In this document: positions 1-64,000 of the stretch, piece by piece | Position numbering within the stretch: position 1 is the first letter of the stretch | Layout of the letters: the number at the start of each line of letters is the position of its first letter | Assembly (NCBI GenBank): GCA_019058315.1 | Contig: JAHPZH010000002.1 | Location: 1,187,910-1,251,909, forward strand | Length of the DNA: 64,000 nt | Direction of reading: 5' to 3' | DNA from: Candidatus Helarchaeota archaeon | GTDB lineage: Archaea > Asgardarchaeota > Lokiarchaeia > Helarchaeales > RDOG01 | Notes under the pieces: model-generated | Told to the model about the DNA's origin: nothing | Databases searched by the model: none | Seen by the model: only the letters and a program-made list of their open reading frames with translations | Position numbers and translations under genes: made by a program

Positions 1-1
1 T

Positions 2-358
2 GATCTAATTGAAGTATTAGGTGCTGAAAGTATAGATTATGAAGGTAAAAGAGTTTGTTGTGGAGGGTTTGTCAAAGGATTGGCTGAAGAAGTGGCATTA
101 GATCTAATTCGTTCTAAATTAAAGGTTTTAAAGGAAATGAATGTTGATGCTGTAATTGTATCTTGTCCATTTTGTTTTTTTCAATTTGATTCCGGTCAAA
201 AGGAGATTTTAAGAGATTTCAGTGAAAGATATGATATTCCCGTTTTAAATTTTACCGATTTATTAGGAATTGCTCTAGATTTGGATATAAAATCATTAGG
301 TCTGAATACACATAGAGTTAAAGTTAAGCCGCTATTAAAAAAATTAGAAAGTCTGTGA
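2..358 (+). CDS. hdrB: Heterodisulfide reductase subunit B (HdrB), C-terminal part, truncated by window start
   Basis: Frame is open from base 2: DLIEVLGAESIDYEGKRVCCGGFVKGLAEEVALD...VSCPFCFFQFDSGQ; CCG and CPFC cysteine motifs typical of HdrB; followed directly by hdrC. Confidence 0.88.
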   Translation, partial: DLIEVLGAESIDYEGKRVCCGGFVKGLAEEVALDLIRSKLKVLKEMNVDAVIVSCPFCFFQFDSGQKEILRDFSERYDIPVLNFTDLLGIALDLDIKSLGLNTHRVKVKPLLKKLESL

Positions 359-900
359 TTTGTATGATAGAAGATTCAAAAACGGTAAACTTTGACGATT
401 TAGATCCAGAATTTGCTCAAAAAGTTATGGAAGAAATGGGTGAAGATATCCTTGCATGTTTTAATTGCGGATGCTGTACCGGTGGATGCCCCATTGTTCC
501 TTGGGAAATGAATATGCGAAAAATAATACAAAAGGTCATACTTGGATTTACAGAAGGTGTTCTTTCAAGTAAAATAATTTGGTTTTGCACAGAATGTAAA
601 GTATGTGGAGAGAGATGTCCCCAGAAGGTTAAACCATTTGAAATAATAATAGCATTACGTCACTTGGCGATTGAAAAAGGAATAATTCCACTTGTTTATA
701 GAGCTATGGCATTAAATTTAGAGAAATCAGGTAGAGTTGCAGAAATTTCGGAAGCAGTTGAATTAAGACGTGAACGTTTAAACATACCAGAAGCAGGTCT
801 TACTTTACCAGAAAAAGTAATTAAAGAATTAAAAACAATTTTAACTGAGACATCATTTGATAGGATATTAAAGGAGAAAGATTATAAAGAGGAGGAATAA
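355..900 (+). CDS. hdrC: Heterodisulfide reductase subunit C (HdrC), two 4Fe-4S motifs
   Basis: CFNCGCCTGGCP and CTECKVCGERCP motifs; overlaps the end of hdrB. Confidence 0.88.
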   Translation: MICMIEDSKTVNFDDLDPEFAQKVMEEMGEDILACFNCGCCTGGCPIVPWEMNMRKIIQKVILGFTEGVLSSKIIWFCTECKVCGERCPQKVKPFEIIIALRHLAIEKGIIPLVYRAMALNLEKSGRVAEISEAVELRRERLNIPEAGLTLPEKVIKELKTILTETSFDRILKEKDYKEEE

Positions 901-903
901 TTT

Positions 904-2220
904 ATAACAGAACCTGCTGTTTTGGTCATTGGTGGGGGTATTGCTGGAATTCAAGCAGCCCTAGATTTAGCTGGACAAAATATTAAGACTTATTTAGTTG
1001 AGAAAAAACCAAGTATAGGGGGACATATGGCTATGTTTGATAAGACTTTCCCGACTTTAGATTGTTCTGCATGCATTTTAACACCAAAAATGGTTGAAGT
1101 AGAAAAACACTCAAAAATACAGCTTCATACATATACTGAAGTAAAAAAAATTGAAGGATCGGTTGGAAATTTTAAAGTAGAATTGCTGAAAAAGCCAAGA
1201 TACGTTCAAGAAGAAATTTGCACTGGCTGTGGTGATTGTGTAGAAGTCTGTCCAGTTGAAGTTCAAAATGAGTTTGATAGAGGTTTTGGGGTAAGAAAAG
1301 CGATTTACATCCCATTTCCCCAAGCTATTCCTTTGAAATACATCATAGATAAAGAATCTTGCATCTCCTGTAAGTTATGTAATACAACATGCAAAGCCAA
1401 TGCGATAGATCATGAAGAAAAACCACAATATATTGAAATAAAAGTATCTGCAATTATAATTGCAACAGGTTACGAGTTATTTGACGCAGATTATAAAATA
1501 AACTATCCTAATTATGGTTATAAAAAATATCCTAATGTCCTCACAACCATAGATTTTGAAAGATTTTTAAATGGTAGTGGACCAACCCAAGGTCACCCTA
1601 TTCGATTATCAGATGGGAAAATTCCTAAAAGTATTGCCTTTATTCAATGCGTAGGCTCTCGCGATCCAAACCAAGGTGTAGCAAATTGTTCAAGAGTATG
1701 TTGCATGGTGTCAATTAAACAAGCAATTCTGGCAAAGGAGCATATTCCTAATTGTGAGATATCGATATTTTATATTGATATACGAGCATTTGGAAAGTAT
1801 TTTGAAGAATTTTATAATATGGCTAAAGAGAGATATAAAATAAAATTCATTAGGGGAAAAGTAGCTGAAATCAATGAAGATAATGAAACAAAAAATTTGA
1901 TTGTGAAAGTAGAAAATACTGAAACCGGTGAATTTCTCAATAAAGAGGTAGATCTCGCTATTTTATCTATAGGAAGCAAGATTTCGAAAGGTTCGGTCGA
2001 AATTAAAGATATATTAGAAAATAAATTCCATATTCCGTTTGTTCGTGATGATGGATTTTTCTTTCAAATAGATACAGAAATTTCTGCAGTAGATACAAAC
2101 ATTCCTGGAATTTATGTAACTGGATATGCAACTGGACCAAAAGATATTCCTGATTGTGTAGCTTATGGTAGTGCAGCTGCAACGAGAGCTGCATTAATTG
2201 CAAGAGAGGTGGAATTCTGA
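904..2220 (+). CDS. hdrA: HdrA-like FAD/4Fe-4S protein, short form lacking the N-terminal HdrA domain and C-terminal ferredoxin
   Basis: VLVIGGGIAGIQAALDLA Rossmann motif, FPTLDCSACILTPKM, CTGCGDCVEVCP and CISCKLCNTTC. The ORF track starts at TTG 922, but the frame begins after the hdrC stop, with an ATA codon at 904 downstream of GGAGG. Confidence 0.85.
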   Translation: MTEPAVLVIGGGIAGIQAALDLAGQNIKTYLVEKKPSIGGHMAMFDKTFPTLDCSACILTPKMVEVEKHSKIQLHTYTEVKKIEGSVGNFKVELLKKPRYVQEEICTGCGDCVEVCPVEVQNEFDRGFGVRKAIYIPFPQAIPLKYIIDKESCISCKLCNTTCKANAIDHEEKPQYIEIKVSAIIIATGYELFDADYKINYPNYGYKKYPNVLTTIDFERFLNGSGPTQGHPIRLSDGKIPKSIAFIQCVGSRDPNQGVANCSRVCCMVSIKQAILAKEHIPNCEISIFYIDIRAFGKYFEEFYNMAKERYKIKFIRGKVAEINEDNETKNLIVKVENTETGEFLNKEVDLAILSIGSKISKGSVEIKDILENKFHIPFVRDDGFFFQIDTEISAVDTNIPGIYVTGYATGPKDIPDCVAYGSAAATRAALIAREVEF

Positions 2221-4190
2221 TGGTTGAAAATAAGGTCAGACTAGGTGTTTTTTTATGTAGTTGCGGCGTAAACATAGGTGGGATAATTAATATTCAAGAA
2301 TTAAACGAGTTTTGCAAAGGTTTAGATGATGTTATTTTCGTTGGTGAATCCGAATTTGTATGTTCTTCCATAGGGCAAAATTTAATAAAAGAAAATACTG
2401 AAAAATTCAACCTAAATCGAATTCTAATTGCTTCATGTAGTCCGAAAATGCATGAAGATACGTTTAGAAAATTATTAAATGAAATTAATATCAATCCATA
2501 TCTTCTTGAAATTGTAAATCTTCGAGAACAATGTAGTTGGTGTCATTCAGATGATCCTAAAGCAGCTACTGAAAAGGCAAAATCCTTAATTAAAATGGCT
2601 GTGGCTCGACTTAGAAATCTGGAACCACTACCAACAAAAGAAGTCGGCATAAACAAGACCACTTTGATAATCGGAGGAGGTGTAGCTGGAATGCGAGCTG
2701 CGCTTGACATAGCAGAAAGAGACTATCAAGTATTTTTACTAGAAAAAAAGTCATATCTTGGTGGCCATATTGTGCAACATAATGTCCTATTTCCTAATAA
2801 CAGTAATCCATTAGAAATTTATGAAAGATATATAAAAGAATTTGAATATCGAAAAATCAAAGTATTAACAAATTCTCAATTAGAAGATATTGATGGCTAT
2901 ATTGGTAATTTTACAGTTACAATAAAATCTAATCCAAATTTCGTGAATAGCTCTTGTAATTTATGTGGAGAATGTGAAAAAGTATGTCCAATTGAAGTTG
3001 AAAATGAGTTTAATCTTTCCTTAAATAAAAGAAAAGCAATATATCTACCTTTTTCAAATGCTTTTCCTAAAAAATTTACCATTGATAACACTTCCTGCAC
3101 GAAATGTGGAAAATGTGTTAAAGTATGTAAGCAAAGTGCAATTAATTTGAATGCTCATGAAGAAGTTCAAAGGATTAATGTCGGAACTATAATTGTTTCC
3201 ACTGGTTTTGATACTTATGAACCCATTGATGAGTATGGTTATGGGACTTCACCTAATATTTTAACTTTACTTCAGATGGAAAGAATATTAAGCAAAACTG
3301 GACCTACAAAGGGTAAGATTTTAAGAATATCTGATAAAAGGGTACCAAAAAGAATTGTCTTTATAGGTTGTGTAGGATCTCGGGAACCAACTCATGTAAA
3401 TACACCACGACATTATTGTTCACGAATTTGTTGCTCCTCAATTATGATGAATGCAATACATATAAAGGAAGAGGACCCCGATATTGATGTTGTAGTTTTA
3501 TATCGTGATATCCGAACTCATGCTAGAGGGAATGAAGATTTATATACCCGAGCAAGAAAAATTGGGGTAAAATTCATTAGATTTTCTATCGATAACAAAC
3601 CTAAAGTTATTATAGATTCAAATAAAGATTTGTTACTAGTCAAAGTTTATGATAATTCTCTTCAAATAAATTTTGATATCCCTTGTGGCTTAATTGTGTT
3701 AGCATCTGCTATAATTCCCCCTTCTAATATAGGAAATTTGACATCTATACTAAGATTAACAACTTCACAAGATGGATTCTTTCAAGAACTGCATCCGAAA
3801 TTGGCTCCATTAAATACAATTAATAAAGGAATTTATATTGCTGGAGCTGCCCAAGCACCAAAGGATGTTATTGATAGTATTTCCCAAGCTTCTGGAGCAG
3901 CAGCAAAAGCTTTAATTCCAATGGAACAAGGTTATATTCCAATTGAATCAGCCATAGCCCACATCGATGAAAGTCTGTGCAGTGGTTGTGGAGTGTGTAT
4001 AGAATCATGTGCATTTAATGCTATTGAATTGGAAGCAACACAAAATATAAAAACTGCTCAAATTATTGAAGCTGCCTGTAAAGGTTGTGGTGCATGTGGA
4101 GCAAGCTGTCCCTCTGGAGCTATAAAAATTTTACATTATACAGATAAACAGATATATTCAGCTTTAGAAGCACTTTTAAAATCAACTTAA
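2220..4190 (+). CDS. hdrA: HdrA, full-length form with N-terminal HdrA domain and C-terminal 2x[4Fe-4S] ferredoxin
   Basis: N-term VRLGVFLCSCGVNIGG, FAD motif IIGGGVAGMRAALDIA, C-term CSGCGVCIESC and CKGCGACGASCP. Confidence 0.88.
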   Translation: MVENKVRLGVFLCSCGVNIGGIINIQELNEFCKGLDDVIFVGESEFVCSSIGQNLIKENTEKFNLNRILIASCSPKMHEDTFRKLLNEININPYLLEIVNLREQCSWCHSDDPKAATEKAKSLIKMAVARLRNLEPLPTKEVGINKTTLIIGGGVAGMRAALDIAERDYQVFLLEKKSYLGGHIVQHNVLFPNNSNPLEIYERYIKEFEYRKIKVLTNSQLEDIDGYIGNFTVTIKSNPNFVNSSCNLCGECEKVCPIEVENEFNLSLNKRKAIYLPFSNAFPKKFTIDNTSCTKCGKCVKVCKQSAINLNAHEEVQRINVGTIIVSTGFDTYEPIDEYGYGTSPNILTLLQMERILSKTGPTKGKILRISDKRVPKRIVFIGCVGSREPTHVNTPRHYCSRICCSSIMMNAIHIKEEDPDIDVVVLYRDIRTHARGNEDLYTRARKIGVKFIRFSIDNKPKVIIDSNKDLLLVKVYDNSLQINFDIPCGLIVLASAIIPPSNIGNLTSILRLTTSQDGFFQELHPKLAPLNTINKGIYIAGAAQAPKDVIDSISQASGAAAKALIPMEQGYIPIESAIAHIDESLCSGCGVCIESCAFNAIELEATQNIKTAQIIEAACKGCGACGASCPSGAIKILHYTDKQIYSALEALLKST

Positions 4191-4198
4191 TTGGAGTA

Positions 4199-4636
4199 AT
4201 GAATTTGGATAATGAGTTTAATCCCCGAATTGTAGCATTTTGCTGTAATTGGTGTGCATATGCAGGTGCAGATCTAGCGGGAACCAGTAGGATGCATTAT
4301 CCTCCAAATATCCACATAATTCGAGTCATGTGCTCTGGCAGAATAGACCCTGAACTAATTTTAAATGCTCTCCGTTTAGGTGCAGATGGGGTTTTAATTG
4401 CGGGGTGCCATCCAGGGGATTGCCAGTATATATCTGGAAATGAAAAAACAATTAGACGTTTTAAGATATTAGAGAAATTATTAACGCAATTTGGTTTCAA
4501 TAAAGAACGTGTGCGATTAGAATGGATTTCTGCTTCTGAATCAACAAAATTTGTGGAAAAAGTCAAGGATATGGTTGCAAAAATAAAAAAAATAGGAAAA
4601 AATCCTTTATGTAAAAATTTAAAAAGTATTAAATAA
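4199..4636 (+). CDS. mvhD: MvhD/VhuD-type [2Fe-2S] electron transfer subunit linking hydrogenase and HdrA
   Basis: CCNWCAYAGADLAG...MCSGRIDPELILNALRLGADGVLIAGCHPGDCQYISGN. Confidence 0.9.
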   Translation: MNLDNEFNPRIVAFCCNWCAYAGADLAGTSRMHYPPNIHIIRVMCSGRIDPELILNALRLGADGVLIAGCHPGDCQYISGNEKTIRRFKILEKLLTQFGFNKERVRLEWISASESTKFVEKVKDMVAKIKKIGKNPLCKNLKSIK

Positions 4637-4683
4637 CTATTTTTTTAATATTAAAGGTTTCAATTTACGAGAGGTCAATTGAA

Positions 4684-6714
4684 ATGATTTCGGATAATAC
4701 ACTTTTTTATGACTGGTTCAGCTTTATTTTTCGAATTATTGCGCTTTTAATTTTATATTCTTTCTTAACACTATCAAGTATTGCTACGCTAGATAAATAT
4801 CGAAGAATCGACAGAGAGGACTTCTCTAAACAAACTGGTGAATACCTTGGATTACCCGTACCAATTATTGTATTAAATTCATTAATATTGGGCATAATAG
4901 GAATCCTCATAGTATATCCAATTTCTTTTTCTCAAGAAATATATGCTATATACGAATTAGTATCGGGATCTGTTCTATGTATATTATTCGTTTGGTTGAT
5001 AATTGATATTACATATCATAGACCAAGTGAAAAGTCAAAGACAATAACGTTATTAATTTCATATGGTGGATTTATACTTCTCTTGCCATGTTTACTTTTT
5101 TCTGAAGGAATTATGTTGATATTTTTCACCCTATTTATCATTTATATAAATAGTGAATTGAATGGAGCAACTGTTTGGATTATTTGGGATATAGATCCCG
5201 AAAAAAACAAAAGTTTGATCTCCATTTCATTAATTTCCTTTATCATGGTACCCACTTTAACTATATTGTGCGCAATTTATCCCGATCCTGCAATACAAGC
5301 AGGTCTAGGAGTTTCCGCCATATGTAATGCATTAACTACATTATACTATTCAGAATTGATTCAAGGAAAGAAATTTTACTTAAATTTGGGAGGTTTGGTT
5401 TCCTTTGGGTCTACAATATTTATTTCTCTATTCCTTCCAACTCCCATTACTGGCAGTTCAATAAATTCATCATTGATTACTGCGCTTTTTATGAATGGTA
5501 TTTGCTTTGCATATCTATTAAATTTATTAATAAAGCGTAAATTTGATTTTGAAGAAAATAACAGATCTAAAACTCTACTTGGATCTTTAACTTTTACATT
5601 CGCTTTTTGGATTCTTTTTGTTTCAGTTAATTCAATTCTTAGTAACTCTACGGGAATAATTCCAATTCAGGGTAATTTTTGGAGTATAATAACCGTAATT
5701 CCCTTTGTGTTTTTAAGCTTCATGATTGCAATTTTCCAAACTATTATGTTATTTATTCTTACTTCAATAGCAGCATATGACCTTCAGTGGGTTCAAGATT
5801 TGGTTGAATGGTTAAAAAGACAAGAAGAATTCTTCTTATATTCAAGTATTGTTATTTTTATTACTTTAATTATCCCATTAATCGTTGGCGGAATTTGGCC
5901 TTCAAGTTGGAGTGTTTATCCTGAAATGTTGATGATAACGGTGATATTATGGGTAGCGGGATTGATATGCCTTTCTGCCACCTATTTTGGTTTTAATGAG
6001 AGAGTTTTTGAATCGATGATATGCTATATATGCTATATTGGACTTGGATTGGCTTACGGTATAGTTTTTGCTCCAATGGCACTTGGGACATTGGGACTTA
6101 TTGGCTTGGTTGTAATATCAACGATTTTATTGGGGCTTGCAATATTTGAAGAAGACCTCGATTTAGAGTATATACTACCTATAATAGTTGCAGTTTTTTC
6201 AATGATATTAGGAATCTTTTTGATGTACTTAAGACTTGATAATCAAATAACTAATCCTGATACAGCTAATTTAGCTGGAATGTTTGAGTGGTTTTTTGCA
6301 CTTTTATTTGCAGCTAATGCTGGTACGGTAGCTGCTTATTTTATTGTAGAAAAAAGGGAAAGAGTAATTGGTATTTTAATATTAGGAATTGTATTAATTT
6401 CTTTAACCCATTTAATTCTGTTTGTTTGGGATACTAGGCATTCAATGGCCTTATCTTATTGCTGGATTGCCACAGGTGTGATTTTAATAATACCATCACT
6501 ATTTGTTGTATTTAATTCCCTTTGGGATGCTTTACACGAGGATAAGTGGAGCTCAGTAATAATGTCAATTCTCTCAGCTATTATTATTATGTTTGCATCT
6601 GGAACTAAATTTACTCCAGGTCTAGGAGATTTTGGAAATTCAATTATTGCAATAATTCTAGCTATCAGTTTGGTCGTAGGATATTATATACTTACTAGAA
6701 GGCATGAGATATAA
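4684..6714 (+). CDS. Large multi-pass membrane protein of unknown function
   Basis: 676 aa with many hydrophobic segments across its length; no family recognised. Confidence 0.7.
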   Translation: MISDNTLFYDWFSFIFRIIALLILYSFLTLSSIATLDKYRRIDREDFSKQTGEYLGLPVPIIVLNSLILGIIGILIVYPISFSQEIYAIYELVSGSVLCILFVWLIIDITYHRPSEKSKTITLLISYGGFILLLPCLLFSEGIMLIFFTLFIIYINSELNGATVWIIWDIDPEKNKSLISISLISFIMVPTLTILCAIYPDPAIQAGLGVSAICNALTTLYYSELIQGKKFYLNLGGLVSFGSTIFISLFLPTPITGSSINSSLITALFMNGICFAYLLNLLIKRKFDFEENNRSKTLLGSLTFTFAFWILFVSVNSILSNSTGIIPIQGNFWSIITVIPFVFLSFMIAIFQTIMLFILTSIAAYDLQWVQDLVEWLKRQEEFFLYSSIVIFITLIIPLIVGGIWPSSWSVYPEMLMITVILWVAGLICLSATYFGFNERVFESMICYICYIGLGLAYGIVFAPMALGTLGLIGLVVISTILLGLAIFEEDLDLEYILPIIVAVFSMILGIFLMYLRLDNQITNPDTANLAGMFEWFFALLFAANAGTVAAYFIVEKRERVIGILILGIVLISLTHLILFVWDTRHSMALSYCWIATGVILIIPSLFVVFNSLWDALHEDKWSSVIMSILSAIIIMFASGTKFTPGLGDFGNSIIAIILAISLVVGYYILTRRHEI

Positions 6715-6836
6715 CCAATATTTTATCCTGATACCTCTCCAGAAAAAGAAAAAGCAGAATCATAAGAACAATTAGTTATTTTTTGTAGATCTTGATTCAT
6801 TAAATTGTTGAAATAGATTAATGAGAGGAATATTAT

Positions 6837-8483
6837 ATGACTACTATTAAGATTAATGACGAGTGGCTCCTCTATGCGTTAAAGAATGAAGTTGGAAAAA
6901 CTTTAACAAAGAAAAAACTTGCTGATATCACATATTTAGATTGGAGCGAATATAGAGATGAAGCTGGGGAAACTTGGGAACCAATAGGTGACATTCAAGG
7001 GCTTGAATATTGTATTAATCTAGAGGTCTTATCATTTGACGGCAATTCAGTTACAGATCTTTCACCTTTAAGTGGTTTAAAAAAACTAAAAGAAATTTGG
7101 CTTGTGGGTAATTCCGTAGAAGATGTGAGTCCAATTAGCAAATTACCAAACCTTGAAAAGCTCGTTCTAGATCTAAATTCCAGCCTTAAAGATATAAGTC
7201 CACTATCAAGTCTCCCATCTATTAAATATATCAATATAAGTAGTACGAGTGTAAGAGATATTACCCCCCTACAAAATTTAAACACTCTTGAAGAATTAAG
7301 TTTATATATTGACAATTTAGACTTATCTCCAGGAAGTAAAAATCGCGAAGTTTTAATTAACCTTATAAATAAGGGAGTTAAGGTAAATAATAGAAAAATC
7401 GAAGAACTTACCAAAGAAGCAGCATCAAAAATCAAGTTAAAAAAATCAGCTTCCTTTGAAGATAAGCTAAGAGCTCAAGGGGCTTTTAACATTACTAAAA
7501 TAATTGTTAATAAAGGAATAAACGGAATTGATGGAGAAAGAGGTAATACTCCATTACATATGGCTTTAGAAAATTATTTTATCCTGAAAGAAAATCTAAT
7601 AGATCAAACCGCTGTTGTTCAATTACTTATAGAAAATAAAGCTGATTTGAATAGTAAGAATAAAAATGGACACACACCTCTAAGCTATTATTTAAATAAT
7701 AACAAGGATGCTGAATTAAAAATAGTGAAAATCCTAATAGATAATGGAGCAGATGTCAATTTATCTTATGGTTATACAAATCCTCCTATTTATTATGCAA
7801 TAAAGGAAAATAGGACTGATATCATAAATTTACTTATAGAATCTGGAGCATCAGTTAATGAACCTATAATTTTCAATGCTCTTTGTCAACATGGATATAT
7901 AGATATTGTTGAAAGGCTCTTAAAAGATGGGTATAAGACCAATCAAAAAGAAAAAAATTTTGGAAGAACACCACTTTTTTCTGGAGTTGAGGGAAATCAG
8001 ATTGAAGTAATACAAATTCTCCTAAATTATGATGCTGACGTGAATTTTAAAGATGAACTTGGAGCCACACCCTTACTTGTTGCTAATAACAAAGAAGTTC
8101 TTAAAATATTGCTTGAGAATGGTGCCGATATAGATGCAGTTGATGAATATGGTCAAAATGCTTTATTTGGTTTGTTAATAGGAGAAAGGTATGAATGTAT
8201 TAAGTATCTACTAGAAAAAGGGATTCAAGTAAATATTAAAGATAAATATGGAAATACTCCTTTACATAGAATTCATTATGACTCATATAACCCTCAAGAG
8301 TCTTTAGATATAATAAACCTCCTTGTGAAATATGGTGCTGATGTAAATGCCCGTAATAATGAAAACAAAACACCTTTAGATTTGTTGCAAAATCCAAGTA
8401 TGATAAAAAGACTAAATTTCTTAATGAAAAAGAAGAAAAAGCAGAAAAAGAAACAGAAAAAAACAAAAAAGAAAAAAAAGTAG
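6837..8483 (+). CDS. Leucine-rich repeat + ankyrin repeat protein with Lys-rich C-terminal tail
   Basis: N-term LRRs (LSPLSGLKKLKEIWLVGNSVEDVSPISKLPNLEKLVL), then ankyrin repeats (GNTPLHMALENY..., NGADVNLSYGYTNPPIYYAI...); ends KKKKKQKKKQKKTKKKKK. Confidence 0.88.
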   Translation: MTTIKINDEWLLYALKNEVGKTLTKKKLADITYLDWSEYRDEAGETWEPIGDIQGLEYCINLEVLSFDGNSVTDLSPLSGLKKLKEIWLVGNSVEDVSPISKLPNLEKLVLDLNSSLKDISPLSSLPSIKYINISSTSVRDITPLQNLNTLEELSLYIDNLDLSPGSKNREVLINLINKGVKVNNRKIEELTKEAASKIKLKKSASFEDKLRAQGAFNITKIIVNKGINGIDGERGNTPLHMALENYFILKENLIDQTAVVQLLIENKADLNSKNKNGHTPLSYYLNNNKDAELKIVKILIDNGADVNLSYGYTNPPIYYAIKENRTDIINLLIESGASVNEPIIFNALCQHGYIDIVERLLKDGYKTNQKEKNFGRTPLFSGVEGNQIEVIQILLNYDADVNFKDELGATPLLVANNKEVLKILLENGADIDAVDEYGQNALFGLLIGERYECIKYLLEKGIQVNIKDKYGNTPLHRIHYDSYNPQESLDIINLLVKYGADVNARNNENKTPLDLLQNPSMIKRLNFLMKKKKKQKKKQKKTKKKKK

Positions 8484-8499
8484 TGAATTTCTCAATAAC

Positions 8500-8520
8500 A
8501 CATTCAATTTATTTGAATGT
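8500..8520. terminator. Inverted repeat between convergent genes, possible terminator hairpin
   Basis: ACATTCAA-tttat-TTGAATGT, 8-bp arms, in the gap between convergent stops. Confidence 0.35.
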
Positions 8521-8522
8521 AA

Positions 8523-10310
8523 TTATTTAATAAGATTAATGAAATCTTTATCATCCTTAATAAATTCGAATGCTTCTTCTTCCTTAGCTTTGTTTTTAAA
8601 TTCTGAATCTATTTGGATAGCTATTTTAAGAGCCTCTAATGCTTTATCTTCATTTTTTAACAAAGCATAGGTATATGCCATTTTAAACCATCTTCCAGCA
8701 CCTTTAGTATGATCTTTTAAAATTTCATTATGGATTTCAATGGCTTTATTCAAATATTGTTTTGATTCTTCATTTCTTCCAAGTAACGTAAGCATGTGTC
8801 CTGCATCACACCAAATATCAGGATCTAATGCTATATCAGTCTCATACTTTAAAACTTTGGCATAAAATTTAAAAGCTTCCTCATATTTACCTTCTTTTTC
8901 GTAGTCAAAAGCCTTATTTGCCCATTTCTCGCATACCCTTTCAAGATATACCTCTTCAATTTCCTTTCTTACACTTTTAAACCCATCTTCAGAATAAAAT
9001 TTCCAATTTCTCTCTTTGATTAATTTTTCTTTTTCCTCACTATTCATTAATGTTATAAAGCCGCCCCACTCAACCATGTCATACGGATCATATAAGTCAA
9101 AAAAATAACCTGAGTCTTGAATAATTTTGTTAATTTGATTGATAAATGAATAATCAAAATAATCTCCAAAATAATCTTGAGAAATTGTATGAATTTTTCC
9201 TTTGTATTTAAATGAAACTTCGATTGGTCCTTCCTTACTAAGCCATATCTCTTTAATATTTTCAAATTTCACGATATTTCGACCAATAGGATTGAGATCT
9301 TGAACAAACTCCTTGTACCGCTTAGCTTTTTCAAAAACTGCATAATCCAAATTCGCATCTCCCATCATTGGACAATTATAAACCCGATCTTTATCTAGAA
9401 ATAGTAAAGGTAAATCAGCTTCATTTCTATTTGGTGAAAACATCCAAGGAGAATCCTCCATGAGTTTGTAAATTTTATTAATAAAATCTTTCTTGGAGAA
9501 ATGTTTGTATTTCTCAAAAAATCCCATCCCTCTGAAAAAATCTACAGCTTTAGATAACCATTCACCAATTGGATCTCCTTTTTGTTTTGCGGCTAATTCG
9601 CCCATGAAAATCTGAGTTCCAATATCAAATGCATTTTCTGCTGGAATATATCCATTTTCATTTTTAATATATAAATCAGCTCCATTTTGAACCAAAAACT
9701 CAATTGTTTTAAAATGTTCATCTGGTTTCTCTTTACGTTGTAAAGTCCCTGCTGCATGATGAAGAGGTGTTGATTTATAATCATCTTGAGCATTAATTAA
9801 AGCACCCGCTTCAATCAGGATCTTAATTACTTCAAGATTTAAATTTAAGGCTGCTAAATGCAAAGGAGTACTTTTATAATCAGTGAGGGCATTAACATCA
9901 AATCCTGATTTTAATAAATATCTCACAAGCCATTCTGATCCGCCAATACATGCAATATGAAGTGCATTTCTTCCATCTGGTTTTTGATTTATATCTACTC
10001 CTTTTTCAATTAATAATTTTGCAATTTCCGTATATCCTTTTCTTGCGGCTATCAGGAGTGGTGTATATTTTTTATATGGGCTCCCAAATGATTGTTCTTT
10101 TGCTTCAATATCTACACCATATTCTAGTAATAGTTTAACAGATCGGAGATCATCATTAAAAATCGCACAATGCAATGGATTTTGCCCATGTTTATCAAAA
10201 ATATCGTCTACTTTTAAGCCAGTTTTCAAAATCTCCTCAATTTGTTTGTATTTTCTACCTTTTATTGCTTTAAATATTTTATGGTCTTTCATTTTTAACC
10301 CAAAGGACAA
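8523..10310 (-). CDS. Ankyrin repeat protein with C-terminal TPR-like region
   Basis: HGQNPLHCAIFNDDLRSVKLLLEYGVDIEAK, NALHIACIGGSEWLVRYLLKSGFDVNA; C-term A-x-x-Y-E-x-G-K-Y-E-E-A-F-K-F-Y TPR pattern. Confidence 0.85.
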   Translation of the reverse strand: MSFGLKMKDHKIFKAIKGRKYKQIEEILKTGLKVDDIFDKHGQNPLHCAIFNDDLRSVKLLLEYGVDIEAKEQSFGSPYKKYTPLLIAARKGYTEIAKLLIEKGVDINQKPDGRNALHIACIGGSEWLVRYLLKSGFDVNALTDYKSTPLHLAALNLNLEVIKILIEAGALINAQDDYKSTPLHHAAGTLQRKEKPDEHFKTIEFLVQNGADLYIKNENGYIPAENAFDIGTQIFMGELAAKQKGDPIGEWLSKAVDFFRGMGFFEKYKHFSKKDFINKIYKLMEDSPWMFSPNRNEADLPLLFLDKDRVYNCPMMGDANLDYAVFEKAKRYKEFVQDLNPIGRNIVKFENIKEIWLSKEGPIEVSFKYKGKIHTISQDYFGDYFDYSFINQINKIIQDSGYFFDLYDPYDMVEWGGFITLMNSEEKEKLIKERNWKFYSEDGFKSVRKEIEEVYLERVCEKWANKAFDYEKEGKYEEAFKFYAKVLKYETDIALDPDIWCDAGHMLTLLGRNEESKQYLNKAIEIHNEILKDHTKGAGRWFKMAYTYALLKNEDKALEALKIAIQIDSEFKNKAKEEEAFEFIKDDKDFINLIK

Positions 10311-10475
10311 TTTAATAATAAATCTGTTCTATTTCAATAAGAAGTTGGAGATTCTTTCACTTTTTTTTATCTTTTAGTAATTTCTTTAATAATTTTTTGA
10401 TAAATACATATAATTTAATATTATATTACAGACTTAATAGATTACAATCATAAAGAATAAGGAGTGAGATAATTA

Positions 10476-11135
10476 ATGGATACAAAACTTAATAAAGAAA
10501 TTACTAGAAAAATCGGTCCTCATGGTCGAGTAAGACTTTCTAAACCTCGAATTCCTCCTATGAGCGATGAGGAATATAATAAAAAGTTAGACAAGTTTGT
10601 AGATGAATCCGTATGGACTAAAGAAGTACAATTTGTAGTAGACAAATTTAATTCATATAAGGGAATAATTATCAACGCTTTCAAGGCATTTATGGAGCAT
10701 TCCGAATTCTATTTACGTAGTGCAATGTTAGGACATCATATTATATCTCAATCATCACTACCAGAGCGGGATCGGGAGATACTGATACTTCGAATAGGTT
10801 GGTTATGTGGTGCAGAATATGTTTGGGCTCAGCATAAAATGATTGGTGCCATGAGTGGTCTTAGAATGAAGGAGATTCGACGTATTACAAAGGGGGCAGA
10901 TGCTGAAGGTTGGGATCCATTCAATGCAACTTTAATCCGTGCAGTGGATGAATTTTATAGAGATTGTTTTATTAGTGAGACTACATGGAAGGCTCTTACA
11001 GAACATTATAATAAACAACAAATCATCGATTTAATTATCACTGTTGGATGGTATAACTCAATGTGTATGCTCCTTAATACGCTAGGAGTCCAGCTGGATG
11101 ACGGTTTTACGGGTTTTCCTAAGGAAAAAAAATAA
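10476..11135 (+). CDS. Carboxymuconolactone decarboxylase / AhpD-like family protein
   Basis: LPERDREILILRIGWLCGAEYVWAQHKMIGAMSGL, typical CMD core. Confidence 0.8.
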   Translation: MDTKLNKEITRKIGPHGRVRLSKPRIPPMSDEEYNKKLDKFVDESVWTKEVQFVVDKFNSYKGIIINAFKAFMEHSEFYLRSAMLGHHIISQSSLPERDREILILRIGWLCGAEYVWAQHKMIGAMSGLRMKEIRRITKGADAEGWDPFNATLIRAVDEFYRDCFISETTWKALTEHYNKQQIIDLIITVGWYNSMCMLLNTLGVQLDDGFTGFPKEKK

Positions 11136-11256
11136 ATCTCAAAATATTTAATTATTCCTCTCTTAACCTTTCTTATTGTCCTCGAGATCCTTTTTATGAC
11201 TTTTTCATAAAGCAAGACATAACAAAAGTGGAAATTAATACTAAATTCGTTTTTTA

Positions 11257-11991
11257 TCAATATGTAGGAGGAGTTTCTTTTATTTTTTTCATTTTACTAG
11301 TTATTTTCTTAATAACTTTTTCATGAGATAAGACATAACCATATAATAATCCAAATGATTTTAAAGCTGCTTCGTGAATTTCGGGGGTCCATGCTGCACA
11401 ACAATCTTCCACAATAATGACTTGAAATCCATAATCAGAAGCTTCTCTTGCAGTCGAATGTACACAAAAGTTTGTTACTACTCCTGTTACAATAACTGTT
11501 TTAATCCCCATATTAATCAAGAAGCTATCAAGTCTTGTTGAGATGAATGTTCCACTTGTATTTTTTTGAAGCACTAAATCCTGATCTTTTGGTTTTAATT
11601 CATCAATAATATCCGAGCTGGGATGTGAGATAGGAGGAAATGTAACATCCCCAATAAGCTGTTTTGTATATTCATTGACGTCTCTAACCATTTTTGAAAG
11701 ATCACTTCCATTATTCATAAAACTAGCAAATTTCGTATAAATTACGGGAATATTAACTTCATGACAAAAATTAATCAAATTTTTTAGATTTGGTGTAACT
11801 AATTTTTCTACTCTATCTACAAAATAATCTAATATTCCTGGTGTAATGGTATTCATAGCTTTATAAGTAGTCCAATCTTTTCTTACTTGGTATTTTTGCA
11901 TATCAATAACTATTAAAGCTGTTTCTTCTGGTCTTATTTTTTCCATTAGGGATTTGCGAAATTTAATGAATTTATTGATTTTTTCTTCCAT
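11257..11991 (-). CDS. Isochorismatase-family cysteine hydrolase
   Basis: ALIVIDMQKYQ...LQKNTSGTFISTRLDSFLINMGIKTVIVTGVVTNFCVHSTAREASDYGFQVIIVEDCCAA. Confidence 0.9.
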   Translation of the reverse strand: MEEKINKFIKFRKSLMEKIRPEETALIVIDMQKYQVRKDWTTYKAMNTITPGILDYFVDRVEKLVTPNLKNLINFCHEVNIPVIYTKFASFMNNGSDLSKMVRDVNEYTKQLIGDVTFPPISHPSSDIIDELKPKDQDLVLQKNTSGTFISTRLDSFLINMGIKTVIVTGVVTNFCVHSTAREASDYGFQVIIVEDCCAAWTPEIHEAALKSFGLLYGYVLSHEKVIKKITSKMKKIKETPPTY

Positions 11992-12088
11992 ATAATCACA
12001 ATCTTTTAAACTTGTTTAGAAATAATTAATCTAATATTTATCTAATTTGTTTATTATTTTTCTAAAAAGAATTAAAGGAAAATATGAG

Positions 12089-12427
12089 ATGAATAAAAAG
12101 GATAAATTAAAATACGATTTAGAAGAAGAAATTTCAAATAGTAAGAGATTACGAGTTTTTCGTCGTAAGGGGAAGGAATTAGTTGAAAAAGGACTAATGA
12201 GTCAAGAAGAGTATCAAAAAAAATTAAATAATATATTGGTAGAAGAAGCAGAACGAAGAAAAATCCTCGAAATTCTAAAGGAGGGGCAATCTACAATTAG
12301 TAAAATTTCAGATATTACAGGAATCAACTCTCAAAGAATAGTACAACATATTATTGCATTAATGAAAAATAGAAAAATAATAATCGTAGATGATAATGAG
12401 GAAGAATATATATATGGAATAACTTAA
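12089..12427 (+). CDS. Small winged-helix/HTH-like DNA-binding protein
   Basis: EEAERRKILEILKEGQSTISKISDITGINSQRIVQHIIALMKNRKI; likely start at the internal Met after the 14-aa extension in the ORF track. Confidence 0.55.
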   Translation: MNKKDKLKYDLEEEISNSKRLRVFRRKGKELVEKGLMSQEEYQKKLNNILVEEAERRKILEILKEGQSTISKISDITGINSQRIVQHIIALMKNRKIIIVDDNEEEYIYGIT

Positions 12428-12565
12428 AAATAAAAAAATTATTAATTTTTAAACAGTTTAAACTTAAAATCACTTATTATTGTCTTTAATATTACTTTTT
12501 GAATTAATATTTTATACCTAATTCGTATTATAAATTTACTAAATACAGTATTAGAGGGATTTCTT

Positions 12566-13765
12566 TTGTATTTGCTAAATTACCGAATCACACATCATTC
12601 AGCCAAAATTAACGAATTAGAATGCACCAGATTCAATGATTTTGATGGATTTTATGACGCTTTTTATAAAAACTCAAACATTATAGAAAGTCTAATATTA
12701 CAAACATGCAATAGAAACGAATTTTATTTCATTGTAAAGGACCTATCTAAAGCTATATACCAAATAGATCAAAAAATTCAATTGGCTGACAAGTTTGAAA
12801 AAGATTCTGGACTTTCAGTTTTAGAACATCTTTTCCAGGTTGCCGCAGGAATTGATTCTTTAGTTATTGGAGAAGATCAAATATTAAGTCAAATTAAAGA
12901 TTCTTTTAAAATTGCTCAAGAAAAGCAAGCAGTTGGTCCAGTTTTAAGCCACATTTTTCAAAAAGCAATGTCAATTGGCAAAAAGGTTCGTCATCAAACC
13001 GAAATAAATAAGGGTGCAGTTTCAATTGGTTCAATTGCGGTAGATTATTGTAAAAAAATCTTCGGAACAATTCAGAACCAAGTTATAACTGTCATTGGTG
13101 CGGGTAAAATTGCGACTTTAGTAGCTAAATCTTTATTGAGGCATAAAATAAAAGCTACATTTGTTTCTAATAGAACTTACTCAAGAGCTATTAGGTTAGC
13201 GAAAGAACTGGGTGGTCAAGCATTAAGGCTTGATGAGTTAAATAAAGCACTTAAAATATCAGATATTGTTATTCTTGCAACTTCAGCTCCACACCCAATA
13301 TTAACAAAAATTAGACTGAAAAACATAATGAAAACACGCAATGGAAAAGAATTAGTGATAATTGATATTTCTGTTCCCCGTAATATTGAAAATGGTCTTG
13401 AGATTAAAAATCTAAAAGTATACGATATTGATGAACTTAAATCACTTTCTGAAATAAATCGTCAAAAACGTTTACAAGCAATAAATGAAGCAAAAGAAAT
13501 TATTAAAAATACTCTTGAAATCGAAGAACGTTATTTTAGGCAACAATTTATAAAACCTCTCATTGCTTCAATATATAGCAACGCTGAAGAAATTCGGAAA
13601 AAAGAACTTGAGAAATTAATTAAAATATTAAAGAATCCAAGCTCAAACGATATTCAGAACCTTGATAATTTTTCTCGTGCATTAGTGAATAAAATTTTTG
13701 CAGATTTTTCATCATCAATTAAAACAGCAGCAGAAAGTTCGTTAATCTCTTCATTCATTATATAA
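12566..13765 (+). CDS. hemA: Glutamyl-tRNA reductase
   Basis: LQTCNRNEFY, AAGIDSLVIGEDQILSQIKDSFKIAQ, GAVSIGSIAVDYCKKIFG, VIGAGKIATLVAKSL. Confidence 0.93.
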   Translation: MYLLNYRITHHSAKINELECTRFNDFDGFYDAFYKNSNIIESLILQTCNRNEFYFIVKDLSKAIYQIDQKIQLADKFEKDSGLSVLEHLFQVAAGIDSLVIGEDQILSQIKDSFKIAQEKQAVGPVLSHIFQKAMSIGKKVRHQTEINKGAVSIGSIAVDYCKKIFGTIQNQVITVIGAGKIATLVAKSLLRHKIKATFVSNRTYSRAIRLAKELGGQALRLDELNKALKISDIVILATSAPHPILTKIRLKNIMKTRNGKELVIIDISVPRNIENGLEIKNLKVYDIDELKSLSEINRQKRLQAINEAKEIIKNTLEIEERYFRQQFIKPLIASIYSNAEEIRKKELEKLIKILKNPSSNDIQNLDNFSRALVNKIFADFSSSIKTAAESSLISSFII

Positions 13766-13788
13766 CTCAAAATAGTGAATTCTTTTCT

Positions 13789-14208
13789 TTAACGCTTAAT
13801 TTCTTGAAAAATCCTTGTAACTTCATCTTTTAAAATCTCGATAAATTCCAAATTTAATCTTTGATCCTTATGTTTTTTATAAAAATCATCAATTTTTTGA
13901 AGAATTAAACCCTTATATATTTCAATTTCAATTGTAATATCCCATGTTGTACTGGCTAAAGTTTCTGTAATTAGAACTAATCTACTTATTATGTCTTTAT
14001 AACTTGAAGCGTGTTCTTCTCGAATTGTATTTATCAAATTTTCAATTTTTAAATTCGCTCTAGGTCTTGTTCCTGCCATATCTTCTTCAATTAATCGTCT
14101 AATTACTACTGATAGAGGTTCTCCGTATTTATTTTTTGCAAATTTTTGCCATCGTTCCCTTTCTTTTTCGTCTTTCATTTTCATTGTAAATAAAACTGGC
14201 TTTTTCAA
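13789..14208 (-). CDS. Conserved-looking small protein with possible ribbon-helix-helix-like N-terminus
   Basis: VLFTMKMKDEKERERWQKFAKNKYGEPLSVVIRRLIEEDM, followed by a helical C-term. Confidence 0.4.
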   Translation of the reverse strand: MKKPVLFTMKMKDEKERERWQKFAKNKYGEPLSVVIRRLIEEDMAGTRPRANLKIENLINTIREEHASSYKDIISRLVLITETLASTTWDITIEIEIYKGLILQKIDDFYKKHKDQRLNLEFIEILKDEVTRIFQEIKR

Positions 14209-14353
14209 TTAAATACGCCTGAATTTTAAAGTTATATGTAATAAAATTTTAAAATATTTTAATTTATTCAAAATCCTCTATATCTATTAGAATTTAATTC
14301 TAATTAATAAAAGAATAAATAAGATAAAAAAAGTAAAAAAAATAAAAGAGCTA

Positions 14354-14851
14354 TTATTTGATTTCTATTTTAGGTTTAATTGGTGTAGCGCCGCCCATAT
14401 TTGTTATTATTGGACAGTGAGAAAGGACTTTCTCCATCATTTCTTCGACCTTTTCTTTTGGTGCATCTGCCTTGATTCTTATTATAGGTTCAAGTTTATC
14501 ATATCCTGGAAGCATATTTTCGTCAATACCAAAAATAGCCCCAAGATTTATATGTCCTCTAGAGTAGACAGTCAATTTTTCGATTTTAATATCCATAATT
14601 TTCGCCCAAAATTTAGTCACCGCGACTATACATGCACCAACAGCTGTGAGAATTATTAACAATGGGGAAGGTCCTTCATTAGTTCCGTCCAATCCTGGAG
14701 GAGCATCAATTAATACTTTAAAGGGCTTTGCTCCCATTGTACATTCCACTTGCATACCCTCAGGTAGCATTTCACAGACGACATTGAAATTTTTTTCACC
14801 ATTATTAATGTCTGCCTTAATAGCATCATATGTTTCTTTAAAACCTGGCAT
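14354..14851 (-). CDS. OsmC family protein
   Basis: LLIILTAVGACIVAVTKFWAKIMDIKIEKLTVYSRGHIN...VEEMMEKVLSHCPIITNM; likely start MPGFKETYD, 13 codons inside the track ORF. Confidence 0.8.
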   Translation of the reverse strand: MPGFKETYDAIKADINNGEKNFNVVCEMLPEGMQVECTMGAKPFKVLIDAPPGLDGTNEGPSPLLIILTAVGACIVAVTKFWAKIMDIKIEKLTVYSRGHINLGAIFGIDENMLPGYDKLEPIIRIKADAPKEKVEEMMEKVLSHCPIITNMGGATPIKPKIEIK

Positions 14852-15109
14852 TTTAATCACTGAAATTTTTTTTATTGAGATAAGAAACATTGATGTAAAT
14901 TATTTAAAAAGATTACATTTTGAAACTATTATATAACTTTTTATTTATATTTTCAAATAAAAATTAAAATTAAGTTTTAAGTTCGAACCGTTTTAATTAA
15001 TTTTTATTTTGAATAAAATGTGGAAAAATTTAGGGGTAAGAGATATAAATTAAATTATTTTATATTATTGAAAATTATTTAGCAAATTGAGAGTATATGA
15101 GGATTAAAT

Positions 15110-16234
15110 ATGGTAAAAAATTGGAGACTGCTTGATCTTGGTGATATAGACTCACTGGATAGCCAAACTGTTTATGAAGCTGTAGCTATCGCTCGAAGCA
15201 AAGATTTAATTCCAGATACAATAATTTTTTGTAGCCCAAATTCACCAATTGTCTGTATAGGGTACCATCAAGAATTAGAAAAAGAAGTCAATTTAAAATA
15301 TTGCTTAAAAAATAATATTCCTGTCGTTCGCAGAATTCTAGGAGGTGGAGCTGTTTATCTAGATTCAAATCAACTTTTTTATCAGATTATTGTAAGTGAA
15401 AAAAATAAACAAATTCCAATAGGTATTAACAATTTATTTTTAACTTTATTAAAAGCTCCAATTCAAACTTACAATGATATTGGAATTCCTGCAGTTTTTA
15501 AGCCAATTAATGACATCGAAGTTCAGTCTAAAAAAATAAGTGGAAATGGGGCAGGTAAATTAGAAAATGTAAGTATTTTGACCGGAAATTTGATATTAGA
15601 TTTTAATTTTGATGAAATGGTTAAAATATTAAATGTCCCCAATGAAAAATTTAGAGATAAATTAGCTCAAAGTCTTAAAGAGAGATTAACAACTATAAAA
15701 AATGAAATTAAAACGATCCCAACTAAAAAAGTATTAAAAAAATCACTTAAAACTAATTTTGAAAAGAAGTTAGATATTATACTAGAGCCTGGAGAACTAA
15801 CGGATACAGAAAAACAATATATGAGAAATTTAAGAGAAAAATATACTTCAGAAAAATGGTTATATGGTCCTAAACTTCGTCATGCAGGTTTATTAGAAAA
15901 TTTCAATAAATTTACAAAAATTGAAAGAACAGTAAAAATTTCAAGCTCTGTGTACTTAGGTGAGGCGGTTTATAAATCTTCAGGCGGATTAATAAGAGTT
16001 ACCTTAGAAATTGAAAATGATTTCATTAAAGATATTCTAATATCTGGAGATTTTTGGTTATTTCCTACTTCAAAATTGTTTGATTTAGAGAAAGAATTAA
16101 TAGGAGTAAGAATTCGCAAAGAAGATCTAAAAGAGGTTTTAAATTCATTTTTCAAGCAAAATAAAATTCAATCTCCTGGAACAACAGTTGAGGACTTTGT
16201 TAAAACAATAATAATGGTTAAAGAAAACATATAA
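15110..16234 (+). CDS. lplA: Lipoate-protein ligase A, catalytic domain fused to the small accessory domain
   Basis: SPIVCIGYHQELEKEVNLKYCLKNNIPVVRRILGGGAVYLDSNQLFYQIIV; C-term SSGGLIRVTLEIENDFIKDILISGDFW accessory-domain pattern. Confidence 0.85.
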   Translation: MVKNWRLLDLGDIDSLDSQTVYEAVAIARSKDLIPDTIIFCSPNSPIVCIGYHQELEKEVNLKYCLKNNIPVVRRILGGGAVYLDSNQLFYQIIVSEKNKQIPIGINNLFLTLLKAPIQTYNDIGIPAVFKPINDIEVQSKKISGNGAGKLENVSILTGNLILDFNFDEMVKILNVPNEKFRDKLAQSLKERLTTIKNEIKTIPTKKVLKKSLKTNFEKKLDIILEPGELTDTEKQYMRNLREKYTSEKWLYGPKLRHAGLLENFNKFTKIERTVKISSSVYLGEAVYKSSGGLIRVTLEIENDFIKDILISGDFWLFPTSKLFDLEKELIGVRIRKEDLKEVLNSFFKQNKIQSPGTTVEDFVKTIIMVKENI

Positions 16235-16400
16235 TCAAACTTTTCATGTAAAAAAATAAATTATATTTCTATTAGTTATTATTTTCTTTTTAATCAATGT
16301 CAGAATTCAATTCTTTAAAGGTTAATAAAATACCTCAATAAACATTTAAGTCATTAAAATAGTGGTTAAATAGTGGAAATTAGTTTTGAGTTGATTTTAT

Positions 16401-16802
16401 ATGAGTGGCTTCTATTATAAAGTGGCTGCAAGAATTATGATGGCAATTATGGCATATGCTACTGAAGAAATTGCCAATGTAGATTCAGATTTTCAAAATT
16501 TGATCAAAAATGAAAATCTAATTGTTCAATGGGCGGTAAATAAAGATGGACCTGCTTCTTATTTCCAAATTGAAAATGGTAAATTTAATGCTATTCGTGA
16601 TCAAAGGCATCCTAAACCAGATATTACGATTTTAATCAAGGATGGAAAAACTGCAATAAAAGTCTTAAGAGGGTCTCCTGAAATTTTACAGGAACAAGTA
16701 GATGCAGGTAATGTAACAGTGAACGGAGATGAAGAAAAAATTGAACAATTAAAACCTATTTTAAACATTATACAAGAATATTTAAAGGATTTGAGGGAAT
16801 AA
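16401..16802 (+). CDS. SCP2 sterol-binding domain protein
   Basis: VQWAVNKDGPASYFQIENGKFNAIRDQRHPKPDITILIKDGKTAIKVLRGSPEILQEQVDAGNVTVNGDEEKIEQLKPIL. Confidence 0.75.
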   Translation: MSGFYYKVAARIMMAIMAYATEEIANVDSDFQNLIKNENLIVQWAVNKDGPASYFQIENGKFNAIRDQRHPKPDITILIKDGKTAIKVLRGSPEILQEQVDAGNVTVNGDEEKIEQLKPILNIIQEYLKDLRE

Positions 16803-16803
16803 T

Positions 16804-17208
16804 ATGAGCGAAATATCAAAAAAAGATTTAATACAAGTGAAAACTTTATTATATTCCACTATTGTTTCTCTCGAGATCATTTCAGAAGAAGACGAAATGG
16901 TTCAAGGAGAATTCGGGGACATAGAAGCGGTTATACAATGGAAAATCGGAGATGTGGCTGCAGGATATATGGAAGTAAAGGATTCCAAAGTTAAAGCTCA
17001 TATGGATAAAGTTCACCCTGATCCTACAGTAATTATTACATTCACAGATCCTATAACTGCAAGAACTATTTTAAATGGCAGAGCTGATGCAACAAAGATG
17101 TTCATGAAAGGAAAATTATTAGTTGAAGGAGATACTAAAAAAGCAATGAAACTTTTGTCAGTAAATGAGCTTGTTGAAGATTACATTATGATTTTAACAA
17201 AAAAATAA
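16804..17208 (+). CDS. SCP2 sterol-binding domain protein, tandem paralogue
   Basis: VIQWKIGDVAAGYMEVKDSKVKAHMDKVHPDPTVIITFTDPITARTILNGRADATKMFMKGKLLVEGDTKKAMKLLSV. Confidence 0.75.
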   Translation: MSEISKKDLIQVKTLLYSTIVSLEIISEEDEMVQGEFGDIEAVIQWKIGDVAAGYMEVKDSKVKAHMDKVHPDPTVIITFTDPITARTILNGRADATKMFMKGKLLVEGDTKKAMKLLSVNELVEDYIMILTKK

Positions 17209-17229
17209 ATTAATTTTAAGAAATAGGTT

Positions 17230-17973
17230 TTAAGGCACGTTATAATAGGGTGCTTTTTTCATAAATCCAAGAACCATAATTGAAAAACCTGCCAACCAAA
17301 TTATCATAGCTGGCCAAGTCGCATCTGTATAAATTCCAGCTAGTCTAGTGCCCATTTGCCCGAGAAATGAGTGAATAAAATGTGCTATTAGAATTGTTGC
17401 CATACCCAAGCCAATTAGTAGAGGGTATATGTTTGGAAGTCTCTTATGGTAATGACAAAAGAAAAACGTAACAACGAACAAAAGATACATTGGTAGACCG
17501 ATAATGACTAGTAATATGTCCATTAACACGATATTAATAAATGCTGCTATAAGAATTGCAATTTCAGTGAAAACAATCCACCCTAAAACACTGAAAAAAA
17601 TCCCTTTTTTATGGGTTGGAAACCAAACAGCAAGTAGTATTGCAAAATTTAAACCATAAACTACCGTATTCAAATTTAAATCTATTAAATACGCAATTTG
17701 TCCGATAGGACTTTCAATTGACACAGCAGGATAAAATGCTACAAAAAATAATTCAATTGGCGTATAAACACACATTATAATCAATACGAGGGCAAAAATA
17801 AATGGCAAATCGGTATAATATTTTACTTTACCTTTAAACCATTGTCGAAGAAGTATAATTGCACCTATTGGATATAATATTAACCTTCCTATCAATAATA
17901 AAGTTACGAGAAATTGTCCAGTGCTTATCATGAAATCCCACATTTGAATTTTAATGGATCTTTTCAATTTCAA
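17230..17973 (-). CDS. Multi-pass membrane protein of unknown function
   Basis: 247 aa, largely hydrophobic with about 6-7 apparent TM segments. Confidence 0.65.
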   Translation of the reverse strand: MKLKRSIKIQMWDFMISTGQFLVTLLLIGRLILYPIGAIILLRQWFKGKVKYYTDLPFIFALVLIIMCVYTPIELFFVAFYPAVSIESPIGQIAYLIDLNLNTVVYGLNFAILLAVWFPTHKKGIFFSVLGWIVFTEIAILIAAFINIVLMDILLVIIGLPMYLLFVVTFFFCHYHKRLPNIYPLLIGLGMATILIAHFIHSFLGQMGTRLAGIYTDATWPAMIIWLAGFSIMVLGFMKKAPYYNVP

Positions 17974-18245
17974 TATTTAAAGTAATCAAATTAACGAAAA
18001 ATAAAATTAATATATACCAATTTCATTTTAGAATTTTAATAATATTAGCGTAATAGTAAAAATATCTTGGAATTTATAATAAAAAAATGATAAAAATATT
18101 AATCTATGATTCTAAAATCTAAAAATTCGAAATAATTGATGAATATGGAAATTAAAAAAAACAAGTATATACTAATCTAAAAATTTAAATTTGTATCTTT
18201 TATCGTATAGATAAGTTAAACTAATACCAATAAGATGAGAAAAAA

Positions 18246-19562
18246 ATGTCAAGAGAAATTAAAATTGAACCAGTTACCCGTTTGGAAGGTCACGGAAACG
18301 TTACACTTAAACTCGGACCTGGTGATAAAGTTGAAGACGTTCAATTTAATATCACATCAACAAGATTCTTTGAAAAATTCTTAGAAGGCCGACCCGCTGA
18401 ACATGCTCCTCGAATTGTTCCTCGAATTTGTGGTATTTGTCCAATTCCACACCATCTTTCGAGTGTAAAGGCAGTAGAAGCAGCATGGGGTATCACTCCT
18501 CCAAGACCTGCGGATAAATTAAGAGAACTCGAGATCAATGGTAAACAACTTTCAAGTCACGTTCTTCATATAGCTGCATTACAACTACCAGACTTACTTG
18601 CAGGACCGTTAGCTCCTCCCGAAAAAAGAAATGTCGTTGCTGTTATCAATGCTCTACCAGATATAGGAAAGGCAGTTTTAAGAGCAATGAGATATGGTCA
18701 AGATATTTGCGCAATTGTGGGAGGAAAATCAGTTCATCCTGTAACTGGAATTCCTGGAGGTATGACAAAGCCTTTAGCAGAAGATGACAGACAAAAACTA
18801 TTAAAGCAACTCCCAGAGATTGTAGAGATCGGTAAAACCTTAGTTGAGGTTGGAAGCAAACTTGTTAACGACTATATGCTGGTTATAAAGAATTTTGCAG
18901 TCACCCCAACATATTATATCGGAACTGTTAAACCTGATGGTGGTTTAACTATTTGGGACGGAAACATTCGCATAATGGACAAGGAAGGAAAGATTGCAGC
19001 AGAATTTCCAGCGAAAGATTATTTAAATTATTTTGGAGAATATGTTGCTCCTCATTCTATGGCTACACACATGTATCTTAAACAGGCGGGATATCCTGAA
19101 GGAATTTGGCGAGCTAATACTTTAGCACGAGTTAATGTGGCAGATAAAATGCAAACTCCATGGGCACAAGAGCTTTTTGAAGCTTTTAGAAGTACAGTTG
19201 GGCGACCTTGTCATATGACATTTGCTTATATCTGGGCAAGACTTATTGAGACTATCCAAGCTGTGGAAAAGATAAAAACATTGTTGGAAGATCCTGAGAT
19301 TGTATCAACAGATGTAAAATTAGCAGATGTTGAACCGAAAGCTGGTAATGGTGTAGGACAAACAGAAGCTCCAAGAGGTAATCTAATACACAATTATTGG
19401 ACAGATGATAACGGAATTATAACTAAAGCAAACCTTGTAGTGGCAACAAACAATAACATTGGTGGCATTGAATTAACCATAAAAACTGCAGCAAAGCAAA
19501 TTTTCGAAGATAAAATTGTTGAGTCAATAGCTGACAAATTACCCGAACCAATGATTAAGTAA
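18246..19562 (+). CDS. vhuA: [NiFe] hydrogenase large subunit (MvhA/VhuA type), lacking the C-terminal CxxC/H ligand motif
   Basis: EPVTRLEGHGNVTL and PRICGICPIPHHLSSVKA (N-terminal Ni ligands), LIHNYWTDDNGIITKANLVVATNNN; ends ...KLPEPMIK* before the DPCxxC motif. Confidence 0.93.
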   Translation: MSREIKIEPVTRLEGHGNVTLKLGPGDKVEDVQFNITSTRFFEKFLEGRPAEHAPRIVPRICGICPIPHHLSSVKAVEAAWGITPPRPADKLRELEINGKQLSSHVLHIAALQLPDLLAGPLAPPEKRNVVAVINALPDIGKAVLRAMRYGQDICAIVGGKSVHPVTGIPGGMTKPLAEDDRQKLLKQLPEIVEIGKTLVEVGSKLVNDYMLVIKNFAVTPTYYIGTVKPDGGLTIWDGNIRIMDKEGKIAAEFPAKDYLNYFGEYVAPHSMATHMYLKQAGYPEGIWRANTLARVNVADKMQTPWAQELFEAFRSTVGRPCHMTFAYIWARLIETIQAVEKIKTLLEDPEIVSTDVKLADVEPKAGNGVGQTEAPRGNLIHNYWTDDNGIITKANLVVATNNNIGGIELTIKTAAKQIFEDKIVESIADKLPEPMIK

Positions 19563-19574
19563 AAGGTGTAAATC

Positions 19575-19730
19575 ATGAATGAAGAAGAATTAATGGAAAG
19601 AAAATTAAACTTAATCGAAATGGTCATCCGCAATTTCGATTGCTGACTTTCGTGCGCTGCACATTTGATCGTCAAAAATGAGAAGGATGAAATAATTTTC
19701 GAGAAAGAGATTGTAATTGGTTCTGGGTGA
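19575..19730 (+). CDS. vhuU: VhuU-like selenoprotein: C-terminal Ni-ligand segment of the hydrogenase as a separate 51-aa ORF with in-frame UGA (Sec) at 19644-19646
   Basis: ATG 19575: MNEEELMERKLNLIEMVIRNFDC(UGA)LSCAAHLIVKNEKDEIIFEKEIVIGSG*. FDC-U-LSC-AAH aligns with the NiFeSe motif (F-D-P-U-x-x-C-x-x-H) missing from the preceding large subunit. Confidence 0.85.
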
Positions 19731-19785
19731 AGTGTTGGCAAAAAACTGAAGTCAACACAGACAGACCCCGCAAGGGTCGAACCAA
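19717..19785 (+). promoter_or_regulatory. Candidate SECIS-bearing 3' region of vhuU, with nested complementary segments
   Basis: TTGGTTC(19717-19723)/GAACCAA(19779-19785); GTGTTG(19732-19737)/CAACAC(19753-19758) with 5' GAA and 3' A/AGA flanking the stem; GACCC(19764-19768)/GGGTC(19774-19778). Confidence 0.5.
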
Positions 19786-19786
19786 C

Positions 19787-19796
19787 TCTTTTTTTT
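19787..19796 (+). terminator. Poly-T tract after the hydrogenase transcript, possible archaeal terminator
   Basis: tctttttttt immediately downstream of the candidate RNA structure. Confidence 0.35.
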
Positions 19797-19837
19797 ATTA
19801 AAAATTATTGTTGAAATTGAATTAAATCGAAATAATT

Positions 19838-20725
19838 TTATGAATTCGTCTTTATTTTAAATAGTTCACAAGCTGTAGTGCCCATTAAAAAAATTCTATC
19901 CTCTTTAGTTATATTATCCCCACTAAAAAATCTAGTTATAGAAGGAAGTTTTATTTTTTTACATAGATTAGTCCATTCTTTAACTCTATTAATTGTGAAA
20001 GGCCAATAAGATCCAAACATTATACGTTTACGATTTCCGATCATAAATTTAATATGTAAAATATTCTGGGCAATTCCCAACTCTGGAATATCCATATTCA
20101 TCGGGGCATAATCTGTATATACGTTTTCATACTTGCGCATTATTGCTATTAATTCATACATAAATGGATAACCGAGTTGAGTGCATAAATTTACTTTCAG
20201 ATCCTGGAATTTATCAAGAACTTTTTCAATAAAATAAGGGTTCGAATTTTGAATTAAACATGGACTTGCAGTGAAACCAGTATGAATAGAGACTGGAATT
20301 TCGTTTTCTTCAGCTATTTTATAAAGAGGAAAGCAAATTTCCTCATCAGGTCGAAAGCCATTTCCTGGATATAATTTTAAGCCACACAGACCTGCATTTA
20401 ATCCTTTTTGAAATATATCAGATGCATTTTTATGACGGGGATCAACACCACATTGCCCTAAAAAAAGATCTGGATATTCGCTTATACATTTTGATACATA
20501 ATCATTATATTTTACTTGAGAAATCGAGGAACCATAAGAAAAATCATTAGTGGATATTATTGCTTTGTCTATTTCTGCTTGTTCCATTTCAACAATGTAT
20601 TCTTTTGGTGTTGCGTTATAAATTGGTTCAATATTATATATTTTACACATATTTTTTATAAAATTACGAGCATTTTGGGAAAGAAACTTTTTCATCCAAA
20701 AATTTATTTGTGCGTCTACAATCAA
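19838..20725 (-). CDS. Amidohydrolase family (amidohydrolase 2-like) metal-dependent hydrolase
   Basis: MIVDAQINFW...GQCGVDPRHKNASDIFQKGLNAGLCGLKLYPGNGF...PVSIHTGFT...MFGSYWPF. Confidence 0.75.
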   Translation of the reverse strand: MIVDAQINFWMKKFLSQNARNFIKNMCKIYNIEPIYNATPKEYIVEMEQAEIDKAIISTNDFSYGSSISQVKYNDYVSKCISEYPDLFLGQCGVDPRHKNASDIFQKGLNAGLCGLKLYPGNGFRPDEEICFPLYKIAEENEIPVSIHTGFTASPCLIQNSNPYFIEKVLDKFQDLKVNLCTQLGYPFMYELIAIMRKYENVYTDYAPMNMDIPELGIAQNILHIKFMIGNRKRIMFGSYWPFTINRVKEWTNLCKKIKLPSITRFFSGDNITKEDRIFLMGTTACELFKIKTNS

Positions 20726-20820
20726 ATTTTACACCATCTTATTCCAAAATCAAAAAAAATATGATTAATTTATTTTTAAATAAGTAAGTAATTTTTTAAA
20801 CATGCAAATTTACTTTTCAC

Positions 20821-21642
20821 TTGCAGAAACCCAATGAGATGTTTAATTTGTTAAGAGCTTGTGCAATTCAGTTCGAACCTCGGTTAAACGATTTAGTAGG
20901 AAACAGAAAAAAAGTGGAAAATTTATTAAGAAATTCAATTAAAAAAACAAACTCTAAATTATATGTTCTTCCAGAACTTGCTTTTTCGGGTTATAATTTT
21001 CGAAATTTAGACGAGGTTGAGGAGACAAGTGAAATTATAAATAAATCAGAAAGTTGTGCAATGTTAAAAGAGATAGCTAATCAGTTTGATATCTCGATTG
21101 TAACCGGAATAAATGAACGAGAAAAAAATAGGTATTTCAATTCAGCAGTAGCTATAAATAAGAACGGAATTATTATGGTCTATCGTAAACTTCAATTATA
21201 TGCGAAAGAAAAAGAATTTTTTACTCCTGGAAATAAACCATTACAAATTTTTAGTATTGATAATGTTAAAATTGGAATTATGATTTGTTTTGATTGGTTC
21301 TTTCCCGAAATACCCCGCACATTGGCATTAAAAGGTGCACACGTTATATGTCATCCGATGAACGCAGTTATACCTGATGGAGCTTACATTGGAGATAATT
21401 TCCACTCAAAATGGAACAGAGTGTACATAATTTTAGCTAATAGAATTGGCGTAGAGGGAGATCTGACCTTTATCGGAAAAAGCAGGATTTCTGATCCCAC
21501 AGGAAATGTAATCGCGCAAGCAAATTCAGATACTGAAGAAATTATATGTGCTAATATTAATCCTAAATTAGCGGAAAACAAAAAATTAAACAAGTATAAT
21601 CATTTGATTAATGATCGTCGTACCGATTTTTATTTTAAATAA
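20821..21642 (+). CDS. Carbon-nitrogen hydrolase (nitrilase superfamily)
   Basis: VLPELAFSGYNF (Glu), YRKLQLYAKEKEFFTPG (Lys), KIGIMICFDWFFPEIPRTLALKGA (Cys). Confidence 0.9.
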   Translation: MQKPNEMFNLLRACAIQFEPRLNDLVGNRKKVENLLRNSIKKTNSKLYVLPELAFSGYNFRNLDEVEETSEIINKSESCAMLKEIANQFDISIVTGINEREKNRYFNSAVAINKNGIIMVYRKLQLYAKEKEFFTPGNKPLQIFSIDNVKIGIMICFDWFFPEIPRTLALKGAHVICHPMNAVIPDGAYIGDNFHSKWNRVYIILANRIGVEGDLTFIGKSRISDPTGNVIAQANSDTEEIICANINPKLAENKKLNKYNHLINDRRTDFYFK

Positions 21643-21712
21643 TCAGATTTTAAACATAAAACTTATTTATTTAAATAAATAATCAGAGAATATAATTTAT
21701 GGGTGATTTTAT

Positions 21713-22372
21713 CTGAGCCAACTAGACAATAAAGATAAAAAACAGAAGCAATCTACAGATGAGCCAGGAATTATAGAAGAAATTCCTACTAAGACCTTTA
21801 TTATTCTTACAATTAATATGATCTTTTTAATTTTCGGTACTTTGTTGGCTGTATTTAGTTCTTATATCACCCAAACATTTGCAGATGCTTATCAATTTAT
21901 GAATGCATTAAGAAATATCTTTAATGTTATTTCTAGTAATATGCTCTCATATTATGGCACATTGCTTAATGAACTAACTCTGAAATCTTTAATTGATTTT
22001 TATTATGAATTAGCATCAAATCTATACAATATAGCTGTTTTCAACTATTTATATACTTATTTTTTATTAGTTGGTAACCCATCTTTTTTAACTACAATAT
22101 TTAACCTCCCTCCGAATGCCGCTATACCTGATGTAATTCTTGGTTTCAGTTTGACATTTTATTGTTCACTAAATTTAATTCAGACCATATTTAAAATATT
22201 TCCAAAAATTTCCAAACCATTTGTTCTTCAGATTCTATTTATAATAAATTCTATTTGTTTTGGAGTAATAATTGTTGGGATTATATTTTTGAATATTGTT
22301 ATAATAGCAATACCCGCTCTAATTATAATATTAACTTTTGCTTATGTTGCTCTGTGGTTACCAATTAAATAA
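21713..22372 (+). CDS. Small integral membrane protein; probable non-AUG (CTG) start
   Basis: The frame continues upstream of ATG 21818: LSQLDNKDKKQKQSTDEPGIIEEIPTKTFIILTINM; CTG at 21713 is 5 nt after GGTGAT; then about 4 hydrophobic segments. Confidence 0.5.
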   Translation: MSQLDNKDKKQKQSTDEPGIIEEIPTKTFIILTINMIFLIFGTLLAVFSSYITQTFADAYQFMNALRNIFNVISSNMLSYYGTLLNELTLKSLIDFYYELASNLYNIAVFNYLYTYFLLVGNPSFLTTIFNLPPNAAIPDVILGFSLTFYCSLNLIQTIFKIFPKISKPFVLQILFIINSICFGVIIVGIIFLNIVIIAIPALIIILTFAYVALWLPIK

Positions 22373-22415
22373 AATACATTCTATTTTTTAAGAATTTATC
22401 AGTTCCTTTTAAATT

Positions 22416-22946
22416 TCATTCATATAATAGTTCTGTAAAAACTTCTGTTAATTTATTTATAGCTATCTTAACTATATCAGAAATTCCTTTTTCATTAAAG
22501 ATATGTTCTGCTTGAATCCCAATTATAACTATTTCTAATTCTAGTAGAGAAGCATAAAGAAAATCCAGAAGAAGATTTTTTGACATAGAATGGGAAGAAA
22601 TTGAATACAAATGCATTTCTTCTTTTAGGATAAATTCAATAGTTCCTGGAGCTTTTTTAAGATCTGCAGCATCAAGTAAAATTAAATGCGTTGGGCTCCA
22701 TTCAAATATTTCATTGATGAATGTATGAGGCGCAGTTTCCCCCTCAACTAAAAAAACATCAAATTTTGATTTAAGATTTTTCGATATTTTCTTCAAATTC
22801 CGAACAACTTGTAATCCTGCGATATCATCATAGCGAAACTCGTTTCCTACCCCTACTATCGCGATACGTGAATTTGAATTGAATTTTTTATTTAATTCAT
22901 TTTGAATTATTTCACAATTTTCATCGATATGTCTATATTTCTCCAT
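22416..22946 (-). CDS. hycI: Hydrogenase maturation endopeptidase (HycI/HyaD-like)
   Basis: IVGVGNEFRYDDIAGLQVVRNL...VEGETAPHTFINEIFEWSPTHLILLDAADLKKAPGTIEFI. Confidence 0.85.
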   Translation of the reverse strand: MEKYRHIDENCEIIQNELNKKFNSNSRIAIVGVGNEFRYDDIAGLQVVRNLKKISKNLKSKFDVFLVEGETAPHTFINEIFEWSPTHLILLDAADLKKAPGTIEFILKEEMHLYSISSHSMSKNLLLDFLYASLLELEIVIIGIQAEHIFNEKGISDIVKIAINKLTEVFTELLYE

Positions 22947-23055
22947 TTTGTAGTTCTCCAGTTCTGAGAAACAATGGTTTTAATAATTTTATTTTATTTA
23001 CTATTTGACAAATATTCTTTATGTTTTATTGATTAATTGAGATTCTGGTGATTTC

Positions 23056-24138
23056 TTGAACTTTAGAGACCCTCAAACTGCTAAAAAAATATCTGGTCAT
23101 ATAAAAAAAATTGCTCCAAATGATTACGAAATTAAATTTATGCATGTTTGTGGGACTCATGAACAAGTTGTTAGTCAGTATGGGTTGCGTTCTTTATTAC
23201 CCGAAAATGTGGAAATTATTGCAGGACCCGGTTGCCCAGTATGTGTTGTTCCTTCTCAAGAAATCGATGAAGCTATCTATTTAGCAAGAGAAGGTAAAAT
23301 ATTAACAACCTTCGGAGATATGAGTCGAGTACCTGGTACTGATTTATCATTACATGATTGTAGAAGTGAAGGCCACGATATTAGAATTGTTTATAGTCCT
23401 GAAGATGCAACTCAACTAGCTCGAGAAAATCCGGACAAGGAAATTGTATTTTTTGCTATAGGATTTGAAACAACCGCTGCTATCGTTGCAGCAGAAATAT
23501 TACGAAATCCCCCGAAAAACTTTTCTATAATTTGTGCACATAAAACCATTCCCGCAGCAATGCATTTGTTAATAGGATCGGGCGAGCTTCAGATTGATGG
23601 ATTCATACTACCCGGTCATGTTTCAACAATCATCGGTGCTATTCCCTTCGAAATTTTTCCTAGGGCTTTCAGAATGCCAGTTGTAATAGCAGGGTTTGAA
23701 CCAGTTGATGTTCTTATGTCAATAGCTTTGTTATTAGAACAAATTCGTGATAAAACGCCTAAAGTAGATAATGAATATTCAAGAGTTGTAAATTATGAGG
23801 GAAATATAAAAGCTCAAAAGATGATTAATGAAGTTTTTGAAATAGCAACTGTAAATTGGCGAGGTATTGGTCGAGTAGCTGAAGGTGGCTATATTTTACG
23901 AAATAAATTTGAAAAATATGATGCTAGAAAGAAATTTAATGTAAAAATTGAGAAATCAAGAGATATCCATCCTGGTTGTTCATGCCATCTAATAATGGTA
24001 GGTAAACTTACCCCAGATAAGTGTAAATTATTTGGAAATGAATGCACACCTAATCATCCTTACGGACCTTGTATGGTTAGTCATGAAGGTACGTGTAATA
24101 TATGGTTAAAATTCGGCGGTAAATTAAGATTTACTTAA
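23056..24138 (+). CDS. hypD: Hydrogenase maturation factor HypD
   Basis: FMHVCGTHEQVVSQYGLRSLLP, AGPGCPVCVVP, GFETTAA, C-term CNIWLKFGG; TTG start 3 nt after GGTGAT. Confidence 0.95.
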   Translation: MNFRDPQTAKKISGHIKKIAPNDYEIKFMHVCGTHEQVVSQYGLRSLLPENVEIIAGPGCPVCVVPSQEIDEAIYLAREGKILTTFGDMSRVPGTDLSLHDCRSEGHDIRIVYSPEDATQLARENPDKEIVFFAIGFETTAAIVAAEILRNPPKNFSIICAHKTIPAAMHLLIGSGELQIDGFILPGHVSTIIGAIPFEIFPRAFRMPVVIAGFEPVDVLMSIALLLEQIRDKTPKVDNEYSRVVNYEGNIKAQKMINEVFEIATVNWRGIGRVAEGGYILRNKFEKYDARKKFNVKIEKSRDIHPGCSCHLIMVGKLTPDKCKLFGNECTPNHPYGPCMVSHEGTCNIWLKFGGKLRFT

Positions 24139-24320
24139 TTCTAATTAAGTTATCAAATATTTGACCAAAACTTAATATATAATCGAATAAAAAAAAGAAA
24201 TAGATTGAAATAATTATTTCAAAGTAAGTTCACAAAATTTTATTAAATCCACAAATTGTCATTTAATAAGAATAAATAAAAAATTATTTTTTAGATTAGA
24301 GAATTTTACTAGGGTTATCC

Positions 24321-24938
24321 ATGTTCAAAGCAAAAACTCAAGATGAAACTGAGTTAATTACTGAAATTACTAAAGAAGTATCACAAATATTTCTTGATAC
24401 TATTAATATTAGACAAATTCTAATTTTTCATAGAATAACAGGTACAACCCTTGTATCTAAAAGTTTTGTAGAAGCTGAAACTGACCCTGATCTAATAAGT
24501 GGATTTATAACTGCAATTTCGGCATTTGAGAAAGAATTGGTAGGAATTGCAGGAGGTTTAGAGGAATTAAAATATAAATTTATTAGATTTTTGTTAGATA
24601 TCCGGGAGTTATCTACTGCTTGCATTCTAGTATCTGGGGATTATAACCCCTCCATAAAATTAAGAAAAAATTTTAGTGAATTTCATGAAAGATTTGAGTT
24701 GGAATTTCGATCAGATTTAGAAAATTTCGATGGGTATGTAAAACCTTATAGAAATATTGCTCATCTTTTAGAAGATCATTTTGAAATCTCCTTATTTAGT
24801 CCACATAGACTACTTTCAAAAAAATATCATTCTAATTTGATTAAAATCATTCCTATACCCAAAGAACAGATAAATGAAATACGTAAATTACCAAATAATC
24901 AAATAGAAAAAGAAATTGACAATATAATAAAAAAATAG
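24321..24938 (+). CDS. Longin-like domain protein
   Basis: ILIFHRITGTTLVSKSF...DPDLISGFITAISAFEKELVG; shares PDLISGFxxAxxxFxKEL with the 37333-38088 protein. Confidence 0.5.
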   Translation: MFKAKTQDETELITEITKEVSQIFLDTINIRQILIFHRITGTTLVSKSFVEAETDPDLISGFITAISAFEKELVGIAGGLEELKYKFIRFLLDIRELSTACILVSGDYNPSIKLRKNFSEFHERFELEFRSDLENFDGYVKPYRNIAHLLEDHFEISLFSPHRLLSKKYHSNLIKIIPIPKEQINEIRKLPNNQIEKEIDNIIKK

Positions 24939-24964
24939 CAAATCAATAAACAGAGAATATTAAT

Positions 24965-26086
24965 ATGGATGAAACTGACGTTAAACCGGAAGAAAATAAC
25001 GTAGTTGATATTTTAAATACTGCATATGAATCAATGAATCAAAAACAATTTAATAAAGCACTCACATTTTTCAATTTAGCCATTAAAAAATTAGAAGGTT
25101 TTTCAAAACAAAGCTCTTATTATGCTGAAAGACTGAATGAAGTAAATTTGATGGCGAAGAATTGTAAGACTGAAATTCGAAATGATTTGCTTGAAAAAGT
25201 AAAGATTTTAGTTGAAAAAAACAAAGTTCCTCTTATTCTTGAACATTATGAAATGATCATATTACTCACAAAAGAAATTGGTGATATTGAAAATTTAGAA
25301 AAATTTGAAAAAATTTATAATTCATATAAGCAAACATTCCAGGAAAAAGAAACCACTGAAATTAAAGAAATGATGGAAATCGCAAGTAATCTTAAAAATA
25401 AGGGTAAATTCGAAAAATCTCTAGAAATTTATAGAGATACTTTAGCAAAAGCTAAAATGATTGAGAATACAGATCTAGTTAAGTCATTAGAAAACCAATT
25501 AACTTTAATCCCTATTATCAAGCAAAGGGAAAGAAGAAAACTGACTTTGGAACAGGCAACAAAAGCTCTTGAAGAAGGAAGATACCGTGTTGCCATTAGT
25601 CATTACAAATTAGCTTCCAAGTATAGTGCTGAATTGGGGGAACATGATAAAGAAAAAGAATTTTTAGCAGAAGCGAAGAAAGTTGAAAAACTTAAGGGTA
25701 AATTAGAAAAACAAAGAAAAAAGGAAGATAGTAAAATAGAAGAAATTAATATAAAGGCAGACGTTTGTATAGACGAAGGTAATTATATTGAAGCAATTAA
25801 ACTATATCAAGAAGTAAGGGCTATCAGAGATTCAGTCGGAGAATTTGACGAACAATTAAATTCCATTATTAATACGATAAAGCTAAATTTTATAGAATAT
25901 TTCCTTGTAAAAAAAATTCCTGAACAAATCAGGGATATTTTAAAACTAGTGAATGAAATGATTGATGAGAATGGAAATTTTTCTCTAACTACATTATATA
26001 ATCGAGCTTCAAAGACTTTATTGATTCCTAAGGATGAAATAGCGTTAACAATATATATTCTACATAAATTACTAGTCTTTATATAA
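24965..26086 (+). CDS. TPR/coiled-coil-like helical repeat protein
   Basis: Repeats such as NTAYESMNQKQFNKALTFFNLAIKK, LKNKGKFEKSLEIYRDTLAKA, CIDEGNYIEAIKLYQEVRAI. Confidence 0.6.
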   Translation: MDETDVKPEENNVVDILNTAYESMNQKQFNKALTFFNLAIKKLEGFSKQSSYYAERLNEVNLMAKNCKTEIRNDLLEKVKILVEKNKVPLILEHYEMIILLTKEIGDIENLEKFEKIYNSYKQTFQEKETTEIKEMMEIASNLKNKGKFEKSLEIYRDTLAKAKMIENTDLVKSLENQLTLIPIIKQRERRKLTLEQATKALEEGRYRVAISHYKLASKYSAELGEHDKEKEFLAEAKKVEKLKGKLEKQRKKEDSKIEEINIKADVCIDEGNYIEAIKLYQEVRAIRDSVGEFDEQLNSIINTIKLNFIEYFLVKKIPEQIRDILKLVNEMIDENGNFSLTTLYNRASKTLLIPKDEIALTIYILHKLLVFI

Positions 26087-26142
26087 AAATTTATGAAATT
26101 AAGAAAAAACTGAATAACTTTTCAGCAAGTTTGGATTTTTGA

Positions 26143-28461
26143 ATGAAATGCACAATTCATGTTAGCGGAATTGTCCAAGGTGTGGGGTTTAGACCTTTTA
26201 TTTATCGTCATGCTACTTTATTAAACCTATTAGGTTATGTATTAAATCTGGGAAATAGGGGAGTAAAGATTGAAGTTGAGGGGTCTAAAGAAAAAATAGA
26301 ACAATTTATAAAAGAAATAAAAGAAAATCATCCTCCAATAAGTAGAATCGATGATATAGAAATTCAATGGATAAAAGAAGAATCGGGATATAAAGAATTT
26401 AAAATACTAAAAAGTTTAAAATCATCTGGAGATTCGATTGTTTTACCACCAGATATTTCAATCTGTGATGATTGTTTAAATGACTTTAAAAATGAAAAAA
26501 ATTCTCGTTATTATCGATATCCTTTCATTGCATGTTCTATTTGTGGTCCAAGATATACAACAGTGACTGATTTACCATATGATCGACCATTTACTACAAT
26601 GATTGAATTTCCCTTCTGTAAAGATTGTAATATTGAGTATACCGACCCTAAATATCGGCGATACCACGCACAAACCTTTGCTTGCAATGTTTGTGGGCCT
26701 CATTTTAAACTTTACGATAAAAGTGGAACTATTATAGATGAAAAAGACCCATTTAAGAGAGTTGTAAATTTATTAAAAGAAAATTGTATTGTTGCACTAA
26801 TGGGAATTGGAGGAGTTCATTTAGTATCAAGAGCCATAGACGAAACTATATCAGAATTAAGGAGGAGAAAGAGAAAAAGAAAATATAAACCATTTGCTGT
26901 AATGTCCCCATCAATAGAAACCATTAAGACATTTGCATTAGTATCCCCCAAAGAAGAAGAATTATTAACCTCCTTTAGGAGACCAATCATTTTATTAGAA
27001 AAAAGCCCTAATTATTATTTATCACAAGAAATTTCCCCAGGTTTGACTAATATTGGGGTTTTTTTACCTTATTCTGGTATGCACTATCTTTTATTCGAAA
27101 ATAATGATTTCCCAGCTCTTATAATGACTAGTGGAAATATTTCTAATTTGCCGATGGCGACTGACCGTTTTAATGTATTGGAAGAATTGAAAGATATTGC
27201 TGATTATTTTTTATTGCATAATCGTAAGATTCATCAAAGAAGTGATGATTCAGTACTATTTGTACTAAATAATAAGGCAACGATTATTCGAAGATCCCGT
27301 GGTTTTGTACCCGAGCACATCGAACTTCCATTCTCTGCAGATGATATTAATCTCGTTGCTGTAGGACCAGAACTACATTCTACTGCATCGGTCTTAAAGA
27401 AGAACCGAATATATCCTTCACAACATATTGGAGATGTTAATAGTCTTGAAATTCTAGATTTTCTAGATGAATCAATCATACACTTAACTAATTTATTAAA
27501 AATGCAAAATATAGATGCATTTGTTTGTGATTATAACCCAGTCTTTCTATCCACTAAATTAGCACAAAAAAAAGCTAAAGAATATAGCGCCAGACTAATT
27601 CAAGTGCAACATCATCATGCTCACGCTGCTGCAATAATGGCGGAATATAAAATTAAACCTGACAATCAAATAATCGGAATGATTCTTGATGGAGTAGGGT
27701 ATGGAAAAGATGGAAAGGCATGGGGTGGCGAAATCTTTTTATCTAATTATGAAAATTTTGAGAGAATGGCTTATCTCGAATATCATCCAATGCCAGCCGG
27801 AGATCGATGTGTATATTATCCAGTTCGTATGTTATCTTCCATTTTATCTGAAAAATTAAGCACAGTAGAGATAAAAAATATAATTGAGAAAGAATATCTA
27901 GAAGGGCTACCCCATGGTAAAAATGAACTTGAGCTTTTATTGAAACAGATTAAATCAAAAACAAATCTAGCTTATACTTCAGGAACTGGCAGGATCCTTG
28001 ATGCTCTTGCCGCGTTATTAAAAATTTGTTTTGAACGAACTTATGAGGGCGAACCAGCTATAAGATTAGAACATTTTGCTAAATCAGGCAATCCAAAAGC
28101 GATTAAATTCAAAATCCCACTAAAAAATAATAAAGAAACAATTATTGAAACTTCAGATTTGATTTTACAAGCATTGGAGCATTATAAAAATGGGATTAAG
28201 CCTCAAGATATTGCCGCCTCTGCTCAATACTGCCTATCAAGCAAAATTGCTGAAATTGCAGTTAATTTGGCCAAAAAAGAACATATTAAACATGTTGGAT
28301 TAAGTGGAGGAGTAGCTTATAACAAAGCAATGACTGTTAATTTCAAAAAACGTATAGAGGAGCAAAATCTAGCTTTCTTACAACATGAGTTAATCCCGCC
28401 TGGGGATCCGGGGGTTAGTATCGGTCAAGCTATTATTGGAGCTCGCCTTTTAAAGATATAA
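26143..28461 (+). CDS. hypF: Carbamoyltransferase HypF
   Basis: Acylphosphatase N-term GIVQGVGFRPFIYRHA; zinc fingers CDDCLNDF...CSICGP, CKDCNIEY...CNVCGP; HHHAHAAAIMAEY. Confidence 0.96.
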   Translation: MKCTIHVSGIVQGVGFRPFIYRHATLLNLLGYVLNLGNRGVKIEVEGSKEKIEQFIKEIKENHPPISRIDDIEIQWIKEESGYKEFKILKSLKSSGDSIVLPPDISICDDCLNDFKNEKNSRYYRYPFIACSICGPRYTTVTDLPYDRPFTTMIEFPFCKDCNIEYTDPKYRRYHAQTFACNVCGPHFKLYDKSGTIIDEKDPFKRVVNLLKENCIVALMGIGGVHLVSRAIDETISELRRRKRKRKYKPFAVMSPSIETIKTFALVSPKEEELLTSFRRPIILLEKSPNYYLSQEISPGLTNIGVFLPYSGMHYLLFENNDFPALIMTSGNISNLPMATDRFNVLEELKDIADYFLLHNRKIHQRSDDSVLFVLNNKATIIRRSRGFVPEHIELPFSADDINLVAVGPELHSTASVLKKNRIYPSQHIGDVNSLEILDFLDESIIHLTNLLKMQNIDAFVCDYNPVFLSTKLAQKKAKEYSARLIQVQHHHAHAAAIMAEYKIKPDNQIIGMILDGVGYGKDGKAWGGEIFLSNYENFERMAYLEYHPMPAGDRCVYYPVRMLSSILSEKLSTVEIKNIIEKEYLEGLPHGKNELELLLKQIKSKTNLAYTSGTGRILDALAALLKICFERTYEGEPAIRLEHFAKSGNPKAIKFKIPLKNNKETIIETSDLILQALEHYKNGIKPQDIAASAQYCLSSKIAEIAVNLAKKEHIKHVGLSGGVAYNKAMTVNFKKRIEEQNLAFLQHELIPPGDPGVSIGQAIIGARLLKI

Positions 28462-28462
28462 T

Positions 28463-29500
28463 TCAACATACTCGAGGTATTGGTTCACCATATGGAACAT
28501 CTATAATTCGATGTCCACCAACTTCAGTTTTTAAAATCACATTTCCTGGTCGTTCTGCTTTTACTTCACCTATTATCGCCGCATTTTTTCCATATTTTGT
28601 GTTTTTAATTGCATTAAGTACTTTCTGTGCGTCTTCCGATGCGACTCCAATAAGGGCCTTTCCTTCACTTGTAATCTCGAAAGGATCCATTCCAAACATT
28701 TCACAAGCTGCGATAACTTCCTTTCTTATCGGTATTTTTTCCTCTTCTAGCCAAATACTCACTCTAGATTTCTTCGCAAATTCATTCATTGCTGCAGCAA
28801 CACCTCCTCTGGTAGGATCTTTCATAGCTGTGATTTTTCCTGCATTTATGGCTGCAGTGATGGTTTCTACTAAGGGTGCAGTATCTGATTTTAATGGAGT
28901 TTCAAATTTCATCCCTTCTCGTTTTGCTAGAATTGCGATACCATGATCGCCAATCGTTCCAGTTACGATTATTTTATTGCCTGGGCGGAGTCCTGAATCT
29001 AAAATTAATTTGTTTTTTTCAATAATACCCAGACCTGTAGTCGAGATTAATATTTGATCCAAATTTCCATGAGGAACTACCTTAACATCTCCAGCTATAA
29101 TCTTAACATTAGCCTCTTTTGCAGTTTCATTCATGGATTCTAAAACTTTTTTTAATTTTGATACTTCAAACCCTTCTTCCATTACTATTGTATCCGTTAT
29201 GGCTAAAGGACGTCCACCCATTACCAATACATCATTAACTGTACCCGAAATTGACAAACGACCTATATCACCACCTGGGTAGAATATTGGAGAAACTGCA
29301 TGAGCATCTGTAGTTAAGATTATTTCATAATCCTTCATTGGAATGGTTCCAGCATCATCTAATTCTTTAAGACCAATTCCATCTGGAACGTTTTTCTCTG
29401 TTATAATACCTGTAATGAATTCTATTAACTCTCCCATCACGGATCCTCCTGCACCGTGAGAAAGAGTAATTCTTTTATCCAATGGCATAGTAAAATTCAC
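28463..29500 (-). CDS. hypE: Carbamoyl dehydratase HypE
   Basis: ITLSHGAGGSVMGELIEF..., DAGTIP, C-terminal PYGEPIPRVC. Confidence 0.95.
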   Translation of the reverse strand: MNFTMPLDKRITLSHGAGGSVMGELIEFITGIITEKNVPDGIGLKELDDAGTIPMKDYEIILTTDAHAVSPIFYPGGDIGRLSISGTVNDVLVMGGRPLAITDTIVMEEGFEVSKLKKVLESMNETAKEANVKIIAGDVKVVPHGNLDQILISTTGLGIIEKNKLILDSGLRPGNKIIVTGTIGDHGIAILAKREGMKFETPLKSDTAPLVETITAAINAGKITAMKDPTRGGVAAAMNEFAKKSRVSIWLEEEKIPIRKEVIAACEMFGMDPFEITSEGKALIGVASEDAQKVLNAIKNTKYGKNAAIIGEVKAERPGNVILKTEVGGHRIIDVPYGEPIPRVC

Positions 29501-29545
29501 CTATTAATCTTCAAACCTCTAATCAATACATAAGTCAAATATTAT

Positions 29546-29854
29546 TTATATCAATTGAGAGGATTTTGAAAATACGAGATAAAAAAACCAAATTTGCGTA
29601 ATTGTAAAGAAAATAGCCCCGATTAAATTTAATGTATTTTCTTCTTGAACTTTTGATGGCATAAGTTTAAAGATTGATATATCTCTTGTTTCAGCCAAAA
29701 TATCATCAATTAGAAGAAAGATACCAATACCAAGGTATATAAAGGGCCATATTGGGATATCACGGTCAAATAAAAATAGAGATTCAATAATCAAAATCAC
29801 TCCTATCCAGAAGTGATGCAGAATATATTTTTTAAAGAAATTGATAATTGACAT
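29546..29854 (-). CDS. Small membrane protein of unknown function
   Basis: 102 aa with three hydrophobic segments. Confidence 0.5.
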   Translation of the reverse strand: MSIINFFKKYILHHFWIGVILIIESLFLFDRDIPIWPFIYLGIGIFLLIDDILAETRDISIFKLMPSKVQEENTLNLIGAIFFTITQIWFFYLVFSKSSQLI

Positions 29855-29890
29855 TAAAATTAAATCTATGTAAATTAAAAAAATAAGAAA

Positions 29891-31660
29891 TTAAAGCCAT
29901 TCAGGTTTATCTAGATCAAGTTTCGAAAGTAATCTGTCCGTAGGAATTCCATCTATACTCCAGTTTCGACGCCTATAGTATGCTTCTAACTCCTCATCAA
30001 AATTTTTATTTTTTTCTAAAAATCTAGGCTGAATTGCATCATCTTTTCTTGATAATCCCGCCTCACGAATGCCATATAGTCTTTGGAGTGTAAATATTTT
30101 CTCACCAAGCATCCTAATTTCAATTGCTGAAAAATCCCATCCAGTTATTGCATTTAATATATCAATGATATCAGTAACGGTCATAAATCCTTGTGGCGCA
30201 ACACCAAATTTACATAATATTAAAGAATCGACAATAACGTTCCAATCTTGGTGTGTTTTTATAACATGTGCTTTGCTAGTTGTAATTTCTTGACCAAATT
30301 CTTTTATTGGCATAAATCTCGTAAAATGTGGTTGTCCTTGAAGGTGGTCCGCACCTCTTGAGCTTGTTGCATAAGCAAGATCCATTCCTAATCTCGGATC
30401 ATGTTGTGGAAGTTCTAATCCCTTTACATTCATTGCAAAATCTTTTGCTTTTCCTCCAATTTTTTCTGCTGCCTCTCTAATACCATTTGCTAAAGTGTCT
30501 CCTAATCCTTGCTTTTGAGCTATTTGCTTAAGTAAAGCAATTGCTTTTTTAGAGTCGCCCCATTTGAGTTCTTCAGAAATTAAACCCTCTTGATAGCATT
30601 CCATTGCAAAAGCTATAAGTCCTCCGCTTGAAATTGTATCTATTCCATAATCATTACATAACCAGTTTAACTCAATTAAATCTTCTAGATTTGAATTTAA
30701 TAGCATAGTACCTAGTGCACACATAGTTTCATATTCCGGACCGTGAACTAGTTCATCCCCTTTTCTTATAGTCCTCCCACATCCTATAATGCATCTATGA
30801 CAATAATATTGTTTTTCAAAATATTTTTTCCGCATCTCTTGAGCACTAATTTTTACATGATCTGCCCACCATCTGCTTTGCCAGTTTTGTATTCCTATAT
30901 TCATCATTAAGTGGGCTATCCCAAACATAGCACCAGTACCAAATTTCTTATAATTATCTATTAATATTTGATTGATGAAATCCTTGGATCTATCTGATGT
31001 TCTTTTAGTAAGCTCTTTAAGCTTTTCTGGATCATTTACTTCTGTTTTTTTATCTCCCTTTACCGTGATGATCTTCAGTTTTTTGGAGCCCATAACCGCT
31101 CCCATACCGGTCCGTCCCGCACTTCGTTCATCATTATCTATTATACTTGCAACTTTTACTAGATTTTCGCCAGCAGGTCCGATGGCGACAAATCTCTTGT
31201 CAATGTTCTTTTTTAAATGATAAATACCCTTACCCCAGTAATCTGAAGCATTGAGTAATTCAATATTTTCATTTTCAATTTTTATGTGTGTAGGTTTTTT
31301 CGCAATTCCTGAAATAATAATTCCATCAAAACCTGCTTTTTTTAATTCTGAACCCCAAAAACCGCCACAGCTAGCGAATCCCATTATTCCAGTTGCTGGC
31401 GATTTGGAAATAACTTCATAACGACCACTCATTACGGTATTTCCTGTAAGAGGACCTGTCATAAAAACTATTATGTTATCTGGACCTAAAGCATCACAAT
31501 TTCGAGGAGTTGAATCATATAGAATTTTTGTACCGACCCCTAATCCACCGATATAAGACTTTAAATCCTCTGATAATGCTTCCTGTTTTATTGATTCTTC
31601 GCTTAGGTTAATCCTTATTATTTTTCCTGCATAACCGTCCGACTTGCTCATTTCAATCAC
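29891..31660 (-). CDS. aor: Aldehyde ferredoxin oxidoreductase (tungsten/molybdenum pterin)
   Basis: GYAGKIIRINLSEESIKQE..., GLGVGTKILYD, YCHRCIIGCGRTIRKG, GADHLQGQPH. Confidence 0.93.
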   Translation of the reverse strand: MIEMSKSDGYAGKIIRINLSEESIKQEALSEDLKSYIGGLGVGTKILYDSTPRNCDALGPDNIIVFMTGPLTGNTVMSGRYEVISKSPATGIMGFASCGGFWGSELKKAGFDGIIISGIAKKPTHIKIENENIELLNASDYWGKGIYHLKKNIDKRFVAIGPAGENLVKVASIIDNDERSAGRTGMGAVMGSKKLKIITVKGDKKTEVNDPEKLKELTKRTSDRSKDFINQILIDNYKKFGTGAMFGIAHLMMNIGIQNWQSRWWADHVKISAQEMRKKYFEKQYYCHRCIIGCGRTIRKGDELVHGPEYETMCALGTMLLNSNLEDLIELNWLCNDYGIDTISSGGLIAFAMECYQEGLISEELKWGDSKKAIALLKQIAQKQGLGDTLANGIREAAEKIGGKAKDFAMNVKGLELPQHDPRLGMDLAYATSSRGADHLQGQPHFTRFMPIKEFGQEITTSKAHVIKTHQDWNVIVDSLILCKFGVAPQGFMTVTDIIDILNAITGWDFSAIEIRMLGEKIFTLQRLYGIREAGLSRKDDAIQPRFLEKNKNFDEELEAYYRRRNWSIDGIPTDRLLSKLDLDKPEWL

Positions 31661-31666
31661 ATGGAA

Positions 31667-32818
31667 CTAAAAGAGTCCAGATAAATAATCATATAAGAAT
31701 TCCATTATATCGGGAAGCTCATATTTCTTCTTAATTATTCCGTTTTCTATCCAATACTTGATTACTTTAGGTATTTCAAAGAAAGGATTTATTTCTGGAT
31801 ACCAACCATTTGGGAAATAGGTGGTTGATTTTTCCAAGATTCGCCACTGATTTGCGTTTTTCTTTGTAATTTCTTTAGCTTTTTGGTTCGAAAAACGATG
31901 ATGAGTCATCATATAAGAAGGATCCATTGGCATTTCAAATCCGCCCATCTCAATTCCCATTTCCTCCATCATAGTACCCACTGGTTCCATTCCTTCTAAT
32001 GATGGCATATTTTCCATAAGTCTGTCAACTTGTCTCATCATATTCTTTATAAAATCTTTACCTATTGAACGCTTAGGATTATAGAATCTACCATGAGTTT
32101 CTTGAGCGGTTAAATCTGCCAGATCACGCATTGTAACAGGATAATCATCAGATACAATGTATGATTGCCCAAATTCTCCACGTTCCATTAATAATAATGT
32201 TGCAGGCGCAATATCGAGAGGATGGACCAAATTTAATTTAAAAGATCCCTTCTCAACTTGAACAAATAGAATACCCATCGCCGCTATCTCGACAATTTCT
32301 TTGAACATATATCGATTTCTCTCATCATAAATTAAAGCGGGTTCTATAATTATCGATTTATTTGGAAGTTTTTTTAATGTTAAGTCAAATTCTTCTGCTT
32401 TAGTTCTAGTATAAGAATCTTCAAGAACTCGGGGTTTTTCTTCAGTTATTGCAACATCATCTTCCGTTCCACCATGAAGTGCAGCTGTTGCGATAGTAAC
32501 CCAAACCTTGACTTTATCTCCTAATAAATTAATTAGATTTTCAGTTCCTTCTATATGAACTTTCTTATGAAGTTCTGTTGCAGTTATGTCTATAACACCA
32601 GCACAATGAATAACTCCATCAAGATCAATTTCTCCTAATGGTTTAATGGATTCCTTATCTGAAATATCTGCCTTTATGAATTTTTTATCTGGATAATCTG
32701 GCTCACGAATATCTGTATGATATACATCATAACCCCATTCACGTCCAATTTTTACAAGTGCCGCACCAAACGAACCTGCGCTACCAGTTACCAATATAGT
32801 TTTTCCCAATAATATCAT
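31667..32818 (-). CDS. NAD-dependent epimerase/dehydratase-like (extended SDR)
   Basis: ILVTGSAGSFGAALVKIGREWGYDV, DLDGVIHCAGVID, DSYTRTKAEEFDL. Confidence 0.8.
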   Translation of the reverse strand: MILLGKTILVTGSAGSFGAALVKIGREWGYDVYHTDIREPDYPDKKFIKADISDKESIKPLGEIDLDGVIHCAGVIDITATELHKKVHIEGTENLINLLGDKVKVWVTIATAALHGGTEDDVAITEEKPRVLEDSYTRTKAEEFDLTLKKLPNKSIIIEPALIYDERNRYMFKEIVEIAAMGILFVQVEKGSFKLNLVHPLDIAPATLLLMERGEFGQSYIVSDDYPVTMRDLADLTAQETHGRFYNPKRSIGKDFIKNMMRQVDRLMENMPSLEGMEPVGTMMEEMGIEMGGFEMPMDPSYMMTHHRFSNQKAKEITKKNANQWRILEKSTTYFPNGWYPEINPFFEIPKVIKYWIENGIIKKKYELPDIMEFLYDYLSGLF

Positions 32819-33094
32819 CTCACTTTAAATTTCTAAATATTCTATTATTTCTTTAAAATCAAATTAAATTTCATTAGAATTAGTATAAAAACTATTATTA
32901 TATTATATTTTACAAATAAAAATTATTTTATAAATTAAAAATATTTGTGAATCATTTTTCTAACTGTGTGAAGAATAAGTATCTTTTTACAAGAAAATTC
33001 TGATTTTTAATAAAAAAAGGAAAAAATAAATTATTGTGCTTCTTTCTTCTTATATTGACTATGTATGTTGCATTTACCTTTATTATTTCACTTA

Positions 33095-34723
33095 TTACCC
33101 CATGATAATTAATAGCAATATTAATAATAGTATAAAATTCCAATCTATTCCATCATCAGAAGGAACCGTATTATCAAATGTAACCTGTGAAGTAGAATTG
33201 TAAAAATTCGGACAGCCAGCATATGATACTTTGATTGGTATTAATGTATTGGGTAATGATGTTAAGTTATAGCTAATATAAGCCATTCCGTTAATGTCAG
33301 TATTATTGGACCCTAATGGATTCCAAGCTCCTCCGTAATATGCCTCAAATTGCAAAGTAACATTATATAGACTCCAATCATCTTGTTCTTTTATTTCTGC
33401 CATTATAGTCTCATTAGCTGTGGGATTTATTCCAAGAGGCAAGATGGTTATATTCGTAGGCTCCCTACAATTTTGTAGTGTAGGATCTCCAAATAGATTC
33501 GTTCCTTCGGTATAATTTTCCCATTGTTGCATCCAATTATTTCCCATCCACTGCCAATATGTTGGAAAAGGTTCTCTAAAACCTGTCGGATAGTTACTGG
33601 TTTTATAGCCTCTTAAATGCATTTCTCTCCATGCATCACCAATTGAATCTCCGCCCGAAAGATCCAAATAGAAGTCGTGTGTTCCATACCAAAATCCTCC
33701 TTCTCTTGCACATGAAATCGAAACTTGTCCATTTGTATTGCCGAATATGTACCATCCCCCAAGATAATTTAGGTAAGTAAAATTTCCAGCCTTGCAATTG
33801 TAAAGATTGAAAAATTCCGCATTTTTTTGAGTATTATTTATCTCCGACCAAGTAATCGTGAGTAGAGAAGGCTTAATTTGATGTGCATCTGGCCAACTAT
33901 GCACACAACCCCAAAACCATTCATAATCTAAAGTGAGGTTTGCAAGGTAGTTAGGTTTATCAGTTAGCGGAGGGATTATAGTATTGTTAAATAGAGTGCG
34001 ATTTGCAATAGGATATAACTCACCAAGGCAAGCATCAAGTTGAAATGAATAAGGAAATACTGCCCAATCATCATCCATCCATAAAAGTCCTCTTTGAGCT
34101 CCTCTAGAACCCACATTTCTTATTAAATGATTTCTGGCAAAATAATCTATATATAAGTTAACTTCATTTACTAATTTACTTGCATCTATCCTAGAAACCC
34201 AAATTTCGGGTCCCTTATTACTTGCCGTCGTATTTAAAGTATCTGCTGTGTTATTTCCGTCGAGATCTTGGAAATCACCGTCTAGATCCATATAATAATA
34301 ATCCCATGGGAATCTAAACCATTTTGGACCTGGACATAGATATACATGCTCATAGAAAAATGCCGGTACACTTCCAACTAAAATTGCACCTCTAAGTCCG
34401 ATATTTTGATAAGTATTATTGAGAAAATTTCGGACTTGAGAATGATTCCAGGAATTGGGAAATACTTTTAAAGACACGTTGCATTTAAGACCCGTTTTTA
34501 TGTCTTGCATAAATGTTAATAATTCGTTATAAATTGAATTATTTAATGTTGTATTTACTAGAATCATCACAGTATTGTCAGATATACCACCTTGACTCGT
34601 AGTTAAGTCTGAATTATCGTTTGTTTTTGGAATAGAGGAATATAATTGTATACTTTCTATATTCAACAGTGGAAGTAAAGTCATTGAAATCAGTAAGAAC
34701 GAAATGAGATATTTTCTATTCAT
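33095..34723 (-). CDS. Secreted peptidase C25 (gingipain-like, clan CD) family candidate with signal peptide and C-terminal TM
   Basis: N-term MNRKYLISFLLISMTLLPLLN; GAILVGSVPAFFY; WGCVHSWPDAH (candidate His), FFNLYNCKAGNFTY (candidate Cys), GTNLFGDPTL; C-term ILLLILLLIIMG. Confidence 0.65.
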   Translation of the reverse strand: MNRKYLISFLLISMTLLPLLNIESIQLYSSIPKTNDNSDLTTSQGGISDNTVMILVNTTLNNSIYNELLTFMQDIKTGLKCNVSLKVFPNSWNHSQVRNFLNNTYQNIGLRGAILVGSVPAFFYEHVYLCPGPKWFRFPWDYYYMDLDGDFQDLDGNNTADTLNTTASNKGPEIWVSRIDASKLVNEVNLYIDYFARNHLIRNVGSRGAQRGLLWMDDDWAVFPYSFQLDACLGELYPIANRTLFNNTIIPPLTDKPNYLANLTLDYEWFWGCVHSWPDAHQIKPSLLTITWSEINNTQKNAEFFNLYNCKAGNFTYLNYLGGWYIFGNTNGQVSISCAREGGFWYGTHDFYLDLSGGDSIGDAWREMHLRGYKTSNYPTGFREPFPTYWQWMGNNWMQQWENYTEGTNLFGDPTLQNCREPTNITILPLGINPTANETIMAEIKEQDDWSLYNVTLQFEAYYGGAWNPLGSNNTDINGMAYISYNLTSLPNTLIPIKVSYAGCPNFYNSTSQVTFDNTVPSDDGIDWNFILLLILLLIIMG

Positions 34724-34905
34724 AGATTTGTCTCCAAACTATTTAGAATACAATATATAATCGGTAGCTATATTAATGTTTCAATAGTTAAAAAATCTTC
34801 AAAGAAATAAAGTCTTAGAGAAAAATATAATGCCTTTTTAAAAATAGAAACAAAATATAATTGCAGAAAAACTAATTAAAATAAATTTGGCTAAAAATAA
34901 GATAA

Positions 34906-36048
34906 TTATCTTGTTATTATTAGGTTATCTAATTCTTCTAACATTTTTTTTATTTTAGGTTTTTCAAAATGTTTTCTGGCTGGCTCTAGAAGTGCGATTA
35001 ATTTATTTACGACTGCATTTTTTAAATCCATAGGATGTAATTGTTTCTCTAGAAACGCTTTTTCCAATTCGTCATAAGAATAATAAGTTATATCTCCACC
35101 AAATTTTTCAGGTCTTTCAATTAAAAGTTCTGATTTTTTCTCTCTGAAAATCAAGCGTTTAACCCAATCTAAAATTGGATTAAATTCTATTTCACCTTCT
35201 GGACAAAATGCGTTTTTGATTTTCCTTTTTATTTCTTTTGGTGAATCGTGTATAAATATACATGTATCGGGTTTAGATTTGCTCATTTTTAAAGAAGACC
35301 ATAATTCTTGTACCTGATCTTTGGGTATAGGCCAGATAGGTGGTTTTCCAAGACCAAGTATTAAAGGATGATGAACCGCTATAGGTTTTATTTTATTACC
35401 TTCCTCATCCATAAGTGGTTTTAATTTTAATTTTAAGGCTACCTCTCTAGCAATAACTTGTGCTTTTCTTTGGTCCGAACCAGCGTGAGGTAAAGAAACT
35501 CCTTGAATAAAAATGTCGGCTACTTGCATGGGTGGATAAAGTAATTTGGCGAAATCTAAAGAACCTCCTTCCTTTCTACCCATGATTGTAATAGATCTTT
35601 TAATCCTTGCAAGGGTTGTATTTTTACTAATTTCAATCATAGTTGCCCAAAAATCATCATTATTATGATATAATTCGGATCCTAATACAAATTTTAATTT
35701 ATCAGGATTTCCGCCTAAACATTCTAAGCTGGCTTTCATTCCCTCTTTAAAATAACCAACCCCGACTCTCTTTATTGTTTCCATATCTCCTCCAAGTTTA
35801 TCATTAATCCAACTATGCCAGTCTGCAAGAAAAATAGATACATCTACACCTGCATCCATAAAATCTTTAATTTTGTTCATACACATTATTCCAGTCCCTA
35901 AATGTATTTTTCCAGAGATTTCAAAGCCAATATAATGTTTAAAATGATGACCGGCATCTAAGAGAATTTTTAAATCTTTTTCAGTCAAAACTTCTTCAGT
36001 ATTCCTCGTAATTAGATCAAATTTTTTTTGCACATCCAATTTTATCAT
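34906..36048 (-). CDS. tyrS: Tyrosyl-tRNA synthetase, archaeal type
   Basis: HYIGFEISGKIHLG (HIGH-region), FLADWHSWINDKLGG, LPHAGSDQRK, LKMSKSKPDTCIF (KMSKS). Confidence 0.9.
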   Translation of the reverse strand: MIKLDVQKKFDLITRNTEEVLTEKDLKILLDAGHHFKHYIGFEISGKIHLGTGIMCMNKIKDFMDAGVDVSIFLADWHSWINDKLGGDMETIKRVGVGYFKEGMKASLECLGGNPDKLKFVLGSELYHNNDDFWATMIEISKNTTLARIKRSITIMGRKEGGSLDFAKLLYPPMQVADIFIQGVSLPHAGSDQRKAQVIAREVALKLKLKPLMDEEGNKIKPIAVHHPLILGLGKPPIWPIPKDQVQELWSSLKMSKSKPDTCIFIHDSPKEIKRKIKNAFCPEGEIEFNPILDWVKRLIFREKKSELLIERPEKFGGDITYYSYDELEKAFLEKQLHPMDLKNAVVNKLIALLEPARKHFEKPKIKKMLEELDNLIITR

Positions 36049-36133
36049 CCCTTATAGCTTTATGAAATACAAAATTTATTCCTAGTATTATATTTCCAAT
36101 TTTCTAGGATATAATATAAGTATTTATAGAAGA

Positions 36134-36319
36134 TTAAATAATTGTATAAAAATCTGGCTTATCATGAGATATTTCCCATTCATATCCACAATATGCACAT
36201 TGAATTCTTCTTTTTTGTTGATTTTGCTCTAAGATTATTAAATTAGGTGGAGTTAAATATTTTGCACAATTAGGACATTGAACTGGTCCTCTTTCAATTG
36301 GAAAAATTACTCGTGCCAT
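36134..36319 (-). CDS. Small zinc-ribbon protein
   Basis: CPNCAKYL...CAYCGYEW, two CxxC pairs in 61 aa. Confidence 0.6.
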   Translation of the reverse strand: MARVIFPIERGPVQCPNCAKYLTPPNLIILEQNQQKRRIQCAYCGYEWEISHDKPDFYTII

Positions 36320-36373
36320 AATATCACTTAAAAAAATAATAGTTAAAAGTTTTGGAAAAATTAAAAATAGATA

Positions 36374-36964
36374 TTATTCTTCTATCTTTTCTTTTATTTC
36401 ATATCGTTTTCTGTTTGTAAAAACTTGCATAATATCCCGATAGGATTGAACAGTTTTTTCTCTTAAATCCTTTGTTCTATCAACAAGATTATAGAAAACG
36501 AGTTCAGGTCGTCTTATATATTTTATAAAACTATTAAGTGGATCGAATGAAATCTCACTTTTCTTAGTTTCTGGGGTTACTAAACCATATTGGTTTCCAA
36601 TAATCTCATCTATTGGAAAATCATCAAAGTCAGAAATTTTCCCTGAAAAATATTTCAACTGTGTTTTATATTTTTCAATAAATTGTTCTCCAATAATTTT
36701 AAGAACATTTCGTGTTAATTCGCTGTCATCAGTTTTTGGGGTTATTCCTACCACAATAATTGGTGGGATTTTATAAAAAATAATCTTTGATTCATTAAGA
36801 ATTATTTCCTGGATTGATTCATTTTTAGTTTCTTGACTTAAATCTTCCATAGCTTTTAAAAAACCAACAAATATAATATCCTCTTTGACGGGGATTGAAG
36901 TATATTTCCTAATGAATAAGCTAATTCCCGAATCGTTATTAATAATGTGTATGCTCTCTAACAT
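36374..36964 (-). CDS. Longin-like domain protein
   Basis: IHIINNDSGISLFIRKYTSIPVKEDIIFVGFLKAMEDLSQE...KIIFYKIPPIIVVGITPKTDDSELTRNVLKIIGEQFIEKYKTQL; alternating strand/helix pattern as in 37333-38088. Confidence 0.5.
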   Translation of the reverse strand: MLESIHIINNDSGISLFIRKYTSIPVKEDIIFVGFLKAMEDLSQETKNESIQEIILNESKIIFYKIPPIIVVGITPKTDDSELTRNVLKIIGEQFIEKYKTQLKYFSGKISDFDDFPIDEIIGNQYGLVTPETKKSEISFDPLNSFIKYIRRPELVFYNLVDRTKDLREKTVQSYRDIMQVFTNRKRYEIKEKIEE

Positions 36965-37332
36965 GTTGTACCAAAACTTTAGAATTACTTTTTTATATTT
37001 TTATTTTCAAGATTTTTTGTTTTCTGTTAAAAATCTAGATTAATTTTTATAAAAAAAAGAAAAAGTTTATTACTTAAATATATTCTTATCGGTAAAACAG
37101 TTAATTCAAATAAGAAATCCACTATAAATTCATTTTTCTTTTGAGAATTTCATAAAAATATTTTTATTTTTCTCCATTTTTTTAGCGATACTTAAAATAT
37201 ACTGATAAAAATCAGAAGAAATTTTATACTCAATTGAAATTTACTTAATTTTTTCCGACATTTTTAAATAATTCAAAACATCTAATAATTATTTAATAAC
37301 AATTCTTGAAATAAATTTGAAAGTGCTCTCCT

Positions 37333-38088
37333 TTGTATTACGATATTTACATCTTAGAAAGTAAAGGCACTTGCGTTTATCACCAACAATTCTCCGAATT
37401 AAAAGACCGGAGGGTAGGTCCGGATTTAATTTCGGGATTTTTTTCTGCTATGTGCTTATTCTCAAAGGAATTAATTAATAAAAAGCCTGAAATAATGGAA
37501 ATTGAAGATGTAAGATTAGTTTTTAATGAATATAAAGATCATATTTTTGTAGCAATTATTGATGAAAATGAAAGCATCGCCCAAGTTCAAGAACTCCTTA
37601 GTAAAATAAGTCAAAAATTTTTTCAAAATTATGGTACTTACTTAGAAAAGTGGGATAGAGACGTTGAACTTTTTAGAGGTTTTGAAAAACAAGTTGAATT
37701 GATTATAATTAAAGCAGACATTGACAGGATAATGCTAATTGAAAAATTAGAGAATTTATTAGACTTAAAAGATGAAAAAATTGACGGAATATTAATCCTA
37801 ACGTCTAGAGGCGATGCAATGCTTTCAAGTATTACAAATGAAAAAATTAAACAATATATAGTAAAACTTATAGAAAATAATTGGAGATCGGGAATTCTTT
37901 CTGGCCAAATGATTATTAGAATGAATGATCAATATGTTCTTATTGAACAACTCTCTGATTTCCTTATGGGTGCTATATTGATGCAAAATCATATTTCGAT
38001 TGATCGTTCTAGAGAAATTTGTAAAGTATTATTTATAAATTTAAAAGAACAAGTAAAGAAAAAAATTGAGAGCGTATCTGAAATTTAA
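37333..38088 (+). CDS. Longin-like domain protein with roadblock-like C-terminus
   Basis: IYILESKGTCVYHQQF...GPDLISGFFSAMCLFSKELI...HIFVAIIDE; C-term KIDGILILTSRGDAMLSSI resembles the roadblock/LC7 start. Confidence 0.5.
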   Translation: MYYDIYILESKGTCVYHQQFSELKDRRVGPDLISGFFSAMCLFSKELINKKPEIMEIEDVRLVFNEYKDHIFVAIIDENESIAQVQELLSKISQKFFQNYGTYLEKWDRDVELFRGFEKQVELIIIKADIDRIMLIEKLENLLDLKDEKIDGILILTSRGDAMLSSITNEKIKQYIVKLIENNWRSGILSGQMIIRMNDQYVLIEQLSDFLMGAILMQNHISIDRSREICKVLFINLKEQVKKKIESVSEI

Positions 38089-38118
38089 TTTTGAAGTTTA
38101 TTTTAATTAATTTTGATT

Positions 38119-39243
38119 TTACAATTTTTTAATTACTTTTTTTCCTTTTTCTAACTCAATCACACCAGAATTTCTTATAATTTTTGCGTTTTCTCGTCTT
38201 TCCTCTTCAGTTTCCCAACAAACTAATTGACAAAAACCACAAGTTACTCGAAATTCTTCAGCAGGTTTTACTTCCTTAGAAAAACCCAATTGTGTATCTG
38301 TGGCAAGTCGCAGGACATTTTGAGCTTTTTCTCCTCCTGCTAATATATAGTTGACAAATGTTTGCTGCACTATCTTTTCGGCCTCTTTATCATCGTCAGG
38401 GATTTCAATCCTCCATGGAGACCATGTCGACCAACTCTTAAACTTAGATTGACCCGTAAATGCACCACAAGAAAGAATACATTTAGCTAAAGTATGTTTT
38501 TTACCAATAGTTTCTTCAATATCCCCAATTTTTACAGTTTGGGTTTCACTACTATCAAAAAATTGCGCTTGACATGCCGAAACACAGACCTTACATTTAC
38601 TACATGGATTAGTCTCTAAATAAGGATCAGGCTTTAACTTGGCATTTGTAACAACAGATCCGAGATATATTCTGGCTCCGTATTTTGGTGTCATTAAGTT
38701 TCCACTCCATCCCAACCTACCAAGACCACATGCAACACCTACATATCGATGAGATATTTTAGGAGTCAAATCCAAATTAAAAACTTTCATACCACCCCGC
38801 TTCATGGCTTGAATCATAGGATTTTCTGGTTCATTTTGTGCTAATTTAATCAATTGCTCTAATTGTTTGATTTGTTTCTTACCCCTTCTTTTAATCTTGC
38901 GATAATCCATATTAACTTCACAATTAACTGCTTCGTAACCTTTTGACTCCAAAAAATCCTTTATAGCATTTCCAATGTCTTCAATTTTATGGTATGTCTC
39001 TCCTTCAGTCAGACTCATCGCTTTTTGTGCTGAAAAGTCAGTTTTTTGTAAAAAATTACGAATTATTTTCTTATCTATTGGAACAATAAATCCGATTACT
39101 GATTCAGCATTCGGTAGTATATATGTAGGGTCAGAACAGTCTATTAACCTTTCTTTCGAAGTTATACCAACTGCTGCAGCTCCAGCTTTTTTTGCTACTT
39201 CTTTTATTTCATCTTCTAAACTTGTCTGTTTAAGTTCAGTCAA
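38119..39243 (-). CDS. QueG/reductive dehalogenase-like 4Fe-4S protein
   Basis: CSKCKVCVSACQAQFF, KCILSCGAF, CGFCQLVCW; YVGVACGLGRLGWSGNLMTPKYGARIYLGSVVTN. Confidence 0.7.
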   Translation of the reverse strand: MTELKQTSLEDEIKEVAKKAGAAAVGITSKERLIDCSDPTYILPNAESVIGFIVPIDKKIIRNFLQKTDFSAQKAMSLTEGETYHKIEDIGNAIKDFLESKGYEAVNCEVNMDYRKIKRRGKKQIKQLEQLIKLAQNEPENPMIQAMKRGGMKVFNLDLTPKISHRYVGVACGLGRLGWSGNLMTPKYGARIYLGSVVTNAKLKPDPYLETNPCSKCKVCVSACQAQFFDSSETQTVKIGDIEETIGKKHTLAKCILSCGAFTGQSKFKSWSTWSPWRIEIPDDDKEAEKIVQQTFVNYILAGGEKAQNVLRLATDTQLGFSKEVKPAEEFRVTCGFCQLVCWETEEERRENAKIIRNSGVIELEKGKKVIKKL

Positions 39244-39381
39244 ATTAAATCTCCTACTATTAAATTTTTAAGGAAAAATGAGTCTTAATGGTAAAATTGA
39301 TTTTAAATATAATAATATTTCATAGGAATTCTAATAAGTAAAAAGAAATTAGAAAAATAAAAAAAAAGGAAGGGGTTAAGT

Positions 39382-39603
39382 TTAAATGCTTTGTAATGCG
39401 ATTTTAATATCTTCTTTAGAAACAGTTTTTCTTTTTGCATGTTTTGTTAGTTCAAGTGCTTTTTTAGTAATGGTAATGGCTGTATCTTGTAGCCAATCCA
39501 TCAAAGCTGTGATAGCATCTGCGCTTACAATGTTTGCATCAGCTTCTACTTTCATTAATCTTCTTAAAGCAGTTTTGGTTATAACTTTAGCTTTTTTTGC
39601 CAT
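39382..39603 (-). CDS. Archaeal histone
   Basis: MAKKAKVITKTALRRLMKVEADANIVSADAITALMDWLQDTAITITKKALELTKHAKRKTVSKEDIKIALQSI, histone fold. Confidence 0.9.
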   Translation of the reverse strand: MAKKAKVITKTALRRLMKVEADANIVSADAITALMDWLQDTAITITKKALELTKHAKRKTVSKEDIKIALQSI

Positions 39604-39789
39604 ATTTCAAACCTCAAAAAAATTATTTTTAATCAAAAATTATGGATTTTTTTAAGTCCAAAATTTTTTTAGTACAAAATCTTTTGTATAAGATTTGTCT
39701 AATGAGAAAAAAAGGCTAAACTCATATATAAATCATTCGATCTCAATTTTAGAATTTGGATTTCCGACAAATTTTTTAATGATATTTTT

Positions 39790-39918
39790 TTAGATGAAAT
39801 GATTTTTGTCGGTTTCTTCCTCATGAAACGCGGTTAAAAATATTATACCTAATATGACTAAAGTGATTCCCAATATTTGAAAAATTATTAATTTTTCATC
39901 AAATAACAAATTTATCCC
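39790..39918 (-). pseudogene. Remnant of an EamA/DMT-type transporter C-terminus
   Basis: Reverse strand reads GINLLFDEKLIIFQILGITLVILGIIFLTAFHEEETDKNHFI*, like the last EamA helix; an in-frame stop precedes it and no intact ORF exists upstream. Confidence 0.5.
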
Positions 39919-39994
39919 TTAAAGAACTAATATCATCTAAATCAATAAACAATAATTGTTTAAAAATATGAAAGCTGTAATGTAAAATTTTAAA

Positions 39995-41128
39995 CTAATT
40001 TTCATTATTTTTTGGGGTTTGAAAGACTAAACAATAATGATGATGAACATTAGACACATAAACGCTGGGATATCCCCAAATTCCCATAAATTTTTGATCT
40101 TGACACCATATAAATTCTTGGCGAAGTTGTAGAAACTCAGTTAGTTTATATGCAATATCCCAAGCTATTGGTAGCATAATTCCATCCTTAGGGCGAACAT
40201 TTTGAATGATAATCATAATATATCCTTCAGGAACCATTAATTTAACAATTTGCTTAAAAATGCCCGATATTTCATCTAAATATCGATCATATTTTTCAAT
40301 ATTCCCCAAATCTCTTCTATCCTCGCTATATTTCTCATCAAATCCTTGACTAACTCTTTGTTTTAAAGTAGATTTTACACCACCTCTTGATTGTCCCAAT
40401 ATATTCCAATATGGGGGTGAGGTAATTACAAATTTTACCTTGGGATATTTCATCTCTTCCCAAACTCTAAAACATTCTCTACTATCCGAATTAAATATTT
40501 TATATACTCTTTTAACCTTTTTATCTTCTATAAATTTATCTAATGTTTGTGTACTTGAAATTGTCCTTTTTTGAGTGTATTCTGCATACTTTGGATTTAA
40601 TTCAATTCCCCAGCAGTTTCGTTTTAATTCCATACAAGCGACAAGAGTACTTCCAATCCCCATAAATGGATCAAATACCCAATCACCTTTTTTTGTAAAG
40701 AATTCAATAAAGTGCTTTGCAAGATCTGGGGGATAACTTGCTGGATGATCTTTTATTTCATCCGGAATATCTGATGGCTTACCATCTACAACCAACCAAC
40801 TCTTTGTATGTCTCAACCATTCCTTTCCAGTTAGATCATTCAACTTATTCTTTTTATTATAATCTCCCTTTACTTCACAATCAAATTCTATTTGTCTAGT
40901 GACTTTAGCCAATTGACGAAATACTTTAGCAGTATTAATAAAATTCCCATTCTGGTAAAATTCCTTAGCTTTTTGAATTAATTTTTGAACTTCAGGAATA
41001 TTTCTCTTTATAATTTCTGGTGAACCTTTTTTATAATTCGAATTATTATCAAAATTTTGTAAAACTTCGGGATCAATGTTCCAATTGGAAATTTTTTTCG
41101 AAATATCCCTTGATTTTAATTTTGTCAT
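39995..41128 (-). CDS. DNA methyltransferase, SPPY type (N4-cytosine/N6-adenine)
   Basis: FVITSPPYWNILGQSRGG (motif IV), WVFDPFMGIGSTLVACMELKRNCWGIELNPKYAEY (motif I). Confidence 0.88.
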   Translation of the reverse strand: MTKLKSRDISKKISNWNIDPEVLQNFDNNSNYKKGSPEIIKRNIPEVQKLIQKAKEFYQNGNFINTAKVFRQLAKVTRQIEFDCEVKGDYNKKNKLNDLTGKEWLRHTKSWLVVDGKPSDIPDEIKDHPASYPPDLAKHFIEFFTKKGDWVFDPFMGIGSTLVACMELKRNCWGIELNPKYAEYTQKRTISSTQTLDKFIEDKKVKRVYKIFNSDSRECFRVWEEMKYPKVKFVITSPPYWNILGQSRGGVKSTLKQRVSQGFDEKYSEDRRDLGNIEKYDRYLDEISGIFKQIVKLMVPEGYIMIIIQNVRPKDGIMLPIAWDIAYKLTEFLQLRQEFIWCQDQKFMGIWGYPSVYVSNVHHHYCLVFQTPKNNEN

Positions 41129-41245
41129 ATTGAAACGCCCTATAACGGATGAAAATCCATTAAATATACATATTTTTTTGAGAATTTTAATTTAAATATT
41201 TTAAAAATTTAATCAAAACAGAATAAGTTGATAAGGAATATTTAA

Positions 41246-43975
41246 ATGAAAAATGTCGCTATCCCTGAAAAAAATCTAACATCGAAAAAAATGGCATTTT
41301 GGATGGCGCATTTAACCAAAGAAATCAAAGAAAAAGTAATATTTCTTTTCAAAAAGGAAAATGAATCTGACTATCTCCATAAAATTTTCTTTCTATTACA
41401 AAGAAGGTTAATTAAGGACTTGAGCACAGACAAGTTCGCTGATATTTATGCCCAAGCTATAGTTTATGGTTTATTTTCAACTAGAGTGGCGCAAAGATAT
41501 GGTTTTTCAATAGAAAATGTATTTAAGATAATTCCAGAAACTGATCTGATATTAAAAAATCTCTTTCAGGATTTAACCAGAATTGGAGAAAATCAATCTT
41601 TAAGTCCGATTTTGGGTTTGCCTAATATAAAAAACTTGAGTAAATTATTAAATAAACAGAATATTGACGTTGTGATAGAAGAGTTTAGAAAAAATAGAAA
41701 TATAGAAGATCCAATAATTCATTTTTACGAATTATTTCTAAAAGAATACGCCCCTAAACAAAGATTTGGGAAAGGTGTTTTCTACACACCAGAACCAATT
41801 GTATCATTTATTGTTCGATCAGTTGATTACTTACTTAAAACTGAATTAGGTTGCCCAGATGGTTTATCTGATATAAAAATAAAATCCTATCAATTCGAAA
41901 AAAATACTAAAAGAGTTCCTAAGATTAAGATTCTTGATCCTGCAACAGGAACGGGAACATTTTTAAAAGGTGTAATTGAAGAAATTAAAAAAATGTTTGA
42001 TAAAAAGCATAAGGGGTTGAATAAAGAAGTTTTACAAGAAAATTGGAATGAGTATGTCTCTAATAATTTATTAACTCGGATTTTCGGATTTGAACTGATG
42101 CTGATACCATATATGGTAGCTCATCTAAAACTTGGATTAAAATTAAGTGAAACTGGTTATAAATTTAAATCAAATGGAAACCTGAGAATCTATCTAGCAA
42201 ATGCACTAGAAAATAAAAAAGATTATGATGGAGCTTTAAATTGTTCTATAATAATCGGAAATCCACCCTATTCAGGATTTCCTTCTAATAAGGGAAAATG
42301 GATAACAGACCTTGTTAGAGATTATTATTACGTTGATGGGAAACGTTTAGATGAAAAAAATCCAAAATGGCTACTTGATGATTATGTTAAATTTATCCGA
42401 TTTGGGCAATGGTGTATAAATCGAGCAGGATTCGGAATTTTAGCATTTATAACTAATCATGGATATTTAGATAATCCAACTTTTAGAGGAATGAGAGAAA
42501 ATCTAATGAAAGATTTTCCAATAATATATGTTTGTGATTTACATGGTAATAGTATAAAAAAAGAAGTAGGTCCAGATGGTTCAAATGATGAGTGTGTTTT
42601 TGATATAAAACAAGGAGTATGTATTAGTTTTTTTATTAAACCATTAAATAAAGTTAGCCAAAAACATGTTTATCATGTAGATGTATGGGGGTCAAGAGAA
42701 GATAAATTTAATTGGTTAAAAACCCAAAATATTAATAAAATTAAATGGAATAATCTCTCTCCAATAACTCCATTCTATTTATTCGTTCCACAACAGAAAG
42801 ATTTGTGGAAAGAATACCAAACAGGTATTAAGCTAACTGATATCTTTAAGATCTATTCTGCAGGAATTGCAACGGCTAGAGATCACTTTACAATTCAATG
42901 GACTAGAGAGGAACTGCTCGATATATTAAAAGATTTTATAAAATTATCCCACGAAAATGCAAGAAAAAAGTATAATTTAAGAAAAGATGTTAGAGATTGG
43001 AAAGTAAAATTTGCCCAAAAAGACGTTATTAAAACAAATATTGACCCAAATCTTATCGTTCCAATTCTATATAGACCTTTTGATATTAGATATACTTATT
43101 ATACCGGAAGATCCAGAGGCTTTCTTTGTATGCCTCGACCCGAAGTTATGCAAAATATGTTATTAGGGAATAATATTGGTATTTCTGTTTCCCGATCAGT
43201 TCGTGGAGCTCCATGGAGAGATGTTTTCGTATCTACAATTATTACTGAATTTGGCTTGATTGCTACACGTCCAGGCAATACCGCACCTCTTTTTCCATTA
43301 TACATTTATGAAAAGAAGAAGAACAAGATTTTACGTAGCTCTAATCTGACAAATAAAGCGATTTCTATATTTTCGAAAAAACTTGGAATGAAATTTACTT
43401 ATAAGGAAAGAAATAATATAAATAATTCTTTTAATTCTGAAGATATTTTTAATTATATCTATTCAATACTCCACTCCCAGAAATTTAGAAAAAGATATGC
43501 CGAGTTTCTAAAAATTGATTTTCCATATATTCCTATAACAAAAAATATTGAATTTTTTAAGCAGTTAACTAAATTAGGTGCCGATTTAGTAGCTCTTCAT
43601 ACACTAAATTCAAATTCACTCCCTTTAAAAGATATAGTTCATTTCATAGAAGGATCTAATGGAAAGCAAATGGGAAAATTTAATAGAGATTGTTATAAGA
43701 ATGGAAAAATATTCATTGATTTGAATAGAAAAAATGATGGTTCATATTTTAATGGTATTCCAGAAGATGTATGGAATTTCTTTATTGGTTCATATCAAGT
43801 TTGTTATAAATGGTTATATAATAAGAGCGTAAAAGGAAAGAAAAAAGGTAAACTTTTAACAAAAAATGATATTCAATCTTTTAAAAAAATAGTAATTGCA
43901 ATAAAAAATACAATTCAATTAAGGGAAAAAATCGATAAATTAATAGATGAATACGGTGGTTGGCCAATTAAATAA
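41246..43975 (+). CDS. Type ISP/IIG-like DNA methyltransferase with specificity-type C-terminus; no N-terminal nuclease/helicase
   Basis: FGKGVFYTPEPIVSFIVRSVD, ILDPATGTGTFLKGVIEEI (motif I), IIGNPPYSG (motif IV); C-term VWNFFIGSYQVCYKWLYNKS...DIQSFKKIVIAIKNTIQLREKID. Confidence 0.85.
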   Translation: MKNVAIPEKNLTSKKMAFWMAHLTKEIKEKVIFLFKKENESDYLHKIFFLLQRRLIKDLSTDKFADIYAQAIVYGLFSTRVAQRYGFSIENVFKIIPETDLILKNLFQDLTRIGENQSLSPILGLPNIKNLSKLLNKQNIDVVIEEFRKNRNIEDPIIHFYELFLKEYAPKQRFGKGVFYTPEPIVSFIVRSVDYLLKTELGCPDGLSDIKIKSYQFEKNTKRVPKIKILDPATGTGTFLKGVIEEIKKMFDKKHKGLNKEVLQENWNEYVSNNLLTRIFGFELMLIPYMVAHLKLGLKLSETGYKFKSNGNLRIYLANALENKKDYDGALNCSIIIGNPPYSGFPSNKGKWITDLVRDYYYVDGKRLDEKNPKWLLDDYVKFIRFGQWCINRAGFGILAFITNHGYLDNPTFRGMRENLMKDFPIIYVCDLHGNSIKKEVGPDGSNDECVFDIKQGVCISFFIKPLNKVSQKHVYHVDVWGSREDKFNWLKTQNINKIKWNNLSPITPFYLFVPQQKDLWKEYQTGIKLTDIFKIYSAGIATARDHFTIQWTREELLDILKDFIKLSHENARKKYNLRKDVRDWKVKFAQKDVIKTNIDPNLIVPILYRPFDIRYTYYTGRSRGFLCMPRPEVMQNMLLGNNIGISVSRSVRGAPWRDVFVSTIITEFGLIATRPGNTAPLFPLYIYEKKKNKILRSSNLTNKAISIFSKKLGMKFTYKERNNINNSFNSEDIFNYIYSILHSQKFRKRYAEFLKIDFPYIPITKNIEFFKQLTKLGADLVALHTLNSNSLPLKDIVHFIEGSNGKQMGKFNRDCYKNGKIFIDLNRKNDGSYFNGIPEDVWNFFIGSYQVCYKWLYNKSVKGKKKGKLLTKNDIQSFKKIVIAIKNTIQLREKIDKLIDEYGGWPIK

Positions 43976-44001
43976 AAAAGTAGAATTTCAGTGACTTAAA
44001 A

Positions 44002-45063
44002 TTGGATGTAAATAAAATAATCCATTATGATTCAAGAAAATTAGAGGAAATAATTGATCAAAAATCAATTGATTTCATTATGTTTTCCCCACCTTATTGG
44101 AATATAAGAAACTATGGTTATGAAGGTCAGATAGGATATAAACAGAGCTATAATGAATTTTTAGAAAGCATGAAACAAGTAGTAAAAAAATGTTATGATG
44201 TATTAAAAGATGGAAGATTCATGGCAATAATTACTGGAACGGTAGTATCTAACCAAGGAATGAAATTCTTGGCTGGAGATTTCATTAATTTATGCAAAAA
44301 TGTTGGTCTTATATTTCGCAAAGACATAATTTGGAATAAACCAAGAGGAACTACAAAATGGCAAAGAGGTGCAACATTATTTACGCAAAATCCATATCCT
44401 CTGAAATTTAACACTAATATAAGTCATGAATATATCCTAATATTTTCTAAGGGCGAGATTGAAATATTGGATTATAAAAAATTGGCAGTTATGCCATTTA
44501 CAAGGGATTTTGTCCGAGCTGTAAGTTATAGTGTATGGGATATTAAGCCAGTAAATTCACCAATAAAGGATGAGGGTCATGTTGCTCCTTATCCTGATGA
44601 ATTATGTGAGATCTTGATAGAATTATTCAGTATGCCTGAAGAAATTGTTTTGGATCCATTTTGTGGTTCTGGAACGACTTGTAAAGTAGCCAAAAAAATG
44701 GGACGTTTATTTATTGGGATTGATAAGTCTAAAAAATACTGTGAAATTGCGAGAAAAAATGTTGATAATGTAGAATTTAACTCATATAAATCTCCCAATA
44801 TAGCAAATGAAAATTATTTAGATATGTATTACAATACTCAACAATTAGAGGGAGAAATAATAAGCATTTTAGAAAAAAATTCACTCACAAAAGATGAATT
44901 ATTTAAAAATCTTCAAAGATATTGCACTTTTAATAAATTAAAGAATACATTAGCAAGATTAAATAAGAAAAATATTATCGAGTATAATCGCAAAAATAAA
45001 AAATGGGTGTTAATAGAGACTAGTAGTGAAAATAAAAAGAAGAATCTAGGGGATTATTTTTAG
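44002..45063 (+). CDS. DNA methyltransferase, SPPY type, with C-terminal winged-helix-like extension
   Basis: IMFSPPYWNIRNYGYEGQIG (motif IV), IVLDPFCGSGTTCKVAKKMGRLFIGIDKSKKYCEIA (motif I); C-term EGEIISILEKNSLTKDELFKNLQRYCTFNKLKNTLARLNKKNIIEYNRK. Confidence 0.88.
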   Translation: MDVNKIIHYDSRKLEEIIDQKSIDFIMFSPPYWNIRNYGYEGQIGYKQSYNEFLESMKQVVKKCYDVLKDGRFMAIITGTVVSNQGMKFLAGDFINLCKNVGLIFRKDIIWNKPRGTTKWQRGATLFTQNPYPLKFNTNISHEYILIFSKGEIEILDYKKLAVMPFTRDFVRAVSYSVWDIKPVNSPIKDEGHVAPYPDELCEILIELFSMPEEIVLDPFCGSGTTCKVAKKMGRLFIGIDKSKKYCEIARKNVDNVEFNSYKSPNIANENYLDMYYNTQQLEGEIISILEKNSLTKDELFKNLQRYCTFNKLKNTLARLNKKNIIEYNRKNKKWVLIETSSENKKKNLGDYF

Positions 45064-45148
45064 TTAAATGATATAAAAAACCTTTTTTCTATAAGATTAA
45101 GGTTTAATTAAATTGGATTTTATACTTATAAAGCATTTTTATTTATAA

Positions 45149-45162
45149 ACCTTTTAAAAGGT
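45149..45162. repeat. Perfect 14-bp palindrome ACCTTTTAAAAGGT
   Basis: Read directly, in the intergenic region after the methyltransferase cluster. Confidence 0.6.
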
Positions 45163-45332
45163 ATAAAAATATGTTGAACTCCTTTTGTTTTTAAAGTGAT
45201 TTCATATTTAAAGCCGACAAAAATAATATAAATGAGTTGTGCTGTTATAATAAAGTGTAGGGTATAATTTTTTGGATTTTATCAAAGAATTAAAATTAAA
45301 AAATTAACACCCAAAATTGGAAGTCGCAAGAA

Positions 45333-45671
45333 ATGAAAATTATGAATGTTTCAAATCCGCGACAGAGGAGCACTTCTGTGGTTGAATCTGATGAGATTAC
45401 TGTTGCTCCAGTTTTTAATATTGATGAAGCAAAAAGATTTGTTTCTTTCATTCAGAATTTTAAGAAAGAAAATGATTTAACTCAACTTTACATACGTATT
45501 CCTGGTAGTTGGCGAAGCGATGATGCAAGCCGGAAAATATTATTTGAGTATTTAAAAGAATCTCATGATTATGTGATAATTGAGACTTCTCCGGTCTTAA
45601 GAGCGTACTTTAAAACGGAATTAACAATTCGAGACGGTGATCCTAAAAAAATTCTAAAAGAGAGAAAATAA
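45333..45671 (+). CDS. Small protein of unknown function
   Basis: 112 aa ORF with coding-like composition; no family recognised. Confidence 0.45.
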   Translation: MKIMNVSNPRQRSTSVVESDEITVAPVFNIDEAKRFVSFIQNFKKENDLTQLYIRIPGSWRSDDASRKILFEYLKESHDYVIIETSPVLRAYFKTELTIRDGDPKKILKERK

Positions 45672-45693
45672 TATAGGGTTACAATAAAATTTT

Positions 45694-47151
45694 TTAGAGT
45701 TTTTCAACAGTAGGTTTAGGAATAATTTTAAATCCATGAGCTGGAGCGTCATCTAATTTTTCTGGTAGAGTTATTGCTAAATCTTCCCCTATTTGTTTCC
45801 AGCTTAGTTTTTTAGTATTACTGAGTAAATAAATTTGTGCATTTTTTTCTATATGAAGTGATTTTATTAGGATTTTCTCGGTTTTTGGAGTATCTAAAAT
45901 GATTACATAAAGTATATTCTCCTTCTGTGTGAATCGGATATCAAGACCATCATCAGTTTTACCTTCCGCTCTTATCCATGGTCTTGTTTCAAATATTGCC
46001 TCACCATTAGTTTCAAGCCACTTCCCTAATCCTAAGAGCCGCTCAACTTGCATTTCTGCAATAGTACCGTCTGCCATAGGTCCAACATTCAATAATAGAT
46101 TTCCATTTTTACTAACAATATCTACAAACATTCTAACAAGTTCAACAACTGTTATATGCTCTTTTTCTCCCTCTTCTCGGTTAAATCCGAAGGAATATCC
46201 TATCCCACGACAAGATTCAAACTTATCTTTTTTAATTTTATGATATGTCGCATATTCAGGAGTTCTATAATCATAATGAGGTGGTTTAAGAACATCTGCA
46301 CCAGCACCATCAGACACTTCTTTAGCCGCTTGTGTAAATCTATCTAAGTTGTCTCTAATAAGTTCTCTCATTTTTTTAGTAATTTGAAACCAACGGTCAT
46401 TGACTACACCATCAGGTATTTTGTTATAAAAATATGCAATTACTTCATAAGGATTTGCATCTGGTGGATAGCTGATATCGTTCCATATAATTGAAGGTTC
46501 ATATAAATCAATTAATTCTAGAAAATGGTTTTTAATATATTCATTATATTCTGGATCAAGTGGTCCATTAGTCACAAAACTTAAAAAATCTTGGATTGGT
46601 TCTTCATTAAAGGTCCAATCTAACCCTCCTGAATAATAAAAACCCATGCGCATTCCTCTTTCTTTAACTGCTTTAGTAAGCTCCCCAACAATATTTCTCT
46701 TGGCAAAATGATTCTTTCTTTTTGGATTTGGATATTTACTTGGCCAAAGAAGAAATCCATCATGATGTTTGGTGCCAAGAACAACGTAGCGGGCTCCAAT
46801 TTTTTTGAATAAATCTGCCATTTTATTTGGATCCCATTTTTTTATGGCTTGATTAAATTCAGGTATAAAGTCAAAATAAGTAAAATCCTTGCCATATACT
46901 TTATTATGATGTTTTTGGGTTGGGCTATCCTTAATTTTCAATGTGTTAAAATACCACTCAGCATATGGATTATTTTTAAAATGATATGCCTGATCTTTCT
47001 TCATTGTTTCGCTTATACTCCCTTGCGAAGTAGGAGCAAAAGCTGGAACCGAATATATCCCCCAATGAATGAATATCCCCAGTTTGGCATCATGGAACCA
47101 AGCAGGAACTTTATGTTTACGGACGGATTTTAAATTAGGTTCATATTTCAT
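45694..47151 (-). CDS. Alpha-L-fucosidase, GH29 family
   Basis: VPAWFHDAKLGIFIHWGIYSVPAFAP, GARYVVLGTKHHDGFLLWPSKYP, GFYYSGGLDW, NGNLLLNVGPMADGTI. Confidence 0.92.
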   Translation of the reverse strand: MKYEPNLKSVRKHKVPAWFHDAKLGIFIHWGIYSVPAFAPTSQGSISETMKKDQAYHFKNNPYAEWYFNTLKIKDSPTQKHHNKVYGKDFTYFDFIPEFNQAIKKWDPNKMADLFKKIGARYVVLGTKHHDGFLLWPSKYPNPKRKNHFAKRNIVGELTKAVKERGMRMGFYYSGGLDWTFNEEPIQDFLSFVTNGPLDPEYNEYIKNHFLELIDLYEPSIIWNDISYPPDANPYEVIAYFYNKIPDGVVNDRWFQITKKMRELIRDNLDRFTQAAKEVSDGAGADVLKPPHYDYRTPEYATYHKIKKDKFESCRGIGYSFGFNREEGEKEHITVVELVRMFVDIVSKNGNLLLNVGPMADGTIAEMQVERLLGLGKWLETNGEAIFETRPWIRAEGKTDDGLDIRFTQKENILYVIILDTPKTEKILIKSLHIEKNAQIYLLSNTKKLSWKQIGEDLAITLPEKLDDAPAHGFKIIPKPTVEKL

Positions 47152-47260
47152 TTTTAGGTCACCATATTCAACAATTAAAAATTTTAATTATCTAATAATA
47201 TTTACTTTTTTTAAATGAATAAAAAAAATCAAAAAATAATAAAAATTGGAGTAAATTAAT

Positions 47261-48280
47261 ATGCCAATTCCAAAAGCTTTGAAGCGTTATGCTGCCCAAA
47301 TTGGGTTTCCAAATTCGGAAACTATGGCTCGTATTTTTGAGATTCTTTTTGATGAAGAAGATGATTTAAAGATTGTCAAAGCATTATCCCGACCACGAAC
47401 AATGGAAAAATTAATCGAAAAATCTGGTTTGCCAGAGAAAAGAGTTAAGGAGTTAGTAGATAAATTAATGTCTCGTGGTGCTATCAGCCAACCTATGAAG
47501 GATCCTAACTTATATCGACTATATCCTGCCATGATTGAGCTTAGGGATGGTTCTTGTTTGAATCCAGATGCGCCTCAGGAACTTTTCGAACTCTGGGAAA
47601 AAATTGTTTATAAAGAACTTCCTCCACTTATATCCATGTTAGATAATCTTAAAATTCCGCCTATAGTGCGAGTAATCCCTATAGAAAGATCGGTAGAAGT
47701 GCAGAACTCTGTTTTAGATCCCGATTCAGCAAGAAAAATCTTCCGAGACGCGGAAATTGTCTCGGTTATGCCTTGTGTATGCCGTAAGGTAGCTCGTAAA
47801 AATAATCGAGGTCAAGACTGTCCTGCACCTGAAGATGCTGTCTGCATGCAAATAAACGGTTTTGCTAAAGCTGCCTTAAAAAGTGGGGTTGCTGAGCAGA
47901 TTAGTAATGAAGAAGCATTACGACGTATCAGTCTAGCAGAAGAAGCGGGCTTGGTTCATATGGTACGAAATAATATTAAGGAAGATATGTTTATGTGTAA
48001 TTGTTGTTCTTGTTGCTGCACAGGTCTATATATATCAAATCAAGTGGGATATCTTGAAGGTATAGCTCCTTCTCGTTTTAGAGTAAAGCTCAATGAAGAA
48101 GCTTGCGTGGGCTGTGGAACTTGTGAAACGAGATGCCAATTCCATGCAATCAGTGTAGATAATGTAGCTTCCATAAATCTTGAAAAATGCTATGGATGCG
48201 GAAACTGTGTCATTACTTGTCCCGAAGAAGCACTTGTCTTAGAGGAAATACGTCCTTTAGAGCATATCCGAGTGACATAA
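47261..48280 (+). CDS. 4Fe-4S ferredoxin-type protein with N-terminal winged-helix-like region
   Basis: CVGCGTCETRCQFHAI, CYGCGNCVITCPEEAL; extra Cys-rich MPCVCRKVA and CNCCSCCC; N-term KALSRPRTMEKLIEKSGLPEKRVKELVDKLMSRGAI. Confidence 0.75.
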   Translation: MPIPKALKRYAAQIGFPNSETMARIFEILFDEEDDLKIVKALSRPRTMEKLIEKSGLPEKRVKELVDKLMSRGAISQPMKDPNLYRLYPAMIELRDGSCLNPDAPQELFELWEKIVYKELPPLISMLDNLKIPPIVRVIPIERSVEVQNSVLDPDSARKIFRDAEIVSVMPCVCRKVARKNNRGQDCPAPEDAVCMQINGFAKAALKSGVAEQISNEEALRRISLAEEAGLVHMVRNNIKEDMFMCNCCSCCCTGLYISNQVGYLEGIAPSRFRVKLNEEACVGCGTCETRCQFHAISVDNVASINLEKCYGCGNCVITCPEEALVLEEIRPLEHIRVT

Positions 48281-48282
48281 TA

Positions 48283-49425
48283 TTAGGATTTTTCAGGTTG
48301 AGGATCATTTATACGACCCATGAATAATATGCCACCATTTTGTTTATCTAAGATGAAAAATAGAAAAGGATGATCAGCTTTAAATGTGGGAGAAGGAGGA
48401 GGAAGCCCTCCTGTAGGAGCCATTACTATTGCCGTAATAGCAGCTGCTTCAGTCCCTTCTTCATCTACTTTAATATAAGCTTTATGAATGATAAGATCGA
48501 TATAAAAGTCCTTTTTACCAGTCATACCAGAAAAGTCTGCACCTTCCTTTAAAAAAGCCTCCCTCATACCTAAATTATTTAAATTACGATTCAATTTATA
48601 TTCTGTCTCAAATTCAAATTTTGGCACATAGACTAATACTGACTGCAATTTAGACTCCTTTAACATGTTATCTAATTGATCAATGGTGAGTTGTTTTTCA
48701 AAAAATTCGAGATCCCTATTTGTTTTAGGTAATAAGATGACCATTGAAAATCTTGTGTTTTTATATTTCATTTCAAGCAGCTGAAAATTAGATCCTTCCA
48801 AATAGTTGAATCCCTTATGTTCAAACATCATTGGGACATCTTTTTTCCTTCCATCTTTCAAGGTGAATGGAAGATCTTTCGTATTATTTTTTTTAAAGGG
48901 TATAAGCCAAAGACCCTTGAAATAAATTACGTTAATAAGGACCAACTTGGTATTCGGATCTAATGAATCTGCAACTTTATCTATTTTTCCTTTAGTTTGT
49001 TCCTGTACCCAAGCATTAATTTGCTGAATGGCACTACCAACTAGAAAATTAACTTCAAATATATTTTCTCCATAATTGTCCTTTATAGTATTCAAGTAAT
49101 CATCTAGGAGTTTTAATCCAATTGCTACCCAGATAGAATTAGCGATATGTAATTCCAGCCCATCTCCTTTATCTTGAAGCTTCAAACTATTTAGATAAAC
49201 CTTATAAATAGGATGTAGTAAATCATTTTTTAATGATAATTTAAAAACATTCTTAATTTCGTCTGCAGTTTTTTCTGCTGCCCCAGCATATGCCATAGTT
49301 ACACAAGCGTGAATACTAAAGGGGCTAAAGAACAAATTTTCATCTATCATTCTCAATTCGTGTAATAGATCGAGAGCAAAGGTATTAATACCATTCACAA
49401 TATCTTTAATTTCGTTTTTACTCAT
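48283..49425 (-). CDS. Serpin, no obvious signal peptide
   Basis: NTFALDLLHELRMIDENLFFSPFSIHACVTMAYAGAAEKTADEI; YIKVDEEGTEAAAITAIVMAPTG (RCL hinge), ADHPFLFFILDKQNGGILFMGRINDP. Confidence 0.95.
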   Translation of the reverse strand: MSKNEIKDIVNGINTFALDLLHELRMIDENLFFSPFSIHACVTMAYAGAAEKTADEIKNVFKLSLKNDLLHPIYKVYLNSLKLQDKGDGLELHIANSIWVAIGLKLLDDYLNTIKDNYGENIFEVNFLVGSAIQQINAWVQEQTKGKIDKVADSLDPNTKLVLINVIYFKGLWLIPFKKNNTKDLPFTLKDGRKKDVPMMFEHKGFNYLEGSNFQLLEMKYKNTRFSMVILLPKTNRDLEFFEKQLTIDQLDNMLKESKLQSVLVYVPKFEFETEYKLNRNLNNLGMREAFLKEGADFSGMTGKKDFYIDLIIHKAYIKVDEEGTEAAAITAIVMAPTGGLPPPSPTFKADHPFLFFILDKQNGGILFMGRINDPQPEKS

Positions 49426-49629
49426 TAAACTTCACTTAGAATTATTTATCACTATCAAATGTTATATGAATTAGTTTAAAATTGATTGAAGATTTTTTAT
49501 TTAAATATTTACTCTCAAATAATGTAATTTAATAATTTTATGAATAAATTGAAATTATACAAAGATTTATTTCACTAATTATATTTTTAAACTATAAGAA
49601 CAATTTGAATCCAAACAGAAGAGATTTTA

Positions 49630-52062
49630 ATGATTGAACTCGAATTCTTATACAGAATTTTAAAAGCAGTTATTATTCTCATTGTTTTAATAGTCATTAT
49701 TTATTTTTCTATCCCATTTTTCTTTGATTTATTCGTTTACTCTGATGCAACCTACAAATATTCAAAGGATGATTTTAAAGCATTAAAAAAGGGATTTGAA
49801 GCATCTCAAATTCCATCACAAAATAATATTCCAGAATTGAGAATCGACCCTCAAACTGGGGAATATTCAATTATTTTCGGAGAAAAAAGGCAACTTATTA
49901 ATGGTCTTGTAAAAATTCACACTCAAAAAAAGTGGTTTTCATCAGTTATAACTAAAAATGGAGAACAAGATCTCAAATTAAAAGATTTTTTACAAGAAAA
50001 AGGTAATGATGATTTAGGTGGATTTAAAAAATTTACTCTAGTTTGGGAATTGGATGGAAAATTATCATTTAACACGAGTTTTTATCAATATCCAAATCAA
50101 CCATTTATTATTTTTGAACAAGAATTTCCAGATAAAATAAAATCTACATCTATTGGAGATTTTAATAAACCAATAACTTTATTTCCCTGTTTTAAAAATG
50201 AAAGCCCGAATACAAATATTTTTACTTTTAAGAATTCTATATTTTGCCCTCCCTCAAAAAAATTAGATCATACATCCGCCCCAGTCATGTTTTATGATGA
50301 GGGGCTTAATTCTTTTATTTTATCATCGATGAATAATTTTCTTGTTGGAATGATAACTCAAAACGAGACTATTAATTGTGGGATAGCGGGAGAAGTAGAA
50401 TCTATTCCTAAAGATTTTAAATTTCGATTCCTCATGTATTTCGGAAAAGGAATTAACGAAACTTTTAAAAAATGGGGTGATATTCTTCTAAAATTTCATC
50501 ATGCAGAACGTAAATCTGCCTATGCAGATCCAATCGTTTCTTACTTGGGATATTGGACTGATAATGGGGCACATTATTATTATAAAAAGGAAAGAAGGAT
50601 GAATTACCAACAAACCTATGAAAAACTTTTAGAATATGTAAAAAAAGAAAAAATTCCATTTGGGTATTATCATTTTGATTCGTGGTTTTATTATAGAGCT
50701 TTTTCATGGATGCCTGCATATATTGGAATGCTTATATTAAACGGTGGAATAAAGAAATGGGAATTTAAAAAACATGAGTTCCCAGAGGGAATTGAGGAAC
50801 TCCAAAAAAAGTTAGGAAAACCCATTAGTTGTCATAGTCGTTTTTTTCATGGTAGATGTGTATATGCTAAGAAATTTAAATTTCATAAAGTAGGTCGAAT
50901 AATTAATACCTGGGGTTTGCCACTTGAATTTGAATTTTGGGATACGCTAATGAAAATGACAAAATCTTGGGGTATGGCACTTTATGAACAAGATTGGATG
51001 AATAACCAATTTAGAAAATTCAAATATTTAAGGAATGATGTTGAACACGCACGCAAATGGCTTCTGGACATGGGAAATGCTGCAGCAAAATATGGGATTA
51101 CAATTCAATATTGTATGGCTACCCCTGCTATGTTTATGCAGAGCATTGAGCTCCCGAACGTAACAAATGCTAGAATGAGTGGAGATTATAACGCAAGGTT
51201 TCGAAAAACCTCATCCTTTCCACATTTCACACAAACTTCTATATTAGGTTACGCTTTAGGTATTTGGCCCTCAAAAGACACATTTAGGTCCTCCTCCCAT
51301 CCTGGTCATTTTTATATAGAGAAATTTCCAGAATTGGAGACCCTAATGTGTATTTTAAGTGCTGGAGTCGTAGGTCCTGGGGATCCAGTTGGTCATTTAA
51401 ATCGTGAGCTTTTAATGAAAACTTGCAGAGAAGATGGTTTATTATTAAAACCAGATGGACCCTTAACTGCCGTCGATTTCATGTTTAAAAAACATTCAAC
51501 TTACTATATTTCAAGCACTTTGTCGAAGAAAGATGAACTTGAGTGGTATTACATATTAGTAATGAACCTATTTCCAAAGAGAGTCAAAAATAAAAACTTT
51601 AAATTAAAGGATCTTGGAATTCGAGGAAATTATATTTTATACGATTTTGATAAGAAAACGTTCCAAGAGATTTCTATTGATGCTCAAATTTTCCAATCGT
51701 TGAGAAAGAATGAACATAAATATTACATCTTAGCGCCACTCATTAATCGGGATATCGCAATTATCGGTAACCCTAAAAAATTTGTAACTTGTAGTAATAA
51801 GCAATTTCCTTCTATTAAACAAACAGATACTGAAATAATCGTTGAAATTGAAGATTTACCCTCCTCTAAAATCGAAATTTTAGTCTTTTCTAAGAAAAAA
51901 CCAAACCAAATATCAGATAATGAAGGAAAACTTCGCGAATTTTCCTCTAATTCTGAATTAGATTCCAACAATAGGGGTTGGTATTACAATTCTTTAAAAC
52001 TTATGATAAAAGTTCAATTAGATTCAGATGGAAAACAGATTATTATTCTAAAATGTGTATAA
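49630..52062 (+). CDS. Membrane-anchored GH36/raffinose-synthase-like glycoside hydrolase candidate
   Basis: N-term TM helix (LKAVIILIVLIVIIYFSIPFFF); YWTDNGAHYYYKKERRMNYQQTYEKLLEYVKKEKIPFGYYHFDSW barrel motif; YEQDWMNNQF. Confidence 0.55.
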   Translation: MIELEFLYRILKAVIILIVLIVIIYFSIPFFFDLFVYSDATYKYSKDDFKALKKGFEASQIPSQNNIPELRIDPQTGEYSIIFGEKRQLINGLVKIHTQKKWFSSVITKNGEQDLKLKDFLQEKGNDDLGGFKKFTLVWELDGKLSFNTSFYQYPNQPFIIFEQEFPDKIKSTSIGDFNKPITLFPCFKNESPNTNIFTFKNSIFCPPSKKLDHTSAPVMFYDEGLNSFILSSMNNFLVGMITQNETINCGIAGEVESIPKDFKFRFLMYFGKGINETFKKWGDILLKFHHAERKSAYADPIVSYLGYWTDNGAHYYYKKERRMNYQQTYEKLLEYVKKEKIPFGYYHFDSWFYYRAFSWMPAYIGMLILNGGIKKWEFKKHEFPEGIEELQKKLGKPISCHSRFFHGRCVYAKKFKFHKVGRIINTWGLPLEFEFWDTLMKMTKSWGMALYEQDWMNNQFRKFKYLRNDVEHARKWLLDMGNAAAKYGITIQYCMATPAMFMQSIELPNVTNARMSGDYNARFRKTSSFPHFTQTSILGYALGIWPSKDTFRSSSHPGHFYIEKFPELETLMCILSAGVVGPGDPVGHLNRELLMKTCREDGLLLKPDGPLTAVDFMFKKHSTYYISSTLSKKDELEWYYILVMNLFPKRVKNKNFKLKDLGIRGNYILYDFDKKTFQEISIDAQIFQSLRKNEHKYYILAPLINRDIAIIGNPKKFVTCSNKQFPSIKQTDTEIIVEIEDLPSSKIEILVFSKKKPNQISDNEGKLREFSSNSELDSNNRGWYYNSLKLMIKVQLDSDGKQIIILKCV

Positions 52063-52781
52063 AAAATGGGGTATCAAAATTGGAAATAGATATCGAAAAA
52101 TGCACAGGATGTGGACAATGTGTTATGCTTTGTCCTGTCCAAGCAATTAAATTAATTGATAATAAAGCACACATCGATAAAGATCTTTGTGTAGAATGTT
52201 CTATTTGTTATAGAAATGCAGGATGTCCTGGTAAAGCAATTAAACCGAAACGTTTGAAATGGCCTAGATTAGTTCGAAATCCTTTTAGTGATGTTATTGC
52301 TACTCACAAATTAACAGGAGTTCCGGGGAGAGGAACTGAAGAAATGAAAACTAACGATATAACAAGTCGTTTTGGTGAAAATGAAATAGGAATATCAATT
52401 GAAATTGGAAGACCGGGAGTAGGAACTCGACTTAGGAATATTGAATTATTCAGTATTGAATTATCAAAAATTGGAGTAGATTATGAAGAAGCAAGTCCTG
52501 TCACTGCTCTCTTTGCCGATGATCATGGGTATATCAAGGAAGAAATAAAAAATGAAAGGGTGCTTTCGGCGATTATAGAATTTAAAGTGCCTATTAATAA
52601 AGCTACTCAAGTGTTTCAATTAATCAAAGAAGTAGAAAAAAAGATAGATACGGTATTTTCTGTTGGCGTTATTTCACGAGTTGCTGAAAATGGAACTATA
52701 CCTATCATAAATCTTTTATCTGAACAGGGATTTTCAATAAGACCAAATGCTAAAATAAATGTTGGATTAGGAAAACCTTAA
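52053..52781 (+). CDS. Ferredoxin-domain protein with uncharacterised C-terminal domain
   Basis: IDIEKCTGCGQCVMLCPVQAIKLIDNKAHIDKDLCVECSICYRNAGCPGKAI; the track start at 51978 overlaps the upstream gene. Confidence 0.7.
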   Translation: MCIKNGVSKLEIDIEKCTGCGQCVMLCPVQAIKLIDNKAHIDKDLCVECSICYRNAGCPGKAIKPKRLKWPRLVRNPFSDVIATHKLTGVPGRGTEEMKTNDITSRFGENEIGISIEIGRPGVGTRLRNIELFSIELSKIGVDYEEASPVTALFADDHGYIKEEIKNERVLSAIIEFKVPINKATQVFQLIKEVEKKIDTVFSVGVISRVAENGTIPIINLLSEQGFSIRPNAKINVGLGKP

Positions 52782-52802
52782 TTCTGAAGAGGTGAAAAGA
52801 TC

Positions 52803-53384
52803 ATGACTCATACTTTACATAGACAAGGAAATGAAGAAGCTCTAAAAAGTGATTATGCTATGCTCGCTATGGCAGCAGTAGGAATAAATGATAAAAAACC
52901 AGATACGCGAGATAAACTTGTTCGAATAGGAGAAATATTTCAGCAGCATAACCCCACAAATATTATGATGGAAAATATAAGGAGAGTTTCCCCAGCAATC
53001 ACAGCAGCTTTTACAAATATTGAAACTGTAAGAAAAATCTTAAAAACGTTAAAAAATGAGGATTTAGGCATTTCTATTGTTGTAAGTGGTTTAATTTCTG
53101 AGATTCAAAAAGTTGTGGAAGAAATTGGACTTAAAATGCATACAGTCCATCTTTCATTGGGTGTTTTTGGAAAAAAAGAACTTTTACCTTCAGAAAAAAT
53201 TTTAGAAATTACAACTATGTGCGGACACCACTGTGTATCTCCCCAGTCTGTAGAATCGTACGTAGATAAGATTAAAAAAGGGAAAACAACAATTGAAAAA
53301 GCTGCTGAAAAACTAGCAAAACCTTGTGTCTGTGGAATAGTAAACACTGAAAGAGTAAAAAATATTCTAAAAAAATTAATATAA
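52803..53384 (+). CDS. Hypothetical protein with Cys/His-rich C-terminus, partner of the upstream ferredoxin
   Basis: 193 aa; ITTMCGHHCVSPQSVESYVDKIKKGKTTIEKAAEKLAKPCVCGIVNTERVKNIL; 19 nt from the preceding stop codon. Confidence 0.5.
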   Translation: MTHTLHRQGNEEALKSDYAMLAMAAVGINDKKPDTRDKLVRIGEIFQQHNPTNIMMENIRRVSPAITAAFTNIETVRKILKTLKNEDLGISIVVSGLISEIQKVVEEIGLKMHTVHLSLGVFGKKELLPSEKILEITTMCGHHCVSPQSVESYVDKIKKGKTTIEKAAEKLAKPCVCGIVNTERVKNILKKLI

Positions 53385-53414
53385 ATAAAATAAATTATTC
53401 TTTTATAATCTCAT

Positions 53415-53555
53415 TTACTTAAATAATTTCCCTAATTGGTCTGAAAAATTAAACATAGCGTCGGTCTTGAAAAATGCAAAATATACTATTGTAACTAGGA
53501 TGAGGAATAAATTTACTCCAATGAATAAGATTGTATAAGCCTTATAATTTTCCAT
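53415..53555 (-). CDS. 46-aa single-TM microprotein (below ORF-track cutoff)
   Basis: MENYKAYTILFIGVNLFLILVTIVYFAFFKTDAMFNFSDQLGKLFK*, one clear TM helix; lies between convergent/divergent neighbours. Confidence 0.5.
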   Translation of the reverse strand: MENYKAYTILFIGVNLFLILVTIVYFAFFKTDAMFNFSDQLGKLFK

Positions 53556-53740
53556 TTTTAATATTCCTTCTTCTTTACTTGTATAATATTATTTTTCAAT
53601 TTATATCTATTAATCTAACTGTTAGTAAGAATTATATATATAATTATTTATTTTAACATATTTTCTAGAATTTTAAAATTATTGTTAATTTTTCATCTTT
53701 ATTATATAATATTTCCTAGAATTTTAAGAAGGATCTTAAA

Positions 53741-55453
53741 ATGGACGAAAATATGGATGATAATATAATTAAAGAGGAAGTAAAACCAAAAATAGCTGAC
53801 GAACCTTCAAAAAAACTATCAAAAGAGGCAAGAAAAAAGCTTCGCGAAAAGAAAAGGGCTCAAACTGGTCCTTCAACTAAAATGACTTTATATCTTTGGT
53901 TTGTGCTCATTTTTGCTGGAGTTGTCACATTCTTCGATGGATGGTGTACTTTAGCAATTACTTTAGCTATGGGGGACGTCGGAATACAAGCTAATTTAAT
54001 TGAACAATTAACTAACCGCGGTCTATTCGACTATTTCGGCATTTCAAATAACCCTGTGATGATGGGTATAATTCTGAGCATAGCTGGCAGTGGAGTTGTT
54101 ATGGCAGTTTCATTTAAATATTTTGTGGATAAATATGGACGAAGACCTTTAACTCTTATCACTGCAGTTTGTTTTATTTCATTCTCCGCCTTAACTGGTT
54201 TAACTCCTCCTGGTGATACAGGCCTAATTATTTTTCTTATTTTAAGGATTCTGGCCAATTATTTCTTATCGGCTGATATCGTAACAATAATTATAGCAGA
54301 AGAAGCTCCAGATCATTTGAGAGGAAGATTAATTGGAGTAGTTTTAGCAACAAATACTGTCGGTGGTTTTATCTGTGGGATAATTCAAATGGTTGGAGTA
54401 ACAATAGAGCTACCTGGAGGTTACATTTTAAGTACTTGGCAGTCTTTATTTTTCTTATCCAGCCTTGGATTTATTTTCATAATTCCCATGTTCTTTTTCT
54501 TAAAAGAAACTTGGCGATTTGATGGTATGAAGAAATATGAGCAATGGCGAAAGAAAAGGGGGTTAGCCTCAAAAACTGGATGGGCTGTCCCTTTAAGAAG
54601 ACAATATGCGCGTGCCATGATCCTAGGCTGCATTATGGGTTTTCTTATTAACCTCATTTATTTCGCACAAGTCACATTTTTTGGAATTTACTTTGTGAAA
54701 GAATTAAACATGACTTCAAAATTTCTTGGTTTGGCATCGCTTCCATTAATGCTTTCTGCAGGAATTGGATACTATATAGCAGGCCCCTTAATGGATCGTT
54801 GGGGAAGAATTCCTACTATCCATAGATTCGGATGTACAACATTAGTTGGTGGCCTTATTTTTTCATGGCCCACGGTTTTTGTTGTTGGAGGCATTCCAAA
54901 TCCTTTACTTATGGCTCTCGTAATTGGTGGTGGAATGATGGGAATTCTATCACTTACAGTATTAATGACTGCAGCCGTACTTGTTCCGCTGGAAATGTTA
55001 CCAACTCATATTAGAAGTACTGCAATGGGTTGGATGGGAGCAATTGCAAGAGGTGCTATGATTGTATCTCCTTTCTTAATGATGTTCGGTTCTGAAACAT
55101 TAGGTGGTCTAGGACTTACCTATCAAGCCATGTTTGCACTTATGGGTATGCCCTTAACAACTCTATTGTTTTCAGCATATTTATTGGCTCCAGAGAGTAA
55201 AGGAAGAGTATTGGAAGAAATAGTTATGACAGAAATCTATACTAAACAGAAAAGAGTTGATAAAAAAGAATATAGGAGACCATATTATTATTTTGCAATG
55301 GGTATTACATCCTTCTTCTTTACAGGTTTAATTTACGGTAATACTGGTGATGGGATTTTTAAAAGTGTAATATTAATAGTAAGTATTTATAGCATAGTAT
55401 GTCTCGCTTGCTTCTTAATAGTGGTTTGGGCTCGTAATGTTATTTCAGAATAA
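53741..55453 (+). CDS. MFS transporter (sugar-porter-like)
   Basis: FKYFVDKYGRRPLTLITAV, APDHLRGRLIGV, AGPLMDRWGRIPTI, PTHIRSTAMGWMGAIARG. Confidence 0.88.
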   Translation: MDENMDDNIIKEEVKPKIADEPSKKLSKEARKKLREKKRAQTGPSTKMTLYLWFVLIFAGVVTFFDGWCTLAITLAMGDVGIQANLIEQLTNRGLFDYFGISNNPVMMGIILSIAGSGVVMAVSFKYFVDKYGRRPLTLITAVCFISFSALTGLTPPGDTGLIIFLILRILANYFLSADIVTIIIAEEAPDHLRGRLIGVVLATNTVGGFICGIIQMVGVTIELPGGYILSTWQSLFFLSSLGFIFIIPMFFFLKETWRFDGMKKYEQWRKKRGLASKTGWAVPLRRQYARAMILGCIMGFLINLIYFAQVTFFGIYFVKELNMTSKFLGLASLPLMLSAGIGYYIAGPLMDRWGRIPTIHRFGCTTLVGGLIFSWPTVFVVGGIPNPLLMALVIGGGMMGILSLTVLMTAAVLVPLEMLPTHIRSTAMGWMGAIARGAMIVSPFLMMFGSETLGGLGLTYQAMFALMGMPLTTLLFSAYLLAPESKGRVLEEIVMTEIYTKQKRVDKKEYRRPYYYFAMGITSFFFTGLIYGNTGDGIFKSVILIVSIYSIVCLACFLIVVWARNVISE

Positions 55454-55483
55454 AAATGGTGTATATTAAATAATCAAAATCAA

Positions 55484-56650
55484 TTATTCAATTTTCTTTT
55501 TTTGATTTGATTCATAATCAAATAATTCTAGACCTTTAAACAATTCCTTATTTAACATTTCACCTTGTTCTTTTAGAAATGTATTCAATGCATTTTCAGG
55601 AATATCTGCAAAACTCATACCCAATTTAGCTTTACCGATAGGGTGTTTACGTCTAATCTTATCATATTCCTGTAATGTTTCCATTGAAAAACTGGAAGCA
55701 TCTACTGCATCAACCGCAATATCAGCTGCCATTGCACCAGAAATTGCTGCTGGAATTATGCCATGATATCCAACTGCATCCCCACAGAGCATTAATCCTG
55801 ATAAAACACCAGTTTTTAAAGCCTCACCGAGCAAAAAAGCGTATAATCCCCCTCTTAAACCAAATTCTTGAGCATTCTTAAGTCGTTTTTTTAATACTGG
55901 ATGATTTTTTTTAACGTTTAAATAATCTTGATATGTTCCAAATCCAACCAGAGCATGCCCTTCTTCATCTAAATTAGATACAAAAGCATTAGCAATATGT
56001 TTATCAAATATAGAGCCAAAAAATATTTCAATTACACCAGGCTCAACATCTTTCATATTTAAGAATTCAACTTGGATACCTGGATAATATTTTCGTTCCT
56101 TTTTCTTGTCATATTTTAAAATTCCAGATTTTTCTGCAATTCCCATCGGAATAGATTTACTACCATCACATCCTATAAGAAGATCAGAGTAAATTTTTTG
56201 AATTTTGCCTTTCCTTTTAGCCACTATTCCTATAATCTTTTCATCTTCTTTAATAAGATCAATTACCTTGGTTCCAATGCTTAATTGAGAACCCGCTTGA
56301 ACTGCTTTCTGCGCAAGAAATTGATCAAATTTCACTCGATCTACAAAATAACCACCATTAAATTTCATTTCATAAGCGAATTCACCTTTAGGAGTCCAAA
56401 CACGCCAGCGATCGACTTTAGTAATGATTTTATCCCTTCCAAATTCATTCACAAGTTTCTCAGTATATGGACATCCATTTAGCCAACCAGAGCAATGAAC
56501 AGGAAGTCCAATTGTTGAGTGTTCTTCGATTAATAAAACACTTAATCCTTTTTCCGCAGTCTTTCTCGCCGCTAAAGAACCAGCAGGTCCAGCACCTACG
56601 ATAATTACCTCAAAATTTTCCATAATGCTCACAAATTCACTGATCTTCAA
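55484..56650 (-). CDS. Geranylgeranyl reductase family FAD-dependent oxidoreductase
   Basis: FEVIIVGAGPAGSLAARKTAEKGLSVLLIEEHSTIGLPVHCSGWL; LMLCGDAVGYHGIIPAAISGAMAADIA. Confidence 0.88.
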   Translation of the reverse strand: MKISEFVSIMENFEVIIVGAGPAGSLAARKTAEKGLSVLLIEEHSTIGLPVHCSGWLNGCPYTEKLVNEFGRDKIITKVDRWRVWTPKGEFAYEMKFNGGYFVDRVKFDQFLAQKAVQAGSQLSIGTKVIDLIKEDEKIIGIVAKRKGKIQKIYSDLLIGCDGSKSIPMGIAEKSGILKYDKKKERKYYPGIQVEFLNMKDVEPGVIEIFFGSIFDKHIANAFVSNLDEEGHALVGFGTYQDYLNVKKNHPVLKKRLKNAQEFGLRGGLYAFLLGEALKTGVLSGLMLCGDAVGYHGIIPAAISGAMAADIAVDAVDASSFSMETLQEYDKIRRKHPIGKAKLGMSFADIPENALNTFLKEQGEMLNKELFKGLELFDYESNQKKKIE

Positions 56651-56721
56651 ATTTAATAGAATTGATATTTAATCTAATTCCGAGATATAAACATTTAAAT
56701 ATGTATAATGTTAAATTTTAC

Positions 56722-56749
56722 TTGAATGTAAAAAATAGTTTACATTCAA
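56722..56749. promoter_or_regulatory. Perfect 11-bp inverted repeat, candidate operator: TTGAATGTAAA-aaatag-TTTACATTCAA
   Basis: Arms 56722-56732 and 56739-56749, 38 bp before the start of the PH-HTH gene. Confidence 0.6.
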
Positions 56750-56786
56750 AAAATGTTTTACAAAATTAGGAGATGAATGAAGAAAA

Positions 56787-57647
56787 ATGTCTGAAAAATA
56801 TAAAATGGATCAAAAAATCGATAAATCATTGATAACTAAGGAAACTTTCAAAGCATTCATAATAGTAATCTCAATCTGTGCATTAGCATGTTTAATTGCA
56901 TCTTTCGTTATAGCTGGTGCATTTAACGATCCTGAAAACAATCCATTAGGTCATAATCTTCAATATATTTACATTCCAATTATATTAATTATAATTGGTA
57001 CAGTAGGTGTTTCATTACCATTTGTTGTAGTTGTTGTCACACGAGTTTACATGGGTAAGTATGTAAGCAGTTTTAAATACAAGTTGACCAATTCTGCAAT
57101 AGAGATTCGCCAAGGTGTGTTCACAAAGAATAAAGTCACCATACCTTATTCACGTGTTCAAAATATTAATGTCGTGAATGGTATCTTCGATAGAATTTTT
57201 GGACTTTATACCGTTTTAATAGAAACGGCTGGTATTTCAGGAGTACAAGCACAAGGAGGTAAAATCGGAAGACCTGAGGGTTATTTACCTGGATTAAAAA
57301 ATCCACATGAATTCGAAGCAGAATTAAAACAAATGTTAGACAAGTATAATGTGTTACCATCGGGATTAGAAGAAAAAATCTTCAAGCCTCAAGAATTAGC
57401 CTTTGATAATTTTATCTCTTATATACTTAGCAAAATGAGAGATAGAGATGATTTATTAAAAACGAATGTTAAAGACCTCAGGGAAAAACAAAAAATAACC
57501 TCAATAGAGCTTGCAGCAAAAATAGGAGTTAAAAACGAAACTATAGAACTTTTAGAAGCAGGAAGATACACGCCTTCATTAAGTTTGGCGTATAAAATTG
57601 CTAAAGAATTAAAATGCAAAATAGAAGACCTATTTCAATTCGATTAA
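56787..57647 (+). CDS. Two-TM membrane protein with bacterial PH-like (bPH2) domain fused to C-terminal Xre-type HTH
   Basis: Two TM helices, SFKYKLTNSAIEIRQGVFTKNKVTIPYSRVQNINVVNGIFDRIFGLYTVLIETAG (bPH2); C-term VKDLREKQKITSIELAAKIGVKNETIELLEAGRYTPSLSLAYKIAKELKCKIEDLF. Confidence 0.82.
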   Translation: MSEKYKMDQKIDKSLITKETFKAFIIVISICALACLIASFVIAGAFNDPENNPLGHNLQYIYIPIILIIIGTVGVSLPFVVVVVTRVYMGKYVSSFKYKLTNSAIEIRQGVFTKNKVTIPYSRVQNINVVNGIFDRIFGLYTVLIETAGISGVQAQGGKIGRPEGYLPGLKNPHEFEAELKQMLDKYNVLPSGLEEKIFKPQELAFDNFISYILSKMRDRDDLLKTNVKDLREKQKITSIELAAKIGVKNETIELLEAGRYTPSLSLAYKIAKELKCKIEDLFQFD

Positions 57648-57687
57648 ATATTTTTTTAATATTTTAAAATAATAAAATGGTGCAATT

Positions 57688-58074
57688 GTGAGATTAAAAA
57701 CAAAATTAGTTTCCAAAATTAAGGAATTACGGGCGGAGAGTGACATTACTCAAGAAAAATTAGCTGAAGAAGTTGGTGTCACTCGCCAAACTATTTCCTA
57801 TTTGGAGAAAGGCGAATATAATCCCTCTCTAAAAATTGCTCATGATATTGCACAATATTTTGGAAAATCAGTGGATGATGTTTTTACATATGAAACAGTA
57901 TTAACTATTAAAAGAGAACAATTTAATCTCACTCTTGAACAATTAGCCACCCTGATTGGTATCAAAATTGAAGAATTAGAAAAATTAGTAAATGAGGAAT
58001 ATCAAAATCCTCCAGAATTTTTGAAAAAAATAGCAAAACAATTAAATTGTAAAATCGAGGATTTGGTTGAGTAA
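57688..58074 (+). CDS. Tandem Xre-type HTH transcriptional regulator
   Basis: IKELRAESDITQEKLAEEVGVTRQTISYLEKGEYNPSLKIAHDIAQYFGKSVDDVF; second unit REQFNLTLEQLATLIGIKIEELEKLVNEEYQNPPEFLKKIAKQLNCKIEDLVE. Confidence 0.88.
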   Translation: MRLKTKLVSKIKELRAESDITQEKLAEEVGVTRQTISYLEKGEYNPSLKIAHDIAQYFGKSVDDVFTYETVLTIKREQFNLTLEQLATLIGIKIEELEKLVNEEYQNPPEFLKKIAKQLNCKIEDLVE

Positions 58075-58105
58075 ATAGCTAATTATAAAAATAATTTAAC
58101 AGAAA

Positions 58106-59209
58106 GTGAATCATTTGGATAAACTAAATGAGTTTTTTGCCAAAAAATGGGCATTACCCCTATTATATTTTGTTTTAATTATTTTAAACGTGATCTTTCC
58201 TCCTATAACATCTAGAGGATATGCTGCTCAGGATACTGGAAGAGTAATATCAAGTTTATTAAATACCTCTATCATTCCTTATGTATGGTTAGCCCCTGTA
58301 TTTCATATTGCGACAATAATTTTAGTAATTATTATTTGGCGTCTAGGGGTCAAAGTAAGTAGAGTTTTTAGTTTATACATTGGTATAAATTATATTTTTA
58401 TAGGTCTTATCCAAAATTTTGGAGAAACATGGGAATTTGGTTTTGTTATATTAATCGGGACTATGATTACAGAATTCATAATAGGATTTTTATGGATATG
58501 GGATGCTTACGATCCTAAAACTGAAAGTAAATTTGAGAAACTTCCACTTTGGAGATATTGGACTATACCATTAGCGATTTTAGCATATTGGTGCCCAATT
58601 AACTCTACACAAAACATGGGACCCTATTTCAACCCACTATTTTTATTGATTTCGCCAGGGTATGGACTTACTTTTTGTATGACAACACCCGTGTTTCTAT
58701 GTATTTTAACCCTTTTCTATCCACATGTAAATAAACCCGCTCTTAAAATAACAGCTTGTGCTGGATTTATTATGGGAGTTTTGAATATGTTTAGTTTGCT
58801 CATCCCTTACACCTTTTGGATGGGTATATTGCATATTCCTTTATTGTCTATCTCAATTTATGTATTCATTTTACCTAAAATAATGAAAAATGAGCCAAAA
58901 ATTGTAAATCAAGAACTTGTAAAAATCCCCCATGTTCAAGGACGTCTTATTGGAGAAGTAAACATAGGTAAGTTAGAAGATTTTTTAATTGCAGAAAAAT
59001 CTACCGAAGGAGTAGAGGTAGGCGATATTGTTGAAATTATTGGGGGACCATTTAAAGGAGAAAAAGCAAAAATCACCCGAGTTGATACAACTGAAGATGT
59101 AGTTATTTTAGTATTATGTGAATCTACTCGCCCGATTCCAATTAAAGTTCATGCAGATTTTATTAAAAAGATAATCAGTAAAGAAAAAAGAAAGCCTGAA
59201 ATGAAATAA
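58106..59209 (+). CDS. Multi-pass membrane protein with C-terminal Spt5/NusG-like KOW domain
   Basis: About 7-8 hydrophobic segments, then STEGVEVGDIVEIIGGPFKGEKAKITRVDTTEDVVILVLCESTRPIPIKVHADFIKKI. Confidence 0.82.
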   Translation: MNHLDKLNEFFAKKWALPLLYFVLIILNVIFPPITSRGYAAQDTGRVISSLLNTSIIPYVWLAPVFHIATIILVIIIWRLGVKVSRVFSLYIGINYIFIGLIQNFGETWEFGFVILIGTMITEFIIGFLWIWDAYDPKTESKFEKLPLWRYWTIPLAILAYWCPINSTQNMGPYFNPLFLLISPGYGLTFCMTTPVFLCILTLFYPHVNKPALKITACAGFIMGVLNMFSLLIPYTFWMGILHIPLLSISIYVFILPKIMKNEPKIVNQELVKIPHVQGRLIGEVNIGKLEDFLIAEKSTEGVEVGDIVEIIGGPFKGEKAKITRVDTTEDVVILVLCESTRPIPIKVHADFIKKIISKEKRKPEMK

Positions 59210-59243
59210 TTTATTAAAAATCCAGTAAGCATAAGGTCTGGTA

Positions 59244-60935
59244 ATGAAAAAAATTGATAAAATTTCTAATATTAATGAAAAAAAAGCTATTTTACATATT
59301 AAGAAAGAATATTATTTAGATGAAACAGATTTTGAAATTGATAAAGAGGGACGAGTAGTTAAACTTCGATTACTAGAAAAATGGTTTGAAATTGCACCTG
59401 AAATTATAGGAAAACTCACTCATTTAGAAGAATTAGACCTTCAAAATAATGATTATTTTTATCCCCCAGAAGATGTTGATTCAAAAATTGGAAATTTAGA
59501 AAATCTTACCAAATTAAAAAAATTAAACCTCCATTTTAATTATCTTAAAAAAATTGAAGGTTTAGCGAATCTCTCTAATTTAAGAGAATTAGATCTTCAT
59601 ATGAATAAAATTGTAAAAATAGAGAACTTAGAAAATCTTCATAATTTAAATCACTTATACCTCTCACATAATCATATTGAAAAAATAGAGGGTTTAGAAA
59701 ATCTCACTCAATTGAAAACTTTAGATTTCGCATATAATCCAATTAAAAAAATAGAAGGATTAGAGAATCTAACTCAACTACAAACTTTAGATTTTATGCA
59801 TAATAAGATAACAAAGATCGAAGGTTTGGAAAATCTCCATAAATTGGAAGATTTAAATTTGTTTGGGAGTGTTATAAAAAAGATAGAAGGCTTAGAGCAC
59901 CTTACTCAATTAAAAAAATTAGATTTATACGGAAAAGAGATTAAAAAGATAGAAGGGTTTGAATGTCTTATTAATTTAGAAACGTTGTATTTATATGGAA
60001 ATCAAATTGAAAAAATTGAGGGGCTTGAGACTCTTTCTAAATTACAGCATCTATCTTTTAATAAAAATAAGATAAAAAAGATTGAAGGTTTAGATAATTT
60101 ATTGGAATTAGAAGGAATAAATATTTCTGAAAATGAAATTATAAAGATCGAGGGATTAGATAATCTCATTAAATTACAAAAATTAGATCTTGCCAGTAAT
60201 AAGATAAAAGAAATTAATGGTTTAAATAAATTAAATCAAGTGGAAGAAATAGACCTTTCCAATAATCAAATCGAAAAAATAATTGGGCCATTAAACCTTT
60301 CTAATTTAAAAATACTAAAAATTAAAAATAATAAGATCAAGCAAATAGAAGGGTTAGAAGAACTAACACAATTAGAGGAATTAGATTTATGTGAAAACAA
60401 AATAACGAATATTATGGGGCTAGACAGACTCGTTCAATTGAAATATTTGAATCTGGATAACAATCTAATCTATATGCTTGAAGGGTTAGATAATCTATCA
60501 AATTTAGAAAGTTTACATATTTCAGACAATAAAATAACAAAGATAGAAGGTTTAGAAAAGCTTAACCAATTAAAAAAATTAATATTAAGCTCTAATCTCA
60601 TTTCTAAAATCGAAGGTTTAGAGAATCTTCCTCAATTAGAAACTTTAACTCTACATTTTAATCAAATTAGAAAGTTGGAAGGATTAGATAATCTTATCCA
60701 TTTAACAGATCTTACCCTTGATTACAATCCTTTGGATGCAGAAGACCAAAAAATAATTAAAGAAGATATAAAAAAAATAATTTCTCATTATAAAAAGAGA
60801 GAAATAAAAGGGCTTGTTAAGCAATTGGAATTATTAAAGGCACAGTCTGAAATAGACGGACTGAATTTAGAAGATTATATTATTTTAAAAAGGAAAATAG
60901 AAAAAATTAGTAAAAAAATAAAAGATTTTAAATAA
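59244..60935 (+). CDS. SDS22-type leucine-rich repeat protein with charged C-terminal helical module
   Basis: Many 22-aa repeats of LxxLxxLxLxxNxIxKIEGLENL type. Confidence 0.92.
   Translation: MKKIDKISNINEKKAILHIKKEYYLDETDFEIDKEGRVVKLRLLEKWFEIAPEIIGKLTHLEELDLQNNDYFYPPEDVDSKIGNLENLTKLKKLNLHFNYLKKIEGLANLSNLRELDLHMNKIVKIENLENLHNLNHLYLSHNHIEKIEGLENLTQLKTLDFAYNPIKKIEGLENLTQLQTLDFMHNKITKIEGLENLHKLEDLNLFGSVIKKIEGLEHLTQLKKLDLYGKEIKKIEGFECLINLETLYLYGNQIEKIEGLETLSKLQHLSFNKNKIKKIEGLDNLLELEGINISENEIIKIEGLDNLIKLQKLDLASNKIKEINGLNKLNQVEEIDLSNNQIEKIIGPLNLSNLKILKIKNNKIKQIEGLEELTQLEELDLCENKITNIMGLDRLVQLKYLNLDNNLIYMLEGLDNLSNLESLHISDNKITKIEGLEKLNQLKKLILSSNLISKIEGLENLPQLETLTLHFNQIRKLEGLDNLIHLTDLTLDYNPLDAEDQKIIKEDIKKIISHYKKREIKGLVKQLELLKAQSEIDGLNLEDYIILKRKIEKISKKIKDFK
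59500..60720 (+). repeat. Intragenic 66-bp (22-aa) LRR-encoding tandem repeats
   Basis: Recurring aaaaaaatagaaggtttagaaaatctcactcaatta-like units. Confidence 0.85.
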
Positions 60936-61031
60936 TTGGTTTTTATATTTTATCAATTTGACTTTTTTTTAATTAAAACTAATGACTTAAATATGCTATT
61001 TGTTACTGTGTAGTACCTATGTCTAGCTGGA

Positions 61032-62738
61032 GTGCATGTGATGAAAGAAAAAGAAAAGACAAAAACTACCGATCTTGAAACTTTTAAAAAATTACCAAAG
61101 GATCAACGCAAGAAAATTCGAGAAAAAAGAAGAATCGAAGCTGGTTTGCCTACAAAAATGACTATATACCTCTGGTTTGTTCTCTTCTTTGCAAGTGTCG
61201 TTACATTTTTCGATGGATGGTGTACTCTCGCAATTACGCTGGCTATGGGAAGTTTTGCTGGAGGAGTAGATTTATTGGAACAATTACTTAATCCTGATCT
61301 TTTTACATATTTTGGATTAACATCTAGTCCGGTTATGATGGGAATTATTCTTTCTATAGCAGGAATTGGAGTCGTAGTTGCCGTTTCTTTTAAATATTTT
61401 GTTGATAAATATGGTCGTCGTCCATTAACTCTTATAACTGCAGTTCCGTTTATTACATTCTCAGTTTTAACTGCATTTGTTCCTCCTAGTAGAGAAGGGT
61501 TAATTTTATTTCTTATTTTAAGGATTTGTGCTAACTACTTTCTTTCAGCTGATGTGGTAACTATTATAATAGCGGAAGAATCTCCTAATCATTTGAGAGG
61601 TAGATTGGTTTCAATGGTTCTTGCAATGAATGCAGTTGGGGGGTTTGCTTGTGGAATGATTCAAGCGACGGGAATTAAAATTCCATTCTCTGGTGCTTGG
61701 GGACCAAGTTTAAGTACCTGGCAAAGTTTATTTTTCTTGACGAGTATTGGATATTTATTTATTATTCCACTATTTATCTTCTTAAAAGAAACTAAACGAT
61801 TTGTACAAATGAAAAAATATGAAGAATGGCGAGCAAAAAAAGGATTAAAAGCTAAATCTGGATGGTTTGCACCTTTACAAAAAAAATATGCACGGGGGAT
61901 GGCAACAGGAATGATCGTTGGATTTTTAGCACAATTAATATATTTTGCTCAAGTAACCTTCTTCGCACTCTATTTTGCTAAAGAACAGAATTTAACTCCA
62001 AAGGTGGTAGGAATTGTATCATTACCACTAATGCTTGCAGCAGGAGTAGGTTATTTTGTAGCTGGACCTATATTAGACCGATGGGGAAGACTTCCCACTA
62101 TATATAGATTTGGTTGCACAACTTTAGTAGGAGGTATGGTCTTTTCATGGCCTACAGTCTTTATTGTTGGTGACATTGCCAATCCGTTACTTATGGGCAT
62201 TGTTTTAGCTGGAGGTATGATGGGTATATTCTCTCTAACAATATTAGCTGCTGCAGGAACTATTCTTCCCATGGAAATGTTACCAACTCATATTCGAAGC
62301 ACTGCTATGGGTTGGATCGGTGCTATTTCAAGAGGTGCAACTATTGTGGCTCCTTTCTTAATGATGTATGGGGCGGAAGCATTGGGTGGATTAGGACTTA
62401 CTTATCAAGCTATGTTCGCACTCATGGGAATGCCATTGACAACAATACTGTTTACTGCCTTCCTATTAGCACCTGAAAGTAAGGGAAGAGATTTGGAGGA
62501 AATCGTAGCTACTGAAACTTACTCTAAAATGAAGAAAATATCTGAAAAAGAATACAGAAGACCTTATTACTACTTTGCAATAGCCATCTCTTCATTTTAT
62601 ATTACAGGATTAATTTACGGTAATACCTCTGATGCAAATTTCTTAAATGTATTCATTATCGCGACCTTCTACACGGCGTTATGCTTGGTTTGTTTCATAT
62701 TAGTTATTCTGGTCCGTAGAATAATTACAGAGAAGTAA
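61032..62738 (+). CDS. MFS transporter, close paralogue of 53741-55453
   Basis: Shares long stretches such as SFKYFVDKYGRRPLTLITAV, HLRGRL, PTHIRSTAMGW and LGGLGLTYQAMFALMGMPLTT. Confidence 0.88.
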   Translation: MHVMKEKEKTKTTDLETFKKLPKDQRKKIREKRRIEAGLPTKMTIYLWFVLFFASVVTFFDGWCTLAITLAMGSFAGGVDLLEQLLNPDLFTYFGLTSSPVMMGIILSIAGIGVVVAVSFKYFVDKYGRRPLTLITAVPFITFSVLTAFVPPSREGLILFLILRICANYFLSADVVTIIIAEESPNHLRGRLVSMVLAMNAVGGFACGMIQATGIKIPFSGAWGPSLSTWQSLFFLTSIGYLFIIPLFIFLKETKRFVQMKKYEEWRAKKGLKAKSGWFAPLQKKYARGMATGMIVGFLAQLIYFAQVTFFALYFAKEQNLTPKVVGIVSLPLMLAAGVGYFVAGPILDRWGRLPTIYRFGCTTLVGGMVFSWPTVFIVGDIANPLLMGIVLAGGMMGIFSLTILAAAGTILPMEMLPTHIRSTAMGWIGAISRGATIVAPFLMMYGAEALGGLGLTYQAMFALMGMPLTTILFTAFLLAPESKGRDLEEIVATETYSKMKKISEKEYRRPYYYFAIAISSFYITGLIYGNTSDANFLNVFIIATFYTALCLVCFILVILVRRIITEK

Positions 62739-62844
62739 AATATGATTTTTTTAATAAATTTCTTTTTTTCTTTTAAATTATTTAATAAAAACAAGTAAGT
62801 AGGGACTATTTTTAAAATTTTTAGAATTAATATACTATAAAATA

Positions 62845-63321
62845 ATGAATAGCCTGATATTTAAAATGGAACATAAAAATAAACCTGAAAAAGAGCTATA
62901 TATAGAATTGGAAGAAAAAATAAAGAATATAAAAAGAGATAAAAGAGAATTAGCAATACAAATAAAAAATATGGAAACCTATTTAATAACATTATTTAAA
63001 AAATATGAATTAATCGAGGAGAAAATAGCAGCACGTAAATTAAAACTCGATGTAAAGGTCTTATCAAATTTAGAAGAAAAAACAGTGGATTTAGAGAAAG
63101 CAATTGAATTAACTAAAGAACAATATGAACAAACAAATCAAATTATAAATGAGTGTCAAAAAAAGTTAGAAGAAGCACGGGATGAAGGATTACAAGACCT
63201 TATTAAAAGAATTCAATTTCTTCAAGACAAAACTAAAATAAATGGACTTAAATTATCAGATCTAGAGGTTTTAAATAAAGAAATAGATGAAATTTATAAA
63301 AGAATAGAGAAAATTAAATAA
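62845..63321 (+). CDS. Coiled-coil protein; C-terminal module resembles that of the LRR protein
   Basis: Heptad-like charged sequence; C-term DLIKRIQFLQDKTKINGLKLSDLEVLNKEIDEIYKRIEKIK. Confidence 0.55.
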   Translation: MNSLIFKMEHKNKPEKELYIELEEKIKNIKRDKRELAIQIKNMETYLITLFKKYELIEEKIAARKLKLDVKVLSNLEEKTVDLEKAIELTKEQYEQTNQIINECQKKLEEARDEGLQDLIKRIQFLQDKTKINGLKLSDLEVLNKEIDEIYKRIEKIK

Positions 63322-63339
63322 TTAATTCAAAAATTGTTG

Positions 63340-64000
63340 ATGTTTAAAATGAAATCCGATAATATAGTGATTGTACCGACCACCCACTGGGATAGAGAAT
63401 GGTATATTCCATTTAATGAGTTTAGGGCATATTTAGTGCTAATGATTGATAAGTTAATTGATATTCTTAATAACGATCCAAAGTTTAATAATTTTACATT
63501 AGATGGTCAGACAATTCCTTTAGAAGATTATTTAGAAGTAAGACCTGAAAAAGAAGACTTGATTAAGAAATTTGTTAAGGAAAGTCGACTTTCCATTGGT
63601 CCAATGTATATTTTGCCTGATGAATTTTTAATTAGTGGAGAATCTTTTATTAAAAATTTATTATTGGGGCATAAAATCTCCAGAAAATTCGGAAGAGTAA
63701 TGAAGGCAGGATATATTCCGGATCCATTTGGTCACATCGCCCAATTACCTCAAATATTAAGTGGCTTTGAAATACCTTCTGCATTATTCGCAAGGGGATT
63801 TGGAAATGAATTTAAAGAGAATAATTTAGATATGGAATTTATTTGGAATTCACCCGGAAACGCCGCATCGGTTATTGGAGTCCATTTAATAGGTGGCTAT
63901 TTTTCAGCAGCAGCTCTAAGTACGAAGATAAAGGAAGGTAAATATAAAAAAGCAATTGGTCAAATTAGAAGAGCTGTTAAACGATTTGAAGGATACACCT
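63340..64000 (+). CDS. GH38-type alpha-mannosidase, N-terminal part, truncated by window end
   Basis: ATG 63340: MFKMKSDNIVIVPTTHWDREWYIPFNEFRAYLVLMIDKLIDIL...LDGQTIPLEDYLEVRPE...GYIPDPFGHIAQLPQIL; open to the window end, not in the ORF track. Confidence 0.88.
   Translation, partial: MFKMKSDNIVIVPTTHWDREWYIPFNEFRAYLVLMIDKLIDILNNDPKFNNFTLDGQTIPLEDYLEVRPEKEDLIKKFVKESRLSIGPMYILPDEFLISGESFIKNLLLGHKISRKFGRVMKAGYIPDPFGHIAQLPQILSGFEIPSALFARGFGNEFKENNLDMEFIWNSPGNAASVIGVHLIGGYFSAAALSTKIKEGKYKKAIGQIRRAVKRFEGYT

What the first reader, a model, noticed from the sequence alone, without database searches (positions are those of the whole stretch)
56722..59209. Compact operon: membrane bPH2-HTH fusion, double-HTH regulator and TM-KOW protein
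Seen: three consecutive genes with short gaps, the first combining two TM helices, a bPH2-like domain and an Xre HTH, the second being two HTH units in tandem, the third a membrane KOW protein. The C-terminal HTHs of genes 1 and 2 share an ending (LKCKIEDLF / LNCKIEDLV). Inference: a possible membrane-linked transcriptional sensing system in which DNA-binding and transcription-factor-like domains are held at the membrane.
Basis: partly seen in the sequence, partly recalled or inferred. Interest (0 to 1): 0.75.

Follow-up and report, generated by a model that had tools for sequence, protein, structure and literature searches.

The report
Membrane-linked repressor pair in Asgard archaea
In Lokiarchaeia-group Asgard archaea a membrane protein that carries a DNA-binding-type domain is almost always encoded next to a small repressor, behind a recurring palindromic DNA site, which looks like a membrane-controlled genetic switch; in this genome the third gene is an unrelated membrane protein to which a recent copy of half of the elongation factor Spt5 has become fused.

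Summary
The genes are real, but they are a conserved two-gene system plus a lineage-specific third gene. Gene 1 (286 aa: two TM helices, bPH2, C-terminal HTH) and gene 2 (tandem HTH, or a single HTH in one family) are adjacent on one strand in 50 of 57 assessable loci of the class. Gene 3 is next to the pair only here. A perfect 28-bp palindrome (56722-56749) lies between a TATA box and gene 1. Its core, ATGTWA-N8-TWACAT, recurs upstream of gene 1 in 22 of 60 related loci (0.2 expected), and the strict form occurs once in the 5.8-Mb genome. Gene 2's first HTH keeps the [ST]RQTI recognition helix nearly everywhere. Gene 1's HTH keeps RQT only where gene 2 is missing (6/7 versus 0/50). The best solved match is CylR2, the repressor partner of membrane protein CylR1. 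In 19 of 50 relatives an ABC-transporter ATPase follows. My reading: gene 2 is an autorepressor that gene 1 controls from the membrane. Gene 3 is a membrane protein of unknown family fused to a truncated Spt5 copy (87% DNA identity to the genome's own spt5, dN/dS 0.17). New variant of a known kind.

The parts
56694..56703 (+). TATA-like element TTTAAATATG of the gene 1 promoter
   Evidence: Sequence; the same TTTAAATA element lies just before the palindrome in many relatives. Not experimentally tested.
56722..56749 (+). candidate operator, perfect palindrome TTGAATGTAAA-AAATAG-TTTACATTCAA (core ATGTAAA-N6-TTTACAT)
56787..57647 (+). gene 1: YdbS-like membrane protein (2 TM, bPH2) with C-terminal CylR2-type HTH, 286 aa
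57069..57242 (+). bPH2 domain of gene 1, Pfam-matched residues 95-152 (predicted structured to about residue 188)
57459..57641 (+). HTH of gene 1 (residues 225-285), recognition helix changed to KNETI
57688..58074 (+). gene 2: tandem-HTH protein, 128 aa, GTG start
57709..57888 (+). HTH1 of gene 2, recognition helix TRQTI, probable operator reader
57901..58065 (+). HTH2 of gene 2, degenerate, probably not DNA-binding
   Evidence: absent in the f5 family, where gene 2 is 64-76 aa
58106..59209 (+). gene 3: polytopic membrane protein fused to Spt5 C-terminal half, 367 aa
58890..59200 (+). Spt5-derived segment of gene 3: end of NGN plus KOW, 87% DNA identity to the genome's own spt5
59244..60935 (+). 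next gene, leucine-rich-repeat protein, 34 bp after gene 3; possibly co-transcribed

Best explanation
Genes 1 and 2 form a membrane-controlled, self-regulated repressor module. Gene 2 dimerises and binds the palindrome at 56722-56749 through its first HTH, blocking transcription from the TATA box just upstream and so repressing the operon (inferred from sequence and comparison). Gene 1 is anchored by two TM helices with its bPH2 domain and HTH on the cytoplasmic side (topology inferred). Its HTH has lost the canonical DNA-reading residues and acts as a docking surface for gene 2 (inferred). A change in the membrane sensed by the TM/bPH2 part (lipid state or a membrane-active compound, inferred) alters this contact and releases gene 2 from DNA, so that the downstream membrane genes are expressed. 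In relatives those are often an ABC transporter; here they are gene 3 and perhaps the LRR gene. The Spt5-derived tail of gene 3 is a recent addition that keeps a foldable KOW domain but cannot replace Spt5.
For: Adjacency: gene 1 and a gene 2 homologue on one strand in 50 of 57 assessable loci. Operator: core palindrome upstream in 22 of 60 loci against 0.2 expected; control spacings N6, N9 and N10 gave 0; a one-base-shorter form (N7) in 9; one strict site in the genome. DNA reader: [ST]RQTI or RQTV helix in every gene 2 HTH1 read except one SRQMI. Gene 1 keeps RQT in 6 of 7 loci without a companion and 0 of 50 with one. Nearly the same operator stands before companionless loci (L118, L120, L125: ATGTAAAGTWTACTTTACAT, helix in gene 1) and companion-bearing ones (L083: ATGTAAACTATACTTTACAT, helix in gene 2). 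Analogy: both HTHs match CylR2 best or near best; CylR1 at the membrane relieves CylR2 repression (PMC5454873). Cargo: ABC ATPase directly downstream in 19 of 50 loci, with a large membrane protein beside it in nearly all.
Against: No binding, expression or co-transcription data exist here. Contact between proteins 1 and 2 was not tested (no complex prediction available). The link between companion and lost RQT rests on only 2 transitions in the tree, and many gene 1 HTHs keep the Q-T-I part (P-x-QTI). Part of the loci show no clear palindrome. The operator motif was defined after seeing the sequences. In the window no ABC transporter follows, and neither in its nearest relative G084.
Confidence: 0.55

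Rival explanations
1. Gene 1 is itself a transmembrane transcription regulator of the ToxR/CadC kind that binds the operator from the membrane, and gene 2 is a helper or co-binder.
For: Gene 1 in companionless relatives has a canonical RQTI HTH behind the same operator, so the ancestral protein could have done exactly this. Transmembrane regulators are widespread in archaea (PMC10269533).
Against: In the window and in most companion-bearing loci the recognition helix has lost R and often Q (KNETI here), whereas gene 2 keeps RQTI.
Confidence: 0.25
2. The pair is linked by descent but works as two separate units: gene 2 a plain autorepressor of the operon, gene 1 a membrane or cell-envelope protein whose HTH is only a structural fold (as in RodZ).
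For: bPH2 proteins of the YdbS/YdbT kind act in peptide export with no known DNA binding (PMC8657885); HTH_25, the Pfam family I recall as covering RodZ, gives only a weak match.
Against: Both HTHs are CylR2-like, and the loss of gene 1's helix follows the presence of gene 2, which points to a functional hand-over.
Confidence: 0.15
3. All three genes form one functional unit in which gene 3 brings an Spt5-type KOW domain to the membrane to couple elongating RNA polymerase or ribosomes to the regulated locus.
For: Gene 3 follows with a 31-bp gap; its KOW differs from spt5 mostly at silent sites (dN/dS 0.17) and is predicted folded.
Against: Fusion found in this genome only among 232; membrane homologues lack KOW; gene 3 is never beside the pair elsewhere; most of NGN is missing and the remnant is predicted disordered. 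The dN/dS may reflect constraint on the true spt5 copy alone.
Confidence: 0.05

Closest known systems
CylR1/CylR2 of the Enterococcus faecalis cytolysin operon
   Same: A membrane protein and a small Xre-type repressor encoded as a pair; gene 2 HTH1 and gene 1 HTH match CylR2 by sequence, and the gene 1 HTH also by fold.
   Different: CylR1 is described only as membrane-bound; here the membrane partner carries a bPH2 domain and an HTH of its own; gene 2 usually has a second, degenerate HTH; the host is an archaeon and the regulated genes are not a toxin operon.
YdbS/YdbT family (bPH2 membrane proteins)
   Same: Two TM helices plus one bPH2 domain, as YdbS; relatives act in membrane transport of peptides (PMC8657885).
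   Different: YdbS is described as two TM helices and one PHb2 domain, without an HTH or a paired repressor.
Transmembrane transcription regulators (TTRs, such as ToxR and CadC)
   Same: An HTH on a membrane-anchored protein; probably the state of the companionless relatives.
   Different: Here the DNA-reading function appears to have moved to a soluble partner.
Archaeal Spt5 (NusG family)
   Same: The last 110 residues of gene 3 are a copy of the genome's own Spt5.
   Different: Most of NGN is missing; it is fused to a polytopic membrane protein.

Membership tests
bPH2 (PF03703) / YdbS-like membrane protein | bPH_2 domain above gathering score after two TM helices | tested here: met
   62.9 bits against 22; helices 14-46 and 58-95 then a PH-like fold
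Xre/Cro-type HTH_3, CylR2-like | HTH_3 above gathering score and CylR2 among the best solved relatives | tested here: met
   gene 1: 45.1 bits, CylR2 E 1e-11; gene 2: 95.4 bits, CylR2 second at 7.5e-10 after DR_2454
CylR1/CylR2 system | membrane protein paired with a CylR2-like repressor and an operator palindrome | tested here: met
   conserved pair and palindrome
CylR1/CylR2 system | CylR1 homologue and cytolysin operon alongside | tested here: not met
   the membrane partner is bPH2-HTH and the downstream genes differ; CylR1 itself was not compared by sequence
Transmembrane transcription regulator | TM region plus DNA-binding domain in one protein | tested here: met
Transmembrane transcription regulator | binds its target DNA while in the membrane | not testable with these tools
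   recognition helix residues are changed, which argues against it
Spt5/NusG elongation factor (gene 3) | complete NGN domain plus KOW | tested here: not met
   match covers model positions 49-144 of 145 only; NGN remnant has pLDDT below 50

The most novel reading that the evidence does not exclude
The membrane-bound Spt5 KOW of gene 3 works together with the membrane repressor pair to bring elongating RNA polymerase or coupled ribosomes to the membrane, an archaeal membrane-coupled transcription device.
Probability: 0.05. Interest if true: 0.9.

Novelty: new variant of a known kind. Interest (0 to 1): 0.6.

Why it matters
Little is known about how Asgard archaea pass signals from membrane to genes. 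This pair comes with a defined operator that recurs across a whole class, so a membrane-to-gene route becomes directly testable. It also appears to record DNA-reading shared between, or moved from, a membrane protein and a soluble partner (two changes on the tree). The gene 3 fusion is a clear case of a housekeeping elongation-factor domain being copied onto a membrane protein.

Tried and rejected
Three-gene conserved operon: rejected, gene 3 is never beside the pair in relatives. Gene 3 as an assembly chimera of spt5: rejected, the two copies differ by 13% at DNA level. Gene 3 as a working Spt5: rejected, NGN is mostly missing. A regulon in this genome: one strict site; a relaxed pattern adds one site on another contig (C10), and a search with up to 3 mismatches adds one weak site. 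Class-wide genome counts of the palindrome (0-3 per genome in most) are not above the reversed-pattern control in many genomes, so a wider regulon is not supported. Sigma-70 type promoter and terminator scan: no excess over shuffles, and not suited to archaea. Defence libraries: only generic HTH matches. Plasmid search: only partial matches, none covering 80%. Gene 3 membrane part: no named family by Pfam, no solved structural match apart from the KOW part. Paper searches for Asgard bPH2 or Xre regulators: nothing held.

Full report
What is there. Gene 1 (56787-57647, 286 aa) has two predicted TM helices (14-46, 58-95), a bPH2 domain and a C-terminal HTH; gene 2 (57688-58074, 128 aa, GTG start) is two HTH units; gene 3 (58106-59209, 367 aa) is a polytopic membrane protein ending in a KOW domain. 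The genome is 5.79 Mb in 12 contigs. Its same-family relative G084 has a contig of 15413 bp, the same length as a record named Candidatus Helarchaeota (JALGVI010000068.1), and the gene 1-gene 2 stretch is the same in both; the other named matches are Lokiarchaeota or Lokiarchaeia. The window is therefore most likely from a Helarchaeales-type Asgard archaeon.

The conserved unit is genes 1 and 2. Full-length bPH2-HTH proteins were found only within the class. I read 57 further loci in addition to the window. Counting a fragmentary gene 2 at a contig end as present, 50 of 57 assessable loci (window included) have a gene 2 homologue directly downstream on the same strand, typically 27-150 bp away. 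In the f5 family gene 2 is a single HTH of 64-76 aa. Gene 3 is next to the pair only in the window.

Operator. TTGAATGTAAA-AAATAG-TTTACATTCAA lies 65 to 38 bp before the gene 1 ATG and about 20 bp after a TATA-like TTTAAATA. Alone it is unusual but not overwhelming: 4 of 500 Markov shuffles of the upstream region had a palindrome as good. The comparison is the strong part: ATGTWA-N8-TWACAT occurs within 300 bp upstream of gene 1 (or just inside its start) in 22 of 60 related loci against 0.2 expected from the rest of the same DNA; spacings N6, N9 and N10 occur in none, and N7 (ATGTAA-N7-TTACAT) in 9. In many loci it begins a few bases after the TATA box, a position where a bound protein would be expected to block initiation. 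In the f5 family the palindrome changes to TGTCAA...TTGACA or TGCAACC-ATT-GGTTGCA. The strict form is found once in the whole genome. The motif was written down after looking at the sequences, and related loci are not independent, so the counts should be read as strong but not as exact probabilities.

Which protein reads the operator. HTH1 of gene 2 has the helix [ST]RQT in every locus read but one (SRQMI), while HTH2 has no such helix. Gene 1 keeps RQT in 6 of 7 loci that lack gene 2 and in 0 of 50 that have it. In the tree made without the HTH columns, companion status changes twice and the RQT state three times; the independent comparisons nearly always go the expected way, but two are too few for a formal test. 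Companionless loci of family f7 (RQTI in gene 1) and companion-bearing loci of f6 (RQT in gene 2) share nearly the same operator. The simplest reading is that DNA reading passed from the membrane protein to the soluble partner; the tree is unrooted and the opposite direction is not excluded.

What it resembles. Both HTHs match CylR2 and the related DR_2454 best among solved structures by sequence, and the modelled gene 1 HTH does so by fold. In E. faecalis, CylR1 at the membrane relieves repression by CylR2 (PMC5454873). The TM-bPH2 part resembles YdbS, whose relatives are needed for export of a bacteriocin and are encoded next to ABC-transporter genes (PMC8657885). Directly downstream of the pair, 19 of 50 loci have an ABC ATPase, nearly always followed by a large membrane protein that is the probable permease (no Pfam match for the one tested). 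This suggests response to membrane-active compounds or lipid state, which is inference.

Gene 3. Residues 252-365 align with the C-terminal half of the genome's own Spt5 at 80% identity, and 58890-59200 is 87% identical to it as DNA. The own spt5 lies on the same contig, about 117 kb away, beside a gene that reads as ftsZ (my reading of the sequence). The membrane part exists alone in about a dozen other Asgard genomes, without KOW and without linkage to genes 1 and 2. No other genome of 232 gave a match spanning both parts. Synonymous changes exceed non-synonymous ones per site (dS 0.45, dN 0.07, ratio 0.17); this pairwise ratio cannot tell constraint on gene 3 from constraint on spt5. The predicted model folds the KOW but not the NGN remnant, and its best solved matches are Spt4/5 structures.

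Limits. No experiment or complex prediction supports the contact between proteins 1 and 2. Bacterial genomes could not be searched broadly, so a bPH2-HTH fusion outside Asgard archaea cannot be excluded.

Noticed in passing
window 53741-55453 and 61032-62738: Two MFS transporter genes, 68% identical as proteins, flank the block that holds this finding.
   Followed up: partly
window 59244-60935: Leucine-rich-repeat protein of 563 aa directly after gene 3 (34-bp gap), possibly in the same transcript.
   Followed up: no
L085 (G118), 4962-7228; L130 (G104), 2996-5520: Loci with two bPH2 genes in tandem before the gene 2 homologue; in L085 the second copy matched only the bPH2 part and its reading frame is interrupted before the HTH (one TAA).
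   Followed up: partly
G105, several contigs: At least seven identical copies of ATGTTAATATTATTTAACAT across the genome, possibly part of a repeat or mobile element.
   Followed up: no
L121 upstream of gene 1: Two copies of a different palindrome (GCAACC-ATT-GGTTGC) before gene 1, with a changed gene 2 helix (SRQMI): possible co-variation of operator and recognition helix.
   Followed up: partly

What the first reader, a model, noticed from the sequence alone, without database searches (positions are those of the whole stretch)
58106..59209. Membrane protein fused to an Spt5/NusG-like KOW domain
Seen: several TM segments are followed by GDIVEIIGGPFKGEKAKITRVDTTEDVVILVLCESTRPIPIKVHADFIKKI. Established: KOW domains occur in Spt5/NusG and ribosomal proteins, and from memory this stretch resembles the archaeal Spt5 C-terminal KOW more than ribosomal KOWs. 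Inference: a membrane-tethered KOW could recruit RNA polymerase or ribosomes to the membrane. I do not know of a described family with this architecture.
Basis: partly seen in the sequence, partly recalled or inferred. Interest (0 to 1): 0.75.

Follow-up and report, generated by a model that had tools for sequence, protein, structure and literature searches.

The report
Membrane protein with captured Spt5 tail
In one Asgard archaeon, a copy of the back part of the gene for the universal transcription factor Spt5 has been stuck in frame onto the end of an unrelated membrane-protein gene; it is a real, recent, so far one-species gene fusion that lacks the RNA-polymerase-binding half of Spt5, so it may be no more than an evolutionary accident.

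Summary
The ORF at 58106-59209 encodes an 8-helix membrane protein (residues 1-262) followed by a genuine archaeal Spt5 segment (263-365). That segment is a duplicate of this genome's own spt5: 311 bp, 87% identical, with the intact spt5 116 kb away on the same contig. It keeps the whole KOW but only the last 32 of about 78 NGN residues. The missing part holds the position (M. jannaschii Ala4) whose mutation abolishes RNA polymerase binding. The acidic tail is missing too. Relatives of the membrane part, in several archaeal and bacterial phyla, end near the fusion point and none read carries a KOW. No other Asgard genome searched showed this fusion. It is therefore a lineage-specific chimeric gene, not a family. 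Charge pattern and helix count put the KOW in the cytoplasm. Amino-acid differences that relatives can polarise lie on the fusion side, including Glu332, conserved in 29 of 29 relatives. The likeliest reading is a recently captured tail that is weakly constrained or neutral. A membrane-tethered docking or decoy site for KOW partners (FttA, uS10) is possible but untested; canonical polymerase recruitment is unlikely. The same genome also encodes a separate NGN-only Spt5 paralogue, worth following up.

The parts
58106..59209 (+). whole chimeric gene: membrane domain + Spt5 C-terminal segment, 367 aa, stop TAA 59207-59209
58106..58891 (+). membrane domain (aa 1-262), about 8 transmembrane helices, family without Pfam or PDB match; relatives in Asgard and other archaea, Planctomycetota and other bacteria
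58890..59200 (+). 311-bp partial duplicate of the genome's spt5 gene (native codons 54-157), 87% DNA identity; homology stops abruptly at both ends
58892..58987 (+). remnant of the NGN domain (aa 263-294 = native Spt5 residues 54-85; the native NGN match is residues 8-85)
59018..59107 (+). KOW motif (Pfam PF00467, aa 305-334); the KOW domain runs on to about aa 356
59060..59170 (+). tract (codons 319-355) with no synonymous and six non-synonymous codon differences from native spt5, next to a 5' part with 18 synonymous and 7 non-synonymous: a recombination or conversion mosaic
59201..59209 (+). end of the ORF (ATG AAA TAA) outside the spt5 homology; the native acidic C-terminal tail (last ~55 aa) is absent

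Best explanation
A recent, lineage-specific chimeric gene. Shown: the 3' part of spt5 (codons 54-157) was copied and joined in frame to the natural 3' end of a gene for an 8-helix membrane protein of unknown function, giving that protein a Spt5 tail made of a broken NGN remnant and a full-length KOW. Inferred: the tail lies in the cytoplasm, with the KOW about 45 residues from the membrane. Because it lacks the polymerase-binding surface it cannot act as an Spt5, and since capture it has evolved with little constraint. It is most likely a tolerated passenger that adds at most a weak membrane-tethered docking or decoy site for KOW partners; the protein's main job remains that of the membrane domain.
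For: 311 bp at 87% identity to native spt5 on the same contig, with no homology beyond it. The junction falls at the natural C-terminus of the membrane family: relatives end within about 20 residues of the last helix and none read has a KOW. Searches with the segment found one Spt5 match per relative that had any, against two in this genome; in a wider set the extra weak hits that were read are other KOW proteins or an NGN-only ORF. The NGN region with the polymerase-binding position is missing (PMC3223566). Amino-acid differences that can be polarised are on the fusion side (R278Q, E289K, K330E, E332V, E336V, F338C, probably Y352F) and none clearly on the native side. The 3' tract has 6 non-synonymous and 0 synonymous codon changes, as neutral drift would often give (P about 0.2).
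Against: The frame is still open over 105 codons (but P(no stop) is 0.4-0.6 for 10-20 neutral changes, so this is weak). The 5' half shows 18 synonymous to 7 non-synonymous changes, so at some time this sequence was under purifying selection; that may predate capture or may mean function afterwards, and outgroups cannot polarise it (11 versus 8). No second genome of the genus was available to test persistence.
Confidence: 0.6

Rival explanations
1. Functional membrane tether: the cytoplasmic KOW docks a partner of Spt5 (the termination nuclease FttA, the 30S protein uS10, or nascent RNA) at the membrane, or acts as a decoy that competes with full-length Spt5 for it.
For: Full-length KOW retained, including the GGPFKGE loop; Spt5 KOW binds FttA directly in the archaeal pre-termination complex (PMC11616081) and NusG/Spt5 KOW is proposed to bind uS10 (PMC8116511). 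Cytoplasmic placement predicted. Purifying-type pattern in the 5' half. The genes at 56787-60935 are closely spaced on one strand (gaps of 31-40 bp), as in an operon.
Against: KOW core changes E332V, E336V and F338C hit positions kept in the nearest relatives. A KOW fragment alone does not stimulate FttA-dependent termination (PMC11616081). One genome only.
Confidence: 0.25
2. Split Spt5: the KOW-only membrane protein works with a separate NGN-only Spt5 paralogue of the same genome (88 aa, G000:C5:41377-41643), together giving a membrane-linked, regulated Spt5.
For: The NGN-only ORF is intact, matches Pfam Spt5-NGN (E 2.3e-10), is closest to this genome's own Spt5 (44%), and no stand-alone NGN ORF of similar length was seen among the matches in 98 relatives. 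The two truncated paralogues are complementary.
Against: They lie 1.2 Mb apart and have diverged to very different degrees (44% versus 81-84% protein identity to native), so they are not one split event; in the family NGN and KOW are normally one chain. No evidence of interaction.
Confidence: 0.06
3. Membrane recruitment of RNA polymerase.
For: Spt5-derived sequence on a membrane protein.
Against: The NGN domain, which binds the polymerase clamp, is broken: native residues 1-53, with the first strand and the GYIF strand, are absent (PMC3223566, PMC3382729).
Confidence: 0.04
4. Assembly or binning artefact joining two genes.
For: The genome is a draft of 12 contigs with 6.6% estimated contamination.
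Against: Both copies sit on one 1.4-Mb contig, differ by 13% in DNA, and the copy has clean in-frame borders inside an otherwise normal gene. A misjoin would be expected to give an identical copy or to run on into spt5-flanking DNA.
Confidence: 0.03

Closest known systems
Archaeal Spt5 (TIGR00405; PDB 9bct, 3p8b, 3qqc, 4zn1)
   Same: Residues 265-361 match model positions 49-144 at E 2.7e-21; 81-84% identical to the genome's own Spt5
   Different: Lacks the first ~60% of NGN (polymerase clamp site) and the native acidic C-terminal tail; carries about eight transmembrane helices instead
Specialised NusG paralogues (RfaH, LoaP, UpxY)
   Same: An extra copy of a NusG/Spt5-type gene next to a housekeeping one
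   Different: Those keep NGN + KOW and bind polymerase; here NGN is broken and the protein is membrane-anchored
Unnamed 8-helix membrane family (relatives L005, L006, L055-L066)
   Same: Mostly 35-51% identity over the membrane domain; conserved residues kept at 34 of 38 positions that are invariant in the others
   Different: Relatives with a complete 3' end finish near the fusion point, without a KOW
Other Asgard KOW-bearing proteins (L073 1813-2802, L074 216-1202, L075 637-2355)
   Same: KOW at the C-terminus of a non-Spt5 protein
   Different: No run of hydrophobic helices evident by eye in their sequences, and diverged KOWs

Membership tests
Spt5 / NusG (NGN + KOW elongation factor) | C-terminal KOW domain of Spt5 type | tested here: met
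   PF00467 E 1.4e-7, TIGR00405 E 2.7e-21
Spt5 / NusG (NGN + KOW elongation factor) | complete NGN domain | tested here: not met
   No PF03439 match in the fusion, while the native gene has it at residues 8-85; the fusion begins at native residue 54
Spt5 / NusG (NGN + KOW elongation factor) | polymerase clamp-binding residues (M. jannaschii Ala4 position) | tested here: not met
   The position is in the missing N-terminal part; A4R abolishes binding (PMC3223566)
Spt5 / NusG (NGN + KOW elongation factor) | dimer with Spt4 | not testable with these tools
   Spt4 stabilises the NGN domain (PMC3382729), most of which is absent; no binding assay possible
8-helix membrane family (unnamed) | full-length homology with the family's conserved residues | tested here: met
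   40% and 36-37% identity to L005 and L006; 34 of 38 columns invariant in the other rows are kept
A conserved membrane-KOW family | same architecture in at least one other genome | tested here: not met
   16 of 232 Asgard genomes have the membrane domain; their open frames, where complete, are 257-346 aa, and the relatives read end without a KOW

The most novel reading that the evidence does not exclude
The cell has evolved a membrane-anchored KOW that captures FttA or ribosomes (possibly together with the genome's separate NGN-only Spt5), coupling transcription termination or translation to the membrane in an Asgard archaeon.
Probability: 0.12. Interest if true: 0.75.

Novelty: new variant of a known kind. 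Interest (0 to 1): 0.38.

Why it matters
It catches a domain shuffle soon after the event: donor gene, junction and unfused relatives of the acceptor can all be seen, in a group of archaea important for eukaryote origins and for the one transcription factor shared by all life. If the tail works, it would be the first membrane-tethered Spt5-type KOW known to us and would give a test of whether the KOW can act without NGN. If it does not, it is a caution against reading function into a domain architecture seen once.

Tried and rejected
Ribosomal L24/L26-type KOW: rejected on scores. Conserved architecture: rejected after genome searches. Secondary Spt5-like matches in other Asgards as further membrane fusions: the three read do not look like membrane proteins. 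Gene neighbourhoods of the unfused relatives, to learn the membrane domain's job: no shared neighbour seen across phyla. Pfam and PDB sequence searches and Foldseek on the model for the membrane domain: nothing significant. AlphaFold model: membrane domain moderately confident, KOW region below pLDDT 50 because the permitted alignment had no KOW rows, so it says nothing about the KOW. Polarising synonymous changes with outgroups: uninformative. First genome-contig scan with the single sequence: no relative. Literature searches for membrane NusG/Spt5 fusions: none.

Full report
WHAT IS THERE. Residues 305-334 match the KOW motif and residues 265-361 match the archaeal Spt5 model TIGR00405 at E 2.7e-21, above its curated cut-off, covering model positions 49-144. 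Solved archaeal Spt5 structures match at about 1e-18, ribosomal L24 only at 7e-4 or worse. So the KOW is an Spt5 KOW, and the Spt5 part also includes the end of the NGN domain.

WHERE IT CAME FROM. The window lies on contig 5 of a 5.8-Mb, 12-contig genome. A genome of the same order (G003) has a contig of the same length as Helarchaeota Hel_GB_B SUPR01000010.1, which places the window in the same order as Hel_GB_B by inference. The same contig carries the normal spt5 gene, 116 kb away, among ORFs that look like ftsZ, secE and infB (annotation by eye). The fusion segment is 311 bp at 87% DNA identity to it, native codons 54-157, with no homology beyond either border. Of 40 other genomes searched with the segment, 38 had exactly one match and two had none; only this genome has two. 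The nearest outgroup Spt5s are 53-63% identical to the segment, so the duplication happened on this lineage after it split from the sampled relatives.

THE ACCEPTOR. Residues 1-262 belong to a membrane family with no significant Pfam or PDB match. Relatives occur in 16 of 232 Asgard genomes, the window's own included, and, patchily, in Bathyarchaeota, Thermoplasmata, Planctomycetota, Neomarinimicrobiota, Aerophobetes and (weakly) Bacteroidales records; MAG contamination cannot be excluded for single records. Complete relatives stop within about 20 residues of the last helix and carry no KOW. The junction therefore lies at the natural C-terminus of the acceptor: the ancestral ending was probably close to ...KIMKNE. 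The best relative, from a Jordarchaeia MAG, is 51% identical in its best segment.

TOPOLOGY. Hydropathy and the AlphaFold model (membrane part mostly pLDDT 70-90) agree on about eight transmembrane helices. Loop charges alternate as the positive-inside rule demands for N-in/C-in: family mean K/R 3.5, 1.8, 2.9, 0.5, 3.7, 0.6, 2.0, 0.3, 2.3 from N-tail to C-tail. The KOW is thus predicted cytoplasmic. This is inference, not a measurement. The KOW itself was not modelled with confidence.

WHAT THE TAIL LACKS. Native NGN spans residues 8-85; the fusion keeps only 54-85. The N-terminal strand with the position equivalent to M. jannaschii Ala4 (native ...IFAIKTT...; equivalence by inspection) is absent; A4R abolishes polymerase binding (PMC3223566). 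The native charged tail of about 55 residues is also absent. The KOW is the part that binds accessory factors: FttA in archaea (PMC11616081), and as proposed uS10 (PMC8116511). But a KOW fragment alone does not stimulate FttA-dependent termination (PMC11616081).

HOW IT HAS EVOLVED. Differences from native spt5 are unevenly spread. Codons 0-55 of the segment have 18 synonymous and 7 non-synonymous codon differences; codons 56-92 have 0 and 6. The contrast in synonymous change is significant (18/38 versus 1/31 sites, Fisher P 2.7e-5 on boundaries chosen after looking), so the two copies are a mosaic, from gene conversion, from an allele replacement in spt5, or from capture of a diverged allele. 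Outgroup codons cannot tell which. Where outgroups can polarise amino-acid changes, they are on the fusion side, among them E289K (E in 28/29) and E332V (E in 29/29). The open frame alone proves little: 10-20 random changes leave it open with probability 0.6-0.4. One consistent history is that the 5' synonymous changes arose while the sequence was still part of a working spt5 and that the mostly non-synonymous changes followed capture; constraint after capture is not excluded.

VERDICT. A real, recent, single-lineage gene fusion by partial duplication of spt5. The proposed polymerase recruitment is unlikely because the polymerase-binding half is missing. A weakly constrained passenger is the most likely state; a membrane docking or decoy site for KOW partners is the serious alternative.

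A LEAD. The genome also has an intact 88-aa NGN-only Spt5 paralogue (G000:C5:41377-41643), 44% identical to native Spt5, beside an AAR2-like gene, with no stand-alone counterpart of similar length among matches in 98 relatives. A genome with full-length, NGN-only and membrane-KOW Spt5 forms is unusual and deserves a check in sister genomes.

Noticed in passing
L072 1978-2244 (+) = G000:C5:41377-41643: Intact 88-aa NGN-only Spt5 paralogue (PF03439 E 2.3e-10), 44% identical to the native NGN, not seen as a stand-alone ORF of similar length in 98 relatives.
   Followed up: partly
L072 1100-1942 (+): AAR2-like protein (a splicing-factor family in eukaryotes; PF20981 and PF05282, E 6e-14 and 6e-13) directly upstream of the NGN-only gene.
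   Followed up: no
window 56787-57647 (+): Membrane protein with a bacterial PH domain (bPH_2) fused to a C-terminal Cro/C1-type HTH: a second membrane-plus-nucleic-acid-binding fusion, two genes upstream of the finding.
   Followed up: partly
window 53741-55453 and 61032-62738 (+): Two MFS transporters, 68% identical, flank the region as direct repeats.
   Followed up: partly
L073 1813-2802, L074 216-1202 (-): Other Asgard genus (g44): 328-329 aa proteins with a C-terminal KOW-like domain next to a GTPase-like gene; unknown family.
   Followed up: partly
L075 637-2355 (+): 572-aa Asgard protein with two Spt5-like KOWs at the C-terminus (PF00467 E 3e-10) and a possible zinc ribbon.
   Followed up: partly
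window 59244-60935 (+): 563-aa leucine-rich-repeat protein starting 34 bp after the fusion gene, possibly in the same operon.
   Followed up: no
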